Shown piece by piece: positions 1 to 64,000 of a DNA stretch of 64,000 nt. The first letter of the stretch is position 1; each line of letters opens with the position of its first letter. Position numbers and translations under genes: made by a program. The notes beneath the pieces are model-generated. The model made no database searches. It saw only the letters and a list, made by a program, of their open reading frames with translations, and was not told where the DNA came from. Source of the stretch: Acidobacteriota bacterium (GTDB lineage: Bacteria; Acidobacteriota; Blastocatellia; UBA7656); assembly GCA_038040445.1 (NCBI GenBank), contig JBBPIG010000010.1:62001-126000 (forward strand), given 5' to 3'.

Positions 1-909
1 CGGGACCCGCGCCGACGCGTTGACAACAACGAGTTGCTTTGGCGCCTCGCGTCCCTTTCCAAGCTCTGGCCAGAGCTTGAGGCGCGCGTTGAAGCCCCGC
101 GCCCACTCATCTCCCATGTTGTCGTACACACCCCCATCCATCAGCACCATCTCGCCGGGCGGTTCCGGAGGCCCACCGTCAGCCGGTGACGATGCGCCGG
201 TGAAGGAGTGTTGTTTGGTTGGGAGATTCGCTGGCGGGAAAGCGCCCGGCAAAGAAGCCGATGCCTGTACCGCACGCGCCAGCGCCAAATTGGCCGGTTC
301 CCCGTGGCCGAACATGAAGCTATAGACAAAGCCGCCGGCGAAGAACATCTGTTGGGCCGCGCGAAGATCTGTCGCGCAAATCACGTGGTCGAGGTTCTTC
401 TTTTTCAACTCGCTGAGCGGCGTTGCGCTTCCGGCAGGTGAAAACAGCGTTGTCCTGAACGCGCGAGCACACACGAAACCTCGCTTGCCGAACAGCCAAC
501 CCCAAACCGTCAGCCCGAGGACAAACGCGAGCAACCTCACGTACCAGGGGCCGGGCACGACTGCGAACGTCGCGAAAACGAGTACCGCGACAACGACGAG
601 AAGCGCCAGATAGAGTTTGGTGAGAAGGGGCGCGAACAGTGTTCCTGACTTCGCGATCTGCGTGGCGAGCGGGCTCGCCACACGCTGACGGAAAGTGAGG
701 CCGTCTGCGCTCGTGAAATCGAGCGCCTGGCCCACGAACCCGTTAGTCAGAGACCCTCCCGACACCGACGCGATGGAGGTCACGCGCGCGTTGGCTTGCG
801 CATCTACGAGATACATAAGCGCGCCAAGCGTGAAGATGGCAGCTCGGTGCCCCCCGCCTGACAGACTGACCGCCAGACTTGCGAGTTGTGAATTGTCTTG
901 AGCATTCAT
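1..909 (-). CDS. Patatin-like phospholipase, C-terminus cut by window edge
   Basis: The frame is open from the ATG at 909 to base 1, giving 303 residues. It reads as a patatin/cPLA2-type serine lipase: glycine-rich oxyanion loop LSGGGHR at residues 16-22, nucleophile elbow ASVSGGS with Ser50, and the catalytic aspartate in MDGGVYDN at Asp258. Two hydrophobic segments at about 98-118 and 123-141 lie between the Ser and Asp motifs, so it is probably membrane-associated. GAGGAG lies about 9 bases before the ATG, and the start overlaps (ATGA) the end of a small upstream ORF. Expected activity is acyl-ester hydrolysis of lipids; the substrate is unknown. The 3' end lies outside the window. Confidence 0.85.
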   Translation of the reverse strand, partial: MNAQDNSQLASLAVSLSGGGHRAAIFTLGALMYLVDAQANARVTSIASVSGGSLTNGFVGQALDFTSADGLTFRQRVASPLATQIAKSGTLFAPLLTKLYLALLVVVAVLVFATFAVVPGPWYVRLLAFVLGLTVWGWLFGKRGFVCARAFRTTLFSPAGSATPLSELKKKNLDHVICATDLRAAQQMFFAGGFVYSFMFGHGEPANLALARAVQASASLPGAFPPANLPTKQHSFTGASSPADGGPPEPPGEMVLMDGGVYDNMGDEWARGFNARLKLWPELGKGREAPKQLVVVNASARVP

Positions 910-1109
910 GCAGTGAACTCCTCGACGTGAAAGGAAGGCTCGGACTCGTTGAGAACCCCATCAATCTTCTTTCCATCCGTACGCACGACGTACAACTCAT
1001 CTCCCAAAGCAGCGCGACGCGGCTCTTCGTGTTCTCGAAGGTGTGCAGCTTTGAGGGGCTTCTAGATCCCAGTAGTCTTAACGTGATTAAGTGCCCTGAC
1101 CCGGACCAT
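906..1109 (-). pseudogene. Small ORF with in-frame amber codon, coupled to the patatin gene
   Basis: An ATG at 1109 has GGAGG 6-7 bases upstream and opens a frame that runs 67 codons to a TGA at 906-908, overlapping the patatin ATG as ATGA. The frame is interrupted once, by TAG at 1062-1064 (codon 16). The part after the TAG is protein-like (LGDELYVVRTDGKKIDG, then ESEPSFHVEEFTA). The good ribosome site and the perfect overlap with the next gene argue that this was, or is, a real small gene. The amber codon could be a true inactivating mutation, readthrough or a sequence error. I do not recognise the family. Confidence 0.45.
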
Positions 1110-1187
1110 CGCGATACCTCCAAGTGTTCGCGAACGGTTTTACACCTTACAGCCCCTTGGCAGCAAGGGCAGCAACCGGGGGCGGCG

Positions 1188-1244
1188 CCTATTTGGACTG
1201 CGCCACCCTATTTGGACTGCGCCACCCTATTTGGACTGCGCCGC
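1188..1244. repeat. Three tandem 19-bp repeats
   Basis: The unit CCTATTTGGACTGCGCCAC occurs three times head to tail at 1188, 1207 and 1226; the last copy has one change. The third and second units also form the outer part of the long inverted repeat that follows. Confidence 0.9.
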
Positions 1245-1449
1245 CCTATTCCTCATTGTGTGACCGTCGAATGCGTGGCGGCGCTTTCTTTGGCTTGAGT
1301 AGCGCACAATCAACCGAGCCCTGACCAAGCACCGACGCGTGTGGTCTTGGCTGGGCGGAACCATTCGGAGCCAAAAGCGCCGCCACGCATGCGACAGTCA
1401 CACAATGAGGAATAGGGCGGCGCACTCCAAATAGGCCACCGCAGTCCAA
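1212..1449. repeat. Long imperfect inverted repeat (about 80-bp arms)
   Basis: The left arm 1212-1294 and right arm 1370-1449 are near-perfect reverse complements, for example CTATTCCTCATTGTGTGAC against GTCACACAATGAGGAATAG. They surround a loop of about 75 bases. It lies between the divergent patatin cluster and the first permease gene. No transposase ORF is present, so it could be a MITE-like element or a strong foldback in RNA from either strand. Confidence 0.85.
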
Positions 1450-1532
1450 GCTGGTGGCATCTCAGGAGGTTCACACCGCGAAGCCTCATGCGCTAGTATT
1501 GCGATCACACACATTCCCGCTTGGGGCGTTTG

Positions 1533-3995
1533 ATGGAGAGCATCCTTCAAGACATTCGTTACAGCATTCGTTCGCTGATCAAGACTCCGGGCTTCACCGC
1601 GGTTGCTGTCATCGTGCTCGCGCTGGGCATCGGAGCCAACACCGCAATCTTCACAGTAGTCAACGCAGTTCTGCTTCGGCCGCTTCCCTACCCCGGCTCA
1701 GATCAGCTTGTGATGCTGTGGGAAACCAATCCTCGATTCCAGATCGGCGTCGATACGCTTCCCGTCACTCACGGCAACTTCATGGATTGGCGAGAGCAGA
1801 ACAGTGTCTTTGAATATGTCTCTGTGCTGGGCGTCGGGCGCTGGAATCTGACAGGCATGGGCGACCCGGAACGAGTCAGCGGCGCAAGCGTTTCTCCAAA
1901 CTTTTTCCGGCTGATGGGAACCGAACCAAAGCTCGGCCGCGCGTTTCGCGACGATGAAGAAAAGCCAGGCGCGGGCAAGGTCGTCGTAATAAGCCACGCG
2001 CTGTGGCAACGGCGATTCGCGGGCGAGCCCGATGTGATCGGAAAGGCGATGACTCTCGATGGCGAAAGCTACACCGTGATCGGCGTGGCGCCCGAGGGCT
2101 TTCAGTTTCCGCGAGCCAACGAGCTGCCGTTCTTCGTCGGAGTATCAACACAGACCGATCTGTGGCGGCCGATGACTCTCGGAGACGACTTCGTCAATAA
2201 GAAGCGCGCTAACCATCAACTCTGCGTGATGGCGAAACTTAGATCCGGCGTGACCCGCGAGCAAGCGCAGTCAGAGATGACTTCGATTGTCGAGCGACTC
2301 GAGCAAAGCTATCCCGACAGCAATCAGGGAATCGGCGTAAAAGTCGTGCCGCTCAACGAGCAAGTAGTCGGCAACGTGCGACCGGCGCTGTGGGTGCTGA
2401 TGGGGGCGGTTGCTCTAGTGTTATTGATCGCCTGTGCGAATGTCGCCAACCTCTTGCTTGCGCGGTCTTCGGGGCGGCAGAAGGAGATCGCCATTCGCAC
2501 CGCGCTCGGCGCGAGCCGCGGGCGCGTCGTGCGTCAACTGCTGACCGAAGCACTGCTGCTTTCGATGACCAGCGCAGTTGTCGGAACGCTGCTGAGTCTC
2601 TGGGGCATCAAGGCGATGTTGTCCCTGAGCCGAGAAACTCTGCCTCGCGTTTATGAAATCAGCGTTGACGCGAGAGTGCTTGGCTTCACTGTCGCGATTG
2701 CGGTGTTGACCAGCGTACTCTTCGGACTGACGCCCGCGTTGCAAGCCTCGAAGATCAACCTCAGCGAATCGCTCAAGGAAGGATCTCGCGGGTTGGCGGG
2801 CGGTCAGCGCTCGAACTACGTTCGCAGCGTGCTGGTGATTTCAGAAGTCGCGCTGTCGCTGGTGCTGTTGATCGGCGCGGGGTTGATGATCAAGAGCCTC
2901 GCGAGTCTGCTCAAGGTCGATCCGGGCTTCAAGCCGGATAGCACGCTGACCATGCAGATCTCGCTGCTCGGCTCGAGGTACCCGAGCGCGAAGCAGCAGA
3001 TCGCTTTCTTTCAAGATGTGACGCACCGGGTCGAGACTCTTCCCGGAATACAGTCAGTTGGGTTGATCTCATCGGCGCCGTTGAGCGGTGGCGTGTACGC
3101 GGGCGGCTTCTCGATCGAAGGCCGGGTGGCGACATCGGAAAGTGACGATCTTGTAGCTGACAGGCGAATGATCAGTCCGGAGTATTTCAACGCGTTGGGC
3201 ATCCCGCTTCTGGAAGGCCGAGGCTTCTCAGATCGAGACGATCAACCTTCACCGGGAGTCGTAGTCATCAGCGAGAGTTGGGCGCGCCGATTCCTTCCGA
3301 ATGAAACCCCACTCGACAAGCGCATCAAGCTCGGCGGGCGAGACTCGACGCGGCCGTGGTTGTCGATTGTAGGAATCGCAGCAGACGTCCGCGACACTGC
3401 GCTCGAATCAGACGCGAGACCTTGCGTGTACCTGCCTTATCCGCAGTTCCCTTCGTCGAGCATGACTCTCGTTGTGCGGGCGGCGTTCGATCCGAAGCTG
3501 CTCATCTCCGGCATCCGCGACGAGGTGTGGGCGGTCGATAAAGACCAGCCGGTGACTGACGTAAAGACGATGGATCAACACGTCGCCGATTCAGTTTCGC
3601 CGCGTCGATTCAATGCGATGCTATTAGGGATCTTCGCGAGCCTCGCTCTCGTTCTTGCATCGGTCGGTATCTACGGTGTGATGGCCTACTCGGTCACTCA
3701 GCGAACGCACGAGATCGGGATTCGCGTGGCGCTGGGCGCTCAATCGTCGCACGTGATCAAGCTGGTAGTCGGACGCGGTATGGCGCTCGTGCTTACGGGC
3801 GTCGCAATCGGACTCGCTGGAGCGCTGGCGTTGACTCGAGTGATGACGAGCTTGCTCTATGGAGTGAGCGCGACCGATCCGATGACGTTCGCCGTTGTGT
3901 CAGTGTTGCTGGTAGCGGTCGCGTTGTTGGCGAGCTACATCCCTGCGCGTCGAGCAATGAAGGTCGATCCGACGGTCGCGTTGCGATGCGAGTAA
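1533..3995 (+). CDS. ADOP-family ABC transporter permease (MacB/FtsX type) 1
   Basis: An 820-residue protein starting at ATG 1533; four further in-frame codons back to a TTG look untranslated. It has the double MacB_PCD-FtsX layout typical of ADOP permeases: N-terminal TM with [20 protein letters not shown], a periplasmic domain, a first FtsX block with [15 protein letters not shown] and KEIAIRTALGASRGR at about residues 285-330, a second periplasmic domain, and a final FtsX block with THEIGIRVALGAQ near the C-terminus. It ends ALRCE where the family usually has ALRYE. No ATP-binding subunit is nearby, as is normal for these orphan permeases. Substrate unknown; macrolide, lipid or peptide export has been proposed for related MacB proteins. 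Confidence 0.9.
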   Translation: MESILQDIRYSIRSLIKTPGFTAVAVIVLALGIGANTAIFTVVNAVLLRPLPYPGSDQLVMLWETNPRFQIGVDTLPVTHGNFMDWREQNSVFEYVSVLGVGRWNLTGMGDPERVSGASVSPNFFRLMGTEPKLGRAFRDDEEKPGAGKVVVISHALWQRRFAGEPDVIGKAMTLDGESYTVIGVAPEGFQFPRANELPFFVGVSTQTDLWRPMTLGDDFVNKKRANHQLCVMAKLRSGVTREQAQSEMTSIVERLEQSYPDSNQGIGVKVVPLNEQVVGNVRPALWVLMGAVALVLLIACANVANLLLARSSGRQKEIAIRTALGASRGRVVRQLLTEALLLSMTSAVVGTLLSLWGIKAMLSLSRETLPRVYEISVDARVLGFTVAIAVLTSVLFGLTPALQASKINLSESLKEGSRGLAGGQRSNYVRSVLVISEVALSLVLLIGAGLMIKSLASLLKVDPGFKPDSTLTMQISLLGSRYPSAKQQIAFFQDVTHRVETLPGIQSVGLISSAPLSGGVYAGGFSIEGRVATSESDDLVADRRMISPEYFNALGIPLLEGRGFSDRDDQPSPGVVVISESWARRFLPNETPLDKRIKLGGRDSTRPWLSIVGIAADVRDTALESDARPCVYLPYPQFPSSSMTLVVRAAFDPKLLISGIRDEVWAVDKDQPVTDVKTMDQHVADSVSPRRFNAMLLGIFASLALVLASVGIYGVMAYSVTQRTHEIGIRVALGAQSSHVIKLVVGRGMALVLTGVAIGLAGALALTRVMTSLLYGVSATDPMTFAVVSVLLVAVALLASYIPARRAMKVDPTVALRCE

Positions 3996-4161
3996 CCCTC
4001 TGCGCCCTCGGCGCACACCGCGTCATACTTCTGGGAAATCGCTTTCCCGCATGTGAACACAATCGCCCATCAGCCTCCCGGTTAACCTGAATCATTTAAG
4101 CATTTATACGGCACCGCAATGTGGCACGCGGCTTGGCTAGTAAGCACCGAGGTTATTAGTT

Positions 4162-5310
4162 ATGTCAGCTCTAAATCCTACCGCTCCACGAACTCTGATC
4201 GCCGACGATCAGCCCGATGTTTTAGAAGCCTTGCGACTGCTGCTCAAAGGCGAAGGCTATCAGACCGAAGGGGTGTCCACCCCGAACGATGTCATCGAAG
4301 CGTTGAAGTCTCACGATTTCGATCTGCTGTTGATGGACCTCAACTATGCGCGCGACACGACCTCCGGTCAGGAAGGTCTCGATCTGTTGTCGCGAGTTCA
4401 AGCCGTGGACAGCACGCTGCCGATCGTCGTAATGACCGCCTGGGGAAGCGTCGAGCTCGCGGTCGAAGCGATGCGCCGCGGCGTGCGCGACTTCGTGCTT
4501 AAGCCGTGGGAGAACAACCGGCTTCTTTCGATCCTCCGTACCCAGATCGAGATGGGTCACGTGCTGCGCCAGACGCAGCGGCTCAAAAAAGAACAGGAGC
4601 GCGAGCTTGTCGAAGCGCGAAGCATTCAACGGCGACTGCTGCCCGATGAGATTCAGCAGATCGAGGGGTGCAGCATCTCCGCCGCGTGGCGGCCGGCTCG
4701 ATCGGTAAGCGGCGATTACTACGACGTGTTGAAGTTCGGCGATAGCAAAGCGGCGCTGTGTATCGCGGACGTTTCAGGAAAGGGGATGCCCGCAGCGTTG
4801 CTGATGTCCAACGTGCAAGCCGCCGTTCATGCTTTCGCGTCGGAAACAGTTTCGCCCTCCGAGTTATGCGCAAGAGTGAATCGCATCGTTTCCACCAGCA
4901 TTGGCGAAGACAAATTCATCACATTCTTCTACTGCATGGTTGATGCAGAACAGAAGAAGCTCGTGTACACGAATGCCGGTCACAACCCGGCTTTGCTCGT
5001 GCGGCAGGACGGCTCTCTGCTTCGGCTCGAGGGCGGAGGCGCGGTGCTGGGTCCGTTTCCGAATTGGAGCTATAAACACGACGAGATCGAGCTAAAAGCG
5101 GGTGACCGGTTATTGCTGTTCACCGATGGCGTCACCGAACTCAGAAGCCCCTCGGCGCAGGAGTTCGGTGAGGAGCGGCTGATCGAACTGCTTACTCAAG
5201 GTAGAAAGCTTGACGCCAAGACGTTGCGAGATCGAATTGTGCAAGCCTTGGTCAGCTTCAGTGGCGGAGACTTTCAGGACGACGCAACGCTGCTGGTATT
5301 GTGCGCATGA
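4162..5310 (+). CDS. Response regulator with PP2C/SpoIIE phosphatase output
   Basis: 382 residues. A receiver domain (about 10-130) has the acidic pocket Asp15-Asp16, phospho-acceptor Asp59 in LLLMDLNYA, Thr92 and Lys114 of VLKPWE. A short coiled linker (about 130-155) leads to a SpoIIE-like PP2C domain beginning near SIQRRLLPDEI, with metal-binding motifs SGDYYDV, ADVSGKGMPAAL and LLLFTDGVTE, and a final DDATLLVL. It should dephosphorylate a Ser/Thr phosphoprotein such as an anti-sigma antagonist when the receiver is phosphorylated. No cognate histidine kinase, anti-sigma or antagonist gene is adjacent. GAGG lies 9 bases before the ATG. Confidence 0.9.
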   Translation: MSALNPTAPRTLIADDQPDVLEALRLLLKGEGYQTEGVSTPNDVIEALKSHDFDLLLMDLNYARDTTSGQEGLDLLSRVQAVDSTLPIVVMTAWGSVELAVEAMRRGVRDFVLKPWENNRLLSILRTQIEMGHVLRQTQRLKKEQERELVEARSIQRRLLPDEIQQIEGCSISAAWRPARSVSGDYYDVLKFGDSKAALCIADVSGKGMPAALLMSNVQAAVHAFASETVSPSELCARVNRIVSTSIGEDKFITFFYCMVDAEQKKLVYTNAGHNPALLVRQDGSLLRLEGGGAVLGPFPNWSYKHDEIELKAGDRLLLFTDGVTELRSPSAQEFGEERLIELLTQGRKLDAKTLRDRIVQALVSFSGGDFQDDATLLVLCA

Positions 5311-5323
5311 AAGAGGTTTCTAG

Positions 5324-5438
5324 CTTCGCGGTTCAGGGTTCAGGGTTCGTGGTTCGGCGTTAGGAATCAATTGGCTCGGCGGCAATATCAGTCGCACGAA
5401 CTCTGAACCCTGAACCACGAACCCGGAACCCGGAACTG
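5324..5438. repeat. Foldback of heptamer units (GGTTCAG type)
   Basis: Starts 13 bases after the stop of the SpoIIE regulator. The left side is a run of 7-base units GGTTCAG/GGTTCGT. The right side carries the complement (CTGAACCCTGAACCACGAAC), separated by a unique centre. It ends just before the ribosome site of the next permease, so it could act as a terminator-like RNA hairpin. Confidence 0.8.
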
Positions 5439-5454
5439 TCAATCTGGAGGAACG

Positions 5455-7899
5455 ATGCACACTCTATTTCAAGACCTGCGCTTCGGCGCGCGAATGTTGG
5501 CGAAGAAACCGGGCTTCACGTTGATTGCCGTACTCACGCTGGCACTGGGCATTGGCGCGAATACGGCGATCTTCAGCGTCGTCAATGCTGTGTTGTTGAA
5601 GCCGTTGCCGGTGACCAAGCCTGAAGAACTCGTCACGCTTTATACCAGCGATTTCAGCGGCCCGTTGTATGGTGGATCTTCTTACCCCGATTACCTGGAT
5701 TTTCGTGAGCGAGCCGAAGTAATGGAAGGGCTGATTGCTTATTGGGGCCAGTCCGTGATTCTAGGTACTGCTGGCCAGTCCGAAGAACCTCTCAAGGCAG
5801 AGATCGTCACCGGGAATTACTTTACGGTATTGGGCGTAAAACCAGTAAGCGGGCGGGCGTTCCTGCCCGAAGAAGACCGCACGCCGGGTTCGCATCCGGT
5901 TGTACTGTTGAGTCATGGTTGTTGGCAGCGCCGCTTCGGCTGCGATCCCAACCTGATAGGAAAGCCAATCCTGCTCAACAACCTGAGTTATACGGTGATC
6001 GGCATTGCGCCGCCCGTCTTCACCGGTGTCACGCGCGGTGTCCCAACGGATATCTGGTTGCCGATGGCGATGACTCCACGCATTCTCCCCGGTGACGATA
6101 TGCTCGACAACCGAGGTTCGCGCTCAATGTGGTTGATTGGGCGCCTCAAATCCGGCGTCAGTCTCGCCCAGGCCCGGGCGCATTTTTCCACCCTCGTGCA
6201 ACAGCAACGCGCGGAATATCCTCAAGACTGGACAAACCTGCAAGGCGAAGCCCGCGTCATTACACTATTACCTGAAAGTCAATCACGTATTCCTCCCCTT
6301 GCGCGCGCTGCCGCGCTGGGCGTCACTGGACTGGTGCTGGCGGTGGTTGGGCTGGTGCTGGCGGTCGCTTGTGCCAATCTCGCAAGTATGTTGCTGGCGC
6401 GCGCGACGACACGCCGCAAAGAGATTGCCGTACGGCTGGCGTTAGGCGCGACGCGGCGGCAACTGATCCAGCAACTAATGATCGAAAGTTTGTTATTAGC
6501 AGGATTAGGCGGCGCGCTCGGCTTGCTCATCGCTTGGTGGTCGACGGATTTCATCAGCAGTTTTTTGCCTCCGTTGGGCTTGAATCTCAGTCCCGACGCC
6601 GCAGTGCTGCTTTTCACGCTCGTTGTTTCCCTCAGCACGGGCTTGGCTTTCGGTCTAGCTCCGGCGCTGCAAGCCACCAAACTTGATCTCGTGAGCGCGC
6701 TCAAGGACGAGGGCAACACAATCAGGTATCGCCGCTCGCGTTTGCGTAGCGGACTGGTGGTTACACAGGTAGCCATTTCGGTGTTACTGCTGATTGGAGC
6801 CGGTTTGTTTCTACGCAGTCTGATGAATGCTGACGCCACTGACCCGGGGTTCAATCCGAAAAACCTGCTGCTCTTGACGGTGGAGGTCAGGGATACCCAG
6901 AAGGCCAATGGCATCGAACTGTACCGGCAGATGATCGAGCGCTTGCGAGCGCTGCCCAGCGTGCGCGCCGTCAGTCTGGTGGATCAACCGGGGCTAGATT
7001 TTGACGGGTATCGGCGCAGTGTGACTTTTGAAGGGTACCAACGCCATCCTGGTGAGGATATGGAGATCTTTTCCAACGTGGCCGGCCCGCGCTATTTTCA
7101 AATGATGGAAACACCTTTGCTGCGCGGGCGTGATTTTAGTGAACAGGATGGGGCAGGTGCGCCGGGTGTCGTTATCGTAAATGAATCGCTGGTGCGCCGT
7201 TACTTCCCCGGCCAGGAAGCACTGGGCAAAAGGCTTAGTCTCGCCGGCGCGGAAGGACCGTTTCTGGAAATCATCGGCATTGCGCGCGACGGCAAATACA
7301 TTTCGCTTTTTGAAGAACCTCGCCCCTTTTTCTCGCTGCCCTTCCTGCAACATTACCAGGAATCAAGCACGCTGTTGGTACGCACTGAGAATGACCCGCG
7401 ACCCTTGCTTGAAACCGCGCGTCGGGAACTGCTTGCGCTTGATCGCAACCTGCGGATCGTCAATACAAACACTATGACAGAACATCTCGGCTTTGCGCTG
7501 ATGCCACTGCGCATTGCCAGCATTGCGGCGGCTATTCTCGGAATACTGGCCATGCTGCTCGCCAGCCTCGGCGTCTATGGCGTAGTCGCTTATTTCGTCG
7601 GATTGCAAACCCGCGAAATCGGCGTCCGTCTGGCGCTGGGCGCACGCCGCGGCGACATTCTGAAGTTTGTATTCCGCCAAGGATTGAGTATTACGTTGAC
7701 CGGCATTGCGCTGGGTCTGCTGGCAAGTTTGGCGCTTACCCGTTTGCTATCAAGCTTCCTGTATGGCGTAAGCGCGATGGATCTCTTGACCTTCGTTGGG
7801 GTAGCAACGTTGCTGGCAATCGTGTCGCTCCTAGCTTGTTACGTACCGGCACGACGGGCATCGAAGATGGATCCGATGATTGCGCTGCGATTTGAATGA
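5455..7899 (+). CDS. ADOP-family ABC transporter permease 2
   Basis: 814 residues, start supported by CTGGAGGAACG directly before the ATG. Same duplicated MacB_PCD-FtsX plan: [20 protein letters not shown] at the N-terminus, first FtsX block with [18 protein letters not shown] and [16 protein letters not shown] near residue 310, second block with [16 protein letters not shown] near residue 720, and C-terminus MIALRFE. The extracellular domains differ strongly from the other copies here, so this is an old paralogue or separate acquisition rather than a recent tandem duplicate. Orphan permease without an ATPase gene. Confidence 0.9.
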
Positions 7900-7921
7900 A
7901 ACCTGAAAGGAAGGAAATGCG

Positions 7922-8059
7922 ATGAACAATTTACTTCAAGACCTGCGATACGGCGCGCGAATGCTGGTCAAGAAGCCCGGCTTCACGCTCGTGGCCATCA
8001 TCACACTTGCTTTGGGCATCGGCGCGAATACTGCAATCTTCAGCGTCGTCAATGAATAG
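7922..8059 (+). pseudogene. ADOP permease relic: N-terminus fused to the last codon
   Basis: A 45-codon ORF with a canonical ADOP N-terminus ([20 protein letters not shown], then [16 protein letters not shown]) that goes straight to GAA-TAG. Full-length ADOP genes continue VVNAVLL here and end RYE-stop, coded ATATGAATAG. The junction GTCAATGAATAG is therefore explained by one internal deletion of about 2.3 kb between two ATG trinucleotides, joining VVN to the terminal Glu codon. The foldback that usually follows an ADOP stop is still present right after it. One TM segment could be made, but transporter function is lost. Confidence 0.85.
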
Positions 8060-8150
8060 GTTTCTGGTTTCTAGTTTCTAGTTTGTTGTTGCAGTGGACG
8101 GAGCCGCGTCACGAAACCAGAAACTACAAACCAGAAACCAGAAACCAAAC
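8059..8150. repeat. Foldback of heptamer units (GGTTTCT type)
   Basis: Begins at the last base of the relic stop codon. Left units GGTTTCT GGTTTCT AGTTTCT AGTTTGT; right units AGAAACT ACAAACC AGAAACC AGAAACC. The unit differs in sequence from the other foldbacks but has the same seven-base period and inverted layout. Confidence 0.8.
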
Positions 8151-8165
8151 TTGAGGTGATCTGAA

Positions 8166-10625
8166 ATGGACACTCTGTGGCAAGATCTGAAATTCGGCGT
8201 CCGAGCGTTACTCAAGAACCCAGGGTTCACAGCCGTCGCCGTGATAACTCTGGCGCTCGGTATAGGCGTGAACAGCACCGTCTTCAGCATAGTTAACGCA
8301 TACTTGTTTCAACCGCTGCCAGTAAAGGACCCCGATCAGCTTGTCGCACTGGGGACGAAGGACAACACTTTTGAAGTCCCCTACGAAGTGTCTTATCCGA
8401 ACTATGAGGACCTTCGCGATCGCACGGAAGTCTTTTCCGGCGTCATCGCGTTTCACAACGCCGTCTTCAATCTTGCGGCTGACGGTCAGCCGGAGCGGGC
8501 CTGGGCCGAGTTCGTCACCGGCAATTACTTTTCAATGCTTGGAGTCGATGCCGTCTTAGGCCGAACCTTTACCGCCGAGGAAAGCCGTGTTCCCGGCGCC
8601 GAACCGGTTGTTGTATTGAGCTTCGCTTATTGGCAGAAACGCTTCGGCGGTCAGGAGTCTGCGATCGGGCGAACGGTGAAGCTCAACGGCATTCCGTTTA
8701 CGATCATTGGAGTCGCGCCCCAAAGCTTCAAGGGCACCGAGTCGCTGCTAGCTCTCGAGCTGTACGTACCGCTGGGCATGCAAGAGCGGTTTTACCCGAA
8801 GTCCGCGGGGCGGTTTGCGCGGCGAGGCGACACAGATTTGCACGTGCTTGCGAGATTGAAGCCGGGTGTCAGCCTCGATCAAGCGCGGGCTGCGGTCGAC
8901 GTGCTGGCGCGCCAGCTCGAGCAGAAGTACCCGGAGACGAACAAGGCAACAAGCTTCGCGCTCGAGCTCGAGACTCACTCGAGGCCGATCATCTCGATCG
9001 CCGAATACGTCCCGCGAATCGCGGGAGTGTTCATGGCGCTGGTCGGGTTGGTGTTGCTGATCGCGTGCGCGAACGTCGCAAACCTGATGCTGGCGCGCGC
9101 GATGGCGCGGCAAAAGGAGATAGCGATCCGGCTCGCGTTGGGCGCGAGCCGCGCTCGCATAGTCCGATTGCTGCTGACGGAAAGCATATTGCTGGCGATC
9201 GCCGGCGGAATGTTCGGATGGTTGTTGTCCTTCTGGGCAATCGACTGGCTTACGAGCATACGCGTCTCGACCGACGCTCCGGTTCGGTTCGCGATCGAGC
9301 CCGACTGGCGGGTGCAAGTCTTCTCGCTCGGCATCGCCGTGTTGACCGGCTTGATCTCGGGAGTCGCGCCCGCGCTTCAAACCTCGAGCCCGAACCTGAA
9401 CGAGACGCTAAAGGAAGGAGGCAGAAGCTCAGCCGCTTCAGGCCGCCGTCGGATTCGAAGCATGCTGGTCGTCGGTCAGGTAGCCGTTTCGCTGCTCATT
9501 CTGATCTGCGCCGGTCTCTTTATTCAAAGCGCCAAAAACGCGGAAAAGATCGACATGGGTTTTCGAACCGAGAACCTGTCGATGGCTTCGATGGATCCGG
9601 AAGCCCAGGGCTACGATGAAGCGCGCGGGCGGCGGTTCTTCAAACAATTGACCGTTGGGGTCGGGACTCTTCCGGGCGTCACTAACGCGAGCCTCGCCTC
9701 AACCACGCCGCTTGCTTACAACAACAGCGCTCAGGATGTCTTTTTCGAGGGCCGTCCTGCCGGGCGCGAGGAAGAAGACCGCACGACAATTTTCTGCAAC
9801 ACGGTTGGGCACGGATATTTTCAGACGATGGGAACGGCGGTGCTTCGAGGACGTGAGTTCACCGAGCGCGACGACGAGTCGTCGCCAAAGGTCGCGATCG
9901 TGAACGAGACGATGGCGAAGCGGTACTGGCCGGATCAGGAGGCACTGGGCAAGCGATTCGCGCTCAAGCGCGAAGGGCCATATCTCGAAGTGATCGGCGT
10001 AGTGCGCGACGGCAAGTACGTCTTCCTCGGCGAGGACCCGCGCGCGTTCTTCTACATCCCGTTTGGGCAGAACTACCGTGGAGAGATGACCATCTTTGTG
10101 CACAGCGCGGGCGACGACGCGACGGTGCTGGCCGGCGTCAGACAAGTCGTGCGCGAACTTGACCGCGATCTTCCGCTATACGACGTGAAGACGATGATGT
10201 CGCACCTGCGTGACGGCGTCGCGTTGCTGTTTGTGCGGCTGGGGGCGCGACTTGCGACTGCGTTCGGGTTGTTGGGGCTTGTGCTGGCAGTGGTCGGCGT
10301 GTACGGCGTCGTTTCTTATTCTGTCAGTCAGCGCACTCACGAGATTGGTATTCGAATGGCCTTGGGCGCCAGCGCCGGGGACGTGCTGAAGCTGGTAGTC
10401 GGGCAAGGGTTGATGCTGACGCTTTTCGGGGTGGCGATCGGGCTGGGGGCTGCGCTGATGGTAACTCGCGTGATGACAAGCTTGCTGTACGGAGTGAGCG
10501 CAACTGACCCGTTGACCTTTGCGATCATTCCGGTGCTCCTGACAGGAGTGGCTCTGGCAGCCAGTTTCATCCCCGCGCGCCGGGCGATGAGAGTGGATCC
10601 GATGGTGGCGCTTAGATATGAATAG
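8166..10625 (+). CDS. ADOP-family ABC transporter permease 3
   Basis: 819 residues; GAGGTGATCTGAA precedes the ATG. N-terminus MDTLWQDLKFGVRALLKNPG with LALGIGVNSTVFSIVNAYLF, first FtsX block [18 protein letters not shown] and KEIAIRLALGASRAR near residue 310, second block [16 protein letters not shown] near residue 730, C-terminus MVALRYE. The final segment shares a 35-bp identical stretch with permease 4. No ATPase partner nearby; role unknown beyond membrane export or tripartite-pump type function expected for MacB-like permeases. Confidence 0.9.
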   Translation: MDTLWQDLKFGVRALLKNPGFTAVAVITLALGIGVNSTVFSIVNAYLFQPLPVKDPDQLVALGTKDNTFEVPYEVSYPNYEDLRDRTEVFSGVIAFHNAVFNLAADGQPERAWAEFVTGNYFSMLGVDAVLGRTFTAEESRVPGAEPVVVLSFAYWQKRFGGQESAIGRTVKLNGIPFTIIGVAPQSFKGTESLLALELYVPLGMQERFYPKSAGRFARRGDTDLHVLARLKPGVSLDQARAAVDVLARQLEQKYPETNKATSFALELETHSRPIISIAEYVPRIAGVFMALVGLVLLIACANVANLMLARAMARQKEIAIRLALGASRARIVRLLLTESILLAIAGGMFGWLLSFWAIDWLTSIRVSTDAPVRFAIEPDWRVQVFSLGIAVLTGLISGVAPALQTSSPNLNETLKEGGRSSAASGRRRIRSMLVVGQVAVSLLILICAGLFIQSAKNAEKIDMGFRTENLSMASMDPEAQGYDEARGRRFFKQLTVGVGTLPGVTNASLASTTPLAYNNSAQDVFFEGRPAGREEEDRTTIFCNTVGHGYFQTMGTAVLRGREFTERDDESSPKVAIVNETMAKRYWPDQEALGKRFALKREGPYLEVIGVVRDGKYVFLGEDPRAFFYIPFGQNYRGEMTIFVHSAGDDATVLAGVRQVVRELDRDLPLYDVKTMMSHLRDGVALLFVRLGARLATAFGLLGLVLAVVGVYGVVSYSVSQRTHEIGIRMALGASAGDVLKLVVGQGLMLTLFGVAIGLGAALMVTRVMTSLLYGVSATDPLTFAIIPVLLTGVALAASFIPARRAMRVDPMVALRYE

Positions 10626-10712
10626 GTTCGCGGTTCCGGGTTCCGGGTTCTGAATTCCTTGGTCAGGTGTGGACCAGAACTTGAACCCTGAACTCGGAAC
10701 CCTGAACTCGCA
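10625..10712. repeat. Foldback of heptamer units (GGTTCCG type)
   Basis: Starts at the stop codon of permease 3. Left units GGTTCGC GGTTCCG GGTTCCG GGTTCTG; right units GAACCCT GAACTCG GAACCCT GAACTCG. Lies between two co-directional permease genes. Confidence 0.8.
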
Positions 10713-10737
10713 ACGTTGAAAACCCTGACCTCACATT

Positions 10738-13128
10738 ATGGAAACTTTACTACAAGACCTGCGATACGCCATTCGAATGTTGCTCAAGAAGCCCGGCTTC
10801 ACCGCCGTGGTTGTGATCACGCTGGCTCTCGGCATCGGAGCCAATACCGCCATCTTCAGCGTGGTGAACGGTGTCTTACTCCAGCCGCTGCCCTTCAAGG
10901 ACGCTCATCGGCTGGTGGCGGTCAGGGCGTCCAATCCGAAGGGCTTCAACGAGCCGATTGGCGCGTCTTTTCCGGACTTCAAGGATTGGAAGGAACAGAA
11001 CCAGGTTTTTCAATACATCGCGGGCTTCACCGGGCAGTCCCTCACTCTAACCGGCGAAGATGAGCCTCTGCGCGTCAGAGGGCAGAGCGTCTCGGCGGCC
11101 TTTTTTCCGATGTTGGAAGCTGAGCCGGTCCTCGGCCGCGTCTTTCTACCGGACGAAGAGAAGCGTGGCCAGGCCAAGGTTGTCGTTCTCAGTCACGGAT
11201 TTTGGCAGCGTCGATTTGGCGGAGATGAGGGCATCGTGGGACGAACCTTAACCCTCGACGGTTCTCCATACACCGTAGTGGGTGTCTTGAGCCCGGGCTT
11301 TCGCTTCCTCCGCGACGTGGATCTCTGGACGCCGCTCGACGTGCCCGCGGTGCTTCAGCAAGCGCGGGGCGGGCGCTACTTGCAAGTGGTCGCGAAACTC
11401 AAGCCTGAGACGTCGCTTGAACAGGCCAGCGCGGGAATGACGACGCTTGCCCATCAGCTCGAGAGTGAATACTCGCAGTCAAACTCCGGCTGGGGCGTCA
11501 GCGTGGTGTCTTTGCAAGAGAAAGTGGTTGGCAATGTGAAGCAAGGCTTGCTGGTGCTGCTGGCCGCAGTGGGGTTCGTGCTGCTGGTCGCCTGTGCCAA
11601 CGTCGCCAACCTCCTGCTGACGCGCGGGGCAACTCGACAAAAGGAGATCGCCATCCGCGTGGCGTTGGGCGCGGGCCGCCGGCGTGTGATTCAGCAGTTG
11701 CTCACCGAAAGCACTGTATTAGCCTTGCTCGGTGGAGCGCTGGGTCTGCTGCTGGCATTGTGGGGGATCGACGCGCTCCGCGCGCTGTCGCCCTCAAATC
11801 TTCCCCGCATCGAGGAGATCAGAATTGACGGCCGGGTACTCGGTTTCACACTGATTGCTACTCTGCTGACCGGGTTACTCTTCGGCTTGGCGCCGGCCCG
11901 GCAAGCCACGCGCATTGACCTGCAGGAAACCCTCAAAGAAGGCGGCCGCGGCTCGAGCATGAGCACCCGTCGTCTGTTGCGCGGCTTGCTGGTAGTCTCC
12001 GAAATAGCCCTGTCGCTGATTCTGCTCGTTGGCGCCGGCTTGATGGGTCGGAGTCTTCTCGCGTTGGTTTCTGTTGACCCCGGTTTTCGTACCGAGAATC
12101 TGACGACGATGGAACTCTCGCTCCCCCAATACAAGTATCCACAGGAACATCAGCAGGCAGCGTTTTTTCAGGAGCTTCTTGAACGTGCCGAGAGCTTACC
12201 CGGCATGCGGTCCGTGGCTCTTACAACGGCCGTTCCTCTGAGCGGTAATGAAATGAAGACCAGCTTCACCATCGTGGGTCGTGAGAGCGCCGGCAAGAAT
12301 TGGGCTAACATGCAGATTGTTAGCCCGGACTATTTTCGCACAATGGCGATTCCCCTGCTGAAGGGACGGCCATTCGCGACGAGCGACGCAAAGGGCGCTC
12401 CCGATGTCGTGATTATCAACGAGATCATGGCGCGCCGGTTCTGGCCTGACCAGGACCCACTCGGAAAGCAAATTCCGTTTGGAGACTCGGGGCCCACTAT
12501 CGTTGGAGTCGTTGGGAACGTCAAACACACGGGATTGCAAGAGGAGCATGAACCGGGAGTGTACTTTCCGTTTTTGCAGGCGCCCTTTAGAAGCATGGTG
12601 CTGGTGGCGCGAGCAGATTCCGAGGCCATTACTCTGGCCGTGCCGTTGCGCGCGCTGGTGCATTCCATCGACAAAGATCAACCGGTCGAGAACTTCAGCA
12701 CGATGGAACAGGTCCTGTCGCGCTCAGTGGCCCAGCCGCGCTTTCTTGCGATCTTGCTGGGTGTGTTTGCGACGCTCGCGCTGGCTCTGGCGGCGGTGGG
12801 CGTCTACGGCGTGATGTCGTTTGCGGTCGCGCAGCGAACGCATGAGATGGGCATCCGCATGGCGCTGGGGGCTCAGCCTCGCGACATCTTGCGGCTCGTG
12901 CTGGGAGAGGGAATGGCGCTCGCCGTTATTGGTGTGGCGGCAGGGCTGCTGGGCTCTTTCGCCGTAACGCGGGCGATCTCGGGGATGCTCTATCAAGTGA
13001 GCGCGACCGATCCGATCACGTTCATAGTGATTTCGCTGCTTCTGACAGGAGTGGCTCTGGCAGCCAGTTTCATCCCAGCGCGCCGCGCGATGAGAGTGGA
13101 CCCAATGGTCGCGCTGCGGCACGAATGA
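10738..13128 (+). CDS. ADOP-family ABC transporter permease 4
   Basis: 796 residues. N-terminus [20 protein letters not shown] with [20 protein letters not shown]; first FtsX block [18 protein letters not shown] and [15 protein letters not shown] near residue 300; second block [16 protein letters not shown] near residue 705; C-terminus MVALRHE. No clear Shine-Dalgarno is seen before the ATG. Closest in this window to permease 3 at its 3' end. Orphan permease, substrate unknown. Confidence 0.9.
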
Positions 13129-13130
13129 AG

Positions 13131-13325
13131 AAGAGGATCGAGGATAGAGGATAGAGGATAGAGAATCGAGGATAGAGAATCGAGGATAGAAGATCGAGGA
13201 TAGAAGATAGAAAATCGAGGATAGAAGATGGAAGATATTCTCGATCTATACTCGATACTCGATCCTCTATCCTCGATCCTCTATCCTCGATCCTCGATCT
13301 TCTATCCTCGATCTTCTATCCGAGG
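13131..13325. repeat. 195-bp heptamer array forming one large foldback
   Basis: Begins directly after the stop of permease 4. The left half is about 15 successive 7-base units of GGATAGA/GGATCGA/AGATCGA type. The right half is about 12 units of the complement (GATCCTC, TATCCTC, GATCTTC). Together they can fold into a hairpin with arms of about 90 bases. It is the largest of the heptamer foldbacks in the window. Confidence 0.9.
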
Positions 13326-13383
13326 TAGCGTTGACGGCCGCTGAGTGCGTGGGCGAGCATGAAAGCTACCGCCCTGATGATTA

Positions 13384-14255
13384 ATGATGATTATGATGAT
13401 TATGAAAAAACTGCTCCCGCTGATCTTGCTGCTGCTGGCGCCAAGCTTGCCCGTTGCCGTTAGCACCAACGCTTCGCATGTGGGAGCGCGGCCGTCCCAG
13501 CCGCTTCGCGCGGACAACGTGGATCCGGAGGCAGCCGGGACCGCCGCGCTCCCAGCGAACTCTTCCGGCGCAAACAGCAAAGACCGCGCGAACGACGCCG
13601 AGTTGTCGGCGCTGCGCGCGAGCCTGCAAACAAAGCTCGACGAGTTGCACCGATCAGCTTCGTTCCCGGGCGCGACGATTGGATTCGTCTTACCCGACGG
13701 AAGATCGGGCTCGGTGTCGGCGGGTCTGGCCGACGTCGAAAACAAGATCGCTCTCAAACCAACCGATCGCATGCTTGCCGGCAGCACGGCTACTCGATGC
13801 CCAACAGCCCGTTCGGTTTCGAAGGCCGGGTGATCGTCGATGGAAAGTTCGTCATCAATCCGCAAATGGAATGGACCGGCGGAGGCTTCGCTTCTACGGC
13901 CGAGGACCTCGCGCGATGGGCCAGGCATCTTTACGAAGGCGGGGTCTTGAAGAACGGCTCGCTCGATCAGATGTTGACCGGAGTCGAGGCGAACGAAGGC
14001 CGTGGCAGCGGCGCGGGAAATAAGTACGGGCTCGCGGTGCAGATAAGACCGAGCGAGTGGGGCGTCAGCTACGGGCACGAGGGCTGGTTCCCCGGATACC
14101 GGTCGGAGATGGAATATTTTCCGCGGCAGAAGATCGCGATCGCGGTTCAGTTCAACACCGACGCGGGTCGCGCGTTGAAGAAGGGACCGCGAGATTACAT
14201 CGCCGACGCGATGCGTATAATCATCGGGGAGCTCGAAAAAAAGAAAGCTGCTTAA
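13384..14255 (+). pseudogene. Beta-lactamase-fold serine hydrolase, active-site region deleted
   Basis: Two frames make one broken gene. The first (13384-13833) has a signal peptide MKKLLPLILLLLAP (best ATG 13402) and a class C beta-lactamase-like N-terminus ending DRMLAGS. It then shifts frame into the second (from about 13790), which resumes at GYSMPNSPFGF and contains WTGGGFASTAEDLARW and YGHEGWFPGY, ending at 14255. The piece carrying the SxxK serine-lysine and YxN motifs, roughly 130-150 residues by family length, is missing. This is therefore an internal deletion plus frameshift rather than a simple sequencing slip. A palindromic element sits inside the N-terminal part. Confidence 0.8.
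13481..13554. repeat. Palindromic element inside a coding region
   Basis: Arms TGGGAGCGCGGCCGTCCC (13481-13498) and GGGACCGCCGCGCTCCCA (13537-13554) are reverse complements with one mismatch. They flank 38 bases, all inside the open frame just after the signal peptide of the beta-lactamase-like gene. It looks like an inserted REP- or RPE-like palindrome. Confidence 0.75.
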
Positions 14256-14272
14256 GCAGGAGAGTAGACTTA

Positions 14273-15727
14273 GTGAAATCCATCCGCTGGTTGATGGCGC
14301 TGGCGTCGATAGCAGTCCTGGCGCCGGCCCAATCGCTGCAACTGAGCTACGTCGCGTTGATGCACGTCACCGTGATCGATGGCACCGGAGCGCCGCCACT
14401 AACCGACGTTACGGTCATCATAGTCGGCTACCGCATTGCCCAGATTGGCAAGACCTCGGTAGTGTCCATGCCCAGCCGCGCTCGTATAGTCGATGGCAGA
14501 GGCAAGTTTCTCATTCCCGGTTTGTGGGACATGCACGCTCATCCGGATGATCCCGAATTGTGGCCGGTTAATCCTCCGCCAAAAGACAAAGAGTCGCTTC
14601 TTACCTTGCTGATCGCCAACGGCGTAACCGGCATTCGCGACATGGGCGGCGACTTGAGCCTGTTGCAGGATTGGCGCAAGAGGGCAGGCGCGGGAACGAT
14701 GATTGGGCCGCACATCAAGGCGTGTGGTCCTCTGCTCGACGGGCCGAAGCCGATGTGGCCCGGCTCGACAGCGATCTCAAACGCAGATCAGGCTCGCCAG
14801 GCTGTTCGCGACTTGAAGAATGCGCGCGCCGACTTCGTGAAGGTTTACTCGCTGCTCCCGCGTGAAGCTTACTTCGCAATCGCCGATGAATCGAAGAAGC
14901 TGGGGATTCCCTTTGCCGGACACGTGCCCGATTCGGTGACGCCCGCCGAAGCTTCCGATGCGGGACAGGCAAGCGAAGAGCACCTGCTGCAAATCGTCGA
15001 GTCCTGTTCGGACCGCGATGCAGTTAAGAAGAAACTGGATGAACTGCGCGAGGCCGGAGCTTCGCCAATCGAACGCCGGCGGCCCTACATCGAGACGATG
15101 CTGGCGACCTACGACGAGAAGAAAGCCGAAGCCCTGTTCGCGAAGTTCGTCAAGAACAACACGTGGCAAACGCCTACGGTGGTCGTCTGGCAGAACAACG
15201 CTTCATTTGAAGATGATTCCGCGAAGTACGCCGAACGCCTGAAATATTTGCCGCGCTACATTCGTGAGTACTGGGACCCAAAGAACAACGCGCATCTGAA
15301 GAACCGCTCGCCGGAGCGCCTGGCCGCTGAAAAGAAGCTGGTGAAGAAGTATCTTGAAGTGATCGGTGCGATGAAGCGCGCCGGCGTCAAGCTGATGACT
15401 GGCTCTGACTTCGGCGCTAACCCGCTGCTGTTTCCGGGTTGGGGCGTTCACGATGAAATGGCGCTGCTGGTGAAAGCGGGGCTGACGCCGATGGAAGCGA
15501 TTCAAGCCGCGACAAAGAACCCGACGACCTTTCTCGGACTCAACATCTCCCTGGGCACAATCGAAACGGGGAAGGTCGCCGACCTGGTGCTGCTCAACGC
15601 GAACCCGCTCGATGACATTAACAACACGCTCAAGATTGCCGGCGTATTCTTTCAAGGCAAGTATCACGACCGGCGCGCGCTCGACGAAATGCTCGCTTCG
15701 GTGGCGGCTGCGGCTGCGCGCAAATGA
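14273..15727 (+). CDS. Secreted amidohydrolase (imidazolonepropionase-like metal hydrolase)
   Basis: GTG start at 14273 with AGGAGA about 9 bases upstream gives 484 residues. Signal peptide about 1-22 (VKSIRWLMALASIAVLAPAQ). Amidohydrolase superfamily signatures: strand VIDGTGAPPLTDVTV, metal-binding HxH in GLWDMHAHPDD, a lysine in DFVKVYS that can be carbamylated, histidines in IPFAGHVPDS and SEEHLLQ, and the catalytic Asp in LMTGSDFGANPL. The tail GTIETGKVADLVLLNANPL is the usual C-terminal strand. Likely a periplasmic dipeptidase- or prolidase-type hydrolase; substrate not deducible. The next gene overlaps its stop by ATGA. Confidence 0.85.
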   Translation: MKSIRWLMALASIAVLAPAQSLQLSYVALMHVTVIDGTGAPPLTDVTVIIVGYRIAQIGKTSVVSMPSRARIVDGRGKFLIPGLWDMHAHPDDPELWPVNPPPKDKESLLTLLIANGVTGIRDMGGDLSLLQDWRKRAGAGTMIGPHIKACGPLLDGPKPMWPGSTAISNADQARQAVRDLKNARADFVKVYSLLPREAYFAIADESKKLGIPFAGHVPDSVTPAEASDAGQASEEHLLQIVESCSDRDAVKKKLDELREAGASPIERRRPYIETMLATYDEKKAEALFAKFVKNNTWQTPTVVVWQNNASFEDDSAKYAERLKYLPRYIREYWDPKNNAHLKNRSPERLAAEKKLVKKYLEVIGAMKRAGVKLMTGSDFGANPLLFPGWGVHDEMALLVKAGLTPMEAIQAATKNPTTFLGLNISLGTIETGKVADLVLLNANPLDDINNTLKIAGVFFQGKYHDRRALDEMLASVAAAAARK

Positions 15728-16308
15728 GAGATTGTATGAAGCTTCAAACTCTCCAGTTCAAGGCGCTGACTCCTGATCGATGGAGCGACCTCGAAGAATT
15801 ATTCGGAGAACGCGGCGCGTGTGGAGGCTGCTGGTGCATGTTGTGGCGATTGAAGCGCTCGGTGTTTGAAGAACAAAAGGGCGAGCAGAACAAGACCGCG
15901 TTCAAAGCCCTTGTTGATTCCGGCAAAGAGCCGGGGATTCTCGCATACGCGAATGGCAAACCGATCGGCTGGTGCGCGCTTGCGCCGCGTGAAACGTATT
16001 CGGCCCTCGAGCGCTCTCGGGTGTTGAAGCGTCTCGATGACAAATCGGTTTGGTCGATTGTCTGTTTGTTCATCGCAAGGCCGTACAGGCGGAAAGGAGT
16101 ATCGGTCGAATTGCTGAAGGCGGCGGCGGACTATGTTCGCAAGCGCGGCGGCAAGATCGTCGAAGGTTACCCGGTCGAGCCGCGCAAGGATGAGATGCCC
16201 GATGCGTTCGCCTGGACCGGGCTGGCTTCCGCGTTTCTGAAGGCGGGCTTCGTTGAATGCGAAAGGCGCTCGGAGACTCGGCCGATAATGAGATGTGAGA
16301 TTAATTAA
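15724..16308 (+). CDS. GNAT-family N-acetyltransferase
   Basis: 194 residues, starting in the ATGA overlap with the amidohydrolase; ATG 15736 is an alternative four codons in. The acetyl-CoA loop is seen in ARPYRRKGVSVELLKAAADY, preceded by VWSIVCLFI. Cysteine-rich segment GACGGCWCMLW near residue 32 is typical of a subgroup of these acetyltransferases. Probably translationally coupled with the upstream hydrolase. Acceptor unknown. Confidence 0.8.
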   Translation: MRDCMKLQTLQFKALTPDRWSDLEELFGERGACGGCWCMLWRLKRSVFEEQKGEQNKTAFKALVDSGKEPGILAYANGKPIGWCALAPRETYSALERSRVLKRLDDKSVWSIVCLFIARPYRRKGVSVELLKAAADYVRKRGGKIVEGYPVEPRKDEMPDAFAWTGLASAFLKAGFVECERRSETRPIMRCEIN

Positions 16309-16341
16309 TCATGCGGTTCCCTAGTGAAGGAGGGTATCCGC

Positions 16342-16427
16342 GCGAATCCGCCGAATCAGTGTCATCCGTGGTCTAAGCGAACTCATAGACCACCGATGAG
16401 GCGGGTTCGACGGATTCGCACTGATCC
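16342..16427. repeat. Imperfect intergenic foldback (ATCCGTGGTCTA type)
   Basis: Left arm GCGAATCCGCCGAATCAG...ATCCGTGGTCTA, right arm TAGACCACCGATGAGGCGGG...GACGGATTCGC. It follows the GNAT stop and precedes the tricorn-like gene. Less regular than the pure heptamer arrays but the same position and layout. Confidence 0.65.
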
Positions 16428-16480
16428 CATGCTAGCGAAACGGCTGTTCCAAGTCACTAGAACCTGGAGGAATCTTCTTA

Positions 16481-19400
16481 ATGTTAAATCGAGTCTTTCG
16501 AACCGCAATTTTCGCGACGATCATCTGTCTGCCCATCGTGGCTTCGGCGCAGACCAAGCTGCTGCGTTTCCCAGACATTCACGGCGACAAAGTCGTCTTC
16601 ACTTATGGCGGCGATCTGTGGACCGCTTCAACAGCGGGCGGAACAGCCAGTCGGTTGACCGCGCATCCGGGCACCGAAGTCTTCGGCAAATTCTCACCCG
16701 ACGGGAAGTGGATTGCTTTCACCGCGCAATACGATGGAGACGAACAGGTGTACGTTATGCCGGCGACCGGCGGCGAGCCAAAGCAACTTACGTTTTATCC
16801 TGCGCGCGGGCCGCTCACACCGCGATGGGGTTATGACAATCAGGTCTACGGCTGGACCAACGACGGCAAGTCCATCGTGTTCAAATCCCTGCGCGATTCA
16901 TGGACGCTTCCAGTAGCCCGGCTGTACACGGTTGCGGCAACCGGAGGTCCCGCGCAGCCGCTGCCGATGCCCGAAGCGGGTTCCGGCGCCTTTTCACCCG
17001 ACGGCGCGAAGATGGTCTACTCGCCCCTGTCGCGCGATTTCAGATCGGAGAAGCGATACAGCGGCGGGCAGGCTAATCAGCTTTACATCTTCGATCTGAA
17101 AACATTCGATGCGAAAAAGATAACCGACAATCCGCGTCCGAGCCGTGATCCGATGTGGGTCGGAAACACCATTTACTTCAACTCCGATCGCGACGGCCAC
17201 TTCAATCTGTATTCCTACGATGTCGCCGGCGGCAAGACTACCGCGGCGACGACGCATAAGCCCTGGGATGTTCGATGGCCGAGCGCCGGCCCCGACGGCC
17301 GCATCGTGTACGAGCTTAACGGCGAGCTTCACGTGTACGATACGAAAGCCAGGAAGGACGCGGCGCTTTCAATCACGGTGCCCGATGACGGGCTCGCTCG
17401 AAGGCCGAGCCGCATACCCGTCGCCAACTTCATTGAAGACGTTTCGCTAAGCCCGAAAGGCGAGCGCGTGCTGTTCTGTGCGCGCGGCGACATCTTCACA
17501 GCGCCCGTCGAGAAGGGGCCGACGCGCAACCTGACGCACTCATCGGGCGCGCACGACAAGTGGCCTCGCTGGTCACCGGACGGCTCGCGCATCGCGTTCA
17601 TCTCAGACAAGAGCGGCGAGGAAGAGATTTTCATCGTCGCGCAAGACGGCTCGACGCCGCCCGAACAAATCACCACCGGCGGCAAGGCGTTTCGCTACGC
17701 GCCCGATTGGGCGTCGGATGGAAAGCGCATAGCGTTCGGCGACAAGGACGGCAAGATCTTTGTGGTGACGCTTGCCGATCGCAAGCTTACTCAGATTGTC
17801 GATGCTCCATTCGGCCAGATACGCGACTACACTTGGTCGCCTCGCGGCAATCATCTCGCATTCAGCATGTCCAATGACGCCGGCCTGCGCGCGATCTACA
17901 TCTGGAGCGCAGGCGATGGACAGGTTCGAAAGGTCACCGACGATTTGTTCAACGCCAACAGCCCGGCCTGGGACCCGCAGGGCAACTATCTTTTCTATCT
18001 TAGCGATCGCGAATTCGCTCCGCAGATTTCTTCGATCGAGTTCAACTACGCATTGAATCGCTCAACTGGGATCTTCGCGATCGCTCTTCGCAAGGATGTG
18101 AAGAGTCCGTTCCCTCCCGAGAGCGATGAAGTGACGGTGACCAAAGACGAAGGCGACAAAAGCGACAAACCGAAGGAGCCCGAAAAAAAGGAAGCGGCGC
18201 CAAAACCTGCCGCCGACCTGATCATCGATTTCGACGGCCTCGGTTCGCGAGCCGCGCGCGTTCCAGTAGAAGCCAGCAACTACGGCGGTTTGTCGGTGAA
18301 GACTGGTCATCTTTTGTATGCAGTCGGCTCCGCGTTCTATTACGGACGGCAGGGTGACCGGACCACGTCGCTGCGCATCTATTCGATCAAAGACCGCAAG
18401 GAGACGACGCTGGTCGAAGATATGCGCGGTTACGCGCTGTCGGACGACGGTTCGAAAGTGCTCGTCGCCACGGCAGGTCCAAGCTTCAGCCTTTACGACG
18501 CCACACCGCTGGGCGAGCGGACCAAGAAGCCGGTTTCGACTGCGGGACTGGCCGTCGATCGCGTGCCCGCCGAAGAGTGGAATCAGATCTTCAACGAAGC
18601 CTGGCGGCGTTATCGCGACTTCTTCTACGTGCCCAACATGCACGGCTACGATTGGGAAGCGTTGCGCGAGCAGTACAGGCCCTTGCTCAAGTACGTCGCG
18701 CACCGCTCGGATTTGAACTACGTCATCGGCGAGATGATCTCGGAGCTGACCGTCCAGCACGCCTACGTCGAAGGCGGCGACTTCCAGATTCCGCCGCGGC
18801 CTCGCGTCGGTCTGCCGGGCGCCAGGTTCGAGCTTGATCAAAAAACCGGCCGGTTCAAGATAGCTAGAATCTTCCCGGGACAAAACGAAGAGGACATCTA
18901 TCGCTCGCCGCTCACCGAGATCGGCGTGAACGTTTCAGTTGGCGAATACGTCCTTGCGATCAACGGCGAGGAACTGACCGCGGCCGATGATCCGTATCGG
19001 CTTCTTAGAAACAAGGCTGACGTTCCCGTTCAGTTGACCGTCAACAAGGAACCGACGATGACCGGCGCGCGGACGGTGTCTTATCGTCCAATCACCAATG
19101 AGAGCGATTTGATCTACCTGGACTGGGTGAACACCAATCGCCGCAAAGTGTCGGAGATGACCGGCGGCCGCGTCGGCTACATTCACGTTCCCGATATGGG
19201 AGCGCCGGGCATCCGCGAGTTCATCAAGTGGTATTACCCTCAGATCACCAGGGAAGGTCTGGTGGTCGACGTGCGCGCAAACGGCGGCGGCAACGTATCC
19301 CAGATGCTGATCGAGCGGTTGCGTCGAAAGGTGCTGGCGCTCAACTACGGACGCACCGCCGATGAGGCGAGCACCTATCCCGGCGGTGTCTTCCTCGGAC

Positions 19401-19780
19401 CGATGGCCGCGATCCTGAACGAGAACTCCGCATCGGACGGTGACATTTTCCCGGCGATGTTTCGCGAGGCGGGACTGGGTCCGTTGATCGGGAAACGCTC
19501 GTGGGGCGGCGTGATCGGCATCGGCAACCGAGGCACGTTAATCGACGGCGGATCGATATTCGTCCCCGAGTCGGCGTTCGCAAGCGCCAAAGGCGAGTGG
19601 GTCATTGAAGGCTACGGGGTAGACCCGGACATCGTGGTCGAGAACGATCCCAAGTCGGTGATCGAGGGCAAAGACCCGCAGCTCGAACGCGCGGTGGCTG
19701 AGGTGATGAAGAAGCTGAAAGAGAAACCGGTGAAGCTGCCGCCTCGCCCCGCGGCTCCGGTCAAGACGCCTAAGCCGTGA
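16481..19780 (+). CDS. Tricorn-like protease (S41 family)
   Basis: 1099 residues, GGAGG ahead of the ATG. Signal peptide about 1-25 (ends ASAQT). Residues about 30-560 are TolB/WD40-like propeller repeats (KFSPDGKWIAFTAQYDG, RWSPDGSRIAFISDKSG, TWSPRGNHLAFSM), then an acidic-lysine-rich stretch, a second propeller portion, a PDZ segment and a C-terminal S41 domain. Predicted catalytic His760 in TVQHAYVEGGD and Ser985 in NENSASDGD match tricorn. Expected role: degradation of peptides to short products in the periplasm. Flanked on both sides by foldbacks, so probably a single-gene transcript. Confidence 0.92.
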   Translation: MLNRVFRTAIFATIICLPIVASAQTKLLRFPDIHGDKVVFTYGGDLWTASTAGGTASRLTAHPGTEVFGKFSPDGKWIAFTAQYDGDEQVYVMPATGGEPKQLTFYPARGPLTPRWGYDNQVYGWTNDGKSIVFKSLRDSWTLPVARLYTVAATGGPAQPLPMPEAGSGAFSPDGAKMVYSPLSRDFRSEKRYSGGQANQLYIFDLKTFDAKKITDNPRPSRDPMWVGNTIYFNSDRDGHFNLYSYDVAGGKTTAATTHKPWDVRWPSAGPDGRIVYELNGELHVYDTKARKDAALSITVPDDGLARRPSRIPVANFIEDVSLSPKGERVLFCARGDIFTAPVEKGPTRNLTHSSGAHDKWPRWSPDGSRIAFISDKSGEEEIFIVAQDGSTPPEQITTGGKAFRYAPDWASDGKRIAFGDKDGKIFVVTLADRKLTQIVDAPFGQIRDYTWSPRGNHLAFSMSNDAGLRAIYIWSAGDGQVRKVTDDLFNANSPAWDPQGNYLFYLSDREFAPQISSIEFNYALNRSTGIFAIALRKDVKSPFPPESDEVTVTKDEGDKSDKPKEPEKKEAAPKPAADLIIDFDGLGSRAARVPVEASNYGGLSVKTGHLLYAVGSAFYYGRQGDRTTSLRIYSIKDRKETTLVEDMRGYALSDDGSKVLVATAGPSFSLYDATPLGERTKKPVSTAGLAVDRVPAEEWNQIFNEAWRRYRDFFYVPNMHGYDWEALREQYRPLLKYVAHRSDLNYVIGEMISELTVQHAYVEGGDFQIPPRPRVGLPGARFELDQKTGRFKIARIFPGQNEEDIYRSPLTEIGVNVSVGEYVLAINGEELTAADDPYRLLRNKADVPVQLTVNKEPTMTGARTVSYRPITNESDLIYLDWVNTNRRKVSEMTGGRVGYIHVPDMGAPGIREFIKWYYPQITREGLVVDVRANGGGNVSQMLIERLRRKVLALNYGRTADEASTYPGGVFLGPMAAILNENSASDGDIFPAMFREAGLGPLIGKRSWGGVIGIGNRGTLIDGGSIFVPESAFASAKGEWVIEGYGVDPDIVVENDPKSVIEGKDPQLERAVAEVMKKLKEKPVKLPPRPAAPVKTPKP

Positions 19781-19867
19781 TGATTGATGCGTGATGCGTG
19801 ACCGGATGGTGCTGATAAACGCGCGCTTCCACCTCATCCGGTCACGCATCACGCATCACGCATCACG
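19781..19867. repeat. Foldback of heptamer units (GATGCGT type)
   Basis: Starts at the tricorn-like stop codon. Left GATGCGT GATGCGT, then GACCGGATG. Right CATCCGGTC, then CACGCAT repeated three times. It could serve as a terminator hairpin before the crotonase gene. Confidence 0.8.
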
Positions 19868-19884
19868 ACTTGTGGAGGACAATC

Positions 19885-20646
19885 ATGAGCTCGAAAACAA
19901 TTCAGATTGAGACAGTAGGAAACGTAGCCGTGCTGCGAATCGAGCGCCCGCCTGCGAACGCGATCGACCTGGCGCTTGCCGGCGAGTTTGAAAACGCATT
20001 GGCGGACATCGAACAGAGCAGCGAGATCCACGCGCTCGTACTCACCGGCGCCGGCAGTTGCTTTTCGGCGGGCCTCGATTTGAAAGTCGTGCCAACGTAC
20101 GATCGAGCGCAACAACAGGCAATGGTGATGCAAGTGAATCGTCTGTTTGGAGGGCTCTACGGCTTGCCTCTGCCGACGATTGCCGCGGTGAACGGCCACG
20201 CCATTGCGGGAGGCGTTATCCTGACTCTCTGTTGCGATTACCGGATCGGAGCTGAAGGCGACTACAAACTCGGTCTCGCGGAGATGCGCGTCGGCGTGCC
20301 CTTTCCGGTCGCGGCGATGTCGATAGTTCAATCAGAACTGAGCCACCCGGTCGCACGCACAATGGTGTTGACCGCGCGCAACTCGAGCCCGCCTAAAGCG
20401 CTGTCGATGGGTGTTCTGGATGAGCTTCAACCGCCAGACCGGCTGCTGGCGCGAGCGATCGAAGTGGCTCAGAAGATGGCCGCCCTGCCGCGGACGATGT
20501 ACGGCCGTATCAAACGCCAATTGCGAGCTGCCGCGCTTGCGAGGATCGAAGACGCAATCAGCAATCGAAAAGAACCGATGCTGGATTCGTGGCTCAGCGC
20601 TGAGACTCGCGAAGCCTCGGCTGAAGCATTGAAGCACGCAGACTAA
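19885..20646 (+). CDS. Enoyl-CoA hydratase/isomerase (crotonase) family protein
   Basis: 253 residues from the ATG at 19885, which has GTGGAGGAC directly upstream; the longer frame from a TTG is not needed. Oxyanion-hole segments CFSAGLDLK and NGHAIAGGVILTL, the CDYRIGAEG strand and the glutamate of GLAEMRVGVPFP place it in the crotonase family. The first hydratase glutamate (usually GGG-C/F-E) is not present in AGGVILTL, so an isomerase or other crotonase reaction is as likely as hydration. It stands alone, with no fatty-acid genes adjacent. Confidence 0.85.
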   Translation: MSSKTIQIETVGNVAVLRIERPPANAIDLALAGEFENALADIEQSSEIHALVLTGAGSCFSAGLDLKVVPTYDRAQQQAMVMQVNRLFGGLYGLPLPTIAAVNGHAIAGGVILTLCCDYRIGAEGDYKLGLAEMRVGVPFPVAAMSIVQSELSHPVARTMVLTARNSSPPKALSMGVLDELQPPDRLLARAIEVAQKMAALPRTMYGRIKRQLRAAALARIEDAISNRKEPMLDSWLSAETREASAEALKHAD

Positions 20647-20731
20647 GCCCCGTGCCGGAAGCTGCCTGCCGTTCTGACGGATTGTGTCGCGACTTTCTAT
20701 TTTGATCCAACACCGGCGAGAAGTTGTCAGG

Positions 20732-21268
20732 CTAACTTCGTGCGCGAAGTTGCTCGTCGGGCGCTAGCTGGGTGCAATAGACTTCCTGCTTGAACGGCTT
20801 CAACCCGCGCTTCAGGTAGTTGGGCATCGCAGCCGGATCATCCAGCGTGCAAGTGTGCAGCCACACTCGATTGGCGCCGTCGCTCCAGGCCTGCTCGGCA
20901 GCTACGCTCAAAAGGTGTTTGCCCAATCCTCTGCCGATGAACTCCTGTATCAACCCGAAGTAGGCAATCTCGATTGATCCGTCATCGTGGCGCTCGAGTT
21001 CGAAATATCCCGCGGGTGCGCCTTCGCTGAACATCACCCACAGTGTTATCTCCGGACGCGCAAGGTGTGAGCGTATTTGTTCGTCACTCCAGGGCAACCG
21101 GTCGATCCAGTGATAGAAGCGGCCGACCTCGCTGTAGAGATAGCGAAAAAAAGAAGCCGGGCACTCGGCGACGCGCTCTGTTCGGATGCGAGGATCGTCG
21201 ACGCGAGCAGGGTGGAGGTCCTCGGGCCGCTCGAGCTGAAGGTAAGTGCGAGTCACTTCGACGTCCAT
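20732..21268 (-). CDS. GNAT-family N-acetyltransferase
   Basis: 178 residues from ATG 21268; seven upstream in-frame codons from a TTG are probably untranslated. Acetyl-CoA binding motif A: IAYFGLIQEFIGRGLGKHLL; downstream VWLHTCTLDDPAAMPNYLKR is typical of GNATs that act on small molecules or protein N-termini. Divergent from the LolA-like gene, with a foldback between. Confidence 0.82.
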   Translation of the reverse strand: MDVEVTRTYLQLERPEDLHPARVDDPRIRTERVAECPASFFRYLYSEVGRFYHWIDRLPWSDEQIRSHLARPEITLWVMFSEGAPAGYFELERHDDGSIEIAYFGLIQEFIGRGLGKHLLSVAAEQAWSDGANRVWLHTCTLDDPAAMPNYLKRGLKPFKQEVYCTQLAPDEQLRARS

Positions 21269-21281
21269 GTCAGAAGATATT

Positions 21282-21352
21282 AAACACAAAGGCTCAAAGC
21301 CACAAAGCCACGTAAGAGAACCCTTAGTGCCTTAATGTCTTTGTGGTTAAAT
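21282..21352. repeat. Foldback of CACAAAG-type units
   Basis: Left ACAAAGGC TCAAAGCC ACAAAGCC units (8-base period here), right AGTGCCTTAATGTCTTTGTG. It lies between divergent genes rather than after a stop codon. Confidence 0.7.
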
Positions 21353-21447
21353 TCCCTTGCAGGCAACGCGGCCGTGTTTCGTTCTCATCAAGGGAGCGGT
21401 CCGGGGTGCACCGTTTCGAAGGTCTAGTCTCTCGTCGCAGAGGTTCA

Positions 21448-22962
21448 ATGAAAAGAATTCTTATTTCGCTTCTATTGCTTGCCGGCGTGCTGGTGTCGGA
21501 CTCCCTCGCTGACCAGCCGGCAGGCAAAATCGTAGACCGCTTCAAAAAAGCTTCCGGCGGCAAGTCCGCGGCTCGGCTCAAAAGCACTCTGATGACCGGA
21601 AGCGTGAAGGCCGGCGACGGAGCCGCCGGCCGCTTCAGCTATCAGACCTCGGCTCCAAACAATCTTCGACTGGATCTCGAAGTTGGCGGATCGAAGGTGA
21701 GCGAGTGCTACAACGGCAAATCCGCCTGGCGGCTCGATGCGCGCGGGCTGCGCACTCTGTTGGGCGATGAAGCGAAACGCCTGCGCCTCGAAGCCTTGCT
21801 CTCGAACAGCCGCCTCAACGACCTCCAGCGCAATCGCATCGTTCCACAGCTGGGCGGCAAGACGACGATCGACGGGCGCGATGCCAACGCGATCGACTTC
21901 ATCAAGGACGGCGTTCGCGTGAAACTCTACTTCGATGCTTCAACCAATCTGCCTGTGAAGCGCGAGCGAGAAACTGCCGACGGCGTCGAAGAAACGTTCT
22001 ACGGCGACTACCGAGCGGTCGACGGCGTGATGGAACCGTTCTCACTCAAGATCAAGAAAGGCGGCGTCGAGTTGTTGGTGACTGTCGATCGTGTAGAGCA
22101 CAACCGCGCGGTCGAGCTGGCGGCCTTCCGCTATCCGCAGGTGGAGGGCTCGCGTCCGTTGCCTGAGCTCGAGCCTCTGCTGAAAGCCCTCAACGAGAAC
22201 CAGGACAAGATCGACGAGATGCGCGACCGCTATACGTGCCGGCTGGTCGAAATCGAGCGCAAACACGACGGTGACGGACGAGTCAAAGAAACCGTGACGC
22301 GCACGTACGAAGTCACTCCAATCGGTGATCGGTCGGTCGAGCGGCTGATGAGCGTCAACGGCAAGGAGCTGTCGGCCTCCGAGCGCGAAAAGGAAGACAA
22401 ACGCTTTCAAAAGGAAGTCGAGGACACTATCAAACGTCGCGAAAAGAAAGAGCAGAAAGATGAACAAGCCCGCGCCAAAGGCGAGAAGGAGAAAGAGGAC
22501 GATGGCGTTGAGATCAAAGATTTCCTACGCGTCAGCGAAATCACTTCGGTGCGGCGCGAGATGTTTCGGGGTCACGAGGTGATCGCATTCGACTTCGAGC
22601 CTCGCAAGGGATTCAAGCCGAAGAACCGCGGAGAAGATATCGTCAACAAGCTGGCGGGCACGATCTGGGTCGACGAAACGGCCCAGCAAATCGCTCGGCT
22701 CGAGGCTCGGCTGACCAATTCGTACAAGATCGCCGGCGGGATGCTCGCTTCGATTGGAGCTTCGACAGCGTTCAGCTTTGAGCAGGAAAAAATCGGCGAT
22801 GAGGTCTGGATGCCCTCTTCGATGGAGGCGAACCTCTCAGTCAGGTTGTTGTTGCTGGCGAAGTTCAATCGCAGCGTCGAACGGCACTACAGCGAGTACA
22901 AGAAGTATCAGATCGATAGCAAGTATGATTTGACCAAGCCGAAAGAAAACGCCAAGCCATAG
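21448..22962 (+). CDS. Periplasmic LolA-like (outer-membrane lipoprotein sorting type) protein
   Basis: 504 residues from ATG 21448 (AGAGG just upstream), signal peptide MKRILISLLLLAGVLVSDSLA. Residues about 22-260 read like a LolA/LolB-fold domain (KASGGKSAARLKSTLMTGSV, LRLDLEVGGSKVSECYNGK, LPVKRERETADGVEETFYGD). A charged, coiled-coil-like segment at about 310-385 (KEDKRFQKEVEDTIKRREKK) separates it from a second beta-rich domain (GTIWVDETAQQIARLEARL, VWMPSSMEANLSVRLLLLAK). The two-domain length is about twice a normal LolA. Function not known; likely binds lipid or lipoprotein in the periplasm. Confidence 0.65.
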   Translation: MKRILISLLLLAGVLVSDSLADQPAGKIVDRFKKASGGKSAARLKSTLMTGSVKAGDGAAGRFSYQTSAPNNLRLDLEVGGSKVSECYNGKSAWRLDARGLRTLLGDEAKRLRLEALLSNSRLNDLQRNRIVPQLGGKTTIDGRDANAIDFIKDGVRVKLYFDASTNLPVKRERETADGVEETFYGDYRAVDGVMEPFSLKIKKGGVELLVTVDRVEHNRAVELAAFRYPQVEGSRPLPELEPLLKALNENQDKIDEMRDRYTCRLVEIERKHDGDGRVKETVTRTYEVTPIGDRSVERLMSVNGKELSASEREKEDKRFQKEVEDTIKRREKKEQKDEQARAKGEKEKEDDGVEIKDFLRVSEITSVRREMFRGHEVIAFDFEPRKGFKPKNRGEDIVNKLAGTIWVDETAQQIARLEARLTNSYKIAGGMLASIGASTAFSFEQEKIGDEVWMPSSMEANLSVRLLLLAKFNRSVERHYSEYKKYQIDSKYDLTKPKENAKP

Positions 22963-23056
22963 AACACTCTTCCGGGGGTTCCTACAACCTCCATCAACGG
23001 CACAGACTGCGTGCAAACGCCGGGAATTCCACCCACGCCAGAGACTGAGTGAAGAC

Positions 23057-23103
23057 TCCTGAAATCCCACCCACTGGCCGTGGGTGGGATTCCCGGAGTT
23101 TTG
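23057..23103 (+). terminator. Hairpin terminator after the LolA-like gene
   Basis: AATCCCACCCA - CTGGCCG - TGGGTGGGATT forms an 11-bp perfect stem, extended outside by CTCCTG/CCCGGAG and followed by GTTTTG. It lies about 95 bases after the stop. Confidence 0.6.
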
Positions 23104-23198
23104 ATACGGTCAGCCTGCCCTGTTGCTGGACAACCGTTCGACCGCGTTGCTAGAATCTGCGGCTTCACGATGGGCGGTAAAAGGCGGCCTATAACAGC

Positions 23199-23636
23199 TT
23201 GGCTTCTGACAACTCGCCTTCAAACGATGATGAATCGCTAGCGCTCACGGCTCCCGAAGCGGTCGAGCGCCGAGTCTGGCGTAACATCTTCGCCGTCGTC
23301 GCCATCGTAGTCGTAATCGCAGCATTGGCAGCCGATTTGAGGTTCATGCTGGGCCTGATTTTGGGCGGCGGGCTCGCCTTGCTAAACTACAAATGGCTGC
23401 ACTCGTCGCTGCGAGCCGTGGTGGGGGCGGGCAATGAGAAAGCGCCACCCGGAACGATGATCAAGTTTGTCGTTCGGTGGTTGGTAATCGCAGCCGTAGC
23501 GTGGGCCGCCAACAAGACCGGTTACTTTGACGCTATCGCCATACTCGCGGGCTTGCTGGCGCCGGCGGCAGCGGTAATGATCGAGGCCGCTTACGTTGCC
23601 TACAAGACCTTTCGAACAAGGGAGAACGATCACTGA
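23199..23636 (+). CDS. atpI: ATP synthase subunit I-like membrane protein
   Basis: 145 residues with four hydrophobic segments (about 29-46, 48-66, 89-107, 112-132), in the position and size of the AtpI/ATP_synt_I assembly factor just ahead of subunit a. The frame begins at TTG 23199 with a weak ribosome site; no ATG is available nearby, so the exact start is uncertain. Its stop overlaps the atpB ATG (TGATG), giving translational coupling. AtpI helps c-ring assembly or Mg/Ca uptake in studied bacteria. Confidence 0.75.
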   Translation: MASDNSPSNDDESLALTAPEAVERRVWRNIFAVVAIVVVIAALAADLRFMLGLILGGGLALLNYKWLHSSLRAVVGAGNEKAPPGTMIKFVVRWLVIAAVAWAANKTGYFDAIAILAGLLAPAAAVMIEAAYVAYKTFRTRENDH

Positions 23637-24550
23637 TGCTGGCACCGATTCTGGCGCTACTGCAGGAAGGACATATAGCCGCCGCTGAGACCGCCGAGCA
23701 CGCGGCAGGCTCGGGTGAGCACGCGGCCGAGCCGTGGCTCGTCGAGCAGGCCAACCATATTCTCGGCCCGGCCGTGCTCAGCATCGAGCGAGTGGTGATG
23801 CCGCCCATTTACGGTCTGTTCGGCGCCCACTGGCACGAGCCCGCTCCCGGCGAGTTGGTTATCCCCGAGCACATCGTCTGGACCGCCCTTCTGTTTATCA
23901 TCTGCGTTGCAGGCGTGCTGCTCATGCGCGGAAGGTTGTCCGTCGATCGGCCATCAAAGGGACAACAGATGCTCGAAGTCGTTGTCGAACAAATTCGCGG
24001 ACTGCTTGATCAAGTCATTGGCCCTTATGGCCGCCGCTATCTGCCGGTGATGGGTTCATTCGCAGTATTCATCCTGGTCGGTAATCTGATGGGGCAAATA
24101 CCGGGCCTCGGGGCGCCGACCGAAAACATAAACGTGACTGGCGCTCTTGGAATCACGTCGTTTCTCTACTTTATTGGCAGCGGTTTTCGACAGCAGGGGC
24201 TGAAGTACTTGAAACACTTCACCGGCGGGCTGACAGGCGCGCTGCTGATATCGTTAGGGTGGTTGATCTTCGTAGTCGAGATAGTATCAAACACCGTGCG
24301 TCCGGTTACGCTCTCGCTGCGGCTCTTTGTCAATATGTACGCCGACCACCAGATTGGCGGCGCATTCATGGGGCTTATCGCGCCGATCGTTCCGATATTC
24401 ACGATCCTGCTCGGCGTGTTTGTAGCTTTCGTGCAGACCTTCATTTTCATAATGCTCTCGATGGTCTACTTGTCTGAGACCGTGCCGCACGAAGAACACG
24501 ACGCCGAAGAACACGGCCACGGCAGCGAAGCGGTGGCCGAAGCGCATTGA
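23636..24550 (+). CDS. atpB: F0F1 ATP synthase subunit a
   Basis: 304 residues with a histidine- and alanine-rich N-terminal extension (about 1-35) and multiple TM helices. The essential arginine of the proton path is Arg229 in VTLSLRLFVNMYADH; the usual LRLFGN has Val for Gly here. PVMGSFAVFILVGNLMGQIPG and FIFIMLSMVYLSETV are typical subunit a segments. C-terminus is unusually rich in His/Glu (EEHDAEEHGHGSEAVAEAH). A foldback and a 320-base leader separate it from atpE; b, delta and F1 genes are not in the window. Confidence 0.93.
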   Translation: MLAPILALLQEGHIAAAETAEHAAGSGEHAAEPWLVEQANHILGPAVLSIERVVMPPIYGLFGAHWHEPAPGELVIPEHIVWTALLFIICVAGVLLMRGRLSVDRPSKGQQMLEVVVEQIRGLLDQVIGPYGRRYLPVMGSFAVFILVGNLMGQIPGLGAPTENINVTGALGITSFLYFIGSGFRQQGLKYLKHFTGGLTGALLISLGWLIFVVEIVSNTVRPVTLSLRLFVNMYADHQIGGAFMGLIAPIVPIFTILLGVFVAFVQTFIFIMLSMVYLSETVPHEEHDAEEHGHGSEAVAEAH

Positions 24551-24941
24551 GAGAATTTTGGATTTTAGATTTTGGATTTTGGATTGACTCGCGGATGAGC
24601 CGCCAAGAATCCAAAATCCTGGTTCAGACGGCTTTATTTGTACCCGAACCGGAAGGCAATGACAGTGAAGCTCTTTTCATAGAAGTTGATGGCACGACGT
24701 CGCTGGAGCCTTGCTAAAAGGGGGGCAAGCGTATACCGGGCGCGTGGAAATAATATCGAGCGGAACCTGTCACACCTTCTCTCTGATAACCCGAGCTTCG
24801 GCAGCCGGTGCCCTAGGGTTGAGAACGGAACTACGTTTTGTATCTCCGACCCTTTCCACCAAACGCTTGGCTGGTCGAAACTCTAAGCCGCCGAGATGTC
24901 GATCGGCGTTGAGGCCGACAGCAGACCTCAGGAGAAAGACG
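24551..24941 (+). other. 390-base gap between atpB and atpE
   Basis: Holds the heptamer foldback at 24555-24622 and then about 320 bases without a convincing gene. The open frame that runs into atpE from 24711 has no start signal and no protein-like composition. Small hairpins are possible (CTTGC...GCAAG near 24712; GCCGAGATG...GATCGGC near 24892). It may hold an atpE promoter and leader, needed because c subunit is made in about ten copies per a, but no strong promoter was identified. Confidence 0.5.
24555..24622. repeat. Foldback of heptamer units (GATTTTG type)
   Basis: Starts five bases after the atpB stop. Left units AATTTTG GATTTTA GATTTTG GATTTTG; right AATCCAAAATCC; the centre GACTCGCGGATGAGCC holds its own short hairpin. 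Confidence 0.75.
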
Positions 24942-25262
24942 ATGATTAAATTGAAACTGTTAGGGATGTCCGCGCTGATGATGCTTTTCACTGTGGCGAC
25001 GGCGATGGCCCAGGCACCGGGGGCAACAGGCGCCCCCAGCACCGGGAATTCGTGGTTCTTCCCGGCGATGGGATCGTTCGCAGTCGCTATTGCGGCGCTG
25101 GGCGGGGCGCTGGGCGACGGGCGCGCAATTGCCGCGGCCTGTGAAGGCGCCGCGCGCAATCCAGGCGCCGGCGGCCGCATATTCACTATGCTGCTGCTTG
25201 GGCTCGCGCTGATCGAGACTCTCGTGCTGTTCACGTTTTTGACTGTCGTGCTGAAGTACTGA
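24942..25262 (+). CDS. atpE: F0F1 ATP synthase subunit c with N-terminal signal-like extension
   Basis: 106 residues; CAGGAGAAAGACG precedes the ATG at 24942. The first 24 or so residues look like a signal peptide (MIKLKLLGMSALMMLFTVAT, cleavage near AMAQA). The mature hairpin is helix 1 FAVAIAALGGALGDGRAIAAA, loop ARNPGA and helix 2 LLLGLALIETLVLFTFLTV. The ion-binding carboxylate is Glu92. Counting back 33 residues, as between Gln32 and Glu65 of the Ilyobacter c subunit, gives Asp59 (GDG) where GQG is common, so there are two acidic residues per ion site. Thr93 replaces the Ser, and Phe97 the Tyr, of Na+-type sites. Confidence 0.92.
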   Translation: MIKLKLLGMSALMMLFTVATAMAQAPGATGAPSTGNSWFFPAMGSFAVAIAALGGALGDGRAIAAACEGAARNPGAGGRIFTMLLLGLALIETLVLFTFLTVVLKY

Positions 25263-25288
25263 TTTGGAGTCAGGTGCGAGCGGACCGA

Positions 25289-25321
25289 TAAAAGGGAGGC
25301 TTCACGGCCTCCCTTTTTATT
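25289..25321 (+). terminator. Rho-independent terminator after atpE
   Basis: AAAGGGAGGC - TTCAC - GGCCTCCCTTTTT: a stable GC stem followed by five T. Starts 29 bases after the atpE stop and closes the atp cluster. Confidence 0.9.
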
Positions 25322-25443
25322 CTCGGCCAGAGGCGATAGACTCGCCTTGAAGCCGGCTAGGTTCTACGAACTTCAAGTTGTCGCTCCAGGTACACTCGGA
25401 ACCCGCGATAAACTGAAGTCTGTCGGACATTCTTGGAGTAACG

Positions 25444-26970
25444 ATGGATTCATTCAGAGAGAGCCTTCTTAAACTCATCACTGAAACCTCGACGAACCTT
25501 CCGCCCGATGTTCGAAACGCGATGGCGGAAGCCGTCGCCGAAGAGAATCCGGCGACGACCGCAGGGACTGCGCTTGCCGTCATCGCTACAAACATCGACA
25601 TGGCTTGCGACACCGAAGGCCCGATTTGCCAGGACACCGGAATGCCCACCTTCGAGATCAAGACTCCGGTCGGGGCGAACCAGATCGTGATGAAGCAGGA
25701 GATCCATGAAGCCATCGCCGACGCCACTCGGCTCGGCAAGCTGCGGCCCAACTCCGTCGATTCGATCACCGGCGCAAACTCCGGAGACAATCTCGGTCCC
25801 GGCACACCGGTCATTCACTTCCATCAGTGGGAGAACGACGACGAGATCGAAGTGAAACTTCTGCTGAAAGGCGGCGGGTGCGAAAACAAGAACATTCAGT
25901 ACTCGGTTCCGGCTGAGCTTCCACATCTCGGGCGCGCGGGCCGCGATCTGGACGGCGTTCGCAAATGCATCATGCATGCGGTCTGGCAGGCGCAAGGTCA
26001 CGGCTGCAGCGCCGGCGCGATCGGCGTGTGCATCGGGGGCGATCGCACGTCGGGTTATCAGCACGCAAAAGAGCAGCTCTTCCGAACGCTTGACGACACG
26101 AATTCGGATCCCAGGCTTGCCGAGCTGGAAGACTACGTGATGAAGGCCGCGAACACTTTGAACATTGGAACCATGGGATTCGGCGGCGGCGTCACTCTGA
26201 TCGGCTGCAAGATCGGCGCGCTCAATCGCCTTCCGGCGAGCTTCTTCGTGTCGGTGGCGTATGACTGCTGGGCGTTCAGGCGGCTTGGCGTCGTGCTTGA
26301 CGCGAAGACCGGCGCGATCAAACGCTGGCTCTATCGCGATGACAAAAAGACCGAGAAGCGAATGGCGGCCGGCGAAGGGTTTCGACTAACCGGCAAAGAG
26401 AAGCCGCTGGTCGCGCCGATCAACGAAGAGCAGATTCGCTCGCTTGCTGTGGGCGACGTGGTGATGATCTCCGGGGAGATGTATACCGGGCGCGACGCGG
26501 TGCATTCATATTTGATGAAGCACGACCCGCCCGCCGACTTGCGAGGCTCGGTGCTCTATCACTGCGGCCCGGTGGTGATGAAAGACAACGGGAGCTATCG
26601 AATCACCGCCGCCGGTCCGACGACCAGCATTCGAGAAGAGCCTTATCAAGGCGACATTATCAAGCGCTACGGCGTCCGCGCGGTCATGGGCAAAGGCGGG
26701 ATGGGTGCGCGCACGCTCGCTGCGATGAAAGAAGCGGGCGCGGTGTACCTCAACGCGATCGGCGGCGCGGCTCAGTATTATGCTCGCTGCGTCGAACAGG
26801 TCCTCGATGTGAACCTGCTCGAGTTCGGGATACCCGAAGCGATGTGGCATCTGCAGGTGAAAGACTTTCCGGCTATCGTGACCATGGACGCACACGGAAA
26901 CTCGCTGCACGCCGACGTCGAGAAGGCCTCGGCAATGATGCTCGCCAAGCTGGCCGATCCGGTATTTTGA
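25444..26970 (+). CDS. fumA: Fumarate hydratase, class I (iron-sulfur)
   Basis: 508 residues in a single chain with the alpha part first. Candidate 4Fe-4S cysteines and their surroundings: ICQDTGMPTF (Cys62), GGGCENKN (Cys146), GHGCSAGAIGVCIGGDR (Cys188). The C-terminal beta part contains GDVVMISGEMYTGRDAVH, YHCGPVVM and GKGGMGARTLAAMKEAGAVY. It interconverts fumarate and malate in the TCA cycle; tartrate dehydratase is a close relative and cannot be fully excluded. Class I enzymes are oxygen-sensitive. Stand-alone gene between a terminator and an unrelated hydrolase. Confidence 0.9.
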   Translation: MDSFRESLLKLITETSTNLPPDVRNAMAEAVAEENPATTAGTALAVIATNIDMACDTEGPICQDTGMPTFEIKTPVGANQIVMKQEIHEAIADATRLGKLRPNSVDSITGANSGDNLGPGTPVIHFHQWENDDEIEVKLLLKGGGCENKNIQYSVPAELPHLGRAGRDLDGVRKCIMHAVWQAQGHGCSAGAIGVCIGGDRTSGYQHAKEQLFRTLDDTNSDPRLAELEDYVMKAANTLNIGTMGFGGGVTLIGCKIGALNRLPASFFVSVAYDCWAFRRLGVVLDAKTGAIKRWLYRDDKKTEKRMAAGEGFRLTGKEKPLVAPINEEQIRSLAVGDVVMISGEMYTGRDAVHSYLMKHDPPADLRGSVLYHCGPVVMKDNGSYRITAAGPTTSIREEPYQGDIIKRYGVRAVMGKGGMGARTLAAMKEAGAVYLNAIGGAAQYYARCVEQVLDVNLLEFGIPEAMWHLQVKDFPAIVTMDAHGNSLHADVEKASAMMLAKLADPVF

Positions 26971-27122
26971 CCGCGTCAACAAGGTCAAGGAGAGCGCCAG
27001 GCGAGAGCTACGAGAGATGCTTCGCGTGAAGCGGCGATTCTCGGAAGCTGTTTACCGGCACTGTTGTGATGCAAGCCGGCATTTCTCGAACGCCTGATTA
27101 TCAACTCACACCTGTGCACGCG

Positions 27123-27152
27123 TTGACAAAGAGCCGTGCGACGGCAAACAAT
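27123..27152 (+). promoter_or_regulatory. Possible sigma70-type promoter of the creatininase gene
   Basis: TTGACA (27123-27128), 18-base spacer, AACAAT (27147-27152). The -35 is perfect; the -10 matches 4 of 6. It lies about 40 bases before the ATG. Confidence 0.3.
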
Positions 27153-27189
27153 CGCCGCGTCACAATCCCACTGGGAGGGAGGAAAAGCA

Positions 27190-28029
27190 ATGATTCGGCG
27201 TCTTGTTCTGGTTGCGTCTCTCTGCGTGTTAGCATCTCTTCACTCCGCGGCTAACGCTCAAACGACTGATGTCATAAGCACTCGCGACATGAGCGACATT
27301 AACTGGATGGAGTTCAAGGAAGCCGTTCCGTCGAAGATCAACACGGTCATCCTTCCAACCGGTACTCTCGAGCCGCACGGCGTGATAAACAACGGCGCGG
27401 ATATCACCGCGCCCATCGGCATCGCTCGAAAGATCGCCCGTGAAGTAAACGCGATGATCGCGCCGATCATTCCTTACGGCATGACTGGCAGCATGGACGC
27501 TTACCCCGGCGCGTTCTCGATTTCCGAAACCGCTTATCGTGCATACGCTCGCGACGTGATGTCGGGGCTGGCGAAGACCGGCTTTCGCAATATCATCATC
27601 ATCAACGGGCACGGCGGACCCCAGACGGCGGTACTCAACCAGATCGCCATGGAGATAGGTCAGGAGAAGCACGTGCGAACGCTGGTGATAAACTGGTGGA
27701 GCTACGCTTCGGACGTGACGCTTTCGGTCTTCGGCGAAGACGGCGGCCACGCCGGCTGGAACGAAACGGCTTTCATTCAGGCGATTGATCCGAAGCTTGT
27801 CCACAAAGAGCGTTATTCGGATGAGTTGGCCACGCCCAACGCGGCGCCGGGCAGTTACTCAGCTTATCCCGCGCCTTCATCGATCGGGCTGTACAAGGAA
27901 GGTCAGGGTTACGTGAAGTTCGATCAAGCGAAGGCGGATGAATACTTCGCGAAGGTCACGGGGAAAGTCGCCAGGCTAATCATCGACACTCGCCGCAAGT
28001 GGGATATGGCGGGGTTGTTTGAGAAGTAA
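27190..28029 (+). CDS. Secreted creatininase-family amidohydrolase
   Basis: 279 residues from ATG 27190 with GGGAGG upstream. Signal peptide MIRRLVLVASLCVLASLHSA ending ANAQ. Metal-ligand motifs of the creatininase family: LEPHG, NNGADI, INGHGGP and GWNETA, with IIPYGMTGSMDAYPG near the active site. Family members hydrolyse cyclic or linear amides (creatinine, mycofactocin precursor, riboflavin intermediates). Export to the periplasm is unusual for those cytoplasmic roles, so the substrate here is open. Confidence 0.85.
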   Translation: MIRRLVLVASLCVLASLHSAANAQTTDVISTRDMSDINWMEFKEAVPSKINTVILPTGTLEPHGVINNGADITAPIGIARKIAREVNAMIAPIIPYGMTGSMDAYPGAFSISETAYRAYARDVMSGLAKTGFRNIIIINGHGGPQTAVLNQIAMEIGQEKHVRTLVINWWSYASDVTLSVFGEDGGHAGWNETAFIQAIDPKLVHKERYSDELATPNAAPGSYSAYPAPSSIGLYKEGQGYVKFDQAKADEYFAKVTGKVARLIIDTRRKWDMAGLFEK

Positions 28030-28046
28030 GGAGCATAGAGTATTGG

Positions 28047-28135
28047 TTCAGGGTTCGGGGTTCAGGGTTCCGCGTTCAGAGTTCATGATGCTAGATGCTA
28101 ATTCTGAAACACGAACCCTGAACCCTGAACCGTCT
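28047..28135. repeat. Foldback of heptamer units (GGTTCAG type)
   Basis: Left units GGTTCAG GGTTCGG GGTTCAG GGTTCCG; right units CACGAAC CCTGAAC CCTGAAC. Starts 18 bases after the creatininase stop. The unit is shared with the foldback at 5324. Confidence 0.8.
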
Positions 28136-28226
28136 TTGACGCATCGCTTTTCCTTGATTGACACGGCGGCGATGACCAATTAGTCTGCAAGAACGCTGCC
28201 AGGAATAGGCCCGGAGAGAACAGACT

Positions 28227-28598
28227 ATGATCTGCGCGAAATGTGGCGCCGAGAATCGTGACGGATCAAACTTCTGTCGATACTGCTCGGCCCCGCTGAC
28301 GCCAACCTCGGGCTACATTCCATCGGTTCCGCCGCCACCGGTACCAGGAGCAACCGCACCCTCGACTTACTATCCGCCTCAGAGCTACCAAACGCCACCC
28401 TGGCCGCCTGCGCGGCAGGTTGTTCCCACAAAGCTGTGCGCCCGCTGCAACTCAGCGAGCGTCGTCAAGGGCTCGGTCCCCTTGTGGGCGATACTCGTTG
28501 CGGTCATCGGCGCCCCATTTACTTGCCTGCTTTCACTTCTGTTTTTGCTGGTCAAAGACCCGAACAAATGTCTCAACTGCGGCCTCGAGTTTAGGTAG
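28227..28598 (+). CDS. Zinc-ribbon membrane protein, small
   Basis: 123 residues. N-terminal zinc ribbon MICAKCGAENRDGSNFCRYC (two CxxC pairs), a proline-rich linker at about 30-68, a second CxxC (LCARCNSA), one TM segment (LWAILVAVIGAPFTCLLSLL), and a last CxxC (CLNCGLEF). The two halves of the second zinc site straddle the TM, which is odd. GGAGAG lies about 8 bases before the ATG. No function known. Confidence 0.7.
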   Translation: MICAKCGAENRDGSNFCRYCSAPLTPTSGYIPSVPPPPVPGATAPSTYYPPQSYQTPPWPPARQVVPTKLCARCNSASVVKGSVPLWAILVAVIGAPFTCLLSLLFLLVKDPNKCLNCGLEFR

Positions 28599-28797
28599 TT
28601 TCCCTTTCCGCGAAACAGTCGTTCTTATTCTTTGTCAGCTTTTCCTCTGGTCTGAATTCGTGTGCAAGTAAGCGGACTCGCTTCATTCTAAGAACAACAC
28701 ACGACAGAATGGTAGAGGGTCAACCCCTCTCAAACAGATTTAGTTCCGGTGCATGCCCAAACCGTGCTGAGGTAACCCGGGATCACGGAAAGAGGAC

Positions 28798-29802
28798 ATG
28801 CAAAACAACGCTTCATTCTTAGCGATGATTGAGCAGCCGTGTATGATTTCGCGGCTCACAGATGAATTGCGGGAAGCCTTGCGCGAGTTCCGCGAGGACC
28901 CGATGGCTTTTGTCACAACCGCGCTCAAACGAGATGCCGTTGGGAGCCGGCGCAAGATGCTTCTACGAGTGGGGCTCGCAATCGCCATTTTGTTTTACGC
29001 GATTGCGTTTGTATCGATGCTGGTCTTCTGGTCGCTCGCTCAGCACAGAGCGCGAGTTCCTCACAGCGGTGAGTTCTCGACCATCGTGTTGAAGCTGCCA
29101 GGCTACTGGCCTAAGATCGAGATCCCGAGTGGCGAAGATAAACCTGGAGGGGGCGGCGGTGGTGGACATCAAACGAACACGCCACCTTCCGATGGCGAAT
29201 TGCCAATTTCTTCGCTTACCCAACTAGTGATCGCTCCAAAACCCGAGCCTCAACTTACCCCGCCTGCCCTGCCGGTTATCGAAAAGGTGATGGTCGACCC
29301 TCGTATTCAATTCAAGCACGACGACCTGAGCCCTACTGGTCTGCCCGATGGCACAGGTCTGATACCTTCGGCGGGCACGGGCTCCGATAGAGGGATGGGC
29401 ACGGGACCGGGCGGCGGAATGGGTACAGGTGACGGACCTGGCGTGGGCCCGGGCAGTGGCGGCAACACTGGCGGAGAGAGTTTCAAGCTCTCAGGAGCGA
29501 GAAAGAGACCAGCCGTTCAGCAGTCGGTCGTCGATGAGCGACCAGTGCTCTTGAACCGGCCCCGGCCTATGTTCACCGAAGAAGCACGTCGCAACAAAAT
29601 CCAGGGGGTCGTGCGAATGAAGATCCTTATAGACGTGAGCGGCAAGGTTACGGAGGTAGTCGTGACTCGCGGTTTGCCCGATGGTCTGGACCTGCAGGCT
29701 ATCCGTGCCGCGTATCAGATGCGCTTCAGACCCGCGATGAAAAACGGCAGTCCAGTTCCCTACTGGCTGAGCAATGTCGAGGTTGAGTTCAATTTGAGGT
29801 GA
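28798..29802 (+). CDS. TonB-family energy-transducer-like protein
   Basis: 334 residues. Cytoplasmic N-terminus of about 58 residues, one TM (LLRVGLAIAILFYAIAFVSM), a glycine/proline-rich periplasmic linker (GGGGGGGHQ, and tandem GTGPGGGMGTGDGPGVG), and a C-terminal TonB domain (about 245-334) with RPRPMFTEEARRNKIQG, GKVTEVVVTRGLPDGLD and MRFRPAMKNGSPVPYW. The long cytoplasmic N-terminus is unlike classical TonB. No exbB/exbD or receptor gene is adjacent. Confidence 0.85.
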   Translation: MQNNASFLAMIEQPCMISRLTDELREALREFREDPMAFVTTALKRDAVGSRRKMLLRVGLAIAILFYAIAFVSMLVFWSLAQHRARVPHSGEFSTIVLKLPGYWPKIEIPSGEDKPGGGGGGGHQTNTPPSDGELPISSLTQLVIAPKPEPQLTPPALPVIEKVMVDPRIQFKHDDLSPTGLPDGTGLIPSAGTGSDRGMGTGPGGGMGTGDGPGVGPGSGGNTGGESFKLSGARKRPAVQQSVVDERPVLLNRPRPMFTEEARRNKIQGVVRMKILIDVSGKVTEVVVTRGLPDGLDLQAIRAAYQMRFRPAMKNGSPVPYWLSNVEVEFNLR

Positions 29803-29808
29803 GGGGTT

Positions 29809-29847
29809 CGTTCGAACGAGAGCCGTCACGGGCGGCTCGTTTGAACG
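29809..29847. terminator. Bidirectional hairpin between convergent genes
   Basis: CGTTCGAACGAGAGCCG (29809-29825) pairs with CGGCTCGTTTGAACG (29833-29847) with a two-base bulge. It serves the ends of the TonB-like gene and the minus-strand hypothetical gene; no strong T-run. Confidence 0.6.
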
Positions 29848-30230
29848 CGGCCTCTCTCATAAGCCCGCGGCGGTGTCAGGTCATCCGACACGTTGTAGTA
29901 AAACGCATCGCCGTCGAGCCGCAGAAAGACGAGCACGACGTCTTGTTCAGGGTCGTATTCTTTGACGACATCCGCGATCTCTCCATTCGGCCAGCCGCCG
30001 CGCGTCGCCAGACGCTCGCTGCCGTCGGCGACATAGTAAGTGGGCACGTGAAGGCCCTCGCCGGATTTCGAGGCATTTCTTAGATCGATGACGACCACGC
30101 CGCGGCCTTCACTCAAATACTTCTTCCATGCAAACGCGGCGAAGTCGCGCCACTGGGATCGGACGAAGGTAATGTGCGCGTCGGGCGTATCTAGGTCTTC
30201 AATGCGACCGGTAGGCAGTGTTAGACCCAT
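29826..30230 (-). CDS. Hypothetical protein, 134 residues
   Basis: Not recognised. It is cytoplasmic-looking with no signal peptide or TM. Features: SQWRDFAAFAWKKYLSEGRG, the strand VVVIDLRNAS and a DVVLVFLRLDGDAFYYNV strand pair, suggesting a small alpha/beta fold. It lies 14 bases downstream of the stop of nothing on its strand but directly after the M28 peptidase (stop 30245), so the two may share a transcript. Composition matches the neighbours and the frame is fully open. Confidence 0.6.
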   Translation of the reverse strand: MGLTLPTGRIEDLDTPDAHITFVRSQWRDFAAFAWKKYLSEGRGVVVIDLRNASKSGEGLHVPTYYVADGSERLATRGGWPNGEIADVVKEYDPEQDVVLVFLRLDGDAFYYNVSDDLTPPRAYERGRVQTSRP

Positions 30231-30244
30231 AGAGGCAATCTACC

Positions 30245-31702
30245 TCAACGCGGCAAGGGTTCCGGCAAATTTGCAATCGCATAAGCCAGCACCACCATTA
30301 CGGCGCTATTCTCAGCAAGCTCGCGCGGAACTACTTTGTCGAGCGTGTCGGCCGCGGTGTGATGATAATTGAAGTAGGTCCGATTGTCCTGAATCGGAGC
30401 AAGCGTCGGCACTCCGGCAGCGTCGAGCGGGGAGATGTCGGCTCCCTGCGCATCCTGGCTTTGCCTGATGATGCCCGCGCCTGAAGTTTGCAGCACGGCG
30501 GTTATCGGCCGCAGCATTTCCAGGGCTTTCGCATTCACGTGAGCCGAGAAGCCGACGGGATGGCCGGCGCCGAGATCACTCTCGATGGCGGCAATGTGAT
30601 TCCCAAATTCTGCCTTGTGGTCTTCCCCGTAAGTTTTTCCGCCCATCAGACCATTCTCTTCGTTCATCCACGCGATCACCCGGATGGTTCGTCTGGCTCG
30701 GAATCCAAGCCGCTTGATCAACTGAACGGCTTGCATCGCGACAGCGACCCCAGCTCCGTCATCGATCGCGCCGGTGCCCAGGTCCCACGAGTCCAGATGG
30801 CCGGAGACTATGATCACCTGTTCCGGATGCTCGGAGCCTTTGAGGTCTGCGATGACGTTGTAACTTTCGACATCGGGCAGCGTTTGCGGAGTCAGCGTTA
30901 GATGCATGCGAACTGGCGCTTGAGCTGTTAGATACGCGATCAGGTCTGCGTCTTCTGCGGCTACGGCGGCGGCTGGAATCTTCGGCGCGTCGCTGGCGTA
31001 GCCCAAAGCGCCTGTATGCGGCAGGCGATAGTCAGCGCCGCCGACCGACCGCACCAGCGAGGCAACCGCGCCGAGTCGAGCTGCCGCGCTGGGTCCTGCG
31101 CCGCGATAAATTACTGCTTCGCCGTAAGCATCAAGCGCGAATCCTTGAGCGGCCTTTTGTTTGTCGAAGCGGGTGTTGAACAAAACGATTTTGCCCGCAA
31201 CCTTTTCACGCCCCAGCGATGCGAGATGCTCGAAGCTGTCGGCGACGATCACCTCGGCGGTCAAGCCTTCGGCGAGAGTGGCGACGCTACCACCAAGCGC
31301 AGTCAACACGATCTTCTGCTTCGTTCCCGGGGCCTGGCCGGCGAACCGCACAAGCTCCCCGGTCTCCGCGCCCCGCACCCAGTGGGGAACCATCACCTTC
31401 TCGAGCTGCACATCGAGCCCCAGGCGCCGCAGTTCAACGGCGACATACTGGACGGCTTGCTGAGCTTGCGGCGACCCGCTCAACCGCGGACCTATGTTGT
31501 TACACAGGTAAGCGAGCTGAACATAGTCATAGTCGCTCGAAAGTGCTGCGGCTTGCAGTTGTTTCAACTGGGCGATAAGCTGCGGAGAATACGAGTAGCC
31601 GGCGCTTCTATCCGTCTGTTGAGCGATCGCTTGTGCAATGCAGAAAAGTGCCAGGAAAACGGTAAGAACGCTTCGGGGAGCGGAAGCCTTTCTGACTCTC
31701 AT
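30245..31702 (-). CDS. Secreted M28-family zinc aminopeptidase/carboxypeptidase
   Basis: 485 residues from ATG 31702 (a TTG eight codons earlier is less likely because a -10 box lies there). Signal peptide MRVRKASAPRSVLTVFLALF ending AIAQ. A PA domain (about 120-260) precedes the M28 fold with the two-zinc ligands: VSGHLDSWD, GAIDDGAGVA, MNEENGLMGG, ESDLGAGHP and FNYHHTAADT. It should remove amino acids from peptides in the periplasm or outside. Confidence 0.9.
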   Translation of the reverse strand: MRVRKASAPRSVLTVFLALFCIAQAIAQQTDRSAGYSYSPQLIAQLKQLQAAALSSDYDYVQLAYLCNNIGPRLSGSPQAQQAVQYVAVELRRLGLDVQLEKVMVPHWVRGAETGELVRFAGQAPGTKQKIVLTALGGSVATLAEGLTAEVIVADSFEHLASLGREKVAGKIVLFNTRFDKQKAAQGFALDAYGEAVIYRGAGPSAAARLGAVASLVRSVGGADYRLPHTGALGYASDAPKIPAAAVAAEDADLIAYLTAQAPVRMHLTLTPQTLPDVESYNVIADLKGSEHPEQVIIVSGHLDSWDLGTGAIDDGAGVAVAMQAVQLIKRLGFRARRTIRVIAWMNEENGLMGGKTYGEDHKAEFGNHIAAIESDLGAGHPVGFSAHVNAKALEMLRPITAVLQTSGAGIIRQSQDAQGADISPLDAAGVPTLAPIQDNRTYFNYHHTAADTLDKVVPRELAENSAVMVVLAYAIANLPEPLPR

Positions 31703-31708
31703 CCGCGA

Positions 31709-31736
31709 GATTATACGGGAGGCCAACTCATTACAA
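31709..31736 (-). promoter_or_regulatory. -10 box seven bases before the M28 ATG (possible leaderless start)
   Basis: On the minus strand TATAAT is followed by CTCGCGG and the ATG at 31702. A TTGTAA lies 15 bases upstream as possible -35. If used, transcription would begin at or next to the ATG. Confidence 0.4.
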
Positions 31737-31781
31737 CAGCGCCGTGACGATGTTCGTCACGCTTGGTTGGGCCTAAAACTT

Positions 31782-31805
31782 GGGGGCGGTCAAAGGACCG
31801 CCCCC
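31782..31805 (-). terminator. Hairpin terminator after the HtrA gene
   Basis: GGGGGCGGTC - CTTT - GACCGCCCCC read on the minus strand, a perfect 10-bp stem followed by AAGTTTTAGG. It is 38 bases past the HtrA stop. Confidence 0.8.
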
Positions 31806-31842
31806 GCCAAAGCTTGAAACAGATTTTGGCGATTGACGCCGG

Positions 31843-33306
31843 TCAGTCTAGCGTCACTGAAACGAAGGTCATTTGACCGCCGCGTTCGATCTGCAGCGTG
31901 ACTTCTTTCTCGCCCTTGAGGGACGCCATCGCACTGACGTAGTCCTGACGATTGGTAACCGGGGTTCGGTTTATGCGGTGAATAACGTCGCCAGCTTGAA
32001 GGCCCGCCTCTGCCGCAGGACCATCCGGCTGGACGTTTTGAATTACCACGCCGGTTGGGACCCTCAACTTCATCTCGCGAGCCAACTCAGCCGTCAAGCT
32101 CGAAATTGAAATTCCGAGCTTTACCCCTTCCTCTTCCGGGCTACCCTTATCCGGTTGCGCTTCTTCGCCATTTCTGGGAGGACGTTCGCCTAGCTTGATG
32201 GTGGCTGTCTCAGCGCGACCATCGCGCACATACTTGAGCTGCGTCGCCTTTCCAACTGGTGTGTCGGCAACCATCTCGGTTAGCTGCTTCGGCGAGGTGA
32301 CATGTTTACCGTCGAACTCGACGATGACGTCACCGCTGCGAAGCCCGGCGTTTCCCGCGGGACTGTAGTCTCGAGGTAGATCGTCTACCAGGGCGCCGTC
32401 GGTACCGGTATACCCTACCGACTTGGCAAGCGAAGGCGAGACTGGCCGCAAGCTAACGCCAAGATAACCGCGCGTGACCTTACCGTTTTTGATCAGCTGG
32501 GCGTAGATCTTCGTCGCTAGATTCGACGGGATTGCAAAGCCTATTCCCGAGCTTGCCCCCGTCTGCGAGAAGATCAGAGTATTGATGCCTACCACTTCAC
32601 CCTGCATGTTGATGAGCGGTCCCCCGGAGTTGCCGGGGTTGATCGATGCATCGGTCTGGATGAAGTCCGTAAACTGGCCGCCAACTCTACCGAGGTCGCG
32701 TCCGGTTGCTGAGACGATGCCGGCAGTCATCGTCTGCTGAAGGCCAAATGGACTGCCGAGGGCGATCACCCACTCGCCCTGCTCAAGCCTGTCAGAATCG
32801 CCGAGCCTTGCGAAGGACAGGTTCTGCGCATCGATCTTGATGACCGCAAGATCGGTCTCGCTGTCTTTACCCACGACCCTCGCTTTGAGCTCGCGTCCGT
32901 CCGCGAGCTTCACATTAATCTGCTCGGCGTCCCCGGCTACGTGATTGTTGGTTAGTATGTAGCCGTCGGCGCTGATTATTACGCCCGACCCTGTTCCTCG
33001 CTGGCGCCGCGGCTGGCCGAAGCCGGGAATTTGTGGAAAGCCTTCGGGCAGTTGGATCGAAGCCCGCTTTGTCTTCTCGACGACGTCGATGTTTACGACC
33101 GCCGGCTTGACCTGCTTTGCCACGCCTATGAAAGCCCGCGATAAATCCTGGGGCGAAGGCAACTGCGATTGCCCTTGCGGCGCAAATGCCTTTCCCTGAA
33201 ATTCAAAGCCGAGACCCGATGCTACTGCCAGGGTGAGCGCGAAAAAGAGAATTGCCGCGCCGCCCATTCTCAATCTGGTCTTGGTACTTAAATTGGTATC
33301 CATCAT
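31843..33306 (-). CDS. HtrA/DegP-type periplasmic serine protease
   Basis: 487 residues; GGGAGGG lies 9 bases before the ATG. N-terminal membrane anchor or signal about 12-33. Trypsin-like domain with His122 (LTNNHVAGD), Asp152 (SETDLAVIKID) and Ser227 (NPGNSGGP), then PDZ1 (from GYLGVSLRPVS) and PDZ2 (from KLGISISSLTAEL). It degrades misfolded envelope proteins. It lies downstream of a BON-domain protein on the same strand, consistent with an envelope-stress group. Confidence 0.95.
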   Translation of the reverse strand: MMDTNLSTKTRLRMGGAAILFFALTLAVASGLGFEFQGKAFAPQGQSQLPSPQDLSRAFIGVAKQVKPAVVNIDVVEKTKRASIQLPEGFPQIPGFGQPRRQRGTGSGVIISADGYILTNNHVAGDAEQINVKLADGRELKARVVGKDSETDLAVIKIDAQNLSFARLGDSDRLEQGEWVIALGSPFGLQQTMTAGIVSATGRDLGRVGGQFTDFIQTDASINPGNSGGPLINMQGEVVGINTLIFSQTGASSGIGFAIPSNLATKIYAQLIKNGKVTRGYLGVSLRPVSPSLAKSVGYTGTDGALVDDLPRDYSPAGNAGLRSGDVIVEFDGKHVTSPKQLTEMVADTPVGKATQLKYVRDGRAETATIKLGERPPRNGEEAQPDKGSPEEEGVKLGISISSLTAELAREMKLRVPTGVVIQNVQPDGPAAEAGLQAGDVIHRINRTPVTNRQDYVSAMASLKGEKEVTLQIERGGQMTFVSVTLD

Positions 33307-33340
33307 CTATTCAACCCTCCCTAGTATCTCGACAGGCAAG

Positions 33341-33367
33341 AGTATAGTGACAAGAAACGAGTGACAA
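33341..33367 (-). promoter_or_regulatory. Possible HtrA promoter
   Basis: On the minus strand TTGTCA (33362-33367), 15-base spacer, TATACT (33341-33346). Both hexamers are good but the spacing is short and the site lies inside a foldback, so it may be chance. Confidence 0.3.
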
Positions 33368-33398
33368 GCCCTTCCAGGATTGTCACTCGTCTTTTTTC
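33343..33398. repeat. Foldback between BON and HtrA genes (GTGACAA units)
   Basis: GTGACAA GAAACGA GTGACAA on the left, TTGTCACTCGT on the right. It is followed by TTTTTT on the plus strand and TTTCTTGT on the minus strand, and could end the BON-gene transcript. Confidence 0.65.
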
Positions 33399-33474
33399 TG
33401 GTTCTTGGTACTACCACGCCCGTCACATTTCAACGCGCCGACGAGTGGCTAGTTTCATTATCTCGGCAATCCGA

Positions 33475-34005
33475 TTAGCTGTCGCTTTCAACGCGCAAAT
33501 TGTTAGTCACCGAGAACACTCCCGGCACGCCACTGGCCGCCATGTACGCGAGTTGGCTGTCCATTTGGTTCGAAACGACACCTTCGAGGGTTACATTGCC
33601 ATTCTTGACGATGATATGTATCGACGGGTTCGCCCCCATTGCGTATCGATACAAGCTCCCGCTGCGGAAGATCGAGCGATACTCACGGGCTCGAATCGAA
33701 TCGTCAAACCCCGACACAGGCAGAACCTGAATGTTGTTGATCACGCGATCAACCCCCTCGATCTTTGCGACTCGCCGCTCGGCATCCCGTCGGGTGATCG
33801 GGTTCACGACCTGCCCGTACAACGTGGCAGTTTCGCCCTCGACTTTGTACTCCAGATTGTCAAACACGCCGTAGTAAGGCAGCGTGACAAGCTCCTTGCG
33901 TACCTTGTCCATGGTCTTCTGCGACCCCGTTGTAGCAAGAGCGGCTGGTGCAGCCAACACTAGCAGTGCTAACACCATCAGCAGTCTTCCCTTGATTTTA
34001 GTCAT
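33475..34005 (-). CDS. Periplasmic protein with two BON domains
   Basis: 176 residues, AGGAGG 8 bases before the ATG. Signal peptide about 1-26 (RLLMVLALLVLAAPAALA). BON 1 at about 30-95 (ATLYGQVVNPITRRDAERRV, EGVDRVINNIQVLP) and BON 2 at about 115-172 (IIVKNGNVTLEGVVSNQ, VPGVFSVTNNLRVE). OsmY-like envelope protein expected to bind lipid or peptidoglycan. MarR regulator gene lies 37 bases upstream and HtrA downstream on the same strand. Confidence 0.9.
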   Translation of the reverse strand: MTKIKGRLLMVLALLVLAAPAALATTGSQKTMDKVRKELVTLPYYGVFDNLEYKVEGETATLYGQVVNPITRRDAERRVAKIEGVDRVINNIQVLPVSGFDDSIRAREYRSIFRSGSLYRYAMGANPSIHIIVKNGNVTLEGVVSNQMDSQLAYMAASGVPGVFSVTNNLRVESDS

Positions 34006-34042
34006 CTTGTTACCTCCTGAGAATCTCTATTGTCTTCCCTGT

Positions 34043-34627
34043 TCAGTCCCATTCTATCTTCATCCTTTTCGCTGGCCGTGTGACTGGTGCGTGGCCAACT
34101 ACTTTGGATGCATCAGGCGGTTGAACCAATGTCTGCTTCTCGGCTCGCTCACGACGATTGCCGCCATCGGGCTCAGGCCTCGTCTGCTCTGGTGCTTCGA
34201 GGACAGCCGTGATCTTGCCTAACACCTGGATAACTTGAATCCGATCGTCCTCACGCAGACGCGAGAGCGCGTCAACAAAAAGTTCGTTGCGCCGCCCGCG
34301 GAACCCGTCGATGATTAGTCTCCCCTTCTCCGTCAGTTCAATGTTAACCCGGCGTCGGTCATCCTTCGCGCTGCGCCGCTCGATCAAGTGCTTGCGGACC
34401 AGGCGATCCGTCAACTGGGTAACTGCCGGGGCCGAGATTCCGAGAGCCACGGCAAGCTTGCTCGTCGGCAGCGCGGCCGCGCGAAGGATCCTCAGTGCCT
34501 GGGCCTGAGTAAGCGTCAAGTCCATCCCTATGACTTGCCTTTGATGGTGCTCTAGGATCAGTCGAAACACTGCCTCCACAAACCGGTCAAGGACTGTCTC
34601 AACCGTGCTAGAACCAGACTCCATCAT
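34043..34627 (-). CDS. MarR-family transcriptional regulator
   Basis: 194 residues; GAGGAA about 9 bases before the ATG. Winged helix at about 40-115: LTLTQAQALRILRAAALPTS, LAVALGISAPAVTQLTDRLV (recognition helix) and the wing RRSAKDDRRRVNIELTEKG. A charged C-terminal tail (about 150-194) is longer than in most MarR proteins. A strong promoter and a palindromic operator lie just upstream, so it probably represses itself and perhaps the BON gene downstream. Confidence 0.9.
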   Translation of the reverse strand: MMESGSSTVETVLDRFVEAVFRLILEHHQRQVIGMDLTLTQAQALRILRAAALPTSKLAVALGISAPAVTQLTDRLVRKHLIERRSAKDDRRRVNIELTEKGRLIIDGFRGRRNELFVDALSRLREDDRIQVIQVLGKITAVLEAPEQTRPEPDGGNRRERAEKQTLVQPPDASKVVGHAPVTRPAKRMKIEWD

Positions 34628-34650
34628 AAGAGCATTCCTCGTTTACTAAC

Positions 34651-34670
34651 TTACATTAATATTTAAGTAA
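34651..34670 (-). promoter_or_regulatory. Palindromic operator at the marR promoter
   Basis: TTACATTAATATTTAAGTAA is a 20-base near-palindrome (16 of 20 symmetric) sitting directly at and after the predicted transcription start. It is AT-rich, as MarR-type sites usually are. Confidence 0.5.
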
Positions 34671-34678
34671 TCTTAAGT

Positions 34679-34707
34679 ATCATAGAAAGTGCCGGTACTC
34701 CTGTCAA
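34679..34707 (-). promoter_or_regulatory. Sigma70-type promoter of the MarR gene
   Basis: On the minus strand TTGACA (34702-34707), 17-base spacer, TATGAT (34679-34684): a perfect -35, 5 of 6 in the -10 and ideal spacing. Confidence 0.7.
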
Positions 34708-34727
34708 GTGCGTCGTTTTCACAGGCG

Positions 34728-35315
34728 CTAGCTATCCGGTCGTCCTTCTTCGTGAGCTTGGTCCGGCAGACTGTCGCCGAGAATTCGTAGCCGACGGTGC
34801 TCGGTTTGGAGCTGAGCGAGGCGGTCTTCAATCAGAATGCGGTCGCGACGGAGCTTCTCGCGCTGCGCGGAGCCGATCAGCTTGCGCCTTATTCTCGCCA
34901 GGCCAAGCATGACGACTCCCGCGATTGCGGCGTAGAACGCCCAGCTTCCGATGTAGGCGTTCCCTAAGAACATGAAGAGCGCAATCAACAATATGATCAT
35001 CATGAATAGGCCGAAGAATGCGCAGCCCAATTGCAGCGGGGCGCTCTGCTCTTTGCTTCTCAGGATCTCGCTTTCCGACTCTGACTCTTCTATCAATTCT
35101 TCGATCTCGGCAAGCCTACGATCGACGGCACTGTTCCTTGCTCGCTGCGTGTCTTCGTTTGCTGGCCATATCTCAGAAAGACTTAGCGCACTGCCATGTC
35201 GAAGTACCCAGTAAGAAGTCGAGCAGCCGCAGCAGATCACATTGTCGAATTCTGGCGGTATCTCGAGAGACAATTGGCACCGAGGGCAACGGGTTAAGAT
35301 GACATTCGTATCCAC
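34728..35315 (-). CDS. Zinc-ribbon protein with two TM segments and coiled coils
   Basis: 195 residues. N-terminal zinc site CPRCQLSLEIPPEFDNVICC (CxxC and CCGC), a coiled-coil segment at about 60-90 (RLAEIEELIEESESESEIL), two TM helices (about 97-118 and 122-139), and a second basic coiled coil at about 145-178 (LRRDRILIEDRLAQLQTEHR). Not a named family that I recognise. Together with the gene at 28227 it is the second zinc-ribbon membrane protein here. Confidence 0.65.
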   Translation of the reverse strand: MDTNVILTRCPRCQLSLEIPPEFDNVICCGCSTSYWVLRHGSALSLSEIWPANEDTQRARNSAVDRRLAEIEELIEESESESEILRSKEQSAPLQLGCAFFGLFMMIILLIALFMFLGNAYIGSWAFYAAIAGVVMLGLARIRRKLIGSAQREKLRRDRILIEDRLAQLQTEHRRLRILGDSLPDQAHEEGRPDS

Positions 35316-35552
35316 TCTTTAACTAATATTGTCGCAATTGCAGAAATCATCAACTGAGATTCGCATAAAGAATTAAACCCCGGTGCTTGATGGCCGAAGG
35401 TCCGCGATCTCGAGAATTGACCAGGTCGTTCGCGCCAACACATCGAGGGATCTACACGAAGAGCCCAAGTTTCAAATATCCTCGTCGATATTGTATAGTT
35501 GCTGATCGGGTACTCAAGCACTTTGTTATCTGATAGAGAATGGAAGATCGGA

Positions 35553-36941
<1,389 letters not shown>

Positions 36942-36997
36942 CCGGGCGAAACCAACCTCCCTTTCCCGTCAGTTCCAAGAGGGTTATTCTTACTCAA

Positions 36998-38419
36998 ATG
37001 AACCCTGAAGCCGTTAGACTGTGTGAGGCTGTGCGCGAAGCGGGCGGACGAGCAATGCTCGTGGGCGGTTCGGTACGCGATCAATTGCTGGACCTTGAAT
37101 CCAAGGACTTCGATGTTGAGGTTTATGGAATTGAGCCGGCGCACCTTCGTAGAATCCTCGAGCGCATCGGTCAGGTCAATACAGTCGGCGAGCATTTTTC
37201 AGTCTATAAGGTTGTCGCTTATCCGGCGCGTACAGGCGATTCTACGGAGCGACAAACTCTCTCTGGCGAACCTGCCTCGCAACAGAGATTCGAGATTGAC
37301 GTATCAATTCCGAGGCGTGAGTCGAAATCCGGCCGGGGTCATCGCGGGTTTGTGATCGAAGGCGACCCTTCGATGAGCTTCGAGGAGGCAGCCCGCCGCC
37401 GCGACTTCACCATCAACGCTATTCTCTTAGACCCGTTAACAGACGAGACCATCGATCCATATGGTGGCAGGGAAGATTTGAAGCAGCGAATCCTTAGAGC
37501 CGTGGCGGCTGATACATTCATCGAAGACAGTCTTCGTGTGTTACGGGCAGTGCAGCTCGCGGCGAGATTCGAGATGACGATCGAGGCACAAACCATCGCG
37601 CTATGCCGCACGATTGAGCTTTCGGATCTCCCTCGTGAGCGAATTTGGGGCGAGATCGAAAAGTTGCTCACTCTCGCCGAGCACCCATCGATCGGACTGG
37701 ATGCGGCGTTCGAACTCGGCGTGTTTGACAAACTCTTTCCCGAGCTTCACGCCCTGATCAGCCGTCCGAGCGTTTTCTCTCATACAAAACTCGCGCTTGA
37801 CGAAGCGGTGAAGCTTCTTCGCGACATGCCGAAGCCGAAGCGGTTAGCGGTCATGCTTGCAACTCTCTGCCACGATCTACGAGAGCCCGTAACGACCGAG
37901 AGGGGCTCTGGCAATGCCACGTGGGCAAGGCACGGCAAGGTTGGTCGAGATGCGACACGCTCAGTACTGGACAAGCTCGGTTTGTTCGGCATCGGGGGCT
38001 ACGATGTGCGCTCGCAGGTACTTGCGCTGGTGAACGAGCATCCGAAGCCGCGTGAGTTTTATTGCTACCACGAGACGACTACCGAGGGCGACTTTCGGAG
38101 GCTCGCTCAGCGAGTGGATCCAGACCTCCTCTACCGGGTGGCGAAGGCGTGCGCCAAGGGGCGCGAATCGGCTTCGTCTACCGTAGCTGAAGATTGGTTC
38201 ATCGAGAGGGCGCGGGCTCTGGGCGTCGAGCACGGTCCGCCCTACCCACTGCTTCAGGGTCGGCACCTGCTGGAAGCGGGATTTGAACCCGGTCCAGAAA
38301 TGGGAAGAGTGCTTCGCCGCGTCTATGAGCTGCAACTTGACGGCAGAGTCACCAATTCGGAAGAAGCCCTTGCGGCCGCCCTGCTAGTCGATACCGCCCC
38401 CCCCGAACTTTTCCGTTGA
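36998..38419 (+). CDS. CCA-adding-type tRNA nucleotidyltransferase with HD-like region
   Basis: 473 residues. Class II nucleotidyltransferase head: LVGGSVRDQLL (residues 21-31) and the DxD metal site in KDFDVEVYG, then RRRDFTINAILLD, YGGREDLKQRILRAV, and the RIVRVLRA-like segment EDSLRVLRAVQLAARF. A C-terminal region contains LATLCHDLREPV, a weak HD-type phosphohydrolase motif. It should add CCA (or A) to tRNA 3' ends; poly(A) polymerase cannot be told apart by eye. Follows glyQS by 56 bases, so likely co-transcribed. Its stop codon overlaps the feo -35 box. Confidence 0.88.
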   Translation: MNPEAVRLCEAVREAGGRAMLVGGSVRDQLLDLESKDFDVEVYGIEPAHLRRILERIGQVNTVGEHFSVYKVVAYPARTGDSTERQTLSGEPASQQRFEIDVSIPRRESKSGRGHRGFVIEGDPSMSFEEAARRRDFTINAILLDPLTDETIDPYGGREDLKQRILRAVAADTFIEDSLRVLRAVQLAARFEMTIEAQTIALCRTIELSDLPRERIWGEIEKLLTLAEHPSIGLDAAFELGVFDKLFPELHALISRPSVFSHTKLALDEAVKLLRDMPKPKRLAVMLATLCHDLREPVTTERGSGNATWARHGKVGRDATRSVLDKLGLFGIGGYDVRSQVLALVNEHPKPREFYCYHETTTEGDFRRLAQRVDPDLLYRVAKACAKGRESASSTVAEDWFIERARALGVEHGPPYPLLQGRHLLEAGFEPGPEMGRVLRRVYELQLDGRVTNSEEALAAALLVDTAPPELFR

Positions 38420-38444
38420 CACTCGCTCGCTTTAACGTTATTCT
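38416..38444 (+). promoter_or_regulatory. feoAB promoter
   Basis: TTGACA (38416-38421), 17-base spacer, TATTCT (38439-38444). The predicted start point is near 38451, just ahead of the Fur-box-like palindrome. Confidence 0.6.
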
Positions 38445-38460
38445 TGGCGTGGGAAAGAAT

Positions 38461-38475
38461 TGAAATTCATTTTCA
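38461..38475 (+). promoter_or_regulatory. Fur-box-like 7-1-7 operator for feoAB
   Basis: TGAAATT C ATTTTCA is a 7-1-7 inverted repeat (6 of 7 symmetric). It matches the classic TGATAAT-N-ATTATCA half-sites at 11 of 14 positions. Placed about 10-25 bases after the predicted start of transcription and 27 before the feoA ATG, so an iron-loaded repressor bound here would block feoAB. Confidence 0.65.
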
Positions 38476-38501
38476 TTTAGAGTAATTTTAAAGAGGACCC
38501 T

Positions 38502-38720
38502 ATGAGCCTGGTGGACGCGATTCACAATAAATGGTATCGGGTGGAAGGCATTGAGGGGCCCGAAGACCAACGCCAACGCTTACTGGATCTTGGCATTACG
38601 CCGGGTGAACAACTCTCGATAGTGCAGTCAGTCCCGTTTGGGGATCCGCTGGTTGTGATGGTGAGGGGGATGCGCGTTGCCCTCAGGCGACGGGAAGCGG
38701 CATGGATAAGACTTCAGTGA
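38502..38720 (+). CDS. feoA: Ferrous iron transport protein A
   Basis: 72 residues, AGAGGA before the ATG. SH3-like FeoA fold: YRVEGIEGPEDQRQRLLDLG, ITPGEQLSIVQSVPFGDPLV and the closing MRVALRRREAAWIRL. It is a cytoplasmic partner of the FeoB transporter. Six bases separate its stop from feoB, so they form an operon. Confidence 0.92.
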   Translation: MSLVDAIHNKWYRVEGIEGPEDQRQRLLDLGITPGEQLSIVQSVPFGDPLVVMVRGMRVALRRREAAWIRLQ

Positions 38721-38726
38721 GCAAAC

Positions 38727-40727
38727 ATGCCTTCAGTCGAAACGGCTCCGCCGGAACCAAACATCGAAGCCCAACAGGGGCTTCACCCACCCATTGAGAC
38801 TCAATCTCACTTATCAACCGTCTGCCTCGCTGGAGCGCCCAATGCAGGTAAGACTGCCCTGATGAACGCGCTCACTGGCGGAAGCTTTCACACCGCAAAC
38901 TATGCGGGTGTAACCGTCACCCTTTCCAGAGGCAAGAGCAAAGCTGAATTTGGACCGCAGGTCTTGTTGGTCGATTTGCCAGGAGTGCACAGCACATCCG
39001 CAGTCTCACCTGAAGAAGAACTGTCATGCCGGGTTATCGAAGGTCGGCATCACTCGGTCATACCCGAAGTGCTGGTTGTCGCCGTCGATGCCACTCAGCT
39101 CGAGCGGCATCTCAAACTTGCTTCGTTCGTAGCGCGTCAACACAAGCCGACAGTTATCGCACTCACCATGATGGACCTGCTCCCGCGCATGCATCAAACC
39201 GTGAACGTGCGCAAGCTGGAGAAGGCGCTGGGAGTGCCGGTAGTCCCCGTAGATGGCCGCACCGGATGGGGCGCCGCCGAGTTGATGGCCGCCGTTCACA
39301 CAGCGTTAGCCAGCTCGCCGAGCCGGGGGAGCGCGCTCGCAAACGTGTCCGAGGAACCGGTGTCTGCTTATGCCGCGATCCGCGAGCTTTTGACCAACAG
39401 CGAGGCTGTAATAAACAGAAATCTTTTCGTACTCGCTGACGATTCCTTCACGGCGAGAATCGATGGCGTAGTTCTGCATCGCGTATTCGGGTTCCCTATT
39501 TTCTTTGCGGTTCTCGTCGGGCTCTTCTCATCGATATTCTGGGCAGCGCGGCCTTTTATGGATCTGATCGACTGGTCGTTTTCGCAAACTCGTTTCTTGT
39601 TGTTAGCCGTCCTGCCGGATGGCGCACTGTCTCATTTCCTCGCGGACGGGATCGTCGGAGGAGTCGGCGCTGTAGCGGTCTTCTTTCCCCAGATCGTGAT
39701 TCTCTTCTTCTTGATGACGCTGCTTGAAGATTCAGGCTACCTTGCTCGGGGGGCGGCGCTTGTCGATAAGCCGCTTTCTTACCTGGGTCTGCACGGGCGT
39801 TCCTTTGTTCCGATGCTATCGGGCTTCGCCTGCGCGATTCCAGCAGTATTGGCCGCGCGAACGATTCCCTCGCGACGCGAGCGGCTTCTGACCATCTGGA
39901 TCCTGCCATTGATGAGCTGCAGCGCCCGACTCCCAGTCTACGCGTTGTTGCTGGGAGCGTTGCTGCCCGGCGCCGCCTGGAAAGCCGGCCTCGCGCTTGG
40001 GCTGATCTACGTCGCAAGTCTTCTGACAGGCGCTTTGGTAGCTGGATTGATTAGCAGGTTCATCCTGCGTAGGCGCACGGCGTCGCTCCTGGCCATGGAG
40101 ATGCCCGTATATCGAAAGCCTTTGTTGAAGCCGACGCTCAGAATGACCTGGTCGCGATCGTCTGCTTACCTTCGTAAAGCTGGCATGCCGATCGTAGTGA
40201 TCTCAGCGTGCTTGTGGCTGCTGTCGAACTTCGGCCTGGGCTCGCGTCAACCCGCCGCGGTTGAGGCTGCGAGATCGCCGCTGGTAACGACGAGCGACCT
40301 CGACCATTCGTTTGCCGCGCAGATTGGCCAGACTCTTGAGCCTGCTCTTCGCCCGATGGGGCTCGATTGGCGAGTCGGCGTTGGGCTGATCTCAGCGTTC
40401 GCCGCCCGAGAGGTCTTCGTCAGCACAATGGCTATTGTCTTTCACGTTGCCGACGACCCGGACGCCCAACAGCAGGCTGGCTTGCTCGACAACATGCGTA
40501 CTGCGACTTTCTCCGGAACTTCGAACAAGATATTCACGACCTCAACGATTCTGGGCCTGATCGTCTTTTTCTTCTTTTCGCTGCAATGCCTGTCCACGGT
40601 TGCGGTCGTGCGAAGCGAAACCAATTCCTGGCGTCTGGCCGGTCTCCAACTCCTCTTTTACACCGGTATTGGTTACTTGATGTCATCGGCGCTGGTAATA
40701 GGTCTGCGTCTCCTCGGCGTAGACTAG
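38727..40727 (+). CDS. feoB: Ferrous iron transporter B
   Basis: 666 residues. N-terminal G domain: G1 GAPNAGKT (residues 36-43), G3 VDLPGVHS, G4-like TMMD and a switch region YAGVTVTLSRGK. Membrane part begins near residue 240 with the two Gate domains: FFPQIVILFFLMTLLEDSGY, LSGFACAIPAVLAART and LISAFAAREVFVSTMA. It imports Fe2+ across the inner membrane driven by GTP. G1 has Ala-Pro-Asn-Ala where NPNSGKT is common. About 100 residues shorter than E. coli FeoB, within the family range. Confidence 0.95.
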   Translation: MPSVETAPPEPNIEAQQGLHPPIETQSHLSTVCLAGAPNAGKTALMNALTGGSFHTANYAGVTVTLSRGKSKAEFGPQVLLVDLPGVHSTSAVSPEEELSCRVIEGRHHSVIPEVLVVAVDATQLERHLKLASFVARQHKPTVIALTMMDLLPRMHQTVNVRKLEKALGVPVVPVDGRTGWGAAELMAAVHTALASSPSRGSALANVSEEPVSAYAAIRELLTNSEAVINRNLFVLADDSFTARIDGVVLHRVFGFPIFFAVLVGLFSSIFWAARPFMDLIDWSFSQTRFLLLAVLPDGALSHFLADGIVGGVGAVAVFFPQIVILFFLMTLLEDSGYLARGAALVDKPLSYLGLHGRSFVPMLSGFACAIPAVLAARTIPSRRERLLTIWILPLMSCSARLPVYALLLGALLPGAAWKAGLALGLIYVASLLTGALVAGLISRFILRRRTASLLAMEMPVYRKPLLKPTLRMTWSRSSAYLRKAGMPIVVISACLWLLSNFGLGSRQPAAVEAARSPLVTTSDLDHSFAAQIGQTLEPALRPMGLDWRVGVGLISAFAAREVFVSTMAIVFHVADDPDAQQQAGLLDNMRTATFSGTSNKIFTTSTILGLIVFFFFSLQCLSTVAVVRSETNSWRLAGLQLLFYTGIGYLMSSALVIGLRLLGVD

Positions 40728-40835
40728 ACTGCCGCGACCGTGGCGAAGAACCGCCGAATGCAACGAACCTCCGCGCTTTGACACTAAACCAAGCAGGGGT
40801 CTAAGATAGCGTCAAAGAAGGACAGGAGGGGAGCA

Positions 40836-40994
40836 GTGCTACTTGCATTAATCAACCCGTTAGGTCCGACCCGCGAGCCGCAAAAGCTCTCACTTCTACT
40901 AATCGATATAGTTCTCATTTCGGCTCAAGCGCATACTAGGAAACCGCACGGCGTTGTGCCGTCACGTCGCGACGTTCGGCCGCGGGGCATGTGA
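40836..40994 (+). CDS. Possible small protein of 52 residues
   Basis: GTG at 40836 with AGGAGGGGAGCA directly upstream opens a 52-residue frame (LLALINPLGPTREPQKLSLL, then IDIVLISAQAH), ending 30 bases before the next gene. The ribosome site is good, but the second half is arginine-rich and not clearly protein-like. Otherwise this 297-base gap after feoB holds nothing I can recognise. Confidence 0.25.
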   Translation: MLLALINPLGPTREPQKLSLLLIDIVLISAQAHTRKPHGVVPSRRDVRPRGM

Positions 40995-41024
40995 ATTACG
41001 AGCCTGACATCAGGAGGCTTTGAT

Positions 41025-41729
41025 ATGAAGGACCGTATCAAGTGGATTCTGGTAGGACTGGGCTTTACGTTTGGACTCCAGGTCATCATCTCGCTGCTCT
41101 TCACAGGAATAGCCTACAGCAACAAGTCCAGCGCGGCGGATGTGGTGTCGGACACGGCGGTGGCCGTCACCTTCGGGCTGACGGTTGGCGCATTCTTAAT
41201 CGGCGGCTTCGTTGTCGGGTGGCTGACTGAAGATCTTCGGGTGCTCGACTCGCTGATCGTTGCCGTCGCAACAGTGGCTCTGACCGTGCTCGTTTACACA
41301 GCACTGCCAAAGGCCAACCAGGCGCAATACATCACCGGGTTTCTACTGGGCGAGGTGAGGGCCGGTTCAGTGATGAGCGATGTCCTGAGAATCTCCGTGC
41401 GGGCGATCTTGGCCTTGGCCGCTGCAGCGATAGGCGCATACTGGGGCTGGCACCTGAAAGTGCCTCAGGAAGGAATGCTCGATAGAATTGCGCTGGTTGT
41501 CGGGCTGGTTGGAGCGGTTGTCGGCCCGTTTGTGTTGTTGGCTATCGGCGGCCGCGATCCCAACAACCCGAGCGCGCCAAACTTGCCGTGGTATTTTTTG
41601 GTGATAGTAATTGTGCTGGTTTTGGTGATCGTTGGAGTCGGCTTCATTCTTTTCACAAGAGAGTCGCACTACGAGGACGATATATCGATCAGCCCTGAGC
41701 ATCATAAGGAAGAGCCACCTACCAATTGA
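41025..41729 (+). CDS. Hypothetical six-TM membrane protein
   Basis: 234 residues; CAGGAGG lies 9 bases before the ATG. Six hydrophobic segments (about 8-30, 46-68, 73-93, 124-143, 153-175, 190-211) and a hydrophilic acidic-histidine C-terminus (ISPEHHKEEPP). The TM-rich repeat with GLTVGAFLIGGFVVGWL resembles small integral membrane proteins of unknown function such as the YrzE/TIGR04086 group, but I would not assign it. Convergent with the AAA-kinase gene. Confidence 0.7.
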   Translation: MKDRIKWILVGLGFTFGLQVIISLLFTGIAYSNKSSAADVVSDTAVAVTFGLTVGAFLIGGFVVGWLTEDLRVLDSLIVAVATVALTVLVYTALPKANQAQYITGFLLGEVRAGSVMSDVLRISVRAILALAAAAIGAYWGWHLKVPQEGMLDRIALVVGLVGAVVGPFVLLAIGGRDPNNPSAPNLPWYFLVIVIVLVLVIVGVGFILFTRESHYEDDISISPEHHKEEPPTN

Positions 41730-41751
41730 CGGTCAGCGAACCGACGTGCGC

Positions 41752-43785
41752 TCACTTCGCTCCATCCATAGAATGCTCTTTTAGGACTGCCAGCAAGTCG
41801 CAGGCTATCTCTGCGGCCGCCTGGTATCGCTGGGCGGGGTCCTTTTTGAGCATATGCTCGATGACGGCAGCCAACGAATCGGGCGCGTCCTTGCGATGCT
41901 TTTTGATCGACGACGGCGCGCGCTTCTTTATCGCTTCGATTGTTTGAAAGTAAGTCTCGCCGTCGAACGGAAGCCTGCCGGTTGTCATCTCGTAGAGAAC
42001 CACACCCAGCGAGAATATGTCCGCGAGGTTCGTAACCTCACCGCGCCCTGTTGCCTGCTCCGGCGACATGTAGCTCACGGTTCCCAGCAGGACTCCGGAC
42101 TCAGTGAGACGCTCTTTGCTCGTGGCCCGGTTGAGAACAGGCAACGGTTTTGCAAGCCCAAAGTCGAGCACCTTAACTTTCCCTCGAGGCGTCATCATTA
42201 TGTTTGAAGACTTGATGTCGCGATGGACGACTCCGCATTCGTGCGCTTCGGCCAACGCCTCGGCAGTCTGCACACCAATGTCGATGATCTCACTCAGCGC
42301 GAGCGGCCCAACCTCGATGCGCTCCGCAAGCGTCTGCCCCTGAACGTACTCCATCACGATATAGGGATTGCCCGCGGCTTCGCCGATCTCGTGAATCGTT
42401 GCGATGTTCGGATGATTGAGCTGTGACGCCATGCGCGCTTCTCTCAGAAAGCGCTGCTTCATCGTTTCGTCCTCGATGTGCTTCGAAGCCAGCACCTTGA
42501 TCGCGACCGTGCGTTCAAGCTCGGTGTCGTACGATTCAAAGATCTCGCCCATACCGCCCGCTCCAAGCGAGCGCCTTATCTCGAATCTTCCGATGTGCCC
42601 CTCGGGTTCGATCAACGGCGGCGCCGCGACCTTTTCGGTCTTGCCATCGTGAACGGCCATAGCCGCGTGGTCTGTTTCGCGCAGCTCGGTTGTGATAATG
42701 CGCGGCCTCGAAATCACGCTTGAAAACAGAGTCGAAAAAATGCGCGGACCGCGGTCGTCCTGGATGAAGTAGCCCGCGCGCTTCAAGTCCTCGTAGATAT
42801 GCTCGTGCTCTTTCTCTACTCGTCCGTTTTCGATGAACTCGCGAATCGAGCGGCGGAAACTGTCGCTCAAGTGGTCCCAGATGAATCGGAACTGCCCCTT
42901 CGCCTCGTCCAGAAACGTCGCTTCGACTTCTTCGCGATCGAGCTTGCCCTCGTTTTCCTGAAGATGATCGAAGTACGCCGAGCAAGCGATCTGTAGAAAA
43001 TACGGGAAGTAACCGGCGATCTCCGTGATGCGGCGGCTGTAGCCTTCCAACGGGAAGCCTGCTCCGGCCGACGGCCGGGTGATCAGCTCCAGCGCTTCCT
43101 TGCGGGTGAACGCGCGCAGGAAGACGTTGGTAAAGATGTTGAAGAACGGCGAGTCGGCGATGAGCTGAGTGTGGCACAACTCCTGAAGGTCGCGCGCCGA
43201 GCTGGTCACATAGGCTACGTCGTAGTTGTTGGCGATCGATCGAAGAAACGAATAGAACTCGAGGTCAAACGCTCGATTGGTCGTGATTGCATCGAACTCG
43301 TCGAACAACACAACTAGCTTGCGTCCATCGCGGCGAAAGCTTTCGAGCACCACGCGCAGGGAGTCGAACGAAGGCTGCAGTTTCGAGAGCGACTTGTCGC
43401 CGGTTTCTTTCGCGAGCAGAGTGAACAGGTCTTTGAAGAACTCGATGAGCGTGAGCCGCCGCTTCTGCTGAAGATCGATAAACGCGAACGCGTAAGACTC
43501 GGATCGGTCGAGAGAGCGCAGGCGAACCTGCGGATCATTTATGAAATTGAGCAACGACGACTTGCCGATGCGCCGTTCGCCTACGACGGATATGGACTGC
43601 GGCCGCGACGCCCCGATGCGCGAGAAAATTTTCGACACCTCACGCGCACGCCCGAAGAACTGCGCCGGGTCTTTGATGGCTACTCGGTTAAGGTAGGGAT
43701 TCCGTACCATCGAATCGCTCTCGCCGAAGCTACACTCTCCCTCGAGCTGAAAGCGAACCGGTTTGTCGTAGTCTGAGGTGGTCAA
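41752..43785 (-). CDS. AAA ATPase fused to a Ser/Thr protein kinase
   Basis: 677 residues from TTG 43785, with GGGAGGA about 9 bases upstream. Residues about 28-370 are an AAA/STAND-like ATPase: NPYLNR...FFGRAREV, Walker A GERRIGKSS (69-77), Walker B KLVVLFDEFDAI (156-167), arginine region TSSARDL, helical and winged-helix tail. Residues about 398-670 are a complete Hanks-type kinase: glycine loop LGAGGMGE (407-414), Lys430 in VAIKVL, catalytic HRDIKSSN (521-528), DFGLAKP (541), and MSPEQATG for APE. The ATPase-first order, with no TM segment, suggests the NTPase senses a signal and gates the kinase. Last gene of the minus-strand island. Confidence 0.92.
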   Translation of the reverse strand: MTTSDYDKPVRFQLEGECSFGESDSMVRNPYLNRVAIKDPAQFFGRAREVSKIFSRIGASRPQSISVVGERRIGKSSLLNFINDPQVRLRSLDRSESYAFAFIDLQQKRRLTLIEFFKDLFTLLAKETGDKSLSKLQPSFDSLRVVLESFRRDGRKLVVLFDEFDAITTNRAFDLEFYSFLRSIANNYDVAYVTSSARDLQELCHTQLIADSPFFNIFTNVFLRAFTRKEALELITRPSAGAGFPLEGYSRRITEIAGYFPYFLQIACSAYFDHLQENEGKLDREEVEATFLDEAKGQFRFIWDHLSDSFRRSIREFIENGRVEKEHEHIYEDLKRAGYFIQDDRGPRIFSTLFSSVISRPRIITTELRETDHAAMAVHDGKTEKVAAPPLIEPEGHIGRFEIRRSLGAGGMGEIFESYDTELERTVAIKVLASKHIEDETMKQRFLREARMASQLNHPNIATIHEIGEAAGNPYIVMEYVQGQTLAERIEVGPLALSEIIDIGVQTAEALAEAHECGVVHRDIKSSNIMMTPRGKVKVLDFGLAKPLPVLNRATSKERLTESGVLLGTVSYMSPEQATGRGEVTNLADIFSLGVVLYEMTTGRLPFDGETYFQTIEAIKKRAPSSIKKHRKDAPDSLAAVIEHMLKKDPAQRYQAAAEIACDLLAVLKEHSMDGAK

Positions 43786-43845
43786 ACACTCATTCCTCCC
43801 AGCTCACTCTTACTGTATTCCGAAGCATCACCACGCGAAGTGGCT

Positions 43846-44365
<520 letters not shown>

Positions 44366-44457
44366 TCACCCTCCCGCCTCTCCAGTTCTCGATGCCCTAT
44401 CGCTCCCGTCCTACGACGGTACTGATTAAAGGCCCCTCTGCGGCGCGTAGCCTGCTC

Positions 44458-47400
44458 TTAAAGCGTCCTTACTTCTTTCACCACCTGCCAGATCGAATGC
44501 GACCGGCGGATCCACAGCCGCAGCAAATCAATCTTGAACCTGAACCCGTCGGCGGTGTCTTTCTCCAACAACTCGCGGCGGAACATCTCTTCCAGTGTCA
44601 GGCGCAGGGTGTTCTCCGAAAGGTTGACCGGGTAATCGTTCGCCCTTACCGAGGCGCGCAGCTCCCCGGCGGTCGCATAAGCGAGCGCATCCCCGAGCGC
44701 TTCTCCGAGCAGCGACAGGCCCAGCTTTTCGTCGTCCGACAGCGCGTCCCACGTGTAGATCATCTGCGGAAGCGGGTTGTCGACGATCTCTGTGATCACC
44801 TGTCCCAAATCGGCGACCGTAACCCAGTTTTGGCGGTGCTCGTTCATATAGTCGACCACGTTCTGACAGATTACCTGCGTGTAGAAGGGCTGGCCCGCCG
44901 TCAGGCGATAGATGACGTCCATCACCCCGCGCCCGTAAACTACGCGGCCTTCCACGGGGTGGGTGATCAAGCGAACGGTGTCTTTCTCGGATAAGAAGCC
45001 GACTTTGCGGAAGAGAGATCTTCTCAGCAACTCTCGCCAGTATTTCTTGTCTCTCTCTTCGAGCCTCCGAGAACCGGTGAAGATCAGCGCCAGCCGCTCC
45101 TTGTTATCCATGAGCCCGGCCAGAAACGTGAACAGTTCTTTCGAGAGCTTGCCTTCATCGACTTTCCCTTCAAGCAACTCGTACTCGTCCATCAATATCA
45201 GCAGTGTGCGATCACCGATCGATTCCAGCACGTGATCAAGGAAGTCCAGGAACATCGGGTAAGGATTTCGACCGTCGAATACAGGAACGCTTATGATGGA
45301 CGCTTGTGCGAGCGCCGTCTGCCTTACAAGACCCGCAGATCGCGCGGTGGCCACCAAAATGGCCGTGGCAGGGTCCGACTCGCTCAACGCGCGACTGTTC
45401 GATCGAGCCACTGCTTCTGCAATCAACCGGGATATGCGGGCGAAGAATTCCGAATCCGAAGCAATCACCATTTCCTGAAGGTCGACAAACACCGGAATGA
45501 ACCGCTCGCCCAGCCGGCCGCCCGCCACCTGATATAGAATCGAGCTCTTGCCCACGCGCCGCTCGCCGCAAAAAACGATCACCACGCCCTGGCTCGTGCC
45601 TTCGAGCTTCGTGCGCACGTAGCGAAAGTCGTCTTCGCGGCCGTAGAACATTTTCTCGGTGCGGATCGGGTTGCCGACGATAAACGGGTTCGGCTCGATC
45701 GGAACATAACTACGCAGTTCCTTCGGCAGAACGTACTCCCGGTCGCCGAACCTGCGAGCGGCAAAAGCGGCCCCCAGAGCCAATCCTATGACTGCAATCG
45801 CAAGCGCGTAGAACCACCAGCTCTTCCAGAAAGGCGAACCCACCCGCACAGACAGCGTGGCCGCCGGAGCCTTTGCGCCGTACAGGTCCCGGTTCAAAGC
45901 AATAAGCTCGAACGTGTGGGCGCCTTCGTCCAGGTCCATGCGCGACACATCGCGTTCAGCCCCCTGCTGCATCGGCAACACTTCCCAGGGCGGCTCCCCG
46001 TCTCCTGAGTCGATGCGATAAAGGTAGCGTGTCTGCCCGCTCATGGTTGCCGCGCTGAAATGAAAAGTCAGCCGGTGGCGTCCGGAGGAAACATCGTAGG
46101 AGCCGGACTCCGACGCTTGCTGAATGCGGCCATCCACTTCAAGCGAGACCTCCGCTGGAGGCGCGATCGTAACCGGCATATGCCGGACTGCGCCTTTGTT
46201 CGTGGCGATCCAAATGCGGCCCTCGGAGTCCTGCGAGATCGAATTGATCCTGCTGCCGGTCAGCGCGTGAGCTTCGCCTGAATACACTGTAGAGAATACA
46301 TGCCCGCCGAACTCAAGGATTTTTTTTACGCGGCCTTCATCCGTTCCCGCCCATAGATATCCGTCGCGATCGACGAACATAGTGTTGGCCGGCTCGGCAT
46401 CGAAGGTAGTAAACGCAGACCCGCTGTAAGCCTGGATGCCTCCGCGCGTCGCAACTAGCAGCCTGTCATTGAACCGAGTGATCCAGCGCGCGTCGTTATC
46501 GGCCAGCCCCCGCGAGATATCAATGATCTCGGCGTCGCCGCCTTTTGGATCGATGCTGACGACTCCGCGCGCCGTGGCGAACCACACCCGCCCATCGGTG
46601 TCCTCGAACGCCTGCCGCGCGTCGTAGCCGGAGAGCGCTTCGATGTTGCTCAACTCGCCGCCACGGAACAAAGAAGCGCCTCGAGTTGTCGCGAACACGA
46701 TAGCTGAGCCGTCCGCGATCGTTGTCACCCACTGGACGTTGTTTGAAGCGAGCCCGCTGCCTTCGTTGAACTGAGTGAGAGTTTCGCCTGTCCACCTGAG
46801 CGCGCCTTGCTCGGTTGCAAACCAGGCCGAGCGTTCGCGGTCGAACGCGACTGCCTGGACGCTGATGCCGCTGCGGAACCCCGGGAGCGAAACGAATCGC
46901 TCGCCTTCAAGCCGGGAGACACCGCCCTGCGTCAGGAACCACAGATCATTCTGCCCGCGCGAGCCCGGAGCTCCCGGCGCCAGGACGACCTGCTGCACGT
47001 CATTGTCCGCAAGGCCGCGGCTGGTGGTGAAGCCAACGAAGCTGTAGAAGTCCGAACTGATGACGCCGTTGTCAGTTGCAAACCAGACGTTTCCTTCGCG
47101 CCCCGCGTAGATGGCGGCGACCCTATCGCGATCGAGAAAGTTGACCCGCTGAGACTCCTGTTGCACGGGGTCGTAAACGCTCACCCCGCCCGCATCGTGC
47201 GCGAACCACATGCGCCCGCTTCGGTCTTCGCCTATAGCGCTAGAGCTTGCGTCACGCGATCCATTGGCACTTCGAATCGCATCTATCGGGAGCCGGCGCA
47301 GGCCACCCTTGTCGATCAACACAAGGCCACTCGCCGTTGCCAGCCACGTCCTGCCGGCAGCGTCTACGAAGGCGGTCCGAGCATCGCTCACCGGACTCTC

Positions 47401-48621
47401 GCGCTCCGTCTGGCCTTTCGCTCCGCGCGGCTCACGCGGTTGATTGAATGAAACAAGCTTCCCGTTTTCCAGATGGGACACGCCGCCCGCGGTCACAATC
47501 CACATGTTGCCGTTCTTGTCCTGGGCCACGGCTCTCACGTCATCGGAAGGCAATTCACCCGAATGGGCGAAAGGAACGAGAGCCCGGCCGTCGAACTGAA
47601 ACAGTCCACCAAGCGCGGCGACCCAAACATTGCCCGCGGAATCGACGAAGACTTGTCGAGAATCGGGAATGTCGAACGCAGGACCGGCTTCCTTGCCCTT
47701 CTTTGTTATTCTCCGAACGCTTCGCCCAGTCGCGAGCCACATCGTGCCATTGCGGTCTTCGGCGATCGAGCGAACATCCTCGCCCGCGAGTTGTTCGAAT
47801 TCAGATCCAGCCCCAGCCGAAGACTTGAACTCCGCGCCGTTGAATCGCGCAATGCCTTTGTCGGTGCCAAACCACATCCAGTCTTCGCTGTCCTGAAATA
47901 TGGCCCGCACATTCTTCGAAGGGAGATTTGGTACCGTGTGCCGCGTGACCGCCTTCTCATTGATCGGAATAACCGGCGCCACCAGTAGTTGAAGCGGGAA
48001 CTCCGTAGTTATGCCCGACGAGATAAACACATCGTTGCGGTACTCATCGTAGCCTCGCAGCGTGGCGCTCAATTGATAGGAGCCGGGCGCGAGCCTTCCG
48101 AAATACGCATCGCCGTACTGGTCGGTCACACTTCGCGCCGCGAGCGCGCCCACTACGGCGCGCTCCTTCGCGTAGACGCTGACCGTCACACCGGGAATAG
48201 CTTGCGAGCCCGCGTCCAACACAGCAACGTGCAGCGACGAAGGGGTGAGCTTTATCGGCGGCGAGACGAATGTCTCATCTGGTCGCAGGGGGACGTTCAC
48301 CGCCTCTTTCCGAAACCTGGCGGCTTCGACAGTAATGCGATACTGAGCGGATTTGAGGTTGTGAAACTCGAACTTGCCATCCGCCTGGGTGGTCTTGGCC
48401 GACGCCAGGTCGCCGGAGGTGAGAGTTACCTTCGCGTTAGCGAGCGCAGCGCCTTTATCGTCTTGAATGACTCCTGTAATGGCGCCGTTCTCGCCCTGGG
48501 CAGCGGCCAGGTAGCCCGTCGCACTGACCGCTACGACAATCAACGCAATCAATAGGACCAACGAACTGCGCCTGCGGCGGGCGCTGTGTGAAGAAAGGTT
48601 GCTTGGAATTCGTTTCGGCAC
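44458..48621 (-). CDS. Giant transmembrane propeller sensor with C-terminal AAA ATPase
   Basis: 1387 residues from GTG 48621, 13 bases after the PIN stop, so probably translated by coupling. In order: basic N-terminus with signal/TM at about 20-40; two carboxypeptidase-regulatory-like Ig domains (about 45-215); ligand-binding propeller repeats of the two-component-regulator type (about 225-820, for example DSEDWMWFGTDKGIARFNG and DRNGTMWLATGRSVRRI); a Y_Y_Y domain (about 825-920); one TM (about 930-950, WWFYALAIAVIGLALG); and a cytoplasmic AAA/STAND-like module (about 975-1387) with NPFIVGNPI, FYGRED, Walker A GERRVGKSS and Walker B LLILMDEYELL. In the usual hybrid system the output is a histidine kinase; here it is an ATPase. 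Confidence 0.9.
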   Translation of the reverse strand: MPKRIPSNLSSHSARRRRSSLVLLIALIVVAVSATGYLAAAQGENGAITGVIQDDKGAALANAKVTLTSGDLASAKTTQADGKFEFHNLKSAQYRITVEAARFRKEAVNVPLRPDETFVSPPIKLTPSSLHVAVLDAGSQAIPGVTVSVYAKERAVVGALAARSVTDQYGDAYFGRLAPGSYQLSATLRGYDEYRNDVFISSGITTEFPLQLLVAPVIPINEKAVTRHTVPNLPSKNVRAIFQDSEDWMWFGTDKGIARFNGAEFKSSAGAGSEFEQLAGEDVRSIAEDRNGTMWLATGRSVRRITKKGKEAGPAFDIPDSRQVFVDSAGNVWVAALGGLFQFDGRALVPFAHSGELPSDDVRAVAQDKNGNMWIVTAGGVSHLENGKLVSFNQPREPRGAKGQTERESPVSDARTAFVDAAGRTWLATASGLVLIDKGGLRRLPIDAIRSANGSRDASSSAIGEDRSGRMWFAHDAGGVSVYDPVQQESQRVNFLDRDRVAAIYAGREGNVWFATDNGVISSDFYSFVGFTTSRGLADNDVQQVVLAPGAPGSRGQNDLWFLTQGGVSRLEGERFVSLPGFRSGISVQAVAFDRERSAWFATEQGALRWTGETLTQFNEGSGLASNNVQWVTTIADGSAIVFATTRGASLFRGGELSNIEALSGYDARQAFEDTDGRVWFATARGVVSIDPKGGDAEIIDISRGLADNDARWITRFNDRLLVATRGGIQAYSGSAFTTFDAEPANTMFVDRDGYLWAGTDEGRVKKILEFGGHVFSTVYSGEAHALTGSRINSISQDSEGRIWIATNKGAVRHMPVTIAPPAEVSLEVDGRIQQASESGSYDVSSGRHRLTFHFSAATMSGQTRYLYRIDSGDGEPPWEVLPMQQGAERDVSRMDLDEGAHTFELIALNRDLYGAKAPAATLSVRVGSPFWKSWWFYALAIAVIGLALGAAFAARRFGDREYVLPKELRSYVPIEPNPFIVGNPIRTEKMFYGREDDFRYVRTKLEGTSQGVVIVFCGERRVGKSSILYQVAGGRLGERFIPVFVDLQEMVIASDSEFFARISRLIAEAVARSNSRALSESDPATAILVATARSAGLVRQTALAQASIISVPVFDGRNPYPMFLDFLDHVLESIGDRTLLILMDEYELLEGKVDEGKLSKELFTFLAGLMDNKERLALIFTGSRRLEERDKKYWRELLRRSLFRKVGFLSEKDTVRLITHPVEGRVVYGRGVMDVIYRLTAGQPFYTQVICQNVVDYMNEHRQNWVTVADLGQVITEIVDNPLPQMIYTWDALSDDEKLGLSLLGEALGDALAYATAGELRASVRANDYPVNLSENTLRLTLEEMFRRELLEKDTADGFRFKIDLLRLWIRRSHSIWQVVKEVRTL

Positions 48622-48634
48622 TTCTAAACACTAA

Positions 48635-49141
48635 TCACGACGTCCAGTTCACTAACCTAAGACCCGGCCAAACCTCCCGGATACGATTCATCCTATCGCC
48701 ACTTACAAGTATCATGTTGTACTCAATGGCTATTGCCGCTATCCAAAGATCGTTTTCTTGAATGCCAAGGAGTACAGCGGTAGTCTTATCCACCATTGTT
48801 TCCGGTCTGACGTTTCTAATCCTGTCTTTTGAATCCCTGGGCGCAAACCTTGTGAACAGAGCAGCGCGGATGTCCGAGTAGGGTTCAGTTGTGTCTTTGC
48901 CTATTTCTTTGATGGCCTTGAAAGCCCGCATCGCCTCGTCTGCTTTGCGCCGGCGATCTGGGTGCTTGCTGGCGTACAATTTATACCCGTATTCGATCTC
49001 GGCAACCGTTATGCGAGAAACGTAGATGAAATCACTGGATAGGGCAGCACTCTGAACGAACCGCAACGCATCGTCGTGATTCCGATTTAGTTCATCCCAG
49101 AGCGCAGAAGCGATGTTTGTGTCAAGGAGATAACTCTTCAT
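48635..49141 (-). CDS. PIN-domain protein (VapC-like ribonuclease)
   Basis: 168 residues from ATG 49141, which has GAGGAGA 8 bases upstream and overlaps the methylase gene by 20 bases. PIN acidic residues: SYLLDTNIAS, VAEIEYGY, QENDLWIAAIA and LVSGDRMNR. VapC-type toxins cleave tRNA or rRNA. No partner antitoxin of the VapB type is seen next to it, and the upstream gene is a DNA methylase, so it may be a solitary nuclease or part of a larger module. Confidence 0.87.
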   Translation of the reverse strand: MKSYLLDTNIASALWDELNRNHDDALRFVQSAALSSDFIYVSRITVAEIEYGYKLYASKHPDRRRKADEAMRAFKAIKEIGKDTTEPYSDIRAALFTRFAPRDSKDRIRNVRPETMVDKTTAVLLGIQENDLWIAAIAIEYNMILVSGDRMNRIREVWPGLRLVNWTS

Positions 49142-51713
49142 CCAAGGATTCTCCTCGTAACATAGCCATTGCTTCGGAAATCTCTGGGTCGTTAACAAAT
49201 ACAAGCCGTTTAACCAACCGGTCTGCACGCGCTTCTTCAAATTCTGGCGAAATCAATTCGTGCAATGGAATATAAGCGTCAAAATCCCTTGGATAGTACC
49301 CGCCGAACTTGACCGGAATTGGGCGCTCATAATCTTGAAATGTGTCGAGCAGTTCGCGCTCAAGCGTTTTGGGTAGATCATATGCAAGTAAAATCTCCGC
49401 GTCTATTTCCAAAACAGCTTTCTTGGCTTTGTCGAATTGCCCGCGTAGAAGCAGACGATGTAGCTCGCGGGATAGTGAGTCTATTAAGCTGCCGCTCTCC
49501 AAATTCGGTGTCGGTGGAAGCGGCAAGGATTCAAGGGTTTTATTGCGGTTGTGTTTAGAGGTGTCTTTAGCGAAAACATAAGCGTTGGCTAGAGGTGAGT
49601 TTAGTAGCGCCGCCAACGCGTAAATAGACACTCTTCCAGAAGGCCATAACCCTATATAGCTTTGCGAGAAAACCAAACCTACAGAGTCCGCAACAGCGCC
49701 TAGCCTCCAGGGGCTACGACTAAGTCGAATCGCATTGCAGACGACTTTTGGCGCATCCCACTTCTGTTTGTAGGCGTTATCATACTGGTCTTCAGGGCGC
49801 ATTGAGAGATGCTCTTTCGGCGACCCTGAGGGTCTTTTCAGCATATATTGCATCAGATGTCCGTGAACATGCGCGAATCCCTCTTTGTACCCACGCTTCG
49901 CTATATTTGAAACAAAATCTTCCGGACGTTTCTTTGACTTAGGGCTGCTACTTATAGGCACCAACCCGCGATGTACTTCTACTGCGCTTGCAAGCCGAGG
50001 CAGTCCTTCTAGGAAGGTCCAAATCCTTGATAGGCGCGGTATCCAGAGTGAGAATTGAGGCTGGGAGTATTCAGTAATATCGACTGATGCCCGAACAGGA
50101 GGCGGCTCGATGCCCCGCAGTAAGAAAGCGTCGCGCCCTTCGCCTTCGCCAACTTGCCTACAAGTGATAGCGACCTGAGCATAATGGTCGTGACGGTCGG
50201 AGGCTATGACAAGCATGGTTGGCACATCAGAGTAATTGAAAACCTCTGGTAGCGCCACGAGTTCGATGTTGCCGTAGGTTTCAGCAAGTTGGCGATGAAA
50301 TTTGCGATAGGAATTGCCAGACTCAAACGCGCGCGGTAATACTAGCCCTAGAAGATCGGGAGGTTCCGACATTACGCGGCGAAGCAGTTCTGCTGGCTTA
50401 TGAATAAGCAAATCGGGATCGTTATAATACTTATGCTTGCTTGGAGTGAAAGCTTCAAACGGAGGGTTGCACAACACAATACGGGCGCGCTTCAATTCCC
50501 TTTGCAACGTCTGAGAAGCAAAGACATCGCTGGGTCGAAGTCGCCAACCGTTCGAGTTTGGGGAGTCAGCCAACATAAGCGAGAGACGGCAGACCTCTAA
50601 GGAAAAACTGTCAATCTCAATACCGGTCAGACGTCGCCTAAAGTAATCATGACGCTCTGCGTCGGACATCGGCGTTTGCAGAAGGTCGCGCATTCGACGC
50701 ATAGCCGCTACCAGAAATCGGCCATGACCCGAAAAAGGTTCTAGGACATAACGGTCCCCCTCCGGGAGCGTCTCGAATGGTAATTTACGAACAATGTAGT
50801 CGGCTACGCGAAGGGGGGTGCTATGGATTCCCAGTGTCTTGCGAATCTCCGGCGTGATGAAGGTTTTCTCAAAGAGTAAGGCGAGATCATCCTCTGACAA
50901 ATTTGGGAAGTTAAATCCGGCTAGGAAAATTCTCCATATCTCATCCAAAATCTCTGGCCTGTAAATCGCTGAAGCCGGCAGTTCGTCTGGCCTCGTATTG
51001 TAGTGCTTCTCTACTGCCCGAAGTGCAGTCATCGCGTCGTTGGAAGACCAGCCACCCGGATACCTTCGATCACGAAATACTTTGGCCGTAATAAATCTAA
51101 ATGCAAGACGGCATAGGTCTTCAAAGCGGGGGGCTCGCTGACGGTTGAAGCGTTTATAAGTCCGGATAGTTTTCGTCAGTACCTCATGAAGCAAGCGATC
51201 TAATACGGCGAAAGTCCTTCCCTCCAAGAAAGGCATCAGGGCTTCATCATAAAAATCGAGCTGTATAGGACCGTCTAGTTCCCCAACCGCTTTGGCCCTC
51301 AAGATACGTTCCGGCTTCCACTGGGTCCTATAGTCACGAAAAACATTACCTATCTCTTGAAGTGATATTTCCTGCTTAAGTTCAGGCTCTCCGATAGCCG
51401 TTATCTTCCATCTCCTAACTAGCGGCCCGTCTAGTTCAAAGATCAGAGGTGCTCCAAGTGCTCGATACTTCGCGACGTGTACGGCCCCAGAAAGCCCATT
51501 GGAAACAATCACACCGATACACGCATTACGGTACGAAGGCGGGCTCTGGGCGAATCCCGCTAAGTCAATAGTTCGCACTTCGCGGCGCGTGCCAATTACA
51601 TCGGTATATTCATACTCCCGCCAAAGTAGGTTGCGGTCTTTGCGATAGCCGATGCCCTCCATCGCTCGTTCAATTTCTAGCAGGACAGGGTTACCCTGTA
51701 TGAATAACGACAT
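49122..51713 (-). CDS. N6-adenine DNA methylase, Eco57I/type IIG-like
   Basis: 863 residues from ATG 51713. Motif I of the SAM fold is VLEPFSGHGRFLVAAMRRM (about 320-335) and motif IV is VLCNPPFEAF (about 413-421), the NPPF form of adenine methylases. YFRRRLTGIEIDSFSLEVCR supplies the acidic loop. A long N-terminal region (about 1-300) and a C-terminal target-recognition part (LSRSPWRLGAVADSVGLVFS, then LAALLNSPLANAYVFAKDT) resemble type IIG or BREX PglX enzymes. The N-terminus shows no clear PD-ExK motif, so whether it cuts is open. Composition is less G+C-rich than the neighbours, which suggests transfer. Confidence 0.9.
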   Translation of the reverse strand: MSLFIQGNPVLLEIERAMEGIGYRKDRNLLWREYEYTDVIGTRREVRTIDLAGFAQSPPSYRNACIGVIVSNGLSGAVHVAKYRALGAPLIFELDGPLVRRWKITAIGEPELKQEISLQEIGNVFRDYRTQWKPERILRAKAVGELDGPIQLDFYDEALMPFLEGRTFAVLDRLLHEVLTKTIRTYKRFNRQRAPRFEDLCRLAFRFITAKVFRDRRYPGGWSSNDAMTALRAVEKHYNTRPDELPASAIYRPEILDEIWRIFLAGFNFPNLSEDDLALLFEKTFITPEIRKTLGIHSTPLRVADYIVRKLPFETLPEGDRYVLEPFSGHGRFLVAAMRRMRDLLQTPMSDAERHDYFRRRLTGIEIDSFSLEVCRLSLMLADSPNSNGWRLRPSDVFASQTLQRELKRARIVLCNPPFEAFTPSKHKYYNDPDLLIHKPAELLRRVMSEPPDLLGLVLPRAFESGNSYRKFHRQLAETYGNIELVALPEVFNYSDVPTMLVIASDRHDHYAQVAITCRQVGEGEGRDAFLLRGIEPPPVRASVDITEYSQPQFSLWIPRLSRIWTFLEGLPRLASAVEVHRGLVPISSSPKSKKRPEDFVSNIAKRGYKEGFAHVHGHLMQYMLKRPSGSPKEHLSMRPEDQYDNAYKQKWDAPKVVCNAIRLSRSPWRLGAVADSVGLVFSQSYIGLWPSGRVSIYALAALLNSPLANAYVFAKDTSKHNRNKTLESLPLPPTPNLESGSLIDSLSRELHRLLLRGQFDKAKKAVLEIDAEILLAYDLPKTLERELLDTFQDYERPIPVKFGGYYPRDFDAYIPLHELISPEFEEARADRLVKRLVFVNDPEISEAMAMLRGESLDEELSP

Positions 51714-51721
51714 AAGTCGAG

Positions 51722-51942
51722 TTATCGCTTCCCCTTCTTCGGATCGCGCTTGACGTGCGCCAGCACATCCCCAAGGCCACAGCCTAGCGCCTTGCACATT
51801 GCATCCAGAGTCGAAAACTCAAAGCCGGACGTTTGCCTTTGCACAGGTTTGCTATTCTGAGCGGGGTCATGCCTGTTTGCTTTGCCAGCCAGTACTGGCT
51901 TCTCCCATTCGACTGTACATTCAAAAGCTTTGCCCGAATCAC
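51722..51942 (-). pseudogene. XRE-family (Cro/CI) regulator, frameshifted
   Basis: The N-terminal part is read in one frame from GTG 51942 (VIRAKLLNVQ...SQYWLAKQTGMTPLRIANLC, the helix-turn-helix). The C-terminal part is in the -1 frame (FEFSTLDAMCKALGCGLGDVL, then DPKKGKR), ending 8 bases before the methylase ATG. The shift lies near GGCAAACGTCC at about 51830. Together they give a normal 73-residue YozG-like XRE protein. One lost base or a -1 slip would explain it. It probably controlled the methylase operon. Confidence 0.75.
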
Positions 51943-52017
51943 GGTGCATTTACCACAAAACGAATTTGAATGATACCTCTTGCCCACTTTACGCGCGCAA
52001 CGCAAACGGTACGCCGA

Positions 52018-52986
52018 TTACGCGCCCTCGAATATCTTGCGCGGGTTGCCGATCAGCATCGTGTCGATCTGCTCTTCGCTGACGCCGCGCTGTCTTAGGG
52101 CCGGAATCACGTCGTTGTGAATGTGCAGGTAGTGCCAGTTCGGAAGCACAACCGGCAACGCTTCTTCCGGCAGCCAATCGTTGAAGCAAGCAGCGTCTTG
52201 CGAGAGAACCATCTTGCCCGCATAACCCAGCTCGCACATCTTCGCCACGGTGTTCACGCGGTCCTCGAACGGAAGCAGAACATCTATGCCGAATCGGTCC
52301 ATTCCAATGTACGAGCCGTTAGCGATCAGCTTTTCCAGATAAGCAATGTCGGTCGTGTCGCCCGAGTGGCCGATGATTACACGCGAGAGATCAACGCCTT
52401 CCTCCTGAAAAATGCGCTGCTGTTCGAGCCCGCGTTCGGTGTGCGCGTGAGTGTGAGTCGAGATAGGAACGCCTGTTTGCCGCTGCGCTTGAGCCACTGC
52501 GCGAAGGACTCGTTCCACTCCCGGTGTGACGCCCGGCTGATCGGTCGCGCATTTAAGAATTGCCGCTCTCACGCCGGTACCGGCGATGCCTTCCTCGATA
52601 TCCTTCACGAACATGTCGACCATCAGCTCGGGCCCGCCGAGCTCGGCGCCCGGCCCGCGAAAGTGGAAGTACATCGGCACGTCGTTGTAGGTATAGACGC
52701 CCGTCGCGACAATTATGTTGATATCGGTCTTGGCGGCGACTCGCTGGATGCGTGGGATGTAGCGGCCCAGCCCGATTACGGTGAGATCGACTATTGAATC
52801 GACGCCTCGGGATTTGAGCTCATTCAAACGCGCGACTGCATCGGCGAACCGCTGGTCTTCTTCTCCCCAAGGCTCGGGGTAGTTCTGCATGATCTCCGTC
52901 GAAAGGACGAACACGTGCTCGTGCATCAGCGTCGCACCCAACTTGGCCGTATCAATCGGCCCTCGAACTGTGTTCACCAAAGCCAT
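52018..52986 (-). CDS. Phosphotriesterase-family metal hydrolase (lactonase-like)
   Basis: 322 residues; GGAG 6 bases before the ATG. Binuclear zinc site of the family: His22 and His24 (MHEHVFVL), carbamylated Lys145 (AAILKCATD), His178 (STHTHAHT), His207 (IIGHSGDT) and Asp264 (LSQDAACF). No signal peptide. Natural substrates of this family are mostly lactones, including acyl-homoserine lactones, with side activity on organophosphates. It lies 25 bases downstream of the secreted hypothetical gene and 75 bases upstream of the XRE regulator. Confidence 0.92.
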   Translation of the reverse strand: MALVNTVRGPIDTAKLGATLMHEHVFVLSTEIMQNYPEPWGEEDQRFADAVARLNELKSRGVDSIVDLTVIGLGRYIPRIQRVAAKTDINIIVATGVYTYNDVPMYFHFRGPGAELGGPELMVDMFVKDIEEGIAGTGVRAAILKCATDQPGVTPGVERVLRAVAQAQRQTGVPISTHTHAHTERGLEQQRIFQEEGVDLSRVIIGHSGDTTDIAYLEKLIANGSYIGMDRFGIDVLLPFEDRVNTVAKMCELGYAGKMVLSQDAACFNDWLPEEALPVVLPNWHYLHIHNDVIPALRQRGVSEEQIDTMLIGNPRKIFEGA

Positions 52987-53011
52987 TGTTCTCCAGACCT
53001 CGCGGGGCTCG

Positions 53012-53740
53012 TTAATAGACCGGTGCTCCCTGCATCATCATCTTCTCAATCTTGAACTCGACCAGGACTCTCTCCGCCGTACCGCGGATGTTCGGGTGAT
53101 TGAACTCGAGCTTGAGAGTTTTGTCGCCCGGCCCGATGATTGGGCGGCCATTGTACTCGCGCGGAAAGACGAATTGAAACTCACGCGACGCGCCTTCTCC
53201 CGGCCTGTAGATTGAAAGCGGGACCTTCACGCCCCCGCCGCCGATGAGGAAGACGAAGTTCTTGAGCCGCTCGGTGTTCTGGCTGTGCCAGTGACGCGCC
53301 AATTCCCGGTCATCATTTTGCACGTTTGCGGTGTAGCTCACGTGCATGACAATCAACTGGGCGTTGTTGGTGGATAAGAACTTCTCTGCGTCTTGATCGA
53401 ACGCCTGGCGCCCGTCCGCGGTCATCTCGTCGTATTTGGCGTTGATCTGTGACAACCGGACTAGAGCTTGCCTAACGGGAGTAGCCGACCGAATCTGAAC
53501 TTTGTATACGATTCTGGGGTTCGGCTGGCGCTCGCGAGCCGTGCTATCGGTTGCAAGCGGATCGATGAACACCTGGCTCAGGGTGTGCAGGTTGGCCCAC
53601 GGAGAATCCTCGAGCAGCTTGCGGCATTCTTTATCGGTCCATTGCCGGTAATCTTTCTTCACCCAGTAATCTTTGCTTTGGGCCGCTGCGACAGAGGCGA
53701 TAAGCAGAAGAAGCACCAACTTCTGAATTGGATTTCTCAT
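53012..53740 (-). CDS. Secreted hypothetical protein, 242 residues
   Basis: Signal peptide MRNPIQKLVLLLLIASVAAA. The N-terminal WVKKDYRQWTDKECRKLLED motif, followed by SPWANL, recurs in my memory of acidobacterial secreted proteins that carry a GWxTD-like segment, but I cannot confirm a family. The middle is helical (LVRLSQINAKYDEM), and the C-terminus is beta-rich (FVFPREYNGRPIIGPGDKTL). Likely co-transcribed with the phosphotriesterase-like gene. Confidence 0.6.
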   Translation of the reverse strand: MRNPIQKLVLLLLIASVAAAQSKDYWVKKDYRQWTDKECRKLLEDSPWANLHTLSQVFIDPLATDSTARERQPNPRIVYKVQIRSATPVRQALVRLSQINAKYDEMTADGRQAFDQDAEKFLSTNNAQLIVMHVSYTANVQNDDRELARHWHSQNTERLKNFVFLIGGGGVKVPLSIYRPGEGASREFQFVFPREYNGRPIIGPGDKTLKLEFNHPNIRGTAERVLVEFKIEKMMMQGAPVY

Positions 53741-53923
53741 GATGACACGCGCCCGATCTTGCCCTTTCGGGGTCTTTGCAGAGAGCCCAAATACTAATAC
53801 GCGTTAGTAGCTACATCAAGCGAAACACCGCCTTCCTTCCAGGCTGGGTATGAACGCACCACCAAACTGCGGTTGTGGTATTGGGGAGCAGACTTGCGTC
53901 GTGGTGCATGTCACCGCTTCTAT

Positions 53924-53952
53924 TTGACCTCGATGGCCGGAGGTGCGATATT
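53924..53952 (+). promoter_or_regulatory. Possible promoter of the metallophosphoesterase gene
   Basis: TTGACC (53924-53929), 17-base spacer, GATATT (53947-53952). It lies about 45 bases before the ATG, which has AAGGAGG upstream. Confidence 0.4.
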
Positions 53953-53996
53953 TGTCGCAGCAACCAGCCGAAGCCCTCAGGTAAGGAGGCTAGCCC

Positions 53997-56471
53997 ATGC
54001 AAGCTAACACAGTATCGGAGCAGTCAGAAGGCGGATACCCAAAGCCCGAAAGCGCAAAAGGATTCAAGGGTCCGGTTAGGTGGCTGCTTGGGCCGCAGGT
54101 CATCGCCAGTCTCAAAGCCACCGCTCTTTACATGGCATTCAAAGGTAAGCTCGACCTGCGCGACTGGATGCGCGCGCGGGCTATCCGGCTGGACGAGCAG
54201 AGCAGATTCAACAGCGCTGAGGAAGCCTCCACTGATGAGTACTGGTTTGACTACTTTGCCGACACGGGCGACGGTCAGATGGCAATGTACGGTATTGCCT
54301 ATCTGTGCTTGAGCAACCTCTCGGTCGAGGCGAACGCTCGCGTCGGCTCGAAGGTTGGGTTGAGCGACCCGTCGAAGCCAATGCCCAATTCAATGATGCG
54401 CCTGCCGCGAGGGGAGTTTCTGTTCGTAGGAGGCGACACGGCCTATCTCCAGGCCGACTATCCAACACTGGCCCTCCGGTTTCAAGCGCCGTTTGTGTGG
54501 GCTTACAACGACCTCAACCCGGAAGCGAAAGCTGTGGACCACAAGCTCCTCAGGCCCATCTTCGGGATTCCAGGAAATCACGACTACTACGATTTGATCG
54601 ACGGGTTCGGACGCCAATTTCTGGAGCCAACCAGCGACGACGGCACGCCGAATCGCGAGGGGCTGAAGCCGCAGTTGTCGATCCCCGGCTTCAAGCGGTG
54701 TCAGAACGCAAGCTACGTAGCGCTGCAACTCCCGTTCGATTGGTGGATGTGGGGACTCGACAATGAAATGGGCCGGCTCGACATCCGACAGCAGGAGTTC
54801 TTCAAAGGGCTCACCCCGAAACGGCCCGATAAGCTGATCGTGGCAACGCCCGAACCGAGCACGGCTTTCGGCAGGTGCGCGCGGCTCAATGAAAAAGTCC
54901 CAAAGGCATTCGCGGATCTGAATCTGGAGCAGCCGTTCTTGACGGACATCGAGCTGCCGCCTGGGACGTGCCGGCTGGATCTGTCCGGCGACACACATCA
55001 GTACGCGAGGTATTGGGGACCTTCCACCAACGGCTCGGGTTCGCCGCCCGCGGCTGAGAATTACGCTTCCGTAGTATCGGGTCTCGGCGGCGCGTTCCTG
55101 CATCCGTCAGATACCGACGTGGGCGAGATCGAAGAGCAGATCAAGTATCCTCGGGAGGAAGTCGCGCGAGTCGAGACCGCGCGTAGGTTGTTCAGTCCGG
55201 TGAACATCATCTCCGGCGGATACGTCGCGATATTTGGCGCTCTGGCCGCGGCGATCGTCTTCTTTGGCGCGACCGTTCCCGCGAGCAGCCGGGTCGTCGT
55301 GGAAAAGCTCTTCGACGTGCTGCGTGTGGCTCTCCCGAAGCTTTTCCGTCCGGCGGGGCTTTTCCCTGAGATCCGATGGCCCGAACAAACCCTCGCGCAG
55401 GCGGCAAGCTTGTCGCCGCTCGAGATCGCGCTGCGAGTGCTTCTGCTTATTGCGTCGGTGGTGTTGATAGCGGCGAGCGTTCAGCAATCGAAGTCGATGA
55501 TCGACTCGGCTCAAAACGAAAAGGACGGATTCCGCCGCTACCGTGTCCGTGTCGCAGTTCTGATCGTCGCGGGTGTCGCTTGTTTGATATTTGGTATGTG
55601 GCGATTGGTTGAGTTCCGCGAGAATCTCTCGCCGTTCCAATGCAGCCTGCTGATTCTGTTCTCGCTGCTCTGGAGCGCCAACGCTGTAGCGGCCAGCCTT
55701 GTCTATTCGGAGTGGTTGTTCAAGCGGGCATACAACGAGATCGTCAAGTGGTGGCGTTACTGGCCGGTAATCCTGCTGGTCGTTCTCGCCGCCGCGTTCC
55801 CGGTACTGGGTTTCTCGTTCTTCGGCAGATATCCGGCACAGTACGTCTTGGCCGATGTGCTGTTCGCGTTGGTGGTCCTGGGAGGAGCAGCCGGGATAAT
55901 GCTTGGAGCATTTGTTGTTGGTGGCTCGCTCCACGGCGGCGCCGGTAAAGCGGCCTTCCTGGTTTTGGGCGCCTGGCACGCATTGTTGCAAGGAGGAGTT
56001 CCCTTCCTGTTGGCGCGGCGAGGCGACTGGCGCTCGTGGGTTGCGGCGGTGGCAGCCGTATTGGTCTTCTGGCTTGCAGGCAACTGGTTAGTCGCTAAGC
56101 TGAAGTTCAGGCAAAGTCTATTGGTGGTGTGGCTGGTTTACGGCGTGGTTTTGCTCGGGCTGCCGTTCTTCTTCTATGGGGAACCCGCGCGATATCTGGA
56201 TACGTGGACGGCGCGCTTCGTGGTAGCCGTTCTCCTCGGCGGCTTGATGAGCTGCGTGTCACTCGGTTGGTACTTCGCGGTCTCGCTTGCGTTCAACGGG
56301 CACAACGAGCAGGCAGGCGGCGCGGCGCGAATAGAACGCTTCAAGGAGTTCATGCGAGTTCGCCTGACCGCGCAGGGCCTCACGGTCTACGTGATCGGGT
56401 TTGACGAGCCCAAGATAGACGGAAAGGACCTGGACCTGAAGATCATTGATGTGTTTGAGCTGAAAGTGTGA
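53997..56471 (+). CDS. Metallophosphoesterase with ten-TM C-terminal half
   Basis: 824 residues. The N-terminal 390 residues are a calcineurin-like phosphoesterase: ADTGDG (about 85), FVGGDTAYL (about 142), GNHDYY (Gly193-Asp196) and DLSGDTHQYARYW (His334). The first motif lacks the usual histidine (DxH is DTG). Residues about 400-765 hold ten TM helices (from GGYVAIFGALAAAIVFFG to SCVSLGWYFAVSLAF), then a soluble tail of about 60 residues (VRLTAQGLTVYVIGFDEPKI). No signal peptide at the N-terminus, so the enzyme faces the cytoplasm. The combination is not one I can name; substrate unknown. Confidence 0.85.
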   Translation: MQANTVSEQSEGGYPKPESAKGFKGPVRWLLGPQVIASLKATALYMAFKGKLDLRDWMRARAIRLDEQSRFNSAEEASTDEYWFDYFADTGDGQMAMYGIAYLCLSNLSVEANARVGSKVGLSDPSKPMPNSMMRLPRGEFLFVGGDTAYLQADYPTLALRFQAPFVWAYNDLNPEAKAVDHKLLRPIFGIPGNHDYYDLIDGFGRQFLEPTSDDGTPNREGLKPQLSIPGFKRCQNASYVALQLPFDWWMWGLDNEMGRLDIRQQEFFKGLTPKRPDKLIVATPEPSTAFGRCARLNEKVPKAFADLNLEQPFLTDIELPPGTCRLDLSGDTHQYARYWGPSTNGSGSPPAAENYASVVSGLGGAFLHPSDTDVGEIEEQIKYPREEVARVETARRLFSPVNIISGGYVAIFGALAAAIVFFGATVPASSRVVVEKLFDVLRVALPKLFRPAGLFPEIRWPEQTLAQAASLSPLEIALRVLLLIASVVLIAASVQQSKSMIDSAQNEKDGFRRYRVRVAVLIVAGVACLIFGMWRLVEFRENLSPFQCSLLILFSLLWSANAVAASLVYSEWLFKRAYNEIVKWWRYWPVILLVVLAAAFPVLGFSFFGRYPAQYVLADVLFALVVLGGAAGIMLGAFVVGGSLHGGAGKAAFLVLGAWHALLQGGVPFLLARRGDWRSWVAAVAAVLVFWLAGNWLVAKLKFRQSLLVVWLVYGVVLLGLPFFFYGEPARYLDTWTARFVVAVLLGGLMSCVSLGWYFAVSLAFNGHNEQAGGAARIERFKEFMRVRLTAQGLTVYVIGFDEPKIDGKDLDLKIIDVFELKV

Positions 56472-56631
56472 GCCGTTAGCAATCACGGCTGCGGAGAATT
56501 GAAGAATTGCGATGCTATCGCCACGAACGCGAAGCCGACGTTGCTTTCTCTCAAACCGACTCGACCCGCCTCCTGGAAAACCATGCTGGGCGAGCTTTGT
56601 TCAATCGGGCGAGTGGGCTAATCTTCAGAAG

Positions 56632-57222
56632 ATGAGCGCACCGGTTAAGCAAAGAGCTTCCTGGACCAAACGACTAAAGCGATTAGTAGCGGCGCCTTTC
56701 GTCTTTCTAGCGGCAGTCATCATTCTGCTGGAAGACTGGCTGTGGGACGACCTGGCGCGGTTTGCTGCGGCGATCGGACGGTTGCCAGTATTCCGCCAGA
56801 TCGAGGGCTTCATCGTCAGGCTTCCTCCTTACGCGGCGCTTGCCTTTTTCGTTGTTCCGTCGACGCTGCTAATACCGGTGAAGTTGATCGCTCTTTATTT
56901 CGTTGCTCACGGACATGCGATAGCTGGTTTGCTGACCGTCCTGGCCGCCAAGGTCGCAGGCACAGCCCTGGTCGCTCGCCTCTTCACATTAACCCGTCCA
57001 AATCTGTTGCGCATCGCATGGTTCGCCTGGGTGTACGAAAGGTTTGTCGCGTTCAAAACAAGAGTCTACGCAGCCATCAAGGCGACTGGAGCTTATCGAG
57101 TCGCGCATCAAATGCATCTTCGCATGCGTCTCGCGTTGAAGCTGTGGATGGGAAAGCGCAAAGGCTTCTTACGAAGGCGGTGGAACGCCGCGCTCAAGCT
57201 GTCGCGTCAGACGAAGGAATAG
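56632..57222 (+). CDS. Hypothetical membrane protein, 196 residues
   Basis: Start at ATG 56632 (SAPVKQRASWTKRLKRL); upstream codons from 56512 look non-coding. Three hydrophobic segments (about 20-35, 65-87, 92-117) and a long basic C-terminus (MRLALKLWMGKRKGFLRRR). A protein of this size with LLIPVKLIALYFVAHGHAIA may be conserved but I do not recognise a family. It follows the metallophosphoesterase by 160 bases on the same strand. Confidence 0.6.
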   Translation: MSAPVKQRASWTKRLKRLVAAPFVFLAAVIILLEDWLWDDLARFAAAIGRLPVFRQIEGFIVRLPPYAALAFFVVPSTLLIPVKLIALYFVAHGHAIAGLLTVLAAKVAGTALVARLFTLTRPNLLRIAWFAWVYERFVAFKTRVYAAIKATGAYRVAHQMHLRMRLALKLWMGKRKGFLRRRWNAALKLSRQTKE

Positions 57223-57305
57223 GCACGCCGAAGCAAAGCGAAGAGCACGGCGCCTCCTGCTCAACCTCCTGCTTAACCAAAGATCGATTCATTGCAGAAG
57301 GTTCT

Positions 57306-58085
57306 TCACGCTAGTCGATAACCGGCCGATATGTTCAACGTCTCGCCGGTGATGTTGCGGCCCTCCTCGGAGGCAAGGAACACCGCCATCGCCGCGATGT
57401 CGTCTTCCTCGACCATACGCTTGAGCGCCGTCGGCTCGACATATTGACGCGCGGTTTCTTCATAGGAAAGTTTCATCTCTTCGGCGCGGTTTCGTATCAC
57501 TCGCTCGATTCGCGGGCCTGTCACCGGGCCGGGAGCAATTGCGTTCACGGTGATGTCGTGACGTCCGCACTCTTCGGCCAGCGTCTGGGTTAACCCAATC
57601 ATCCCCCACTTCGACGCGCAATAAGGACTCCGGAAAGCGTAGGCCTGAAGCCCCGCAATCGATGTCATGTTGATGATGCAGCCGCTCCGACGCGCGATCA
57701 TGTACGGTAGCGCGTGTTTTGCACACAAGAATGCGCCGGTCAGGTTCACCGCAAACGTGTGGTCCCACTGTTCTCGGCTGATGTCGGGAACAAGCGCGGT
57801 CGGCCCGGCAATCCCGGCGTTGTTTATCAGAATATCTATCTGCCCGAACTCGTCGAGCGTTGCGGAAACCATCCGCTCGACGCTCGCCTCATCGGCCACA
57901 TCGGTGAGCATCGCAAGCGCTCGCCCTCCACCACCACGGATTTCCTTCTCTACGGCCCTTATCTTCTCCTCGGTTGGACCCGCCACCAAGACCGCCGCGC
58001 CCTCGCGTATAAACCGCAGCGCGATGGCCCGGCCGATTCCACCGCCTCCCCCGGTAACGATTGCGACTTTGCCATCAAGTTTCAT
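57306..58085 (-). CDS. SDR-family NAD(P)-dependent oxidoreductase
   Basis: 259 residues; GAGGAG 6 bases before the ATG. Classical short-chain dehydrogenase: cofactor loop TGGGGGIG (residues 11-18), NNAG (88-91), catalytic Ser142 (NMTSIAG), Tyr155 and Lys159 (YCASK), and the C-terminal GRNITGETLNISAGYRL. Cytoplasmic. Substrate is not predictable; FabG-like 3-oxoacyl reductases and sugar/alcohol dehydrogenases share these motifs. Confidence 0.92.
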   Translation of the reverse strand: MKLDGKVAIVTGGGGGIGRAIALRFIREGAAVLVAGPTEEKIRAVEKEIRGGGGRALAMLTDVADEASVERMVSATLDEFGQIDILINNAGIAGPTALVPDISREQWDHTFAVNLTGAFLCAKHALPYMIARRSGCIINMTSIAGLQAYAFRSPYCASKWGMIGLTQTLAEECGRHDITVNAIAPGPVTGPRIERVIRNRAEEMKLSYEETARQYVEPTALKRMVEEDDIAAMAVFLASEEGRNITGETLNISAGYRLA

Positions 58086-58727
58086 TCAAGGCTCCTCGGT
58101 CTCATTTCGTTGTGCGCACGAGCGACCTGCGTCGCCGCTCATAATAGCCCATCGCGCATTGGCAGGGTAGCTGCTGAGCGCTGTCGCGGGGAATTCTGTC
58201 CGGTCGTCATCTGAGGCGCCGCCGAGACGCCTCGCTTCCGTCCCAAGGAAGCGGCGGAATACCAGGCGCGCTTGCCGTCGTCTATTCAGTGACAGCTTGG
58301 AGGACGCGATTAGATGCGTGACGCAAAGCGGCTATCGAAAGCGAATCACAGCACGGCCTGGGGTGTTCGCTCGGTGACACGTTTTGTCTATTCTCGACTG
58401 GCAGTTTGTGTGAATCCGAGTAAGAAGCTAAACAGCGCACGCGAGCAACATCGCAGCCATTGCACAGACACTGTGGACATTTGCAAATACGCTGGTCACC
58501 GACGTTCGTTCAATCGGAGGCTCCCAAGCAGCACTGCAACTACCGCAGTAGAGAAGGCATCAAAGTTGCTGAAAAGCTGAACAGCCGCAACCCGAACGGG
58601 GATGAAGCGGCGGTGGGCGGTTGTGGTGGGGGAAACTCGGGGATGAGTTGGCATTTGAATAACTCAACCTGGGGAACTGAGATAAAAAACGAGAGAGTGA
58701 GGGACGGGCGCAGAAAGCGAGATTGAA
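58086..58727. other. 640-base region without a convincing gene
   Basis: Lies between divergent SDR and AAA genes. It contains small hairpins (GAGGCGCCGCCGAGACGCCTC near 58212; TTCCGTCCCAAGGAAGC near 58228). A short protein-like frame without a start (IAAIAQTLWTFANTLVTDVR, about 58449-58508) ends in a stop near 58552 and could be a gene remnant. The promoter of the AAA gene must lie here but no clear hexamers were identified. Confidence 0.4.
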
Positions 58728-59855
58728 ATGGTTAGCAACGGTCAAAAGAGAAAGCTGGTGGCCCTCGATCCTAGTACCAAGAGCGCGTTGGCGGAGCGCT
58801 TCGAAACAGGACTTCGTGCGATGGTGGTCGGACAGGATCGATCTGTACGCGCTATCTCGTCACTCTATCAAGTCTTTCAAGCGGGGATGACCAATCCAAC
58901 ACGTCCGCTGGGGTCTATGCTTTTTCTGGGCCCGACCGGCTCAGGCAAGACCCACGTAGTCGAGGCTGCCGCGGAGATTCTGTTCGGTGACCGCAACGCG
59001 GTGATCAGGATCGACTGTGCGGAGTTTCAACACTCCCACGAAATTGCAAAGCTGATCGGCTCACCGCCCGGCTATCTGGGCCATCGCGAGACAGCGCCGC
59101 TGCTGACACAAGAGAACCTGGAAAAGTCCCGGACCGAACGCGATCCGTTTACGCTCGTGCTGTTCGACGAAATCGAAAAGGCGTCCGACGCGTTGTGGCA
59201 GCTCTTGCTGGGCGTGCTCGACAAGGCGACGCTGACGTTGGGTGACAACCGCAGGGTCGACTTCGCACAGACGATGATCTTCATGACATCGAACCTGGGC
59301 GCGAAGGAGATGAGCGAGTTGATCACTGGTTCAATAGGATTCGCGCCGGCGAGAGCCGGCAAGCTCCCGGCTGATGACCTGGACCAGAAGATCTATCGCA
59401 CCGCCTCGGAAGCTGCGAAGAGAAAATTCTCGCCCGAGTTCATGAACCGAATCGATAAGGTCGTGGTCTTTCGCAGCCTCAAGAACCCAGAACTGTGCCA
59501 GATACTCGACCTCGAGCTTATGGCCGTCCAGCGCCGCGTGAACGAAGGCGCCGGTGAGCGGTTCACCATTTCACTCACTGAGAGCGCCAGAGAGTTTCTG
59601 CTGATCGAGGGGATCGAATATCGCTACGGCGCGCGTCACTTGAAGCGCGCGATCGAGCGGTTCCTTGTGAACCCGCTTGCCAACCTGTCGGCAACCGGGC
59701 AAGCACGGTTGGGCGACGTGGTCGTCGTAGACATCAATGAGCAGACCCAGAAGCTTGCTTTCTATCGCGACGACTCTGAGGCGACGGTGGCCGCAGCCGC
59801 GATGGAGGCAGTACAAGCGATGAAGGTCAGCAACGATGCTCGCATCGCCGCTTAA
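58728..59855 (+). CDS. Single-ring Clp/Hsp100-like AAA ATPase
   Basis: 375 residues. It matches the second ATPase domain of ClpA/ClpB plus the C-terminal small domain, with no N-domain, no first ring and no middle coiled coil. VVGQDRSVRAIS, Walker A GPTGSGKT (69-76), pore loop PPGYLGHRE (GYLG 114-117), Walker B LVLFDEIEKA (143-152), sensor 1 MTSNLG, arginine finger FSPEFMNRIDKVVVF, and sensor 2 YRYGARHLKRAIERFL. It should thread or remodel proteins, but no ClpP-binding loop (IGF/L) is obvious, so it may act without a protease. Partner unknown. Confidence 0.9.
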   Translation: MVSNGQKRKLVALDPSTKSALAERFETGLRAMVVGQDRSVRAISSLYQVFQAGMTNPTRPLGSMLFLGPTGSGKTHVVEAAAEILFGDRNAVIRIDCAEFQHSHEIAKLIGSPPGYLGHRETAPLLTQENLEKSRTERDPFTLVLFDEIEKASDALWQLLLGVLDKATLTLGDNRRVDFAQTMIFMTSNLGAKEMSELITGSIGFAPARAGKLPADDLDQKIYRTASEAAKRKFSPEFMNRIDKVVVFRSLKNPELCQILDLELMAVQRRVNEGAGERFTISLTESAREFLLIEGIEYRYGARHLKRAIERFLVNPLANLSATGQARLGDVVVVDINEQTQKLAFYRDDSEATVAAAAMEAVQAMKVSNDARIAA

Positions 59856-60195
59856 AGTGAGTTAGCCGAGTCGAGTGTGTCCCGGGAGGCTGTCGAGTTC
59901 CAACTCGGCAGCCTCTTTTCGTGTACACCCGGATCAGATCAGGCACGCCGGCCCGACGCCTCTCGATAAGCAATCCCGTCCGACCGCATCGCGCTCACTC
60001 TTGCTCAGTTTACCTCCGGAGGCAAAGTGCGCTAGGGTTTCAGCCCTTGGAGGAGGAACTCGGACGGCAAACGATGATCGGCGACGCGAGAGATCGTGTG
60101 ATTCAGGTTGACGATGATTCAACATGGAAGACGCTCGATCGGGTTCATCCTCCACCAAATAGAAGTGAGCCGGGCTGACGATATGGCTTGGCTTC
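59856..60195. other. 340-base gap between convergent AAA and recG genes
   Basis: Apart from the terminator at 59886-59919, no gene with start signals or plausible composition is seen on either strand; short frames here are out of phase with any coding signal. Confidence 0.5.
59886..59919 (+). terminator. Rho-independent terminator after the AAA gene
   Basis: GAGGCTGTCGAGTT - CC - AACTCGGCAGCCTC then TTTT: 13 of 14 stem positions pair, followed by the T-run. It is 31 bases after the stop. Confidence 0.9.
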
Positions 60196-62337
60196 CTACC
60201 CAACCGCAGCCAGGCCGAACTTTGGCTGTTGACGAACAACCTCGACAAGCCGGGCGGTCTCGCGCGAGTTGCGCCTCTCAGTCAGCATATGATCCGCCTC
60301 TCGTTTCGCTACTTCCAGCACCGCATAGTCGCGCACGATGTTGCCGACTCGGAACGCAGGCAAGCCGGACTGCCGAGTTCCCATCACTTCGCCCGGGCCG
60401 CGTATCTCCAAATCCTTCTCCGCAACCTTGAAGCCGTCGTTCGTCTCTTCCATGATCGCTAATCGCTCGCGAGCTTCCGGGCTTCGCTTGTCGCCCGCGA
60501 GCAGTATGCAGTAGCTCTGTTGGTCGCCGCGGCCCACGCGTCCGCGAAGCTGATGCAGTTGCGAGAGGCCGAATCGTTCCGCGTGCTCGACTATCATAAT
60601 GCTCGCGTTGGGCACATCGACGCCGACTTCGATCACCGTGGTTGACACCAGTATGTGGGTCGCGCCCTGGCGGAACTCGTCCATCACCGCGTCTTTCTCT
60701 TGTTGCTTCATTCGGCCATGAATCAGCGCGACTCGAAAGTTGGGAAACACCGAAGTCTGCAGGTGTTCAGCCATCTGAGTCGCGTTGAGCAGATCCAGTT
60801 TCTCGGACTCCTCGACCAGCGGGTAAACAATGTAGACCTGGCCGCCCTCTCGGATTTTCTTGTCGAGGAACTGATAGATTTTGCGCCGGGCCTCTTCGCC
60901 GCGCACTCTGGTTATCACCGGTTTTCTTCCCGGCGGCATCTCGTCGATGATCGACAGATCGAGATCGCCGTACACGCTCATCACCAGCGAGCGCGGAATT
61001 GGCGTGGCGGTCATCACCAGCACGTCGGGGTTGTATCCGCGCTTGATAAGCTCCGCGCGTTGAAGAACTCCGAAGCGGTGCTGCTCGTCGATCACTACAA
61101 AGCCGAGGTTGTGAAACTTGACGGCTTCTTGAATCAGCGCGTGCGTGCCGATTACCAGATCGACTTCGCCGGCTTCAATGTCGGCATGAAGCCGGCGCTT
61201 GCGCGCGGTGGCAAGCGAGCCAGTGAGAACCTCAACTCGATAGGGCGCGCTTGCAAGCATCCGCTTTATGTTTTGCGAGTGTTGTTCCGCAAGTATCTCG
61301 GTCGGCGCCATAATCGCCGCTTGATAACCGTTCTCGATCGCGACGATCGCCGCCTGGACGGCTACGATTGTCTTGCCTGATCCGACGTCGCCTTGAAGCA
61401 GCCGGTTCATCGGCTTTCGGCTGGTCATATCGGCGACCGCTTCGCCAAGCACGCGCTTCTGCGCGTTCGTTGGTTTGAAGGGCAACACCGCGCGCACCGC
61501 GTTCCGCACGCGGTCATTGACTTCGATGACGGTTCCCTTGGGCGACTGCTCGCGCCCTTGCCGGCGTAGCCCCATCGCCAGCGCCAGCCAGAAGAACTCC
61601 TCGAAGATCAACCGCTGGTGCGCGGGCGACTGGAACTTGTTGTAGAGGTCGAGCGGAACATCGTCTGCCGGGAAGTGCACCTGCCGGAGCGCCGCGGGCC
61701 TTGATATCAGCTTGTTGCGAGCAAGCATCTCTTCAGGAACGACCTCTTCCATTTCGGAAAAGTCGAGCCGCTCGAACACGTGATGCATGATCGAGCGAAG
61801 CTGCTTGGTGCGAAGCTCGCCGAGCTTGCGATAGATGGGAACCCGCCTGCCCGTGTGTATCGGATCTGCGTCCTCGTCATCCAGTTGAAACTCGTAGTCG
61901 GGATTTTCGACCTCGTAGAAGCCTCGACGGCTGCGTTTCCACTGCCCGTAAAGCAGCACGCGCCGCCCTTGCTTGAATGAGTTTTGAAGAAAAGCCTGGT
62001 TCCACCAAAACGCCCGCACCTGGCCAGTGCTGTCGGTGCCGGAGATTTCGAAAATGCGCAGCTTGCCGCTCTTGACCGGATAGGTTCCGGCGATTCGCAC
62101 CTCGACTTCGATGGCTGCCCACATTCCGTTTTGCAGGTCGCGTATGTGCGCGAGGTTGGAGCGGTCTTCGTAGCGCATCGGCAGACAGTGGATCAGGTCT
62201 TCGACGGTCACCTGATGCGCATCGCCAACCGGCGTCGCCGCCGCAACGCCTTGAGCGAGTTTCTGCGCGGTCCTCAGCGCGACGCGCGGGATCTCGTGCA
62301 GATGTAGCTCGTACAGCGGTGTTGACAGCTTGAGCAA
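60196..62337 (-). CDS. recG: ATP-dependent DNA helicase RecG
   Basis: 713 residues from TTG 62337 (starts LLKLSTPLYELHL), chosen because GAGG lies 7 bases upstream, homology begins there and a strong promoter lies between it and the ATG at 62442. Wedge/OB domain at about 70-180 (NLAHIRDLQNGMWAAIEVEV), helicase motif I LLQGDVGSGKT, Ia MAPTEILAEQH, II VVIDEQHRFG, III MTATPIPRS, V STTVIEVGVDVPNA, VI HQLRGRVGRGDQQSY and the TRG-type hook GEVMGTRQSGLP. It regresses stalled replication forks and branch-migrates Holliday junctions. Confidence 0.95.
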   Translation of the reverse strand: MLKLSTPLYELHLHEIPRVALRTAQKLAQGVAAATPVGDAHQVTVEDLIHCLPMRYEDRSNLAHIRDLQNGMWAAIEVEVRIAGTYPVKSGKLRIFEISGTDSTGQVRAFWWNQAFLQNSFKQGRRVLLYGQWKRSRRGFYEVENPDYEFQLDDEDADPIHTGRRVPIYRKLGELRTKQLRSIMHHVFERLDFSEMEEVVPEEMLARNKLISRPAALRQVHFPADDVPLDLYNKFQSPAHQRLIFEEFFWLALAMGLRRQGREQSPKGTVIEVNDRVRNAVRAVLPFKPTNAQKRVLGEAVADMTSRKPMNRLLQGDVGSGKTIVAVQAAIVAIENGYQAAIMAPTEILAEQHSQNIKRMLASAPYRVEVLTGSLATARKRRLHADIEAGEVDLVIGTHALIQEAVKFHNLGFVVIDEQHRFGVLQRAELIKRGYNPDVLVMTATPIPRSLVMSVYGDLDLSIIDEMPPGRKPVITRVRGEEARRKIYQFLDKKIREGGQVYIVYPLVEESEKLDLLNATQMAEHLQTSVFPNFRVALIHGRMKQQEKDAVMDEFRQGATHILVSTTVIEVGVDVPNASIMIVEHAERFGLSQLHQLRGRVGRGDQQSYCILLAGDKRSPEARERLAIMEETNDGFKVAEKDLEIRGPGEVMGTRQSGLPAFRVGNIVRDYAVLEVAKREADHMLTERRNSRETARLVEVVRQQPKFGLAAVG

Positions 62338-62383
62338 GTAACAGCCTCGTGGTGAGTAGCGATGGACCCGGCCAACGAGACGA

Positions 62384-62412
62384 ATTCTAGGAGAGGGAAC
62401 TTCGACGGTCAA
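62384..62412 (-). promoter_or_regulatory. recG promoter
   Basis: On the minus strand TTGACC (62407-62412), 17-base spacer, TAGAAT (62384-62389). The start point would be near 62377, leaving a 40-base leader to the TTG start. Confidence 0.6.
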
Positions 62413-62515
62413 GAAAGGCGCATTCCAGCAGGGATGCGACATGGTAGTGAACGAAGAGCAAAACTCGAGTCGTGCGCTTGTTGACGAACGCCCTCTTCTC
62501 ATTCGAAGAGGTTTG

Positions 62516-62521
62516 GTACAA
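62516..62521 (+). promoter_or_regulatory. -10 box seven bases before the M64 ATG (possible leaderless start)
   Basis: TACAAT is followed by CACCCC and the ATG at 62529. No ribosome site lies between. The -35 (TTCTCA, 15 bases upstream) is weak. Confidence 0.35.
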
Positions 62522-62528
62522 TCACCCC

Positions 62529-63941
62529 ATGACTAAGAGACTCGTGATCTCGCTAGCGCTTTTTGCCCTGCTTTCTCTGTGCGCGACTGCCGGCGCGGCC
62601 GCTGCGCCGCCGACGATGCGGGTTGACTACTATCACACCGGCAATGCATCGCAGGAAATGTTCAGCCTTGACCGCGTAGTCATCGAACCTCTACCGTGGC
62701 CGGGAAATCCGCGGAAGAACGTCGACGAAACGAACCTCGGCAAGTACCTGTTCGAAGTCCGCGACCGTACAACGAATCGGCTTCTTTATTCTCGCGGCTT
62801 CGCCTCGATCTACGGCGAGTGGGAGACGACCGATGAAGCCAAAAGCATGAACCGAACGTTTCATGAATCCTTCAGATTTCCCGCGCCGCCGGCCCCGGTG
62901 CAGGTGGTATTGAAAAAGCGCGACTCGAACAACGCCTTTCGCGAAATATGGTCTGCGATCGTTGACCCCGCAGATATGTTCGTCGACCCTTCAAAGCCCG
63001 CGCCGCCCGGCCCGCTGATCGAGATCCAAAAGAGCGGCGATCCGGCCGAGAAGGTCGACTTCTTGATTCTGGGTGACGGCTACACCGCAGCCGAGCGAGG
63101 CAAGTTCGAGAAGGACGCGCGCCGGCTGGTCGATATTCTGTTCGCGGCTTCTCCTTACAAAGAACGTCGAAGAGAGTTCAACGTGTGGGCGCTCTGTCCG
63201 GCTTCGGCGGAGTCCGGGATCTCGCGGCCCTCGACCGGCGTTCATCGAGCCTCACCGCTGGGCGCAAGCTACGACGCATTCGGCTCCGAGCGATATGTTT
63301 TGACGTTTGAGAATCGCGCGCTTCGCAACGTCGCCGCGTTTGCGCCTTACGAGTTCATCGAGATCATCACCAACTCGCGCACATACGGCGGCGGCGGGAT
63401 CTTCGGCCTGTACAGCACGGTGGCTGCCGACAGCGAGCAAGCGCCTTACGTGTTCGTTCACGAGTTCGGGCATCACTTCGCCGGTCTTGCCGACGAGTAC
63501 TACACGTCACCGGTGGCCTACACAGCGCCGGCCGTTAAGACCGAGCCGTGGGAGCTAAACGTCACTGCGCTGCTTGATCCGAAGGACCTCAAGTGGAAAG
63601 ACCTTGTAGCGCCGGGCACTCCGATTCCCACTCCGTGGCAGAAGGAAGAATACGAAAGGCACTCGCTCGAGTATGGCACGCGTCGCGCAAAGATTCGCGC
63701 GGAGAATCGGCCGGAGTCAGAAATGGAAGCGCTCTTTCGCGAGAACCGCGATTGGGAGATCAAGTTCTTTGCCGCCGAAAAGTACGCAGGCAAGGTGGGC
63801 GCGTTTGAAGGCGCAATGTATGAAGCGAAGGGTTACTACCGGCCCGAAATTGATTGCATCATGTTCACGCGAAGCCAGATCTTTTGCGCGGTGTGCCGCC
63901 GGGCGATCGAGCGGGTGATTGATCTTTATTCGGGTCGATGA
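62529..63941 (+). CDS. Secreted M64-family (IgA peptidase-like) metallopeptidase
   Basis: 470 residues from ATG 62529; signal peptide MTKRLVISLALFALLSLCAT ending AGAAA. Residues about 25-150 form a beta-rich N-terminal domain typical of M64 proteins (TMRVDYYHTGNASQEMFSLD). The catalytic domain begins with VDFLILGDGYTAAERGKFEK and contains the zinc motif FVHEFGHHFAGLADEYY. The C-terminal FEGAMYEAKGYYRPEIDCIM motif is also typical. M64 includes Clostridium ramosum IgA peptidase, but in soil-type bacteria the target is unknown. Confidence 0.9.
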   Translation: MTKRLVISLALFALLSLCATAGAAAAPPTMRVDYYHTGNASQEMFSLDRVVIEPLPWPGNPRKNVDETNLGKYLFEVRDRTTNRLLYSRGFASIYGEWETTDEAKSMNRTFHESFRFPAPPAPVQVVLKKRDSNNAFREIWSAIVDPADMFVDPSKPAPPGPLIEIQKSGDPAEKVDFLILGDGYTAAERGKFEKDARRLVDILFAASPYKERRREFNVWALCPASAESGISRPSTGVHRASPLGASYDAFGSERYVLTFENRALRNVAAFAPYEFIEIITNSRTYGGGGIFGLYSTVAADSEQAPYVFVHEFGHHFAGLADEYYTSPVAYTAPAVKTEPWELNVTALLDPKDLKWKDLVAPGTPIPTPWQKEEYERHSLEYGTRRAKIRAENRPESEMEALFRENRDWEIKFFAAEKYAGKVGAFEGAMYEAKGYYRPEIDCIMFTRSQIFCAVCRRAIERVIDLYSGR

Positions 63942-64000
63942 CAAAGCCCAGGCATTAGAAGACTGTTTGAAACCCCAACCGAGAGATTAGGTAGTTCGGT
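63942..64000. other. Window end, no feature seen
   Basis: Fifty-nine bases after the M64 stop; too short to judge. Confidence 0.3.

Follow-up and report, generated by a model that had tools for sequence, protein, structure and literature searches.

The usual assumption is that bacterial receptors built on propeller or binding-protein sensors terminate in a histidine kinase, a diguanylate cyclase or a similar output, and the inputs of eukaryotic-like kinases in bacteria are mostly unknown. Hybrid two-component receptors carry both periplasmic-binding-protein and propeller sensors (PMC3243724), and GdpX2 and GdpX3 of Xanthomonas oryzae are Reg_prop/Y_Y_Y proteins with a GGDEF output (PMC6637768). 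The STAND mechanism has been described for regulators such as MalT, with PknK as the kinase precedent (PMC4381067). In 2021, Kaur, Burroughs, Iyer and Aravind predicted two-gene nSTAND2 counter-invader operons with a constant core of two related STAND NTPases, which they proposed to assemble with each other into a mixed multimer; these operons are mobile, one of the partners has eroded NTP motifs and the effectors are mostly GT4 or HEPN domains (PMC8195603).

We analysed a stretch of 64,000 nucleotides (the window) from an Acidobacteriota bacterium described as soil-type. It encodes a receptor, P1, and a STAND-kinase, P2, which likely act together as a transmembrane signalling relay, each contributing one of two paralogous STAND-type AAA ATPases. 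Coordinates are those of the window, and all features described below lie on its minus strand.

The P1 receptor and its ATPase module

The P1 gene (44458..48621, GTG start, 1387 aa) was delineated from Pfam searches, orthologue alignment and a structural model. Its product consists of a signal/TM segment, two CarboxypepD_reg domains, a double Reg_prop propeller, a Y_Y_Y-type domain, a TM helix and an AAA/STAND module. Hydropathy places the hydrophobic segments at about residues 17-43 (signal) and 934-958, the latter containing the TM helix (residues 934-957, 45751..45822). The sequence-only reading had labelled the part preceding the propeller as Ig; extracytoplasmic domains are indeed present there, but they are two CarboxypepD_reg beta-sandwich domains (residues 48-215, 47977..48480; Pfam 1.6e-22), found in all 18 aligned orthologues. 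Seven Reg_prop stretches (Pfam 3.7e-41) form a predicted double seven-bladed propeller (residues ~226-820, 46162..47946), as indicated by the model and by Foldseek. The Y_Y_Y-type domain (residues ~821-928, 45838..46161) gives no Pfam call in the window copy of P1 and is called in 7/18 aligned orthologues (best 2.3e-8); the P1 model aligns with BT4663 and BT3049 through model residue 743, so that the alignment spans this region.

The best Foldseek matches of the P1 model are the hybrid two-component receptors BT4663, BT3049 and BT4673, with E-values down to 1.8e-37 (BT3049), and comparison of the sensor with the fold of such receptors gives a VIA Z of 28 over 635 residues with an rmsd of 11.4. 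The predicted models are of middling confidence (pLDDT 71 and 69) and their STAND halves were barely probed in the fold comparison; because the propellers of P1 and the kinase of P2 filled the match lists, we claim no structural match for the STAND modules. NCBIfam T9SS_PorZ scores 71 bits, well under its cut-off of 260, with the propeller alone in common, and P1 was rejected as a PorZ protein.

Given this periplasmic half, P1 could simply be a conventional hybrid two-component receptor with an undetected kinase, or else two genes artificially joined. Both possibilities are refuted, and we consider this explanation hardly credible. Neither HisKA nor HATPase_c is found in P1 at E<=1, whereas a comparable scan detects both HisKA_3 (7e-10) and HATPase_c (2e-10) in the genome's second Reg_prop/Y_Y_Y protein, which rules out an overlooked histidine kinase. 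Receiver and HTH output domains likewise have no Pfam match in P1 or its aligned orthologues. A chimeric assembly is excluded because the entire length of P1 aligns across 17 other genomes with an identical layout; orthologues from further Blastocatellia genomes are full-length (1291-1445 aa). The extracytoplasmic layout of a hybrid two-component receptor and the missing kinase domains, both proposed from the sequence alone, thus hold.

The AAA/STAND module (residues 975-1387, 44461..45699) is the best conserved part of P1, with a mean identity of 65-67% versus 37% for the propeller. It matches Pfam AAA families weakly (ATPase_2/AAA_14/AAA_22 at residues 992-1215). nSTAND2 (PF20702) is below the gathering score in the window copy and is detected in 9/18 orthologues at E<=0.01 (best 2.1e-5), and hhalign matches the P1 STAND profile with the P2 family at 99.8%. 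The P-loop NTPase core retains intact Walker A (GERRVGKSS, residues 1019-1027, 45541..45567) and Walker B (LLILMDEYE, residues 1140-1148, 45178..45204) motifs, as in STAND ATPases. Both motifs had been noticed at first sight, and the Walker A lysine and Walker B DE prove invariant in 44/44 paired receptors; among their partners, the lysine is kept in 44/44 and the Walker B glutamate in 40/44. By sequence, the closest relatives of solved structure are 2fna, a conserved hypothetical protein, and 2qen, a Walker-type ATPase. A conserved QP motif lies within AGQPFYTQ (residues 1242-1249, 44875..44898; P in 41/44, Q in 44/44), which putatively occupies the position of a STAND GxP-like motif, and the C-terminal helical region, where a STAND winged helix would be expected, is modelled at low confidence.

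P1 is therefore a receptor of the kind that normally bears a histidine kinase, carrying a predicted immune-type ATPase switch instead. Nutrient or ligand sensing coupled to an NTPase switch had been suggested; at the level of anatomy the coupling is well supported because HMMs, the sensor model and the taxonomic spread agree, but the nutrient part has no direct support, as neither a ligand nor any linked gene for transport or glycan degradation was identified.

The STAND-kinase P2 and its inheritance with P1

The sequence-only reading made no mention of the gene found 672 bp downstream of P1 on the same strand. P2 (41752..43785, 677 aa as called) combines an nSTAND2 module with a Ser/Thr protein kinase (3.8e-65 and 2.2e-51, respectively); its conserved start is probably M26, at 43710. 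The nSTAND2 module (residues ~29-360, 42706..43701), delimited by Pfam and alignment, scores 220 bits against a cut-off of 24. The Hanks-type kinase domain (residues ~398-660, 41806..42594) has intact catalytic motifs, namely the glycine loop (GAGGMG), VAIK (VAIKV), HRD (HRDIKSSN) and DFG (DFGL), and matches the PknB fold with a Z of 27.0 and an rmsd of 2.4 over 243 residues. On sequence grounds, the STAND modules of P1 and P2 are paralogous and share a common ancestry.

A BrnT toxin gene (44078..44365; BrnT_toxin 9.3e-27) separates P1 from P2, and it is overlapped by a small ORF (43846..44127) without Pfam match, a probable antitoxin judging by its position only. BrnT is probably a later insertion outside the relay. 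Restriction-modification, PIN and BrnT neighbours were rejected as parts of the system because they vary between genomes and are missing where P1 and P2 touch. A malate dehydrogenase gene next to P2 is conserved in one genus and was not seen elsewhere.

The proposed survey of taxonomic spread showed the P1 architecture to be broadly distributed in Blastocatellia, where it is single-copy, and the pair is kept across four families. Among 58 relatives, 20 encode both proteins, 37 neither, none P1 only and one P2 only, the latter being a genome 85% complete (Fisher p 1e-14, uncorrected for phylogeny). In two families (f2 and f4) the two genes are unlinked; P2 is retained in all genomes of these families holding P1 and is still an nSTAND2-kinase. 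A same-strand partner lies within 2 kb in 37 of 53 receptor loci (the window and 36 others) from several phyla, and 12 further loci have their partner elsewhere in the genome. Receptor and partner STANDs are reciprocally monophyletic (0/88 misplaced), and their tree distances are mirrored (r=0.93 for all pairs and r=0.83 for the 25 pairs that are not Blastocatellia orthologues; 0/2000 shuffles), although within Blastocatellia the species tree by itself would account for part of this agreement.

Could P1 nevertheless act alone, its STAND module being itself the output (e.g., a membrane scaffold) and P2 a functionally separate neighbour or co-inherited gene? The lack of a nearby P2 in f2 and f4 would fit, as would a Poribacteria receptor (L207) of propeller-TM-AAA layout, in whose genome no nSTAND2 partner is detectable; a propeller-STAND receptor may thus work without P2. 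Yet the co-occurrence, the adjacency in 37 loci, the mirrored trees and the retention of P2 where unlinked all speak against this explanation, which we find improbable. The output is very probably P2, a second STAND with a Ser/Thr kinase attached, rather than the AAA module alone, and, since P1 is inherited together with P2, the pair probably is a transmembrane signalling relay of a kind not recognised before.

Sensor exchange and the proposed relay

Within the kinase-coupled clade, sensors are swapped and the kinase partner is kept: propeller, Peripla_BP_6 (E 9e-60), multi-TM and PEGA sensors occur, and all kinase-partnered receptors with exchanged sensors fall in a single supported clade (99/94). 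The partner may be ordered nSTAND2-kinase or kinase-nSTAND2, or be split into separate neighbouring genes (L200). More distant pairs bear TIR (4e-26), CHAT (3.5e-31) or type I methylase/specificity domains.

These immune-type domains raise the alternative that the pair serves against invaders (an anti-phage or programmed-death system): P1 would sense an attack at the surface from outside, and the STAND pair would trigger a kinase response leading to suicide or dormancy. The original description of nSTAND2 was in predicted operons of that kind (PMC8195603), and BrnT, PIN and DNA methylase genes are found next to P1 and P2 or between them. The P2 kinase also matches the PADLOC PD-T4-6 models, as any Hanks kinase may; these PD-T4-6/mad6 matches cover the kinase domain only and were discounted as evidence of defence. 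Unlike mobile defence islands, the pair is single-copy, conserved in four families and kept in full when unlinked. No match was found in 50,697 phage records, and the only plasmid matches are methylase-fused relatives in Acinetobacter ursingii. Propeller/Y_Y_Y and LivJ-type binding proteins are small-molecule receptors of ordinary signalling, and P1 and P2 are adjacent without toxin or restriction-modification genes at two loci (L053 and L061), so that those genes look like later insertions. We consequently regard a counter-invader role as unlikely, if somewhat less so than a P1 acting alone.

In the signalling relay that we favour, the periplasmic double propeller and Y_Y_Y domain of P1 would bind a ligand, and the resulting movement would be transmitted along the one TM helix into the cytoplasm, where the STAND module would change its nucleotide state from closed to open. 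In this open form the module would co-assemble with the nSTAND2 module of P2, gathering several P2 copies, and the Hanks-type kinase would be activated, most simply via proximity-driven autophosphorylation, before phosphorylating cell targets.

The chances are about even, in our view, that such pairs represent a general mode of signalling across bacterial membranes that runs parallel to two-component systems. In it, a STAND ATPase in the membrane would bear one of several exchangeable sensors (propeller, LivJ-type binding protein, multi-TM, PEGA) and act through STAND-STAND co-assembly on a STAND-Ser/Thr kinase, the ATPase pair being common to TIR-, CHAT- and methylase-bearing immune-type systems. 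A receptor family that passes its signal to a STAND ATPase pair and a Ser/Thr kinase would reveal a way for bacterial sensors to govern soluble eukaryotic-like kinases, and would connect everyday sensing of the environment with the ATPase switches that operate in the innate immunity of bacteria and animals. The relay also makes a testable two-protein reconstitution possible. No description of a propeller- or binding-protein-STAND receptor was found in a literature search of incomplete coverage, which is weak evidence of novelty.

Comparison with known systems

Like P1, the Bacteroidetes hybrid two-component receptors BT4663, BT3049 and BT4673 have a double seven-bladed Reg_prop propeller and a Y_Y_Y domain outside and a single TM segment, an architecture set out in PMC3243724, and the two sensor kinds of their class, binding-protein and propeller, recur on the STAND receptors described here. 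Instead of HisKA, HATPase_c, receiver and HTH domains, P1 has a STAND ATPase output and a separate STAND-kinase partner. GdpX2 and GdpX3 similarly couple a propeller/Y_Y_Y sensor to an output other than a histidine kinase, but theirs is c-di-GMP synthesis. PknK and MalT resemble P1-P2 in that a STAND switch is linked with an output, be it a Ser/Thr kinase or something else, yet they are single proteins of the MalT subfamily rather than a receptor-STAND/STAND-kinase pair.

As in the operons predicted in 2021, P1 and P2 each contain one of two related STAND modules and are encoded by neighbouring genes (in the window and 36 other loci; unlinked in f2 and f4). In contrast to those operons, both partners keep their Walker motifs, neither being eroded, P1 is a transmembrane receptor, the P2 effector is a Pkinase domain rather than GT4 or HEPN, and the pair is vertically inherited instead of mobile. 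P1-P2 is thus a variant of these paired nSTAND2 systems.

Architecture and conservation of the receptor

The gene at 44458-48621 on the minus strand (P1) encodes 1387 residues. An N-terminal hydrophobic segment (residues about 17-43) precedes two CarboxypepD_reg domains (48-215), taken for Ig domains in the sequence-only reading. The Reg_prop propeller region occupies residues about 226-820 and is followed by a domain of the Y_Y_Y type (about 821-928), a transmembrane (TM) helix (934-957) and a C-terminal AAA module of 400 residues. The ORF, Pfam, alignment and hydropathy bear out the propeller-Y_Y_Y-TM layout ending in an AAA module that was first noticed in the sequence; by Pfam, Y_Y_Y is under threshold in P1 itself and called in 7 of the 18 orthologues. 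As also proposed, neither HisKA nor HATPase_c was matched in P1 by Pfam, even at E<=1, an absence that is meaningful because this genome's second Reg_prop/Y_Y_Y protein (L221:3600-6707) did show both HisKA_3 and HATPase_c in a scan of that kind.

An AlphaFold2 model of residues 188-1387 (9 sequences, mean pLDDT 71) predicts two propellers and a beta-sandwich followed by an alpha/beta ATPase and helices. Foldseek places this model closest to periplasmic domains from hybrid two-component receptors (BT3049, BT4673, BT4663; E 1.8e-37 to 3e-34). Comparison with these receptors by VIA gave Z 28-29 over the sensor half only, with a large rmsd (11-15 A) that probably reflects loose relative placement of the two modelled propellers. 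The closest solved relatives of the STAND half by sequence are 2fna and 2qen, the latter labelled a Walker-type ATPase.

The alignment covers full-length orthologues of 1291-1445 aa from another 17 Blastocatellia genomes, which are relatives at class level within Acidobacteriota, and one more orthologue (L057) is interrupted by a contig end; named close genomes with an orthologue are Chersky_418, UBA7656 and gp4 AA13. This taxonomic spread of the architecture rules out an artificial join of two genes. Mean identity reaches 65-67% in the STAND part versus 37% in the propeller, as expected for a constant signalling part beneath a diverging receptor.

The nSTAND2-kinase partner and its inheritance

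A gene 672 bp downstream of P1 and likewise on the minus strand (P2, 41752-43785) encodes nSTAND2 (3.8e-65) and Ser/Thr kinase (2.2e-51) domains by Pfam. The kinase retains intact glycine loop, VAIK, HRD and DFG motifs and has a PknB-like fold (Z 27, rmsd 2.4). The STAND modules of P1 and P2 are related, the receptor and partner profiles matching at 99.8% in hhalign. The earlier interpretation of sensing coupled to an NTPase switch is thus supported, and extended by a second half, P2.

The P1-P2 gap holds a BrnT toxin gene and an overlapping small ORF, the probable antitoxin (43846-44365, minus strand). The same spot contains a D12 methyltransferase in L052, an EcoRV endonuclease with a D12 methyltransferase in L055, and nothing in L053 and L061, making this gap a small hot spot where selfish or defence genes insert. 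Directly upstream of P1 are a PIN/VapC-like gene and an 891-aa MmeI/Alw26-like DNA methyltransferase (48635-51797, minus strand), where domain scans found no recognised nuclease domain. In two genomes of one genus gyrB is immediately upstream of P1: Pfam identified it in L054, and L053 has an ORF of equal length (822 aa) there.

Among 58 relatives, 20 have both orthologues, 37 neither, none P1 only and one, 85% complete, P2 only, counts that are phylogenetically non-independent. The two genes adjoin in families f1 and f8, except on separate contigs in one draft (G001), and are unlinked in f2 and f4. Family f4 includes 3.7 Mb two-replicon genomes of the Chloracidobacterium kind. Despite lying apart from P1, all P2 proteins of f2 and f4 are still nSTAND2-kinases. 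More broadly, a same-strand partner lies within 2 kb in 37 of the 53 receptor loci collected, a descriptive count because the partner profile was partly seeded with such neighbours, and elsewhere in the genome in 12 more. A joint tree of 88 sequences separates receptors from partners with none misplaced (support 0.89), and their distance matrices correlate at 0.93 over all 44 pairs (shuffle maximum 0.39) and at 0.83 over the 25 pairs outside the Blastocatellia orthologues (shuffle maximum 0.31). The simplest reading is a single origin followed by inheritance as a pair. The strongest exception is a 1479-aa CarboxypepD_reg/Reg_prop/Y_Y_Y-TM-AAA protein from Poribacteria (L207:5708-10147), for which no nSTAND2 partner was detectable. 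It sits on a long branch and its tree placement is uncertain.

Exchangeable sensors and distant relatives

Within the clade holding P1 (support 99/94) the sensor is exchangeable: four receptors (L150, L152, L154, L155) carry Peripla_BP_6 and a TM helix (E 9e-60 to 5e-50), others (L156, L158-L160) a multi-TM front, and L153, L201 and L202 a C-terminal part bearing PEGA. Every complete partner found in this clade carries or adjoins a Ser/Thr kinase, placed before or after nSTAND2; the association needs no fusion, since the two are separate adjoining genes in L200. Two f4 genomes (G009, G013) have 54 and 76 Y_Y_Y matches versus 1 in the genome studied here, a large propeller-receptor expansion.

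Outside the clade, receptor-type STANDs have about 25-30% identity, and these distant relatives point to immunity. The same STAND pair occurs with immune-type effectors, a receptor-type STAND being paired with nSTAND2-CHAT in L205:4104-9727 and with TIR-nSTAND2 in L206:2912-8999. In L080 and the second copy of L058 partners have weakly matched nucleotide-cyclase domains, and in L208 the receptor-type STAND is fused to GAF domains. Fusions of a receptor-type STAND to type I N6-methylase (L161:4615-10349; L074:4198-9800, with a specificity domain) look like an R-M-linked paired-STAND defence system. On these chromosomes a second STAND gene adjoins the fusion, and a relative lies on Acinetobacter ursingii plasmid NZ_MH220285.1 (199686-200933). 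One Poribacteria cluster (L058:5228-15168) combines a receptor STAND, an nSTAND2, a caspase-like/PEGA protein and a second nSTAND2, the one with the weak cyclase match.

Proposed relay and known systems

In STAND proteins an inducer opens the ADP-bound closed form, and nucleotide exchange leads to multimerisation that clusters effectors (PMC4381067). By analogy, and from the observed anatomy, conservation and co-inheritance, we infer each dynamic step of a P1-P2 relay: a ligand would engage the propeller/Y_Y_Y region, the signal would cross via the single TM helix, and the P1 STAND would open and co-assemble with the P2 nSTAND2, clustering and thereby activating the kinase.

The pair joins a known sensor class to a known paired-STAND ATPase class, a combination for which we found no published description in an incomplete literature coverage. 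Hybrid two-component receptors use both propeller and binding-protein sensors (PMC3243724), the same kinds found on the STAND receptors here. The first description of nSTAND2 came from mobile counter-invader operons of two genes, in which one STAND is inactive and the effectors are GT4 or HEPN (PMC8195603); unlike these, the P1-P2 pair is not mobile, both of its ATPases are intact, P1 is a TM receptor and the effector of P2 is a kinase.
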